A stretch of DNA of 23,850 nucleotides from a virus. Location of the stretch: positions 1-23,850 of the IMG/VR virus record IMGVR_UViG_3300009409_000052; one strand, written 5' to 3'. Positions 1 to 23,850 of this stretch are shown in pieces. The notes beneath the pieces are model-generated. The model made no database searches. It was not told the origin of the DNA and was given only the letters and a program-made list of their open reading frames with translations. The position numbers and the translations under genes are program-made. Numbering within the stretch: position 1 is the first letter of the stretch; the number at the start of each line of letters is the position of its first letter.

Positions 1-4
1 CCTA

Positions 5-622
5 TTAGATTCCAGCACCAGTACCATTAGCATTATAACGGTAGAAGTGATTATTAAGAAGGACAATCGCTAAACGACCAGCAACAGTAGCATCGTCGTT
101 ATCGGGGGTGTCTTCAAAACCAACAATTCTCAGATTGAGAGTATTAGTAGTGTTGACAGTCGAAACAGCTAACTCACCATACGAAATTCCGTTAAGAGAG
201 TTACCAGTGATCCCTGTTGCTAGATTAGCGTTTGCATGAACAATCAAATCTGCCGCAGCCGCATCACAGTTGATTAAAAACAACTGGTCCGGATTAGCAG
301 AAATTAAACCAGTTACAGCGGTATTAGCTTTAACTGCCGCAGTTCCTGGATATTGGTTATTGAAAGTTGGAGTTCCGTTTAAATCGGTGTATTCACACCC
401 CATAAAAACGCCCAGTATAGGTACTGTGCCACCATTGGCGTTTCCTACTATATCCAACATACCATTCGCTAAAGGGATAACGGTTGTGCCTTGATAAATG
501 ACACTCGCCGAACCTGCTGTTGCAATGGTTTGTATGGGGTAGGAAACTAATCCGCTTGTGTTCGCACCTGCACCGAGCATTTTATATGGACGTAGTCCAA
601 AGGCAGCATCTATATTTGCCAT
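5..622 (-). CDS. probable virion structural protein (head region)
   Basis: A 205-residue protein that opens MANIDAAFGLRP, a beginning I associate with phage head-region proteins of marine phages; that is recognition from memory, not a search. The body is rich in Ala, Gly, Asn and Thr with alternating hydrophobic stretches, as in beta-rich virion proteins, and has no catalytic motif, signal peptide or membrane segment. GAGGA stands 7 bases before the ATG, so the start is secure, and the stop lies just inside the window edge. It is the last gene here of the late block, downstream of the scaffold-like gene, where a capsid or decoration protein is expected. At this length it could be decoration or a short coat protein; the main coat gene may lie further left. 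No function is assigned. Confidence 0.6.
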   Translation of the reverse strand: MANIDAAFGLRPYKMLGAGANTSGLVSYPIQTIATAGSASVIYQGTTVIPLANGMLDIVGNANGGTVPILGVFMGCEYTDLNGTPTFNNQYPGTAAVKANTAVTGLISANPDQLFLINCDAAAADLIVHANANLATGITGNSLNGISYGELAVSTVNTTNTLNLRIVGFEDTPDNDDATVAGRLAIVLLNNHFYRYNANGTGAGI

Positions 623-649
623 TACTCAGTTCCTCATATTAATTAAAAG

Positions 650-1138
650 TTAAGACGGCTTTTCACCGCCGCCAAATTTAATATCTGATTGCCTGTTCGG
701 TTTAAGAATAGGCATTCTAGAGTCGTTTTCTCTTAATAAGTCATTGTCAATCGCGTCCATTGCTTCGGACGTTCTTTTATCATAATAAGCCGTTCTTTGT
801 TGACGTAACTCTAAAGGAAAACGTGCAAGAAGCAGACCTCCTTGACCAAGAACACCTGTATGTTTACCATCAGATATTGCTTCGCCATCCCAGTCTGGGT
901 ATTCATCAGCGCGAACTAATTCGAACCCTTCGCGTAACCTTGCCGAAATGTTTTTTCTATCGTCAAAACCCATAACAGATTCACGGATCCAACGATGACA
1001 AAAACCTTCCGGTGGTGGTGGTGCGTCTAATGTAGACGGTGGTTTCCATTGTGTCGGTCTAGAGGATTTATTTCTCGACTGACTGTTGCGTGGACTACGA
1101 TCAGTTTTTGGTTGATCAGCCTTCACGGATTCATTCAC
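650..1138 (-). CDS. conserved phage protein of unknown function, probable virion-associated
   Basis: A 162-residue soluble protein. Residues 1-45 are polar and disordered-looking (Ser, Lys, Pro), followed by a compact part with HRWIRESVMGFDDRKNI and a charged C-terminal part containing YYDKRTSEAMDAIDNDL. It ends in a Gly/Lys-rich tail. The second half resembles a small protein I remember between scaffold and coat-type genes in marine podovirus-like phages, whose role is not known to me. The stop of the upstream scaffold-like gene is 3 bases away, so the two are surely cotranscribed and probably coupled. A structural or assembly role is inferred from position only. Confidence 0.55.
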   Translation of the reverse strand: MNESVKADQPKTDRSPRNSQSRNKSSRPTQWKPPSTLDAPPPPEGFCHRWIRESVMGFDDRKNISARLREGFELVRADEYPDWDGEAISDGKHTGVLGQGGLLLARFPLELRQQRTAYYDKRTSEAMDAIDNDLLRENDSRMPILKPNRQSDIKFGGGEKPS

Positions 1139-1141
1139 TAA

Positions 1142-2056
1142 TTAATCACTCCTGAGTCTTATTTTTTCAAGTTGTCTTCCGTATTCTGCTCGTGGAACAT
1201 TTAGCTTGTCTGCCATTTTAGCCTCAGATTCTGTAAGTACAACCTCTTTTTTTCCTCTTTTGTTTACGCGCACCCTAGAAGCAGAGGCTACTCGGGGTGA
1301 CTTTCTTTTCTTATCCTTTTGAAATTTATGAGGAAAGGCTACTTCTATTCGGTTGTTTAGCTCCGTATAATAACTTTCAGAATCATTCTGTGGATCATAA
1401 CCTTCTGATAATAAAGACTCATGCTCGGCTAAAGCTAACAAAGTCATGGGTCTATCTTCGCCAAACCATTCTCTCTCACTAGCCCATTTTTGTGCAACAG
1501 GATCTGTTTGATTAACAACGGGCTGTTGGAAGGGCTGTTGGAAAGGCTGCGTAGGTCTATTAAAAGGAGCTTGAGTTGGCTGCTGTTGTGCTGCTTGCTG
1601 TCTTTTAACTCTGGATACTTTATCTTTGTCGTTTGCAACATTAGACAAAGCAATTTGAATATCCGCTTGTTTTTCTGAGTCGCCTAAATCAATAGCTTTT
1701 TTTAATTCTTGTTTTAATATTTTTTCTTGAGTCTGAACACGGTTATCAAATTCATTGACAAAAGCCCCATCTAAATTGATAGTTTTTTGTTTTAATTGAT
1801 TGTTTTCGTGTACAACTGCTTGGGCGTATTCAGTAGCAGCGTGTTCTCTTCTTTCAGATTCTCTTAATTTGGCGGTCATCTTATGAATACGTTTTTTTAC
1901 GTTTTCACTGTAATCTCTTAGCTCAACATCTTCTGTAGAGCTTTCTTCTTTTCCTTCAACAACGGCCTCGGTCTCTTCGTTTTCCGTGTCTATTTCGACT
2001 ACGACATCACTAGAGTCTTCTTCGTTTTCTTCTACTTTAGCTTGTGCTTCCGCCAT
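1142..2056 (-). CDS. scaffold-like capsid assembly protein
   Basis: A 304-residue, highly charged protein with the layout of a phage scaffolding protein. Residues 8-47 are strongly acidic (runs of Glu and Asp). Residues 47-150 are predicted helix or coiled coil with few prolines. Residues 153-183 are a Gln/Pro-rich linker. Residues 244-270 are a basic patch, followed by a short C-terminal helix. Scaffolds such as that of P22 bind coat protein through a basic C-terminal helical end, and the arrangement here is similar. AAGGGG precedes the ATG. It lies between the portal/GroES genes and the probable virion proteins, the usual scaffold position. No protease motif is visible, so it is not an obvious protease-scaffold fusion. 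Sequence identity to a named family was not recognised. Confidence 0.65.
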   Translation of the reverse strand: MAEAQAKVEENEEDSSDVVVEIDTENEETEAVVEGKEESSTEDVELRDYSENVKKRIHKMTAKLRESERREHAATEYAQAVVHENNQLKQKTINLDGAFVNEFDNRVQTQEKILKQELKKAIDLGDSEKQADIQIALSNVANDKDKVSRVKRQQAAQQQPTQAPFNRPTQPFQQPFQQPVVNQTDPVAQKWASEREWFGEDRPMTLLALAEHESLLSEGYDPQNDSESYYTELNNRIEVAFPHKFQKDKKRKSPRVASASRVRVNKRGKKEVVLTESEAKMADKLNVPRAEYGRQLEKIRLRSD

Positions 2057-2069
2057 AATAAAACCCCTT

Positions 2070-2546
2070 CTAAAAATGAACTATATCGTCTGGGTGTTTA
2101 ATGGTTGCTAATATTTCGTCGTCATTTAACAACCTAACTTCACCACCTTCTATTCTGAACCGACTGCCAGAATACCTTCCGAAAATCACCCAGTCGCCTT
2201 CTTTACACCAAGCATGGTCAAATTTTTTCTTATCTTGGTAAGCATCCGGTCCAACTTTTAAAACATATCCACAAACAGTGGCTACATTTTCTCTGTCGAC
2301 ATGAGCTTGAGGTAAGACAATTCCACCTTCCGTTGTTTCTTTACCTTGATACGGAAGCAGAAGGATGCGCCAACCAGTAGGCAATGGCATCCTTTCTTTA
2401 ACAGAGTCGTCTATTTTACTGGGGTCTAAAGATAAATTTTTTTCCGGCTCCACATAGGCATCTGCTATGCTGCTAGGTTTATCTTTATTTTTTAGGGGGA
2501 TTACTTTTTCTTCTTTCAAATGCGAGGGAACAATTAAGTTACTCAT
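2070..2546 (-). CDS. phage GroES-like co-chaperonin (Cpn10)
   Basis: A 158-residue protein whose second half (about 54-150) follows the Cpn10 fold. It opens LPTGWRILLLPYQ, then the mobile-loop signature with GGIVL at 74-78 (the tripeptide that docks on GroEL), then YVLKVGPDAYQ, KEGDWVIFGRYSG, and the closing RLLNDDEILATI. The first 50 residues are an extra polar extension absent from bacterial GroES. Phage Cpn10 proteins such as T4 gp31 replace host GroES so that host GroEL can fold a large coat protein; that role is inferred here, supported by the position between portal and scaffold genes. No GroEL gene is in the window. Its start overlaps the end of the upstream small gene by 8 bases. Confidence 0.85.
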   Translation of the reverse strand: MSNLIVPSHLKEEKVIPLKNKDKPSSIADAYVEPEKNLSLDPSKIDDSVKERMPLPTGWRILLLPYQGKETTEGGIVLPQAHVDRENVATVCGYVLKVGPDAYQDKKKFDHAWCKEGDWVIFGRYSGSRFRIEGGEVRLLNDDEILATIKHPDDIVHF

Positions 2547-2739
2547 CGGGTTCCTTTATTTTATCTAGCAGGAGTTTTAAATCCTGTTCTAAAGCTGCAA
2601 GTTCTGCGACAACTGCTCGCAATTCCTTGTATGTGGTGTAATCTGGAACAACACCAAAACAAATCATTTCTTGTGTTGATTCTCTTCTCTGCCTAAGTAT
2701 CTTAAGCATATTATCGTAAATGTAAAGGTCTAAACTCAT
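2539..2739 (-). CDS. small helical protein of unknown function
   Basis: A 66-residue protein predicted to be almost wholly helical. It has an amphipathic start (SLDLYIYDNMLKILRQRRES), a short loop around VPDYTTYKEL, and a Leu/Ala/Glu-rich C-terminal helix that could form a coiled coil. There is no cysteine cluster, membrane segment or catalytic motif. It overlaps the holin gene by 4 bases (ATGA) and the GroES-like gene by 8, so it is translationally embedded in the late operon. Small proteins of this size occur at this place in related phages as I remember them, but I know no function. A role in head assembly or lysis timing is only guessed from context. Confidence 0.6.
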   Translation of the reverse strand: MSLDLYIYDNMLKILRQRRESTQEMICFGVVPDYTTYKELRAVVAELAALEQDLKLLLDKIKEPDE

Positions 2740-3116
2740 TTTTCTCTAGCAACGTGCTTAATTTTCTCGAAAGTTCTCATACCACCCAATCCTAACATAC
2801 CCATTAAGACAGGTAACATCGTTTCTGTGTTTGCTTGTGGGATTTCAAAACCAAACCCCGAAGCCAAAGGAGATAGTAAAAAATTAACCAAAAATCCTAA
2901 AACACATACCCATCCTGTTGCCGGTCTCCATCCCGCCACAAACAAATTCTTATGGGCAACTTCCACTTTATTGATTTCTAACTGGGCCTTCATTAATTCT
3001 TGGCTGTGTCTTTCGCTCATTGTTGCTATTTGGTGAGCTAAGGCAGCTTTTTGGTCTTTGTCTTCTATGAACTTGTCCAGTAAATTAGTGACTGGTCCAA
3101 TCAATTGGTCTAACAT
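2736..3116 (-). CDS. holin, three-transmembrane family (GTA_holin_3TM-like)
   Basis: A 126-residue membrane protein. Residues 1-55 are a charged helical region. They are followed by the conserved segment with AGWRPATGW (61-69), a hydrophobic stretch at about 67-87, a short polar break with Pro, and a second hydrophobic stretch at about 98-114 (LPVLMGMLGLGG), ending basic. The WRPxTGW element and the order charged helix then membrane segments are typical of the 3TM holin family found in phages and gene transfer agents. Holins permeabilise the inner membrane so the endolysin can reach peptidoglycan. The matching endolysin gene is not adjacent but lies at 14278-14847. Its start codon overlaps the portal stop by one base. 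Confidence 0.8.
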   Translation of the reverse strand: MLDQLIGPVTNLLDKFIEDKDQKAALAHQIATMSERHSQELMKAQLEINKVEVAHKNLFVAGWRPATGWVCVLGFLVNFLLSPLASGFGFEIPQANTETMLPVLMGMLGLGGMRTFEKIKHVAREK

Positions 3117-5506
3117 TACTTTCCTCTTGTTCTTTCTCGGGCCGTATCGTTACGCATTAAAGCTATGTCTTCGGTACTACTGATTCTACGGTTTTGTATT
3201 TCCATATTTCGAGCGTTTTTCTCTTGTTCAAACTGTAATCTTTGTTGATCGTATTGTTGATCAGACTGTTGGTCTGTCTCTTTTAAATCTAGTTCGCGTT
3301 CTTTTAAAGCAATTAATGGATCATCATCTTCACCAGACGGTGGAAGATTAGATTGATAGTCTTCTATCAACTGTGCTTGTGTTTGCGCTACTAAAGCAGC
3401 CATTTCATCTTCGGATTGTATTCCCATTTGTGGGGCTTGTTGTTCCGCAATCACTTGAGCTTGTAATCCTAAGTGATCATAAATATGTTTTTCCAAAGTC
3501 AGCAAAACAGGAGGCTGCTGTTGAGCAACGGCACTTTGCATGTAAGACATATGAACCTTGATATGTGCCTGATGGTCTTGTTCCGGAAAGGCTTTCAACT
3601 CCCCTTGTCCTTTAGCTGCATCGCTTGAATTTTGGTTTTCAGTAGCGGGGTCTACAGGAGAAGAAATAGGTTCTTCTTTTAAAATTTCATCTATGTTCTG
3701 TACCCCTAATGCCTGATACACACGGGTATAGGCTTGGTGCATGTTGTGCATTTCTGGGTCTGCGGTTGCAAGTTTTAACTGCTCCTGTGCTAAAACCACC
3801 CTTTGTGACATGCTGAATATATTAGGATCACTTACAGGTAAAATGTCTATTTTATTATCAAAATCTTCAGACTTAACAACTTCTTCCGACTCAACTTGGT
3901 AAGGATAAGGGGTAGGGTCTTCGGCAAACAACTTTGCCAACATTTTTAATTCTATTTTCATACTGGCGTACATGCGCTTATGCACCGCCGAAACAATACG
4001 AGAACCCCGTTCCAAAAGGGCAATAGTGGTTCCTACTGGCATTTCTTGGTTACTATCTCCTACACCCATATCAGTTGTGCCAACAAACCGTTGGGCTGCA
4101 TCCACCACAAAACCCATTAACTCAAATAAAGTCCGGCTTGGTTCCTTATAAGGTAAAGGGATCAAACTGGCTTTTATATCTCCTCCGGGAACATCGATGT
4201 CACGCCACTCTCCAGGATTCAACGGATTTCCTTGGTCTGCTATTCTTAAGCCTCTAGCTTTAAAGCCAGAAGGCATGTTGGCTAATGTTCCCGCATCTAC
4301 TAATTGGCGTAAGGTACTGGTAGCCGTTCTACTCAAATTTCCTATTAAATGAACAAGACCAAAGCCATAAAAGCCCAGTCCTGGAGTAAACTTGTATTGA
4401 ACAAAATAGGGAATTCTTTGGGTTAACACATCGTCTTCTGCATAGTTACGGCTTATGCGTAGGATAGTATTCATGTCATCACAGACAGTTACAATATAAG
4501 GAAGTTTTAGTTCTGTTGGGTTCCCTTCTTCATCTTCATGGGGGAACTCCTCTAAATCTAAAAAGCAATGACACTCATATAAGGTTACTTCTTCATCGGA
4601 GCCAGTGTTCTGTATGCCTTCTAACTTATCATATTCATCTTGGATAGAATCAGAGCTACTACTTCCACTTTCTCTGATTTTTGTATCGGTATAAAAACCA
4701 CCCAACTGCATTCTCAGCAATTCATTTTTAGACATTTTTACAACGTGGGTGATTCTTTCTGCTGTTCTTAAGTCGGTAGCCGAGTAAGGGACAAGTAAAT
4801 CTTCAGCGGGTACGAACTTACTAACCACTTTTTGAAGGGAATCGTCATAGTAAACTTTCTTAAACGCACTACCAGCAAGACCCAGAAAATAAAGCATCTG
4901 GTCGAATTCTGCTTCATACTCTTCCATGCCATACATGATCTGATAATTCATGTATTCTTGCACCCGCTGTGCCTGTTTTTCTATTTCTGGGGTGGACTTC
5001 CCTACAATTTGGGCATTAACAGGGCCGCTACTGGGGAGTAATTCTTTATAGGCTTGGGCTTGAAACTGTGTAACAGCTTCATTTAATACAGGGTGGGTAA
5101 CTCCGGTAGCTCCGGCAAAAGGTTGGGTTCTATCTTGATAGCGTAGCCCTAAAAGTTTTAATCCTTTTATATAGGCTTCGGACCATTCACTACGGCTACT
5201 TTTGTCATCTTCTACTCCACCAAGAACTTCAGATTTTATTTTACCTAATGTTTGGTCTTCTAAATCTGGGGCTAGATTTCCAAAAAAATCTGTTAAGACT
5301 TCTTCGTCCTCGTCCTCTTCTTCTTCTGGTAAGAGTAGCTCCGACTCGTCTTTAACTATAAAGACATCTGTTTCCTCTTCTTGGGGGGTTCCTTTTCTTA
5401 AAAGAATTTCTTCTTCTTCGAAAGAAACTTCCTCGTCCGTCAAGCCACCTAAAGGTGCTTGTACTAATGATCGGTCAATGTTACTTGGTCGCGGAGTCTC
5501 TGCCAT
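3116..5506 (-). CDS. portal protein
   Basis: A 796-residue protein forming the dodecameric head vertex through which DNA is packaged and ejected. Residues about 24-75 are very acidic. The core contains features I recognise from large portals of podovirus-like phages: GLKLLGLRYQDRTQPF, then HPVLNEAVTQFQAQAYKEL, then EFDQMLYFLGLAGSAFKKVY, and the crown-proximal PGLGFYGFGLVHLIGNLSR. The C-terminal 150 residues are Gln/Glu-rich and helical, matching a barrel or coiled-coil end. The length is near that of the P22-type portals. It overlaps the terminase gene by one base (TAATG) and directly follows it, the standard packaging order. The acidic start and Gln-rich end are the least conserved parts. 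The identification is firm; the exact subfamily is not. Confidence 0.9.
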   Translation of the reverse strand: MAETPRPSNIDRSLVQAPLGGLTDEEVSFEEEEILLRKGTPQEEETDVFIVKDESELLLPEEEEDEDEEVLTDFFGNLAPDLEDQTLGKIKSEVLGGVEDDKSSRSEWSEAYIKGLKLLGLRYQDRTQPFAGATGVTHPVLNEAVTQFQAQAYKELLPSSGPVNAQIVGKSTPEIEKQAQRVQEYMNYQIMYGMEEYEAEFDQMLYFLGLAGSAFKKVYYDDSLQKVVSKFVPAEDLLVPYSATDLRTAERITHVVKMSKNELLRMQLGGFYTDTKIRESGSSSSDSIQDEYDKLEGIQNTGSDEEVTLYECHCFLDLEEFPHEDEEGNPTELKLPYIVTVCDDMNTILRISRNYAEDDVLTQRIPYFVQYKFTPGLGFYGFGLVHLIGNLSRTATSTLRQLVDAGTLANMPSGFKARGLRIADQGNPLNPGEWRDIDVPGGDIKASLIPLPYKEPSRTLFELMGFVVDAAQRFVGTTDMGVGDSNQEMPVGTTIALLERGSRIVSAVHKRMYASMKIELKMLAKLFAEDPTPYPYQVESEEVVKSEDFDNKIDILPVSDPNIFSMSQRVVLAQEQLKLATADPEMHNMHQAYTRVYQALGVQNIDEILKEEPISSPVDPATENQNSSDAAKGQGELKAFPEQDHQAHIKVHMSYMQSAVAQQQPPVLLTLEKHIYDHLGLQAQVIAEQQAPQMGIQSEDEMAALVAQTQAQLIEDYQSNLPPSGEDDDPLIALKERELDLKETDQQSDQQYDQQRLQFEQEKNARNMEIQNRRISSTEDIALMRNDTARERTRGK

Positions 5507-6975
5507 TAGTAATATACTCTTTCTTTAAGTACGGGGTCGTTGTCTTGATGATCTTCTGGATGAGTAATGAAACCGCCTTCTCTAAAACGTCGTAATGCTT
5601 GAGTTACAGTGTCTACATAATCATCATGCTCTCCGGAAGGAAAAGCACCGCACTCTTCAATTACTTCTTCTGACCAACGGGTGTCAGGAGCCCATACTAA
5701 CCCACTTTCAAATAATGGGGCAATGGCATTAACCCGTGACATCTTATCATTGCCACGGCTAGGAGTATAATTTGTTACAGGAATGCCCATTGTTCTCAGC
5801 TCTTGGGTTAGCGGCATACCACTGGCTTTAGCCTCTATCAATACCATTTCGGGATCCCAATACTTATACTCTTCAAGAGCTAATCTTCTTAACTCAGGAA
5901 AATCCCATCTTCCTCGTTTTGCATCCACTAAAATAATATTAGGGGGGCCATCTTCTACTGGGTAAAACACTCCCCATGTGGTTATAGCACTATAGTCGGC
6001 GGACTCCTTCTTACTAAACGCTGTGTCATAACTTTGCATAAGATAAGCCAACTGCGGTATTTTTGAACTTTCCCATGTGCGCCACCACTCACGTTTTAAT
6101 ATGGCACTTATCTCACTGGTTGGGTTCTGCTGCCATTGGGCTTCCCACTTACCTACGGTCAAACTACCCTTTACACTCAGCAAATCCTCTTTTTTCCAAT
6201 ACTCAGGCCACAACGGTTTATCATCTGGCATCAACGCAGGAAACTCTACAATATCCCACTTATCCGCTAATATATCTCTGCCCTGCTGTCGAATCAACTT
6301 TCCGGTCAAATCATTATCGGCCCAACGGGTCATTACAATTACTATACTGCCTCCGGGCTGAAGCCGTTGGCGCGGGCCACTGGTGTACCACTCATAGGCA
6401 TTTTCCAACGCCATAGGACTAAGCGCATCTTGCTCACTGTGGGGGTCATCAATTATTAATAAATCCGCACCTCGGCCAGTTACCGCACCACCCACACCTG
6501 CCGCAAAGTATTCTCCACCATCATTTGTCTCCCAACGTCCCGCCGCTTGGCTATCCGCTCGCAACGTCACTCCAGGAAACAAAATCTTATACTCATCACT
6601 ATTCATCAAGTTACGCACCTTACGGCCAAATCTAAATCCTAACTCTGCCGTATGCGTAGTCTGCATTATCTTTAAGCGCGGGTCATTACCCATCATCCAT
6701 GCCGGTAACAAAAAACTAGCAAACTCACTCTTAGTATGGCGCGGCGGCATATTCACTATCAATCGCTTAATCTCACCTTTCGCCAACTTATCAAACTTCT
6801 CCGCCATCGTTCTATGGTGTCGGCCATTTATAAACTCAGGCCACGCCAACTTCACAAAGTCCATAAACCCCGCTCTGGCTAACTCTCCACTCTGTATCTG
6901 GCTTGCTCTATCTAACAAAGAAGCGTAATTCTTTAGCCTCTCTTCTGGAATATTCGACAATTCTTCTATGCTCAT
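5506..6975 (-). CDS. terL: terminase large subunit (packaging ATPase-nuclease)
   Basis: A 489-residue motor protein from the ATG at 6975. The ATPase half has a Walker A-type loop MPPRHTKSE at 76-84, Walker B LLIIDD at 172-177 and a coupling motif IVIVMTRW near 211-218. The nuclease half has the RNase H-like acidic residues: Asp317 in SYDTAF, Glu381 in LIEAKASG, and the Asp cluster in HDDYVDTVTQAL near 450. The reading frame extends 12 residues further to a TTG at 7011 preceded by AAGG. I prefer the ATG because the extra residues add no recognised motif, but neither site has a strong ribosome site. Its small subunit is encoded 1.7 kb away at 8639-9175, with a nuclease gene, a control region and an unlike gene between. 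Terminase genes are more often adjacent. Confidence 0.93.
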   Translation of the reverse strand: MSIEELSNIPEERLKNYASLLDRASQIQSGELARAGFMDFVKLAWPEFINGRHHRTMAEKFDKLAKGEIKRLIVNMPPRHTKSEFASFLLPAWMMGNDPRLKIMQTTHTAELGFRFGRKVRNLMNSDEYKILFPGVTLRADSQAAGRWETNDGGEYFAAGVGGAVTGRGADLLIIDDPHSEQDALSPMALENAYEWYTSGPRQRLQPGGSIVIVMTRWADNDLTGKLIRQQGRDILADKWDIVEFPALMPDDKPLWPEYWKKEDLLSVKGSLTVGKWEAQWQQNPTSEISAILKREWWRTWESSKIPQLAYLMQSYDTAFSKKESADYSAITTWGVFYPVEDGPPNIILVDAKRGRWDFPELRRLALEEYKYWDPEMVLIEAKASGMPLTQELRTMGIPVTNYTPSRGNDKMSRVNAIAPLFESGLVWAPDTRWSEEVIEECGAFPSGEHDDYVDTVTQALRRFREGGFITHPEDHQDNDPVLKERVYY

Positions 6976-7164
6976 AAGTTTTATAGTATATCGAAAATTT
7001 TTATAGGACAATAAACCTTAGTGTTAAATAGTGTTCAAGGGTACTCTGTCCATAATTAATTTGACCATTACGAACTGTTCGAAACACTATAACAGCACCC
7101 TATGGGGTACTGTTAACTGTCTCTGGGGGGTTGCGGTTTAATGTGTGCTACGTGGTACCTTAGC

Positions 7165-7185
7165 AAAAGGTGCCAAGTACCTTTT
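7165..7185. other. short inverted repeat, possible second hairpin after the island gene
   Basis: AAAAGGT (7165-7171) and ACCTTTT (7179-7185) are perfect 7-base arms around a 7-base loop. The T-run on either strand would let it act as a weak bidirectional terminator. It lies just past the stronger terminator at 7198-7230 for leftward transcripts, so it may be a backup. Confidence 0.35.
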
Positions 7186-7197
7186 ATTGCGCGCACT

Positions 7198-7230
7198 AAA
7201 AAGCCGCTTGCTATGTTAGCCAAGCGGCTT
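7198..7230 (-). terminator. Rho-independent terminator of the island gene
   Basis: On the minus strand, AGCCGCTTG and CAAGCGGCT (plus-strand 7202-7210 and 7221-7229) form a perfect 9-bp GC-rich stem with a 10-base loop, followed at once by a run of five T. It starts about 23 bases after the stop codon of the gene at 7253-7804. It would separate that gene's transcript from the terminase large subunit gene. Confidence 0.85.
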
Positions 7231-7252
7231 GCTTACTTGCTAGGTTTAACTG

Positions 7253-7804
7253 CTACTTTTTAGTAACAGTTGGTGTAACTACTAATTGCACCAAAGGCTT
7301 ACCAAAAAACGCATGCTTTTTAGTAATGCTATTAGTGCCACTTAGCAACATGCAAAGCGTGTTACCGCTTGCAATATTGCCTGTAACAATTTTGCCACCG
7401 CTAGCGGTAATGGCATTGGCTATTACACCTAAGTTAGTACTAGCGCCATTGCCACCAACAGTGGCTAGCGCCATTGTTTTAAATGCCTTACGCTTATTGG
7501 TACTAATAGTGCTAGCCTGTACGCCAAACAACGCGCACTGTAACTGGTGGCCACGTGTACCTGTATTGGTACAAAACATGCCACTGGCATGCTTAACCCA
7601 GTTAACCGGCGTAATGCCTAAGCTTTTGCCAAATGCTGTAACTTGCACAGTTACATTAGCTAAGCTGCTAGCAGCATTATTACTTAGCCAAGTGGCAATG
7701 CTTGCGCCATTGGCTTGCCCGTTATTGGGTAATGTATATGTAGCACCTTTGTTAAGGTTAGCTACGCCATTTACTACTGGAACTGATTTTTTAGTATTTT
7801 GCAT
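7253..7804 (-). CDS. moron-like cargo gene of unknown function, SOS-boxed
   Basis: A 183-residue protein from the ATG at 7802-7804, chosen because AAAGGA lies 8 bases before it; the frame runs 22 codons further upstream without another good site. I do not recognise the product. It is rich in Ala, Gly, Asn, Ser and Thr, with a basic C-terminal third and Lys-Lys at the end. It has Cys residues in MFCTNTG, QLQCAL and TLCMLL and no signal peptide or membrane segment. Codon use differs from the neighbours: no GGA glycine, only CGT arginine, and AGC/AGT for nearly all serines. It has its own promoter region with a perfect LexA-type box (7885-7912) and its own terminator (7198-7230). That is the definition of a moron: an autonomous cargo gene placed between phage transcription units. 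A DNA-damage-induced product is inferred. A long open frame on the opposite strand (7326-7874) is judged a composition shadow. Confidence 0.7.
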   Translation of the reverse strand: MQNTKKSVPVVNGVANLNKGATYTLPNNGQANGASIATWLSNNAASSLANVTVQVTAFGKSLGITPVNWVKHASGMFCTNTGTRGHQLQCALFGVQASTISTNKRKAFKTMALATVGGNGASTNLGVIANAITASGGKIVTGNIASGNTLCMLLSGTNSITKKHAFFGKPLVQLVVTPTVTKK

Positions 7805-7884
7805 ATATATTTCCTTTAAAGTTTTAAGTATGTATTTAAGTAAGCAAGGTAATAATACCACCTTTAACACTTAATAACACACTT

Positions 7885-7912
7885 ATTATACTGTTCATTT
7901 ATACAGTATAAT
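7885..7912. promoter_or_regulatory. LexA (SOS)-type operator
   Basis: A perfect dyad: 10-base arms ATTATACTGT (7885-7894) and ACAGTATAAT (7903-7912) around the 8-base spacer TCATTTAT. The core is TACTGT-N8-ACAGTA, which matches the E. coli LexA consensus (taCTGT, 8 bases, ACAGta). On the minus strand it covers TATACT and TATAAT, both possible -10 hexamers, about 80-110 bases before the ATG at 7804. A bound repressor would block that promoter. An unrelated phage repressor could also use such a dyad. Confidence 0.75.
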
Positions 7913-7937
7913 TATTAAGCATATGTAAACAGCAATT

Positions 7938-7959
7938 AGTAACATGTATATAGGTTACT
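7938..7959. promoter_or_regulatory. second dyad upstream of the SOS-type box
   Basis: AGTAAC (7938-7943) and GTTACT (7954-7959) are perfect 6-base arms with a 10-base AT-rich spacer. The centre-to-centre distance to the LexA-type box is 50 bases. It may be a second regulator site for the same promoter; no matching family is recognised. Confidence 0.35.
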
Positions 7960-8001
7960 GTTACGACTTTAAAAGAGTAAGCAAATGATATCTTCCTCCC
8001 T

Positions 8002-8071
8002 GATCGTTGGCGATCGGCAATGATCTAAGAAGATCGGCAATGATCTAAGAAGATCGGCAATGATCTATTGT
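8002..8071. repeat. array of seven GATC sites at exact 10-bp spacing (iteron-like)
   Basis: GATC begins at 8002, 8012, 8022, 8032, 8042, 8052 and 8062, without a one-base slip. The 10-bp units alternate between GATCGGCAAT (three times) and GATCTAAGAA (twice), bracketed by GATCGTTGGC at the left and GATCTATTGT at the right. This also reads as a 20-bp tandem repeat from 8012. An AT-rich stretch (TTATATATA) follows at once. All sites fall on the same face of the helix. Possible roles are a replication origin, a terminase packaging (pac) site or a Dam/SeqA-sensitive switch; none is proven. It is not a CRISPR array: the units are far too short and lack spacers. Confidence 0.9.
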
Positions 8072-8106
8072 TATATATACGAGGGCATAGGTCAACCGCC
8101 AATCGG

Positions 8107-8229
8107 CTCTTGTCAACTCTTCTCCTCTCGTAGTAGGGATCCGATTAGAAACGAACAGAGGGGAATGGACAAGAGGCGACTAGACTAGAGGGGAACTGAC
8201 ATGACTAGACGGGAACTGACAAGAGTAGA
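8107..8229. repeat. family of about 20-bp repeats, one copy inverted
   Basis: Two tandem 20-bp copies, 8183-8202 and 8203-8222, share GACTAGA then GGGAACTGACA with one mismatch in the core. A third, looser copy lies at 8155-8175 (AGAGGGGAATGGACAAGAG). A fourth is inverted at 8107-8130, reading GAGAAGAGTTGACAAGAG on the minus strand. AATCGG (8101-8106) and CCGATT (8141-8146) form another inverted pair. With the GATC array just to the left, this fills the non-coding region before the nuclease gene. It may be protein-binding sites for packaging or replication. Confidence 0.7.
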
Positions 8230-8631
8230 CTAACCTTCCCTCCTCTGCGAAAGGATAAAGTCAAGCATCCCCTCCCAATCGTAGGGCTTTCTCGTACACC
8301 AGTCAGGTGTCATTTGTTCTTTTCTATCTCTTGTTGGTCCAATATCAATTGCCCTCTCCCCTCTAAATATATTTAGAGTCTCACCGGAAGGATGACCAAC
8401 CAAGTTTAAAACACACCCTTTCTTCTGTGTGTATCTTATTTGCCACGCTATTTGATGGGGACTTAGGTTTACATACTTTAATGACTTTAAGCTATGCAGC
8501 TTGAGTTCTAACCAAAAAGGGAATCCATTTATGATCCCATGTACGTCTGGTATTCCTGGCGTTGCCCATGACTCTAAACGTGTCCAAAATACATCATGCT
8601 GCTTAGTTGCGTCCCGCAAGTTTTGCCACAT
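8230..8631 (-). CDS. PD-(D/E)XK-type nuclease (VRR-NUC/resolvase-like)
   Basis: A 133-residue protein from the ATG at 8631; a TTG at 8652 would add 7 residues. The nuclease signature is visible: GIPDVHG with Pro28-Asp29, then FWLELK with Glu42 and Lys44, then SPHQIAWQ with Gln60, the order and spacing of PD-(D/E)XK enzymes of the VRR-NUC and Holliday-resolvase-like kind. The rest is short and lacks a DNA-binding domain, so it may act in a complex. It begins 8 bases after the small terminase stop and is presumably cotranscribed with it. Roles consistent with this: trimming replication or packaging intermediates, resolving branched DNA before packaging, or degrading host DNA. The family is fairly sure; the substrate is not. 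Confidence 0.7.
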   Translation of the reverse strand: MWQNLRDATKQHDVFWTRLESWATPGIPDVHGIINGFPFWLELKLHSLKSLKYVNLSPHQIAWQIRYTQKKGCVLNLVGHPSGETLNIFRGERAIDIGPTRDRKEQMTPDWCTRKPYDWEGMLDFILSQRREG

Positions 8632-8638
8632 TTTGCTT

Positions 8639-9175
8639 TCAGGTTTTTTCAACTTCGCCTTCTATTAGGATGCTATCCTCACCCACCGCAGCCAGTAAAG
8701 GGTACTGCTCTTGTAGTTTAGCTATTTCTCTTAGCACTTCTTCTTTGTTCATGTTGTCTATTTTACCATGCAGGATTTCCTTGCGCTCAATGTATAAGCC
8801 CGCAGCCTGACCCCTATTTTTCTCTGCTGCTACCGCTGAGGCATAAGCCCCATCACTTAAAGCAACGTCTCTTATTTCAGCTAGTTTTCTTACGTGGTTT
8901 TCAAATGTTACCTCGTACTTTAGGCCGAGTTCTTTTTTAACTTCATAGACTCTTGCTACTACGTGCGGATATCGCACCCCGTCTAGTAGTTGTGATGCTA
9001 TTGCATGGGCGCTTTTTTTAGAGTACCCAGCCCTGACTGCTGCTTCTGTCTGGCTTACATCTTCGCAACAATAAATCCTCACAAATGTTTCTTGTTTAGG
9101 AGTTATCTTTTTTTCAGTGCGTGGGTTGGCTACGATTTTGAGGTGTGGCTTATGTGTCTTTTTAGGTAGGGGCAT
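8639..9175 (-). CDS. terS: terminase small subunit
   Basis: A 178-residue protein with the Terminase_2-type N-terminal DNA-binding region at about 24-64: ITPKQETFVRIY, then QTEAAVRAGYSKKSAHAIASQLL, a helix-turn-helix pattern with AGYS. The middle (80-140) is helical, fitting the ring-forming oligomerisation part, and the C-terminal end is acidic, fitting contact with the large subunit. The small subunit recognises the phage DNA packaging site. No ribosome-binding site precedes the ATG. The -10 hexamer TATAGT lies only 11 bases upstream, so the message would begin about 5 bases before the start and be nearly leaderless. The repeat-rich region 8002-8229 lies just downstream, where a pac or cos-type site could be. 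Confidence 0.88.
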   Translation of the reverse strand: MPLPKKTHKPHLKIVANPRTEKKITPKQETFVRIYCCEDVSQTEAAVRAGYSKKSAHAIASQLLDGVRYPHVVARVYEVKKELGLKYEVTFENHVRKLAEIRDVALSDGAYASAVAAEKNRGQAAGLYIERKEILHGKIDNMNKEEVLREIAKLQEQYPLLAAVGEDSILIEGEVEKT

Positions 9176-9186
9176 GGAGGAACTTT

Positions 9187-9214
9187 ACTATATAGGACCA
9201 AAACTGCAAAGCAA
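9187..9214 (-). promoter_or_regulatory. promoter of the small terminase operon
   Basis: Minus strand: -35 TTGCTT (plus 9209-9214), 16-bp spacer, -10 TATAGT (plus 9187-9192) within TATATAGTA. The predicted transcript start is about 5 bases before the terS ATG, giving a near-leaderless message, in keeping with the missing ribosome site. The same TATATAGTA occurs before the genes at 15710 and 21623. Confidence 0.55.
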
Positions 9215-9409
9215 TAGAATCACTTTTTGAGTATAAACGACTCGCGCGTCCCAGAGTCTTGCTTGTCCACTATATGAATACTGAGATCAGTTGTTAGTAA
9301 GTCATTGTTAATTAACAAAGATATCCAGATAGTGTGATATTGTATATTATAGAATCTCAAAAAAGAATTGACTCTCTTTTTTTAAACTCCCCTATAGAGC
9401 AAACTTTGG
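9215..9409. other. intergenic divergent region with a perfect palindrome
   Basis: No open frame of note lies between the leftward terS gene and the rightward operon (9176-9484). It holds a perfect 14-base palindrome TTGTTAATTAACAA at 9305-9318, a possible operator midway between the divergent promoters, an AT-rich stretch near 9330-9352, and TTGACT at 9369-9374 followed by a T-run, a possible extra rightward -35. CCCCTATAGAGCAAA at 9389-9403 recurs with one change at 10774-10788. Confidence 0.5.
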
Positions 9410-9450
9410 TTGTTCTTGGATAGTCGCCCCTGCATACTACAAAAGTAGTA
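9410..9450 (+). promoter_or_regulatory. promoter of the rightward operon with shared hairpin element
   Basis: -35 TTGTTC (9410-9415), 17-bp spacer, -10 CATACT (9433-9438), about 46 bases before the first ATG at 9485. The -10 merges with a small dyad, TACTAC-AAAA-GTAGTA (9435-9450). Nearly the same sequence overlaps the promoter of the other rightward unit at 12027-12042, suggesting shared control. Confidence 0.5.
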
Positions 9451-9484
9451 ATACAAAAAACTTTCACATACAGGAGCATAACTA

Positions 9485-9676
9485 ATGACCCCCACCCTTT
9501 GCGTACTTTGTGGAGAATCTTTAGCGGATAACGCTAAACCGGCGCATGTCGCTATTAACTGGTTGAATGGTCATAACCCCGACCCCCTAGCACCAACGGG
9601 CAGGGCTTGTGACAAGTGCAATGATGCGTTGGTTATACCGGCTCGCTTGTTTGGCCTTGCTATAGGAGACAAGTAA
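9485..9676 (+). CDS. small zinc-finger-like protein, first gene of the rightward operon
   Basis: A 63-residue protein with two Cys pairs, CVLCGE (6-9) and CDKCND (42-45), about 32 residues apart, the pattern of a treble-clef or HNH-like zinc site. The stretch between contains AHVAINWLNGHNPDPL. The HNH catalytic His-Asn-His is not clearly present, so a nuclease is not claimed. CAGGAG stands 8 bases before the ATG, a strong ribosome site. The next gene starts two bases after the stop. Small Cys-pair proteins encoded in early operons of phages are often regulators of host or phage nucleic-acid enzymes, but no function can be named here. Confidence 0.7.
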   Translation: MTPTLCVLCGESLADNAKPAHVAINWLNGHNPDPLAPTGRACDKCNDALVIPARLFGLAIGDK

Positions 9677-9677
9677 G

Positions 9678-10100
9678 ATGTCAACACGCGGAATGTACAT
9701 TTTTGAGTTTGAAAAGCCACAGGCGGTCTATGTACACCATGATAATTACATAGAGGGCGCAATACAGAAGTTTAAATCCTGGGCCGACACCCATAATAAG
9801 AGCTCTGTAGTACCCGCCCCCGTAGATTACCAAATGTTTATAGACCAAAATAAGGGGACGGCAGAAAGTAGTGAAAATTCACACCCCGATATTGAATACC
9901 GTTATCGGGTGTTTACCCCTTATTTTGAAAACATAAGCGGCAGAAAGTCCAACCCCCACCCCCAAGAAACAGATGTTCTTAACCTTATGGTTTTAGCCCA
10001 AAAAAGAAAAGAGTGGCAGCAGTGTCAAGCGAGGGAAATTGCTTGGGACAATCTGTTTTGCGGACCAATGTTTGTTTTTATAAACCAGAAGGAAGAATAA
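9678..10100 (+). CDS. conserved unknown protein of the rightward operon
   Basis: A 140-residue soluble protein opening MSTRGMYIFEFEKPQAVYVHHDNY. That start (S/G-TRG, then a strand with an aromatic-VYxHxD step) resembles a widespread family of unknown function whose members begin TRGxY and have a conserved His-x-Asp; I am not certain of membership. The rest is polar with several aromatic residues and no membrane segment. TAGGAGA precedes the ATG by 8 bases. It sits between the zinc-finger-like gene and a single-pass membrane gene in a tightly spaced operon (2-base gaps), so joint expression is certain. No catalytic role is assigned. Confidence 0.7.
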   Translation: MSTRGMYIFEFEKPQAVYVHHDNYIEGAIQKFKSWADTHNKSSVVPAPVDYQMFIDQNKGTAESSENSHPDIEYRYRVFTPYFENISGRKSNPHPQETDVLNLMVLAQKRKEWQQCQAREIAWDNLFCGPMFVFINQKEE

Positions 10101-10102
10101 AA

Positions 10103-10276
10103 ATGACAAAGTACCATAGAGATGTGACTATACAGTTAGAAGCTGAGCAGTCTATTAAAGCAAGTGAGTTAGTGCGCCGACGAGAGATTAGGAATGCGGT
10201 AGCCCAGTTGATAGTAGGAAGTACGCTTGGCTTGTTGATGTTTATTATCATAGTAGTAGCAGCTTTATTAATCTAA
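10103..10276 (+). CDS. small single-pass membrane protein
   Basis: A 57-residue protein from the ATG at 10103, preceded by GAAGGAAG. An upstream extension in the same frame would run back inside the previous gene and is not supported by a ribosome site. Residues 1-32 are charged and helical (RDVTIQLEAEQSIKASELVRR). Residues about 34-57 are a continuous hydrophobic membrane helix ending at the C-terminus (LGLLMFIIIVVAALLI). The likely orientation is N-terminus in the cytoplasm with a short tail anchor. Such peptides in phage early operons can be superinfection-exclusion or membrane-targeted host-takeover factors. That is only an analogy. Confidence 0.65.
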   Translation: MTKYHRDVTIQLEAEQSIKASELVRRREIRNAVAQLIVGSTLGLLMFIIIVVAALLI

Positions 10277-10301
10277 TACCTAAACGAGGAGCTTTAAAAT
10301 C

Positions 10302-10685
10302 ATGAAAAAATATTATGTGAATATTTACAAAACTGGTCGCGCTTATGGCGGGCCAGAGGAAGGAGGTTGGTTTTACGGTTACGGTGAGTTTGAACACACC
10401 CTAGCGATATGCCCCCAACGAGGACAGGCGGCTAAGTTGGCCGAAAAAATACGCGAAAGCTTTAAGGAGGGGAATACCGAACAATATGAGAAAATAGTAG
10501 CAGCAGGAATCGCCCTAGCCGTGAACCAAATGGGTTTTGGACCCCATGATGGTGCAGATCCAAATGGGGAGGGTGATGACCGCTACCTAATGAGTGGTGG
10601 GCAATGGGGTGATGAATCTTTACGTTGCATGGTAGAAACCCACAAAGGAAAAGATTTCCCAGAGGAGCGGCCTCACTACGAGTAA
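10302..10685 (+). CDS. unknown soluble protein, last gene of the rightward operon
   Basis: A 127-residue protein starting MKKYYVNIYKTGRAYGGPEEGGWFYGYGEF, rich in Gly, Tyr and aromatic residues in its first 35 positions. A helical part follows (AAKLAEKIRESFKEGNTEQY), then a Gly/Asp-rich loop (HDGADPNGEGDDRYLMSGG) and an acidic end. GAGGAG precedes the ATG. I do not recognise a family with certainty; proteins with a Tyr/Gly-rich start of this kind are common among phage hypotheticals. There is no membrane segment, Cys cluster or catalytic triad. Its stop is 8 bases before a strong terminator, so it closes the operon. Confidence 0.7.
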   Translation: MKKYYVNIYKTGRAYGGPEEGGWFYGYGEFEHTLAICPQRGQAAKLAEKIRESFKEGNTEQYEKIVAAGIALAVNQMGFGPHDGADPNGEGDDRYLMSGGQWGDESLRCMVETHKGKDFPEERPHYE

Positions 10686-10693
10686 CAAACTAT

Positions 10694-10720
10694 AGCCGTC
10701 TGTAACAAGACGGCTTTTTT
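10694..10720 (+). terminator. Rho-independent terminator of the rightward operon
   Basis: AGCCGTCT (10694-10701) and AGACGGCT (10708-10715) form a perfect 8-bp stem with a 6-base loop, followed at once by T-run 10716-10720. It starts 8 bases after the stop codon of the last rightward gene. Confidence 0.92.
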
Positions 10721-10844
10721 GTGCCTAAACCTTTGTTTTCAGGTGGTTTTTTAAAAATAGAGTTGCGTGTAAGCCCCTGTAGAGCAAAAGGAAAATTAAG
10801 TGGGGTTAGGGCTAGGGGTAAAAATAGGAGTGTCTACGGGGGTT

Positions 10845-10976
10845 TTAAGTTTTTTGGTCTTGCGGGGTTAAGACTTCTTTTACTTGGTCTTGTATAAAAT
10901 CTTGGGCTTTCTGGAGGAGCTCTTCCAGTTCCTCCTCATTTTGTAGCTCTATGTTCACTTGGATATTTATTTTCAT
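10845..10976 (-). CDS. 43-residue acidic helical microprotein
   Basis: A short frame that begins MKINIQVNIELQNEEELEEL and ends KEVLTPQDQKT: one beta strand then an acidic amphipathic helix. It overlaps the end of the upstream gene (10936-11160) by 41 bases in another frame, and its ATG follows the purine run AGAAAAGAAAAAG. That weak ribosome site suggests translation coupled to the upstream gene. The strand-helix plan with a charged helix recalls small phage inhibitors or mimics, but no family is recognised. It is the last leftward gene before the convergent terminator, so the region 10686-10844 has no further gene. Confidence 0.5.
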   Translation of the reverse strand: MKINIQVNIELQNEEELEELLQKAQDFIQDQVKEVLTPQDQKT

Positions 10977-11160
10977 CTTTTTCTTTTCTCAGGATTTGTG
11001 ATTTCAAGGAATTCATGGTCTCACGGGAAGCGTCTGCCGGTAGGGAATGATGCAGGATTTTTACGTGGTCCCATTTGGTTGGAGGTGTCTTTTTTAAGAC
11101 ATACATGACATGGTAACGATCGTTGCTGAAGGAATGTATTGTGGGGATTGGTGTCTTCAT
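10936..11160 (-). CDS. small basic protein of unknown function
   Basis: A 74-residue protein, basic and rich in His, Lys and Ser, starting MKTPIPTIHSFSNDRYHVMY and ending in a charged tail. A good ribosome site (AAAGGAG, 6 bases before the ATG) supports it. There is no Cys cluster or membrane segment, and no family is recognised. Its leader contains the inverted repeat at 11186-11215. It overlaps the microprotein gene downstream. Confidence 0.6.
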   Translation of the reverse strand: MKTPIPTIHSFSNDRYHVMYVLKKTPPTKWDHVKILHHSLPADASRETMNSLKSQILRKEKDENKYPSEHRATK

Positions 11161-11185
11161 GAGCGGCTCCTTTTATAAAATCCCC

Positions 11186-11215
11186 GAGAGCAGGGAAAAA
11201 GGGAAAACTGCTCTC
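11186..11215. repeat. inverted repeat in the leader between two accessory genes
   Basis: GAGAGCAG (11186-11193) and CTGCTCTC (11208-11215) are perfect 8-base arms around a 14-base purine-rich loop (pyrimidine-rich on the minus strand). It lies between the stop at 11270 and the start at 11160, ahead of a strong ribosome site. It lacks a T-run, so a processing or mRNA-stability hairpin is more likely than a terminator. Confidence 0.55.
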
Positions 11216-11269
11216 AGGGAAGACCTTACAAGGAGGTAGACATTCGAGGTGTCCACCCCCGTATCTTAT

Positions 11270-11431
11270 TCAAAGTTTTTTCTTTTGTACATCATCTTTT
11301 TCTGGATTGTGACAGGAGGTACAAACCCACCACTTCATTTGAACTCTGCTGCCCTCGGGAGGGTTCCAGACTACTTGTAAATCATTAGGATGCGTTTCTT
11401 TTTTGCATCGGTGGCAAATATCTTTAGTCAT
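11270..11431 (-). CDS. small zinc-ribbon protein
   Basis: A 53-residue protein from the ATG at 11431 with two Cys pairs: CHRC at 6-9 and CTSC near 38-41. They flank a strand-rich middle with WNPPEGSRV and WWV, a typical zinc-ribbon plan, and the C-terminus is Lys-rich. The frame is open further upstream (to 11623), but that part lies in another frame over the neighbouring gene and reads as a shadow. The start overlaps the stop of the upstream gene by 8 bases, implying coupled translation. Zinc ribbons of this size bind nucleic acid or proteins; the role is unknown. Confidence 0.65.
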   Translation of the reverse strand: MTKDICHRCKKETHPNDLQVVWNPPEGSRVQMKWWVCTSCHNPEKDDVQKKKL

Positions 11432-11648
11432 AGTATCCATATACATAGTCATCAGGATCCATTTTTGTATGGAGGTCAAGGTAGTAAGCCTTGTCTTTGA
11501 GGATTTCAACCCAGAAACATCTGTATTCTGGGTAGTTCTCTTTTTCTTCCACTGCTTTACAAACCGCTCTTTCTTCGGTGGCAAATGTATCACTGCCAAT
11601 TCGGACCTCGGTATTGCACTCATCTCGGGCCATAATTATGTAAGTCAT
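11424..11648 (-). CDS. small acidic protein of unknown function
   Basis: A 74-residue acidic protein starting MTYIIMARDECNTEVRIGSD and ending DPDDYVYGYYD. It looks like an alpha/beta fold: two strands, a helix (ERAVCKAVEEKENY), a strand (RCFWVEILKD), and an acidic aromatic tail. No family is recognised. It starts 3 bases after the stop of the upstream gene and overlaps the next one by 8 bases, so it is an internal member of the leftward cluster 11270-11987. The competing frame over the same bases is less protein-like. Confidence 0.6.
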   Translation of the reverse strand: MTYIIMARDECNTEVRIGSDTFATEERAVCKAVEEKENYPEYRCFWVEILKDKAYYLDLHTKMDPDDYVYGYYD

Positions 11649-11651
11649 TGT

Positions 11652-11987
11652 TTAATCCATCCTTGATGCGCTGTAGCATTTGACACCGTGGGCTTCTAAG
11701 ATTCCTGCGTAAGCTCTTGCCCCTGCTGATTTACTCAGCATACGCTGTGTAGAAGAACCCGCAGGGTTCCAAACATCGTAACCCCCGTCCCAAGCGGCGC
11801 GGTCAACTATGCCTTCTTTCTTTAAGAACCTACCGAAAGGCTGTGTGGCAGGACTAATCTTTACCCATGCAAATCCGCAGGGGAACCAGTCATTTGGATT
11901 GTTGTCTTCTTCTTCTTTGCAAGCTAGAATCGCTGCTTCTGTCGCGGCTTCATGTAGAAACTTACACTCATCGTGAGACATTTTCAT
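11652..11987 (-). CDS. conserved phage hypothetical with DWFPCGFAWVKI motif
   Basis: A 111-residue protein. Residues 5-25 form a helix. At 33-44 stands DWFPCGFAWVKI, followed by a Phe/Lys-rich step, GGYDVWNPAGSSTQRM (69-83), then SAGARAYAGILEAHGV at the end. I recall proteins with the same three blocks in many phages of unrelated hosts, annotated only as hypothetical; the blocks suggest a small globular fold with conserved aromatic and Cys residues. AAAGGG precedes the ATG. It is the first gene of the leftward cluster and lies back to back with the rightward unit that starts at 12094. No function is assigned. Confidence 0.7.
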   Translation of the reverse strand: MKMSHDECKFLHEAATEAAILACKEEEDNNPNDWFPCGFAWVKISPATQPFGRFLKKEGIVDRAAWDGGYDVWNPAGSSTQRMLSKSAGARAYAGILEAHGVKCYSASRMD

Positions 11988-12002
11988 ATCATTACCCTTT
12001 CT

Positions 12003-12042
12003 TTGGTTTATGAGGTTACTGTTTTTATACTACAATAGTAGC
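12003..12042 (+). promoter_or_regulatory. promoter of the two-gene rightward unit, with shared element
   Basis: -35 TTGGTT (12003-12008), 17-bp spacer, -10 TATACT (12026-12031), 62 bases before the ATG at 12094. ATACTACAATAGTAG (12027-12041) differs by one base from the element at 9434-9448 in the other rightward promoter. The two may share a regulator. Confidence 0.5.
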
Positions 12043-12093
12043 GTACCAAAGCGACTATAAAAGAACTACTACTTTTTAACATTTGGGGGACAT

Positions 12094-12231
12094 ATGATTG
12101 CTCTTTTAGAAAGACTTCAACAGTTCATCATTAAATCAAATAAAAAATTAAATCAACCCATTAAATATAAGAATAAACATCTACTAGGTCTTATCGTACT
12201 TTTCCTCGTAGTGTTGATTTTGGCGGCTTAA
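12094..12231 (+). CDS. 45-residue single-pass membrane peptide
   Basis: A short rightward frame starting MIALLERLQQFIIKSNKK, a basic amphipathic helix, and ending HLLGLIVLFLVVLILAA, one membrane helix running to the C-terminus. GGGGGA precedes the ATG closely, and a plausible promoter lies upstream at 12003-12031. It is opposite in direction to all neighbouring genes, so it forms a separate unit with the next small gene. Membrane-targeted phage peptides of this shape can be holin-like, antiholin-like or exclusion factors; none is claimed. The intact frame, ribosome site and promoter support it being real. Confidence 0.5.
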   Translation: MIALLERLQQFIIKSNKKLNQPIKYKNKHLLGLIVLFLVVLILAA

Positions 12232-12234
12232 ACT

Positions 12235-12411
12235 ATGACCGAACAAGAAGAGATTCAATTATTAGAAAAGCATTTACAAGAACACTTAGCTAAAGGGGAA
12301 CCTTCCTCCTACAGAACGGAACGCTCTACCATCACCAAAGAAGGGGTTACTCGAAGAATTATTAAAAAAATTCCTGTTAATCCCAACGTGCTTTCCCCGA
12401 TAAAACGATAG
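12235..12411 (+). CDS. 58-residue charged protein of unknown function
   Basis: A short rightward frame that begins MTEQEEIQLLEKHLQEHLAK, an acidic amphipathic helix, followed by a basic, strand-like second half (TRRIIKKIPVNP). Its ATG is 3 bases after the stop of the membrane peptide gene and has no ribosome site of its own, so coupled translation is likely. Its last 35 bases overlap the convergent DUF3846-like gene. No family is recognised. Confidence 0.45.
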   Translation: MTEQEEIQLLEKHLQEHLAKGEPSSYRTERSTITKEGVTRRIIKKIPVNPNVLSPIKR

Positions 12412-12652
12412 CCGGACCAACAATGGGGGAACTCTGTGTTGACCTGTATTTTAAAACGAGCTCCGTTGCTACGGGATTGTATTCCATGTTTTTTAGAAGT
12501 CCTTCTTCATTAACTAATAATTGAATAGTAGAACCATATTCCATGGACAAAACAATAAGTTCTACGTTTCCCCCTACCAGTTCTTGAGCGGTCTTTAAAT
12601 CAGGCTTGTCCTCGGCTTTTACAAAAGTATGGACAATAGGAGGATATTTCAT
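12377..12652 (-). CDS. DUF3846-like protein
   Basis: A 91-residue protein with the DUF3846 pattern: a leading strand, then AQELVGGNVELIVL (23-36), a strand pair, LLVNEEGLLKNMEYNPVATEL (45-66), and closing IVGPAIVLS. The LVGG, NEEG and the Asn-x-x-Ala step are the residues I associate with the family, which is common in phages and plasmids and of unknown function; some members are linked with antirestriction genes. It overlaps the RHH gene upstream by one base (TGATG) and converges on the rightward unit. Family assignment is from memory and moderately sure. Confidence 0.65.
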   Translation of the reverse strand: MKYPPIVHTFVKAEDKPDLKTAQELVGGNVELIVLSMEYGSTIQLLVNEEGLLKNMEYNPVATELVLKYRSTQSSPIVGPAIVLSGKARWD

Positions 12653-12828
12653 CAGAGTCTCCCATTATCATCTTCTGGATAGCGGTCGTTGCTATTCCAA
12701 TAGGACAGCACCGCTCGGCGGAGTACTTCTTTCAAGCTGCGGCCTTCTTCTTTGCATAAGGTTTTCAAACGGGTGTAAGAAATATCATCTACTCTTACGT
12801 TTCTTCCTTCGTATTTGGTAGTTGTCAT
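12652..12828 (-). CDS. ribbon-helix-helix DNA-binding protein (CopG/Arc type)
   Basis: A 58-residue protein: strand RNVRVDD (9-15), helix ISYTRLKTLCKEEG, turn R-S, helix LKEVLRRAVLSYW (32-44), then an acidic tail. This is the ribbon-helix-helix plan, which dimerises and binds operators through its N-terminal strand. ATGA overlap with the gene upstream (4 bases) and TGATG with the gene downstream tie it into one operon. AGGA is 9 bases before the ATG. It may repress the small-gene operon or a promoter nearby; the dyads at 9305-9318 and 9435-9450 are candidate sites by inference only. It could also be an antitoxin, but no toxin-like partner is evident. Confidence 0.7.
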   Translation of the reverse strand: MTTTKYEGRNVRVDDISYTRLKTLCKEEGRSLKEVLRRAVLSYWNSNDRYPEDDNGRL

Positions 12829-13016
12829 AGGTTTTTTTCCTGGATATCTTTATAGCAAATGATCCTTTCTATCTTGTCTATCTGTGCTTCAAGTTCTACT
12901 ATTCTTTCAGTGTGTGTTTGAACAATACCAGTTAGGGCTTCTATGACTTCTTGTGTTGATATCGCGAACTTAGCTAAGAGCTCCTCTTCTTTAGAATTAA
13001 AGGGTTTTACTTTCAT
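12825..13016 (-). CDS. small coiled-coil protein
   Basis: A 63-residue protein that is nearly all helix: NSKEEELLAKFAISTQEVIEAL, then a heptad-like stretch IVELEAQIDKIERII. It may dimerise as a coiled coil. A strong ribosome site (GAGGAGG) precedes the ATG. It overlaps its upstream neighbour by 20 bases and the RHH gene by 4. No family is recognised; a partner for the RHH protein is possible from the coupling. Confidence 0.6.
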   Translation of the reverse strand: MKVKPFNSKEEELLAKFAISTQEVIEALTGIVQTHTERIVELEAQIDKIERIICYKDIQEKNL

Positions 13017-13269
13017 GAGAAGCCTCCTCTATTTGCGAATACACATCATCGGATAGAAACTCGAGTTCTCTATCCGTTAAATCCTCCGACGCGAAAGCGT
13101 GGTCTTCTTCATACACTCCTATGATTTCAATAGCTATTTTTCCATTACCGAAGATACCAACATCAGGTTCAGCGGGGTGGATTTCAACCATAACGGTAAA
13201 CTGTGCTCCCGTCATGTTCACATAGTAAGTACCGAGTCCTGTATAGACAGGTGGGTTTTTGACTTTCAT
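12997..13269 (-). CDS. unknown beta-rich protein, first gene of a leftward operon
   Basis: A 90-residue acidic protein beginning MKVKNPPVYTGLGTYYVNMT. Several alternating hydrophobic strands (QFTVMVEIHP, IAIEIIGVYEED) are followed by an acidic helical end. No family, membrane segment or Cys cluster is seen. AAGGGA precedes the ATG, and a promoter with TTGCGC-17-TATTAT lies 45-73 bases upstream, making this the first of four overlapping genes (also RHH and DUF3846-like). Confidence 0.6.
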   Translation of the reverse strand: MKVKNPPVYTGLGTYYVNMTGAQFTVMVEIHPAEPDVGIFGNGKIAIEIIGVYEEDHAFASEDLTDRELEFLSDDVYSQIEEASHESKTL

Positions 13270-13313
13270 ATTTAATCCCTTTCTGTGGATGGTTGTGTTA
13301 TAAAGCAGCTTTT

Positions 13314-13342
13314 ATAATACTGGTGGGAGTAATAGGGCGCAA
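13314..13342 (-). promoter_or_regulatory. promoter of the RHH/DUF3846-like operon
   Basis: Minus strand: -35 TTGCGC (plus 13337-13342), 17-bp spacer, -10 TATTAT (plus 13314-13319). The predicted start leaves a leader of about 38 bases before the ATG at 13269. The rest of 13270-13376 holds no gene. Confidence 0.5.
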
Positions 13343-13376
13343 GTGTTTTGTGCTCTTTACCAGAGGTATCTACTCA

Positions 13377-13433
13377 TTAGGGTTTCCATAGAAATATAAG
13401 TAAGAGTAAATAAACTACAATCACCCAGAGCAT
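13377..13433 (-). CDS. 18-residue membrane peptide, coupled to upstream gene
   Basis: MLWVIVVYLLLLIFLWKP: one hydrophobic helix with a basic end. The ATG overlaps the stop of the upstream gene (TAATG), the classic re-initiation arrangement; there is no ribosome site of its own. At this length it could be a chance frame, but its composition is strikingly that of a membrane microprotein. Confidence 0.35.
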   Translation of the reverse strand: MLWVIVVYLLLLIFLWKP

Positions 13434-13999
13434 TAGTACTCAGACGGAATTAGTACATGTCCGTCTGACATCATCCAAAGGTTAAAGTCCATGTCACATA
13501 AGTCAGTGAAGTCAATATCACGTGTCCACACTACACCGTCTGGTGGGTCACGTTTTAATTTCTTATGGCTTCTGTAGAGAGCTTCCATACTCTCCCCTTT
13601 CGCAGTGAGTTTAGCTTGGTGGTCTTTAACTTCTATGTTCAACACCAACATGCTTTCATCTTTCAAGTTTCTAAACAAAGGTAAAACCTCCGTTACAAAA
13701 ATATCAAACAACCAGTACGCTCCGTTACCTCCTCCGCATTCACGGAAGTAATGTGCGCCTTCTGAAAGTAAAAGTATGCCTAGTGAGGGGGTCACGCAAA
13801 AGTGACGGATTGGCGGTAGCTCACTACCATTAAACATACCCAATGTTCTTAGGAAGTCATGGTTTTGTGCGCCTTCTGTAAGGCTTTTATCCCTATAAGG
13901 GTTAGTGTGACGTGGCTCTCGTGGAAGACCCAGTGGTGTAGTGATTTCTATACCCGTGATTGGGTCAAGAACGCCGTGGGAGGTTTGTGGTGTTTTCAT
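13433..13999 (-). CDS. DUF6876-like protein
   Basis: A 188-residue protein. After a disordered, Pro-rich 45-residue start comes the block FLRTLGMFNGSELPPIRHF, then a Gly/Ala-rich step GGGNGAYWLFDIF (about 89-101), a strand LVLNIEVKDHQAKLTAKG, and the end FTDLCDMDFNLWMM followed by HVLIPSEY. The block order (FxG, AYWLxD, then a closing LPSEY-type end) matches a small family of unknown function (DUF6876, as I remember it) found in phages and mobile elements. AAAGGAG precedes the ATG. It is followed by an overlapping tiny membrane peptide. Biochemical role unknown. Confidence 0.65.
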   Translation of the reverse strand: MKTPQTSHGVLDPITGIEITTPLGLPREPRHTNPYRDKSLTEGAQNHDFLRTLGMFNGSELPPIRHFCVTPSLGILLLSEGAHYFRECGGGNGAYWLFDIFVTEVLPLFRNLKDESMLVLNIEVKDHQAKLTAKGESMEALYRSHKKLKRDPPDGVVWTRDIDFTDLCDMDFNLWMMSDGHVLIPSEY

Positions 14000-14020
14000 G
14001 CTTAACTCCTTTCTGTGAGT

Positions 14021-14230
14021 TTATGGTTGTGGTTGCCATGTTCCTTGTACTTTATTCCCACAGGCAGAACAGGCAATGCCATGTAGGGTAATCTTATCTG
14101 TTAAAGGCCGCTCAAATAACCAAAAATGTTCACTGCCACATAAGCCACAAACATGGACTTCTATACGGCTAGGTGGGTCATCTTCATTTGGGGGGGATAT
14201 CTCATTATTAAACTTTACTACTTTTCCCAT
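14021..14230 (-). CDS. small zinc-ribbon protein
   Basis: A 69-residue protein from the ATG at 14230. Two Cys pairs, CGLC and CSAC, 26 residues apart, flank a strand-rich middle (HFWLFERPLTDKITLHGI), a clear zinc-ribbon plan. The frame runs upstream another 14 codons to 14272, but a well-spaced promoter (14248-14276) lies inside that extension, so the later start is better. Zinc ribbons this small bind nucleic acid or polymerase; the role here is unknown. Confidence 0.65.
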   Translation of the reverse strand: MGKVVKFNNEISPPNEDDPPSRIEVHVCGLCGSEHFWLFERPLTDKITLHGIACSACGNKVQGTWQPQP

Positions 14231-14247
14231 AATTAGCTGCCTGTAAA

Positions 14248-14276
14248 AGTATATAGTAGCACAAGCAAGCACTCAA
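14248..14276 (-). promoter_or_regulatory. sigma70-type promoter of the zinc-ribbon/DUF6876-like genes
   Basis: Minus strand: -35 TTGAGT (plus 14271-14276), exact 17-bp spacer, -10 TATACT (plus 14248-14253), 17 bases before the ATG at 14230. It is the best-scoring promoter by eye in this window. It lies immediately beyond the endolysin stop at 14278. Confidence 0.6.
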
Positions 14277-14277
14277 C

Positions 14278-14847
14278 TTATAAAGTGATGTTTTCACACA
14301 GGATGGTAGCTGCCTTTTTAGTTGACTCACACCTTTTTTCCCATCCTCTCCCAAAATGTTCATAGTGCTTCAATGTTCGTAAGAACTTTGTTCTTTTTTC
14401 ACTAAGTAATGCTAATGTTGAGTTGACGGGAGGTGTGTCTGGTTGATCCTTTGCCCCTTCAACTTTTTGGAATGTCTTAGGACCCATGATTCCGTCTGTT
14501 TTACATTCCCAAAATATTTTTTGGAGTTCTTTTACCGCTCTTGCAGGTCCAGAATTAACAGCAAAATCAAACAGGGCAATGTCTAATCCATGCGGTAATT
14601 TATCACCCCATATTTTATCCCAATACATTGTCTTATAAATCTCTTCTACTTCACTGTCGTGAATATCTCTCAAATCGTCAACTGTTAGGGGATATCGTGG
14701 CACTATCCCCTCGGGCGTAAGAAAATCCTCGTAGGTACGGAGAGTTATCCCTTTATTGGTTGCCCCTCCCGGATCTTGGGGATGGTTTACAAAACCTCCT
14801 TCATGCTGTAGCACTAGGTGAAGGGCGTGTTCAAAGTTTTCTCTCAT
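14278..14847 (-). CDS. endolysin, GH108-type muramidase
   Basis: A 189-residue peptidoglycan hydrolase from the ATG at 14847. The N-terminal block LQHEGGFVNHPQDPGGATNKG (about 13-33) is the GH108 signature, with Glu16 as the catalytic acid. The middle has YWDKIWGDKLPHGLDIALFDFAVNSG, and the end carries a peptidoglycan-binding region with DGIMGPKTF. It cleaves the glycan backbone of the cell wall at lysis. No signal peptide or membrane anchor is present, so export depends on the holin at 2736-3116. AAGGAAG precedes the ATG, and the upstream stop is 10 bases away. A longer frame to 14994 overlaps the neighbour and is rejected. Notably, it is encoded 11 kb from the holin, outside the late block. 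Confidence 0.88.
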   Translation of the reverse strand: MRENFEHALHLVLQHEGGFVNHPQDPGGATNKGITLRTYEDFLTPEGIVPRYPLTVDDLRDIHDSEVEEIYKTMYWDKIWGDKLPHGLDIALFDFAVNSGPARAVKELQKIFWECKTDGIMGPKTFQKVEGAKDQPDTPPVNSTLALLSEKRTKFLRTLKHYEHFGRGWEKRCESTKKAATILCENITL

Positions 14848-14857
14848 CTTCCTTTTC

Positions 14858-15214
14858 CTAATAGGTAGCGAATTTAAAAAATTTCTGCACAAACTGCGGG
14901 ACTTTGCTGCCATCATCGAACTCATCAAGTTCGTTATTCTCAGTGAGATAAGCCCATGTTCGGTAATCATTATAACCATCGTCATCCCAGACATCTTTTA
15001 CGACTACAAATTGCTCGTAACTACCGTCCTCGTTTTTCTTTGATTCTCCCCACGCAGTCAAAGAATTCAGATCAATGGAAGCTTCCAATCCTTCGTGCTT
15101 TGCTCGAGCAAGAGTTGTCTTGTGGTCAAATGAAAAGAAGTGGTCATGATCTTCAATACCGCCATCTTTTGACATCAACTCCCAATCAAACTCATACGTT
15201 GTTTGGTTACTCAT
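14858..15214 (-). CDS. acidic protein of unknown function
   Basis: A 118-residue very acidic protein (many Asp and Glu) with a leading strand, an acidic His-rich loop (DGGIEDHDHFFSFDHK), a helix (TTLARAKHEGLEAS), a strand, and an acidic aromatic end. The surface charge would suit a DNA mimic or a partner of a basic protein, but no family is recognised. GAGGGA precedes the ATG. It stands directly before the endolysin gene with a 10-base gap, so the two are cotranscribed. Confidence 0.6.
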   Translation of the reverse strand: MSNQTTYEFDWELMSKDGGIEDHDHFFSFDHKTTLARAKHEGLEASIDLNSLTAWGESKKNEDGSYEQFVVVKDVWDDDGYNDYRTWAYLTENNELDEFDDGSKVPQFVQKFFKFATY

Positions 15215-15308
15215 CTTCGTTCCCTCTTTTTCCAGGATAAAGGCCAGATTTTTATACCACCGGCTCTGGCAAACCGGACATACAGCGATACTAAACGCCG
15301 GTATTCTA

Positions 15309-15710
15309 TTACAGGATAAAACTGCTGTTTATTCTTACTCTCATGTGAGTGCTGGAAAACCTGTGCCTTCGTTTATTGTAATATATGGGACACATTTTTT
15401 TCCCAGTGAAGTCTCTCAATCTATATTCCTCTCCAATTATTCTTACGTCAGGCGTTTTAATTTGAAGTATGTCTAGTAAATCTTTCTCTCTCTCGTAGGG
15501 AATTATTTCGTCTACAGAAGACAGTCCTTGTAGCTGTATGTATCTTTCTACTAAAGATTGCAGAGGAGGATTTTTCTCTGGTCTCTCTATTGAAGGGTCA
15601 ACATGCAGACAACAAATGAGATAGTCACATTGCTTTTTAGCATCTTCTAGCATAGCCACATGACCCACATGCAGGAAATCAAAACAAGAAGCTGTTAATC
15701 CAGTAACCAT
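15309..15710 (-). CDS. cytidylyltransferase-like nucleotidyltransferase (TagD family)
   Basis: A 133-residue enzyme of the nucleotidyltransferase (HIGH) superfamily. It opens VTGLTASCFDFLHVGHVAML, with HVGH at 14-17 replacing HxGH of TagD, then a Rossmann middle (LICCLHVDPS, DVRIIGEEY) and ends RHRFSSTHMR (115-124), the phosphate-binding ISSTxxR motif. Relatives transfer CMP or AMP to glycerol-3-phosphate, sugars or cofactors. In this phage it could make an activated donor for the glycosyltransferase at 19174-20493, or for a cell-wall change; the substrate is not evident. No ribosome site precedes the ATG. As for terS, TATAGT lies exactly 11 bases before the ATG, so the message may be nearly leaderless. 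Confidence 0.75.
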   Translation of the reverse strand: MVTGLTASCFDFLHVGHVAMLEDAKKQCDYLICCLHVDPSIERPEKNPPLQSLVERYIQLQGLSSVDEIIPYEREKDLLDILQIKTPDVRIIGEEYRLRDFTGKKMCPIYYNKRRHRFSSTHMRVRINSSFIL

Positions 15711-15721
15711 GTAAATAACCT

Positions 15722-15729
15722 ACTATATA
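15722..15729 (-). promoter_or_regulatory. TATATAGTA -10 element before the nucleotidyltransferase gene
   Basis: Minus-strand TATATAGT (plus 15722-15729) stands 11 bases before the ATG, the same distance as for terS. The -35 region is not clear. GCGTAACAAAGCGATAATAA just upstream (15738-15757) recurs with three changes at 12041-12060. Confidence 0.4.
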
Positions 15730-15765
15730 AAAGTAAAGCGTAACAAAGCGATAATAAGGGAGCAA

Positions 15766-17688
15766 TTAAGTTAGCATCTCACTGTGATTATGTTTTAATC
15801 CCCTTGTCTTTGGTTTTTCAGAAAAGGTTGTTTTCGCCTCCCCCCAGTTTGGTCCGAACTCAGCATCGATTATAGAAGGTACTTCTAAACCCACGCAGTC
15901 CTGCATAAGCTCGGTGATACGCTTGGCTTGAGCCTTACTCTCTACAGAAACATCTAACTCATCATGCACCTGTATCATAGGTGTTATACCTTCTTCCCAC
16001 AATGCAACCATAGCTGCCTTAGTTTGATCCGCCGCACTACCCTGTACGAGCTTGTTCAGAGCCTTATAAGTAAAGGCCCGTTTAATAGCTGCACCATGTT
16101 CGTTGAACGCCTGTGGATACTTTAAGGGCTTATGGATACCGTACTTACTTGGCTCCCATAAATCAAACCGGCATTTACGGCCTAGCAATGTTCTTATAAC
16201 CCCTTTACGAGCAGCCCGATTAATTGTGTAATCTGCAAGCTCTTTAACAAAAGGGACTTTCTTATGATAGATTGCAAAAAGTTCTTTCGCATCTTCTAAT
16301 TCTAAACCAAGCGTTTCAGCTAACTTGTTACTTCCCATTCCATAGAACAAACCTAAGTTAATATCTTTAGCTTGTTTGCGTGGAACACCTACAATGTCAG
16401 CCGCCATTTGATGAAAGTCTGTGCGAGGGTCTTTTTGGTACTGGTCTGCAAAATCACCGGCTCCCCTAAAACCCATCAACTTTGCGTAGTGAACAACAAT
16501 ACGTGGCTCTTGACTACTATAGTCAAACGAACCCCATTCACAGTCCTCCTCTGGTAGGAAGAGACTACGAATCATTGGTCCTATTTCCCCATGACGGGCA
16601 GGTATCTGCTGTAAGTTAGGATTACTGTAACTAAATCTTCCTGTAACAGTGCCACCGAAGTCACTACGCAAGGGGTGTAACTCGGCATGTATTCTGCCCT
16701 TTACTTGGTGTTTTAAAATTGTGTCTATAAAAGTGGTTCGTGCTTTATTAAACTCTCTGGCTTGCACAACCATTTGAGCTACAGGGTGACTGTGATTTTT
16801 TAAAAAGTTTTTAGTGAAGCTAGGAGCATTTGTTTTTTCAGTTTTCTTATAGGATAGACTTAATGAATCAAACACCTTAGCCACACTTTCTGCTGCCCAA
16901 ATCTCTACTTTTATATTGGATTGTCTTTTAATCTCTTTAAGCAAAAGATTTTCTTTTTGTTCTAAGTTCTTTTTTATAACCTCGGCTTTATCTAAATCTA
17001 TGCGTACTCCTCTTTCCCGCATATCTATTATTACTTTTAAAACCTTTAACTCTAAATCAAAAACATTGCTGACTTCTTCTTTCTGAATTAACCCCTTGAA
17101 CTGTTGCCATAGCCGAAGTGTTAAGCGAGCATCTTGTTCTGCATACTGTCCGACATATTGAGCAGGTAATTTATACATTTCACTTTTAGCATTAACACCA
17201 AAAGTTTCTGCTGCTTCGCGCAGCCCCTTCTCTGATTTGTTCGCTTGTAAGTAGTCTCGGCTAAGTGCATTAAGAGAATAAGAGAAACGATTCTCATCTA
17301 TTAAAGGGGCGCAAACCATTGTGTCTACAATGCGTCCTTTTACTAACACTCCTTCTGCCCTTAACCAACCAACATCATAAGGGGCATTGTGAAAAATATA
17401 ATCTCTGTCTTTAGACACAACATCCCTTAACCAGTTGTAAGTGATATGTGGGTCAAAGTTACTGCCTATCTCATGTCGTATAGGAAAGTACCAACTTCTT
17501 CCCTCCACTGCCACCGCCACCCCTATGACATGCCCATCATTTCTAGCCCATCCTGAGCCACAGGTCATAAGGTTGGGGTCTTTAGTTTCTAAGTCAATAG
17601 CAATTTCTCTATACTCGTCTAAGTCTGGATACCCGTCGGGCATTACCCATTCAGTCTGGGGTTGAATTAACGGAATCTGCATCTTCAT
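15766..17688 (-). CDS. polA: family A DNA polymerase with 3'-5' exonuclease
   Basis: A 640-residue replicative polymerase. The exonuclease domain has IDLET (Asp32, Glu34), HNAPYDVGWL (Asp105) and YAEQD (Tyr182, Asp186), so proofreading is intact. Polymerase motif A is SFDYSSQEPRI (Asp389), motif B RKQAKDINLGLFYG (Arg437, Lys441, Leu445, Tyr449), and motif C QVHDE (Asp576). Leu445 aligns with E. coli Phe762, a position where Leu has been linked with temperate or slow phage life styles and Phe/Tyr with virulent ones. There is no 5'-3' nuclease domain. AAGGA precedes the ATG. It lies downstream of the thymidylate synthase-family, glycosyltransferase and related genes and probably copies DNA with a modified thymine, if the module works as inferred. 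Confidence 0.95.
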   Translation of the reverse strand: MKMQIPLIQPQTEWVMPDGYPDLDEYREIAIDLETKDPNLMTCGSGWARNDGHVIGVAVAVEGRSWYFPIRHEIGSNFDPHITYNWLRDVVSKDRDYIFHNAPYDVGWLRAEGVLVKGRIVDTMVCAPLIDENRFSYSLNALSRDYLQANKSEKGLREAAETFGVNAKSEMYKLPAQYVGQYAEQDARLTLRLWQQFKGLIQKEEVSNVFDLELKVLKVIIDMRERGVRIDLDKAEVIKKNLEQKENLLLKEIKRQSNIKVEIWAAESVAKVFDSLSLSYKKTEKTNAPSFTKNFLKNHSHPVAQMVVQAREFNKARTTFIDTILKHQVKGRIHAELHPLRSDFGGTVTGRFSYSNPNLQQIPARHGEIGPMIRSLFLPEEDCEWGSFDYSSQEPRIVVHYAKLMGFRGAGDFADQYQKDPRTDFHQMAADIVGVPRKQAKDINLGLFYGMGSNKLAETLGLELEDAKELFAIYHKKVPFVKELADYTINRAARKGVIRTLLGRKCRFDLWEPSKYGIHKPLKYPQAFNEHGAAIKRAFTYKALNKLVQGSAADQTKAAMVALWEEGITPMIQVHDELDVSVESKAQAKRITELMQDCVGLEVPSIIDAEFGPNWGEAKTTFSEKPKTRGLKHNHSEMLT

Positions 17689-17848
17689 CTTGATCTTCCT
17701 TTAACAAGGGTTTAGTAGGCCGAACAATTAGAGGTTGCTTGCAAACAGGACAGATAGGCCAATGGTTCTTTAATGTCCTAAAAGAAATATTGCGACTGGT
17801 ACAGTTGTGTTTACACTCAGCTAAAACCTTTTTGTCCATCTCATTCAT
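17651..17848 (-). CDS. small Cys-rich (zinc-finger-like) protein
   Basis: A 65-residue protein from the ATG at 17848; a TTG one codon upstream is possible. It has CKHNC, a basic middle (RNISFRTLKNHWPI) and CPVC, then a Pro/Lys-rich and acidic end: four cysteines in two pairs, probably one zinc site. It overlaps the Nmad1-like gene by 8 bases and the polymerase gene by 38 bases in another frame. Its position between these genes suggests a replication or modification accessory; no family is named. Confidence 0.6.
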   Translation of the reverse strand: MNEMDKKVLAECKHNCTSRNISFRTLKNHWPICPVCKQPLIVRPTKPLLKEDQDEDADSVNSTPD

Positions 17849-18239
17849 CAAGGTTTAAAACCTCAGACTCTACTAAAAGCAGGTATCTACGCAAGTCACG
17901 TATATCATCGAGTAAGCCATCATCTCTCCGGTCTTCCATCATAGCTCTAAAAACATCGTAAGAATGTTCTTGGTTCTTCACAGTGTTTTCAATTCTATCC
18001 CATTTACGGGCTAACATCATATACGCCCCTACTCCCCCACGCTTTTTCCAACTGTTCCCATAATCTTTTTCTTTTTCTATAAGTGTTTCTATGTCCGACT
18101 GCATTGCTATACACACTCTCAGCATCTGCTGACTTAATGGATGGGAGAAAAAGTTAGAAACCGCCTCCTCAATGTAAGGATCTTTTGTGGATTCTCCGGT
18201 ACAACCATTCGGTACATGCTCTTCTCCAAGCTCTGTCAT
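17841..18239 (-). CDS. Nmad1/DUF1599-like helical protein
   Basis: A 132-residue, all-helical protein. The key block is KEKDYGNSWKKRGGVGAYMMLARKWDRIE (55-83), followed by a helix with RDDGLLDDIRDLRRYLLLVE (104-123). The K-DYG-SW step and the closing DDxxDLxxYLLL resemble the DUF1599 family, which Iyer and colleagues named nucleotide modification associated domain 1 because it is encoded near base-modification genes. The helical plan with conserved acidic residues also recalls MazG-like nucleotide pyrophosphatases; a role in trimming nucleotide pools is an inference. A good GGAG site precedes the ATG. It overlaps the thymidylate synthase-family gene by 71 bases, an unusually long overlap, so the two frames evolve under joint constraint. 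Confidence 0.65.
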   Translation of the reverse strand: MTELGEEHVPNGCTGESTKDPYIEEAVSNFFSHPLSQQMLRVCIAMQSDIETLIEKEKDYGNSWKKRGGVGAYMMLARKWDRIENTVKNQEHSYDVFRAMMEDRRDDGLLDDIRDLRRYLLLVESEVLNLDE

Positions 18240-19170
18240 CTATTTTCTCCGCTAGTTCAACTGCTTTAGTTAAGTTATCTTTTTTATACTCCGCCCATGA
18301 ACTTCTTACGAAGCTACAAGTTTCAGATAAATAATCATTGAGGTACTGTTTCGAATCCTGGATATCGGCCATCCAACTGTCAAGCTCTACATCAAATGTT
18401 TCTTGAACAGTAACTAAAGGAGGAGGCTTATAAGAAAGCCCATCTTCCCCTAATGTTAAGTAAGGGTCATACTCTCGTGGCAACCCTTTTAATTTTTCTA
18501 GCAGATGACTATAGGCATGAAGGTTATTAGTAAAATGGTAATAACTCCCTATCTTTCCACCTACTCTTGCTGCCATGTACTCATGTAAAACACTCATATG
18601 AACAGCATTAGCGCCAAATGTTCCCCATATCAAATCGTTACTTCGATTAGTTATAGTCATGTCTAGCTTGTTAGTGTCTGAGTGAAGGTTAAAATAAATG
18701 GCGGTGTTACAAGGTAAATCATTAATAAGGTTATCCTCTCTTAAATCTGAGTTACCGTCCCACATAGATACCACCGTTCTTCTATCATCGGGATAAGTTC
18801 TTAAACGCTGAACAGCAATTTCTAATTGGTCTTTCTTAAACCAGTTACGCCACCGATATCCGTATGCCCCATGGAATATTTTCCCATCATCTGAAAATTC
18901 ATGGATACGGCTATTGTATTTATCCACAAACTTTACATCTCTTCTCCCATTGAGCATCCACAATGATTCCATTAAATGGAAAAAAGGATTCGCATCTCGT
19001 TGTTGGTAAAACAACACTCTTTCTACTGGGTTACAGTACTCTATTAAAACAGGGGAATTAAAAGCTATAACCTCACCGTTACGGCTGTCACTTCTTTTTC
19101 CTTCTATTAAGAGTGCTTCCATGACACGAGATAAACCCTCGCTTGGACCCCGTACACTAAAGGTATACAT
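18169..19170 (-). CDS. thymidylate synthase-family enzyme, possible dUMP hydroxymethylase
   Basis: A 333-residue ThyA-family protein. Family residues are present: Glu68 in HLMESLWML, Arg130-Arg131 in DDRRTVVSMW, Cys154 in DLPCNTAIYF (the nucleophile), Asp179 in TNRSNDLIWG, Asn188 in GANAV, His218 and Tyr220 in NNLHAY. It differs from housekeeping ThyA. The RSxDxxLGxPFN stretch reads RSNDLIWGTFGANAV, there is a longer C-terminal helical part, and the closing tail of true synthases (ending AxV) is missing. The Asn at 188, if equivalent to E. coli Asn177, favours dUMP over dCMP. Phage relatives with this signature make 5-hydroxymethyl-dUMP. With the genes beside it this is a plausible first step of thymine hypermodification, but plain dTMP synthesis cannot be excluded. 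A GAGGAG site lies inside the end of the preceding gene. Confidence 0.8.
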   Translation of the reverse strand: MYTFSVRGPSEGLSRVMEALLIEGKRSDSRNGEVIAFNSPVLIEYCNPVERVLFYQQRDANPFFHLMESLWMLNGRRDVKFVDKYNSRIHEFSDDGKIFHGAYGYRWRNWFKKDQLEIAVQRLRTYPDDRRTVVSMWDGNSDLREDNLINDLPCNTAIYFNLHSDTNKLDMTITNRSNDLIWGTFGANAVHMSVLHEYMAARVGGKIGSYYHFTNNLHAYSHLLEKLKGLPREYDPYLTLGEDGLSYKPPPLVTVQETFDVELDSWMADIQDSKQYLNDYLSETCSFVRSSWAEYKKDNLTKAVELAEKIDDRAWRRACTEWLYRRIHKRSLH

Positions 19171-19173
19171 CTT

Positions 19174-20493
19174 TTAATCCTCCTCTACTAAGTCAGCCCC
19201 TATACCAAAGAATTTTAAATTTTTCTTGGAAGCTTCCCTTACTTCGTCACTTAACAGTCCTTTCTCGGCACTATATTGGTTTGTGTCTCGATCAGCAAAA
19301 TCTAACCATTGAATAACATTTTCATAAGCACCTGCCACTTTTTGTAGATCAAATCTTGGTAATAACTCTAAGTTGTTCTCGCGTATTGTTTGCCACTGCA
19401 CCTTATAGTCTTCACTTAAACAATGGTCAAGTAAGGCAGCGTAATAATTGGGAGTGGTATCGTGGGGAATTTGTACATAGTTAAGATCTGGTTTAAATAT
19501 TTTACTGTCTTTCATTCCTAGGTCAGTTGCCATAGGGACAGCACCACATATCATGGCCTCTACAGTTGTACGGTTAAAATGAGCTCCGTAGGCGGCATAC
19601 TTATAAGACCAACTTGGGTCTACCTGTAGTTTAGACTGCATTAAATGGGCATACACACTAGAGGTTGGGATAGTTCCCAAATACATCATTCCTCTTCTGA
19701 GAGCTTCGTCCCAGATTTTTGTGCCGTGTTCATTATAATATTTAGGTTTGCACTTATCCTCACTTGTCATATAGCGGTACTCAATTCCCGACCCCCCAAT
19801 ACGTTTATGTTGAGTACTGTTCATTAAAGGAATAGCGCGTATTAATTCGTCCACCCTTTTCCATGCTTTAAAAATCTGTACTGAAGTAAATCCATTTCTT
19901 GCATCAAAACCTAACGGAGCAAAGCCCTCAGGATTTCTACGCCATGCGCGTAGGTCAAAGGGGTTAACAATTAATATACGTTTTAGGTCAATAGTAGCGG
20001 CCGAGTTGTAAGCGGCCTCATGTACACATATCAACCCTTTAAAATAATCTTTGACATGGTTTAAGTGAGGATACAGTTTAGGGAAGTTACCATCATGAAG
20101 AATGGCAAAGTTTTTAGCTCGTGGATTATATAACTCTACCCACTCCGCAACACCTTTGTTTTCTTTGTTTAAGGTAGGTACAGGTATGTGCCACAACACC
20201 CCGTCATATTCCTCGCAGCGGTCTCTGAAGGCTTCTCGAGCGGTTGCGTTTAGGTAAGGTACTTTAGGCAACCCTGTCCATCCTCTAGCTTGGTTAAACT
20301 TATAACCTGTACCTTCTGGATTAACTTGCCAGTCTGTACGCTTGGATTGTACGTTAATGATCTTGTGTCTAGGACATAACATAACCACATCTACTTGATG
20401 ACCGTTACGCCTGAACCCGTGTGTGAGATTTTCAAGATGGTTTATTATCCCACCGTAATCTTGTATTTGGTAAAGCGTCATTAAGATTTTCAT
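19174..20493 (-). CDS. GT-B glycosyltransferase
   Basis: A 439-residue protein with the GT-B plan. The N-terminal Rossmann start is MKILMTLYQIQDYGGIINHLENLTHG (glycine-rich loop and helix, as in GT4 enzymes). A central part contains IFKAWKRVDELIRAIPLM, and the donor half has YAAYGAHFNRTTVEAMICGAVPMATD (about 299-324). Glu312 corresponds to the first Glu of the EX7E motif; the second is replaced by Pro. Activated sugars are transferred to an acceptor, here most likely hydroxymethylated DNA or possibly a host surface sugar. Its ATG overlaps the stop of the upstream gene by 4 bases (ATGA), and it is tightly linked to the ThyA-like gene. Placement in a base-modification operon favours DNA. The acceptor is an inference. 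Confidence 0.75.
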   Translation of the reverse strand: MKILMTLYQIQDYGGIINHLENLTHGFRRNGHQVDVVMLCPRHKIINVQSKRTDWQVNPEGTGYKFNQARGWTGLPKVPYLNATAREAFRDRCEEYDGVLWHIPVPTLNKENKGVAEWVELYNPRAKNFAILHDGNFPKLYPHLNHVKDYFKGLICVHEAAYNSAATIDLKRILIVNPFDLRAWRRNPEGFAPLGFDARNGFTSVQIFKAWKRVDELIRAIPLMNSTQHKRIGGSGIEYRYMTSEDKCKPKYYNEHGTKIWDEALRRGMMYLGTIPTSSVYAHLMQSKLQVDPSWSYKYAAYGAHFNRTTVEAMICGAVPMATDLGMKDSKIFKPDLNYVQIPHDTTPNYYAALLDHCLSEDYKVQWQTIRENNLELLPRFDLQKVAGAYENVIQWLDFADRDTNQYSAEKGLLSDEVREASKKNLKFFGIGADLVEED

Positions 20494-21623
20494 TCAACTG
20501 GTCCTCTTTTTATAGGGTAGACTCCACCTACTTTGTATTTACAGATAGAACGTGGCCTTCCTTGATTTTCCTTCACCCGCATGTATTTGTCAAACTCACA
20601 TAAGCTATGCTCTATACAGCGCATGTCAACATCACCAAAAGCGATGGGTTTATAACCTCTTTTGTGTGCTATTTCATGAAGCATGTACTTAGAAGAAAGT
20701 AGATAGCGCATCTTGAATAAGGCTTCTTTTGGCGCATGTCTCTTCTTAAGATCTTCCTTCCAGATACGGTTAAGTCCACGCAAAGCTCCAGGACCGGCAT
20801 TAGCCCAACTATATCTGTCTACAACATAGTCGGTGGGGTTTATAAGTCTTGCCTCTCCACGAGATCTCCCTGAAAAGGTTCCACGTACCTTGCTGTAGGT
20901 GGGGGTATGTAATAAATCACAAACCACCTCGTAAGCCATAAATCCTCCTCCACCAAATCCCCTAAATTTACTTAACTCACTATGAAGCGCCCTGCATGAA
21001 GTAAAAGGGTTGCCAGTGATATGGTTAACGGTATCACCTAAAGGAAATTGGCGGGGAGGTTGCATTGATTCCCATAGCGGGGTAATAAAATTATCTATAA
21101 CCACTTGGCTTTTCGGGGCTTTAATGCCTTGATTAGTAACTATATACGCGCCCGTAAAACACTTTTGTTTTCTACCTATACGCGACTGTATAATTTGCTT
21201 TATCTTTTTAGGATCAAAGTGATGTGCTGTTATCCACCCATGCTGTTCTAAAAACTCTTCGGCAAACTCTATCGTGCCTACCATTCTAAACAGGGCAGCG
21301 TTGATTATATTGTTCTGTTGTGTGGCTTTTTCTTCTGTCTTTGGGCGGAAGTTTTCACGCATCCAAATAGTTACTGCATCGTTTTCTCTAAACGGATTAG
21401 TAAACTTATACTTCTGAAGAATAGGGTTATCAGTCCAAGGAGCTCTTTGGCTAGAAGAAACGGTGTGATTTACGGATGTGATAGGGGTAAAAGGGGCAAG
21501 CTCCCCAACTCGCCTACGGTACATTTCATGACGCTCAACAATCCAATCGTAAAACCCACTGTTGATTAACTGTTTTTCATCTATGACGAGCTTTTCTTTT
21601 AGTGCTGTGTAGGTTGAATCCAT
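20490..21623 (-). CDS. 5-hmdU DNA kinase helical domain / aGPT-pyrophosphorylase-like protein
   Basis: A 377-residue helical protein. Conserved blocks: FYDWIVERHEMYRRR (24-38), PWTDNPILQKYKFTN (62-76), FTGAYI (156-161), GFGGGGFMAYEVVCDL (222-237), WANAGPGALRGLNRI (273-287) and EHSLCEFDKY (338-347). This is the pattern I associate with the helical domain of 5-hydroxymethyl-dU DNA kinases and the related alpha-glutamyl/putrescinyl-thymine pyrophosphorylases, described by Iyer et al. as a DNA-glycosylase-like helix-hairpin fold in phage base-hypermodification systems. There is no P-loop (GxxGxGKS/T), so the kinase part is absent and may be encoded elsewhere. A strong ribosome site (AAAGGAG) precedes the ATG, and it starts the operon with glycosyltransferase and ThyA-like genes. 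Expected role: acting on 5-hmU in DNA or installing an activated group. Family assignment is from memory of the motifs. Confidence 0.7.
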   Translation of the reverse strand: MDSTYTALKEKLVIDEKQLINSGFYDWIVERHEMYRRRVGELAPFTPITSVNHTVSSSQRAPWTDNPILQKYKFTNPFRENDAVTIWMRENFRPKTEEKATQQNNIINAALFRMVGTIEFAEEFLEQHGWITAHHFDPKKIKQIIQSRIGRKQKCFTGAYIVTNQGIKAPKSQVVIDNFITPLWESMQPPRQFPLGDTVNHITGNPFTSCRALHSELSKFRGFGGGGFMAYEVVCDLLHTPTYSKVRGTFSGRSRGEARLINPTDYVVDRYSWANAGPGALRGLNRIWKEDLKKRHAPKEALFKMRYLLSSKYMLHEIAHKRGYKPIAFGDVDMRCIEHSLCEFDKYMRVKENQGRPRSICKYKVGGVYPIKRGPVE

Positions 21624-21657
21624 ATGATTCTCCTTTCTTTGAGAACAAGTTATTTAT

Positions 21658-21665
21658 ACTATATA
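21658..21665 (-). promoter_or_regulatory. TATATAGTA -10 element before the modification operon
   Basis: Minus-strand TATATAGT (plus 21658-21665) lies within ATACT-N6-AGTAT, 34 bases before the ATG at 21623. It is the third copy of the element also seen upstream of the genes starting at 9175 and 15710. No good -35 is visible. Confidence 0.4.
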
Positions 21666-21692
21666 AAGTATGCCTGTTTATTTTTCATATAG

Positions 21693-23213
21693 CTAATAAG
21701 GTAAGTTATAACCCTGACTATACATAGGATGTACCAAGTGTAACTCTTTCAATGCTCGGGTTAATCCCACATAAAAAACTCGTGCTTCATCCTCTTCATA
21801 ATGATCTGTCTTTCTCCACATAGAGTATGGGCGCTTCATTACATCAGTTAGTAACATAACATTACTGGCTTGCGCTCCTTTAGCAGAATGAATAGTAGAA
21901 ATCCTAATGCGTGGCTCTTTATTTAAAGACTCACCTTTTCTCAAGCAAGCCTTTATATAGTTTTTATCATCTTCTGCTATTTTCCCCAGACCAATGTCCC
22001 ACGGTAAGCTATGAAGTAGGCCATGCTCTGCTTTCAATTCTGTTAAAGAGTAGAAGGTTCCTTCTTCACCTTTAGGCATAGCTTTTTGTCCATAAGCCAC
22101 CTGTGATTTAGAGAACATTTGTTTATACGTTAACCTAACTTTTTCGGCAGTAACACGCTCTCCCTGTAACAACAGTTCCCATATTCTAACCGCTTCTAAA
22201 ACTTGAGAGTCAATACTTTGTGAGCTATTAAAAGAATACAAGTGGCCCCTTCTTCTAACCTCTTCTTCTATTTGTTTCGCTCCTCGAGTAGTGCGACTCA
22301 ACAACAGCCAATCGTTTTCACTTAAATCAACTTGCTCGGAGTGGCTGTGCCACTGGATTTCCCCCCTCTCATCTCGTGGGGAAAATGTCTTTTCTCTGCG
22401 CCCTACAATTCTTTTGATAACATCCGTAGACAAAGCATGGTGGCTAAAAGGAATTCTGTAACTTTGATTTAATAAAGTCACCTCTCCCTTTAACTCAATA
22501 AAATGCTTCACGTCTGCCCCTGCATATCTAAAGATAGCTTGGTCATCATCTCCCGCGACATAACATATCTTACTGTTTTCTTCTAATCCCCTAACCATTT
22601 CCCACTGGATGGGGCTTAAATCTTGAGCCTCATCTATAAACAAAACATCAAACTTAGGGGACAACTTATTCTTATTAAAGTATTCAAGCATATCTGTGAA
22701 ATCAAATAGCCCGTAAGTTTTCTTCCAATGATCTAGACCTTTGTCCACATACTTTACTCTAGCCCAATCTGTTTTAAGAGGAACAATACTTTCTGTGTAC
22801 ACTTTCTGTAACGGTTGTTTTAAAATCTTAGAAATGTTTATAAGCTCTAAGAACTTATCCCCGTATCCAAAATCTTTAAACGGTCCTTGATCATTAGAAT
22901 GTTTATCAATAAAGAAATTACCAATCTTTAACCAATCAGCTACTTCTTGATAGTTAGATGCAGTCATGATCTGACTGTGGGTTAACCCCGCTTGCATGAA
23001 AGCCAAACTGTGCAATGTTCTAAAGTAAGGTAAATCTTTTTTACTTAAATTAAACCTCAAGCAAGCTCTATCCACTGCTTCTTTAGCTGCTCTTCTAGTA
23101 AAAGCAAAGTACCCTATTCTATCGGGGGCTACTCCTTTTTCTAAATAACTTTCTACTAAATTCAATAACCTTGTTGTTTTCCCTGTTCCTGGAGGCCCCA
23201 AAATTATTTTCAC
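21693..23213 (-). CDS. UvrD/Rep-like superfamily 1 DNA helicase
   Basis: A 506-residue helicase from a GTG at 23211-23213. Walker A GPPGTGKTT at 6-14, motif Ia FAFTRRAA, Walker B FIDEAQD (about 192-198), motif III GDDDQAIFRYAGAD (221-234), motif IV NQSYR (249-253), motif V TIHSAKG (439-445), motif VI YVGLTRA (480-486): all SF1A signatures in order. It unwinds DNA 3'-5' in replication or repair. The frame runs 27 residues further upstream, but that part overlaps the previous gene by 82 bases, lacks family similarity and delays the Walker loop. With the GTG, the protein starts right at the fold and overlaps the previous stop by one base. The size is smaller than bacterial UvrD (about 720), as expected for a phage enzyme. 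The C-terminal 2B domain is reduced. Confidence 0.88.
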   Translation of the reverse strand: MKIILGPPGTGKTTRLLNLVESYLEKGVAPDRIGYFAFTRRAAKEAVDRACLRFNLSKKDLPYFRTLHSLAFMQAGLTHSQIMTASNYQEVADWLKIGNFFIDKHSNDQGPFKDFGYGDKFLELINISKILKQPLQKVYTESIVPLKTDWARVKYVDKGLDHWKKTYGLFDFTDMLEYFNKNKLSPKFDVLFIDEAQDLSPIQWEMVRGLEENSKICYVAGDDDQAIFRYAGADVKHFIELKGEVTLLNQSYRIPFSHHALSTDVIKRIVGRREKTFSPRDERGEIQWHSHSEQVDLSENDWLLLSRTTRGAKQIEEEVRRRGHLYSFNSSQSIDSQVLEAVRIWELLLQGERVTAEKVRLTYKQMFSKSQVAYGQKAMPKGEEGTFYSLTELKAEHGLLHSLPWDIGLGKIAEDDKNYIKACLRKGESLNKEPRIRISTIHSAKGAQASNVMLLTDVMKRPYSMWRKTDHYEEDEARVFYVGLTRALKELHLVHPMYSQGYNLPY

Positions 23214-23850
23214 TATAAAATATCTTCTTGGGGAATCGGAGGTAACGGTATTTCTAACTCCGTATCTGAGTAATAGTTTTGAGGAAGAGACCAAACATGC
23301 ACCCCTTTATTTCTTACCCTCCAAAACATTTTCTCTGCTCCTAAATCTTGTAAACGTAAGGTAATCTTATTAGAGGTGTAGTGGTTAAAATCATTGACGG
23401 TTAAATGTTTCTTTAAGTCTTTGATTTGAAAGTAAACCCGATCATCTATCCACACCGCTATACCCTGTAAAATATCTTCTCTGTCCTCTCCTTTAGCTCT
23501 TTCTGCAGAAAAAGAATAGAGCAGCTCTTCAAATTCTCCTTTAAACGTAGCATCGGGCGGGACTTCTACTACAGTGAGATTATCCAAAAGGGTTTGTATT
23601 CTAACTTGCCATCCTCTTTGAGCAACTGTTATAGGAAACTTATTTATCTGGCTTACACACTCTTTTTGAAACTGCACTTGGGAAGTTAATCCATTAGTAG
23701 AAAGCTCTACGCGATTACCATCTACGTTTAATATCCAAATAGGGGGGTCACCATCTATTTTAGTTAAGCTACTTAAATCACTGCCTAAAGCTCCTGGACC
23801 AACCCCGAATTTTCTACTCTTACAAACCTCTTTATTACAAAAAGGCTTTA
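23213..23850 (-). CDS. partial replication-type protein, 5' end beyond window
   Basis: The frame is open from the right edge; 211 residues are visible, starting KPFCNKEVCKSRKFGVGPGAL. An apparent start at 23677 is a GTG inside the gene, and the preceding codons are protein-like and uninterrupted, so the gene is longer. The visible part has a Cys-x4-Cys pair, then PPIWILNVDGNRVEL (about 37-51), a helical middle with GWQVRIQTLLDN, and a mixed C-terminal half (KGEFEELLYSFSAERAKGE, VYFQIKDLKKHL). I recall similar C-terminal regions in phage primase- or replication-associated proteins, without a firm family name. It is cotranscribed with the helicase (one-base overlap). The N-terminal part is needed to identify it. 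Confidence 0.6.
   Translation of the reverse strand, partial: KPFCNKEVCKSRKFGVGPGALGSDLSSLTKIDGDPPIWILNVDGNRVELSTNGLTSQVQFQKECVSQINKFPITVAQRGWQVRIQTLLDNLTVVEVPPDATFKGEFEELLYSFSAERAKGEDREDILQGIAVWIDDRVYFQIKDLKKHLTVNDFNHYTSNKITLRLQDLGAEKMFWRVRNKGVHVWSLPQNYYSDTELEIPLPPIPQEDIL

Follow-up and report, generated by a model that had tools for sequence, protein, structure and literature searches.

A GATC array in exact 10-bp phase is one edge of a GA/TC-free desert between the terminase genes of marine viruses of bacteria

What purpose might seven GATC sites at exact 10-bp steps serve in the DNA between the two terminase genes of an uncultured virus? The sites lie in a window of 23,850 nucleotides (the whole stretch analyzed here, positions 1 to 23,850 of IMG/VR record IMGVR_UViG_3300009409_000052), from which an earlier note had singled them out and proposed several functions for them. 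The window letters place the GATC starts at 8002, 8012, 8022, 8032, 8042, 8052, and 8062, as that note had claimed, so that the array, which belongs to neither strand in particular, occupies 8002–8065. Its dismissal of chance also held, since in 400 first-order Markov resamplings of the window a 10-bp GATC run was never longer than two and none approached the seven-site run. However, the count alone overstates the surprise, because residues 8012–8067 form a perfect 2.8-copy tandem repeat of a 20-bp unit (GATCGGCAATGATCTAAGAA) to which five of the array units belong, and the seven sites are consequently not independent events. The proposal that all sites lie on one face of the DNA is roughly right but not exactly so, as the spacing is 10.0 rather than 10.5 bp, which for standard B-DNA amounts to a drift of about 100 degrees over the seven sites.

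The worry that the array is simply a tandem duplication is removed by its relatives, in which the spacers differ but the 10-bp phase persists. Across 74 non-redundant loci, found via protein similarity and not via the GATC pattern, the GATC-GATC pairs upstream of terL number 106 at a distance of 10, 53 at 20, 33 at 30, and 18 at 40, against about four at an average other distance (e.g., two at distance 11 and four at distance 21), and downstream of terL the relatives have no 10-bp peak. Between the phased sites there are 75 distinct spacers across phages, 27% of which contain extra GA/TC as opposed to the 52% expected from their letters. That the pair peaks are kept while the spacers are diverse indicates that what is conserved is the GATC phase and not a repeat unit. 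When 2.9 million viral contigs were scanned blindly for five GATC sites in 10-bp phase, 47 matched, about half of them with relatives of the terS, VRR-NUC-like, or terL genes of the window, and in these contigs the array is between the VRR-NUC-like gene and terL. The earlier note had suggested a search of related phages for the array; they keep the phase, and the array is without exception located between terL and the terS/nuclease genes.

The genes surrounding the array are all on the minus strand. The terminase large subunit gene, terL (5506–7011; phrog_38, Terminase_6C), is downstream, and the terminase small subunit gene, terS (8639–9175; Terminase_2), encodes a protein that has an SF6 G1P-type DNA-binding domain and matches the SF6 G1P structures 3zqp, 2cmp, and 4zc3 (DNA-binding domain and full-length protein). 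The model of this protein (pLDDT 65) is of poor quality except in the DNA-binding domain. The array had been described as beside terS, which is approximate, as a small VRR-NUC-like nuclease gene (8230–8652; phrog_2165, phrog_93), syntenic in the relatives, intervenes. The order from terS to terL is therefore terS (9175–8639), the VRR-NUC-like gene (8652–8230), an array of NNNTC units (8232–8138), a few units of the opposite sense (8129–8103), the GATC array (8065–8002), and then DNA nearly empty of GA and TC. No DNA relatives of 7780–8660 were identified in the phage collection, and neither an Rfam search nor a tRNA search gave a match.

The GATC array is one edge of a larger signal. The earlier note missed its two larger neighbors, the 8138–8232 array (GANNN when read on the plus strand) and a segment of 658 bp (7122–7780) from which GA and TC are missing on both strands, which we refer to as the desert. 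The upstream edge of the desert is leaky (7781–7965) and consists of gaps of 83 and 70 bp, both adjoining the desert, which are the next-longest GA/TC gaps of the window. By comparison, the longest gap in the 400 Markov windows averaged 62 bp and never exceeded 97 bp. The desert spans a gene, orfX (7804–7253), with its flanks, and ends about 110 bp short of terL. We compared 72 non-redundant relatives whose terL reached at least 70% identity and whose upstream sequence was long enough. A desert of 500 bp or more is at the same place in 55 of them, the longest being 1,170 bp, and most of the remainder have leaky deserts. The closest isolates, HTVC023P, HTVC027P, DSL-LC04, and 023Pt_psg01, have no desert. 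The deserts of the relatives mostly end about 100–500 bp upstream of terL, and the six near-complete genomes have one desert apiece. An unbiased search of degenerate words two to three letters long identified GA/TC as the one avoided. The two strands avoid it equally, non-coding parts are as clean as coding parts, and in L139, L140, and L150 the avoidance reaches hundreds of bases past the gene. The GC content of the desert ranges from 0.25 to 0.63 across relatives. Mutational decay by a TC-specific deaminase (C-to-T) was considered and is out, as deserts have up to 63% GC and dinucleotides other than TT/AA also serve as substitutes.

Two groups of relatives depart from this pattern. In the clade of L012 and L014 the avoided words are WTC/GAW (594-bp gap) and ATC (up to 1053 bp) and not all TC, the WTC-avoiding region comprising L012:6933–7367 and L014:2989–3423 and their surroundings. 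This is as would be expected if the avoided word follows the specificity of an enzyme, and it suggests that in this clade an underlying specificity has shifted. L092 and L100 have nearly lost the desert upstream of terL (the 600-bp minimum is ~0.6 of expected) and have kept their orfX homologs. A host search matched only three marine metagenome-assembled bins, and the desert-bearing viruses are a family of marine bacterial viruses. The desert is apparently undescribed: no description of such a dinucleotide-free island was found in the literature searched, which did not extend to many subscription papers, and we know of no described island of this kind.

The gene inside the desert, orfX (7253–7804, minus strand), encodes a protein of 183 residues with no Asp or Glu. 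Every desert holds a co-directional member of this gene family with practically no acidic residues (0.0%), and paralogs outside deserts have normal numbers of them. For 51 loci both copies could be compared, giving medians of 0.000 GA/TC per bp and 0.0% Asp plus Glu for the desert copy vs. 0.102 GA/TC per bp and 8.3% for the copy outside the desert. (The extra opposite-strand orfX copies in clade A may in part be matches by composition and call for caution.) Because acidic residues are normal in the paralog outside the desert, these comparisons indicate that the constraint acts on the DNA and not on the protein. An acid-free protein as the cause was rejected on the same ground, and also since GA and TC are just as absent from the non-coding flanks. 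The Shine-Dalgarno sequence of orfX, AAGGAAA, holds one of the few TC dinucleotides of the leaky edge. The predicted fold of the protein is confident (pLDDT 85), and no structural match to the model was identified in the PDB or BFVD.

The upstream border of the desert has further phased modules in addition to the GATC sites. The array at 8138–8232 has 19 units in 5-bp phase, NNNTC on the terL-sense (minus) strand, and is at the same position in L001–L009; the longest 5-bp run in the 400 Markov windows was six. Between it and the GATC array is a short array of the opposite sense (8103–8129; six units of TCNNN on the plus strand, also in 5-bp phase) which is also found in L008 and L009. Clades without GATC arrays still have deserts, and their borders are other phased modules dense in GA/TC, for instance (TGGA)n or (CCGACCGAC)n. 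At the start of L139 (−1847 to −1713 relative to terL) a 9-bp tandem array, (CCGACCGAC)n, borders the desert in place of the GATC and TC arrays. In five of the six near-complete genomes the 150 bp richest in GA/TC are within ~1.5 kb of the desert. A separate observation concerns L003, whose single array (3477–3520) resembles the beginning of array 1 joined to the last part of array 2 in its relatives (L001:6043–6106, L001:6963–7006, and L002:1662–1715 were compared), as if in-phase recombination of paired arrays had deleted the intervening orfX-like copy.

On the other side, between the desert and terL, is a conserved element of ~110 bp (7012–7125, minus strand), which has the same place in relatives and consists of CCCCCC(t)GAGAC, a hairpin, a GTTTNNNACRAATC-like box, AAAATTAT, and CCCCCCT, with CCCCCCT motifs on both sides of the hairpin-containing stretch. 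It is a candidate terL promoter, or could be a cleavage site. The start codon of terL appears to be TTG in a conserved TAGGTTCATTG context.

A potential explanation for the avoidance of one dinucleotide comes from a cluster of minus-strand genes elsewhere in the window: a thymidylate-synthase-like (ThyA-like) gene (18169–19170), whose product is a presumed dUMP hydroxymethylase; a gene for a GT4-like glycosyltransferase (19174–20493), which has weak Pfam matches and is a conserved neighbor in G001; and a gene for a PF18723 protein (20490–21623), a homolog of phage M6 gp55, a thymine hypermodification enzyme of aGPT-Pplase1 type. In 22 contigs or records of ~47 kb or more, the PF18723 and ThyA-like genes were both found in 13 of 13 genomes with deserts or strongly depleted (leaky) ones vs. 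none of nine desert-less relatives (Fisher p = 2e-6, uncorrected for kinship). As the compared relatives share ancestry, this link is a correlation with few independent events. L100 has kept the modification genes though its desert is almost lost.

At the gene level, the pairing of ThyA-like and PF18723 genes is that of M6/ViI-type hypermodification. Phages M6, ViI, and phiW-14 share the PF18723 homolog with the window phage, and M6 also the ThyA-like gene, but these three have neither a GA/TC nor a TG/CA desert. M6 has, in addition, the 5-hmdU kinase HMUDK (PF18748), which is absent from the desert phages, only the M6 control being matched. No desert was found in the other PF18723 phages (M6, phiW-14, ViI, RaNi, TM26, and Sonora), and modification alone consequently does not require one. 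The thymidine hypermodifications of M6, ViI, and phiW-14 are in TG or TC dinucleotides, as deduced from restriction data (PMC6449724). The simplest link would be that TC is the modified context in the desert phages and that the desert is a zone without hypermodified thymine. The remark in the earlier note that thymine modification would alter the GATC sites looks apt, as the desert goes with the ThyA-like and PF18723 genes.

Several functions can be proposed for such a zone, and the most likely of them is in the initiation of DNA packaging, based on the constant position between the two terminase genes, the SF6-type TerS, and the helical phasing of the border. Tentatively, and at somewhat under an even chance, we suggest that the GATC array is a border of a pac-like packaging-initiation region that is patterned by modification and read by TerS. 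In such a scheme, the phage ThyA-like, PF18723, and glycosyltransferase enzymes would hypermodify T before C (TC, with GA on the opposite strand), and the one stretch of 0.6–1.1 kb kept free of TC and GA on both strands would be without hypermodified bases. The blank zone would be edged by some of the genome's most GA/TC-dense DNA, set in helical phase, with a TC every 5 bp and a double-stranded GATC every 10 bp. The SF6-type TerS would assemble on this phased, densely modified border, and TerL would make its first cut in or at the accessible unmodified blank, as at a pac site. A 10-bp period would fit a TerS ring whose subunits touch one face of bent DNA about once per turn. The desert would then probably exist because modification must be kept off the packaging start site. 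That the whole constitutes a packaging signal written in base modification, in which a blank of 0.6–1.1 kb and phased modified-thymine borders direct where terminase starts, is possible but we hold it with less than even confidence. A terminase-binding pac site was one of the functions that had originally been suggested for the array, and of those it is the best reading: the position between terS and terL and the SF6/SPP1-type domain of TerS support it.

A location at the terS and terL genes is also general to pac sites. Upstream of terL, contig ends show a broad enrichment but no sharp peak, and five contigs have end overlaps, four of them of 77–126 bp, so that contig ends say little on the genome ends. 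Fixed genome ends near the desert were considered and rejected, as contig ends are widely scattered. The small terminase of SPP1/SF6 is a ring-shaped TerS that makes phased contacts on bent DNA, and the TerS of the window matches both the DNA-binding domain and the full-length structure of SF6 G1P. The pac sites of SPP1/SF6 are short boxes in DNA that is not hypermodified, and to our knowledge a dinucleotide-free island has never been described for them. CAjan-type phages have a GA motif for dPreQ0. CAjan, whose deazaguanine modification is of another chemistry and gene set, has no GA/TC desert (longest gap 81). In phage 9g, another deazaguanine-modified phage, whose DNA is heavily modified, the pac site has been mapped next to terB, with direct repeats at the cut (PMC5567051).

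The locus might instead be a replication start zone, in which the desert would be an unmodified, easily opened origin and the arrays iterons for an initiator. Iteron-like phased arrays do adjoin a long stretch of special composition, of which there is one per genome; however, its place is tied to terS and terL and not to replication genes, a desert GC of 0.25 to 0.63 leaves no AT-rich unwinding element, and a gene fills most of the desert, so that we consider an origin unlikely. The iteron origin that had been suggested from the array itself also fails in that the array lacks the direct repeats of iterons, only GATC and its phase being kept among the 75 spacers, no initiator was found, and nothing points there. 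Just as unlikely is protection against an enzyme, of the phage or of its host, by which TC/GA is cut or marked, whereby a segment needing to be free of marks would survive only without any target. Such an enzyme would account for the zero tolerance for one dinucleotide on both strands, and a nuclease gene adjoins terS. But this gene is present in desert-less relatives too, the phased borders would be unexplained, and no TC-specific nuclease was found.

We regard as improbable that the arrays are regulatory, a protein binding the phased sites ahead of every orfX copy. L001, L002, L007, L045, L050, L053, and L070 have two arrays, roughly one per orfX copy, and this occurrence of an array before each copy in some clades counts against the packaging reading and could mean a role in orfX expression. 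However, regulation would leave unexplained the lack of GA/TC on both strands of both the coding region and the non-coding flanks, and the GATC array is missing from some deserts.

A methylation switch of Dam/SeqA type at the phased GATC sites is very unlikely. Its attraction is P1 pac, which by analogy is the closest known system by function: at PacA/PacB, GATC clusters beside the terminase genes lie on both sides of the cleavage zone, and Dam modification of them controls processing (PMC10028697). The desert phages likewise have GATC clusters at the terminase genes, but theirs are in exact 10-bp phase with variable flanks, whereas P1 has TGATCA/G hexamers in two irregular clusters (spacings of 7, 12, 15, 96, 12, and 11) and no dinucleotide desert (the longest GA/TC gap is 48 in the 10.8 kb examined). 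The modification in P1 is Dam adenine methylation, and neither a Dam (PF05869) nor a D12 methyltransferase (PF02086) was identified in any of 13 long desert-bearing contigs. Since spacing, modification, and desert all differ and no Dam-type methylase was found in those contigs, we do not class the locus as a P1-type pac. The sensing by Dam/SeqA-type proteins proposed in the earlier note is likewise unsupported, as related clades have deserts bordered by TC, GA, or TGGA arrays without GATC runs.

Still less weight can be given to a constraint on RNA, in which the transcript would have to avoid GA and UC, e.g., to escape an RNase: the desert largely overlaps a transcribed gene, but the avoidance is equal on both strands and continues well past the gene, and the transcript of the paralog is unconstrained. 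Chance or local duplication, for which the 20-bp repeat at 8012–8067 might have spoken, is already refuted by the many phages whose spacers differ but whose phase is the same and by the 400 Markov windows, none of which came near the run or the gap.

The finding is thus real and larger than first noted, and its anatomy is, at the level of sequence, firmly established. Gene-length DNA that has been purged of one dinucleotide on both strands, at anything from 25 to 63% GC, represents a strong constraint at the DNA level, whatever its function. This ban overrides amino-acid content, as the entire orfX protein family within the deserts has been forced to lack acidic residues. If our preferred reading is true, and the desert is a packaging start site kept free of modified thymine, it would explain, in a way open to direct test, how a terminase begins packaging when the genome is heavily modified. 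Sequence alone would then also reveal in which context uncultured phages carry their modification, TC in most of these viruses and WTC in one clade.
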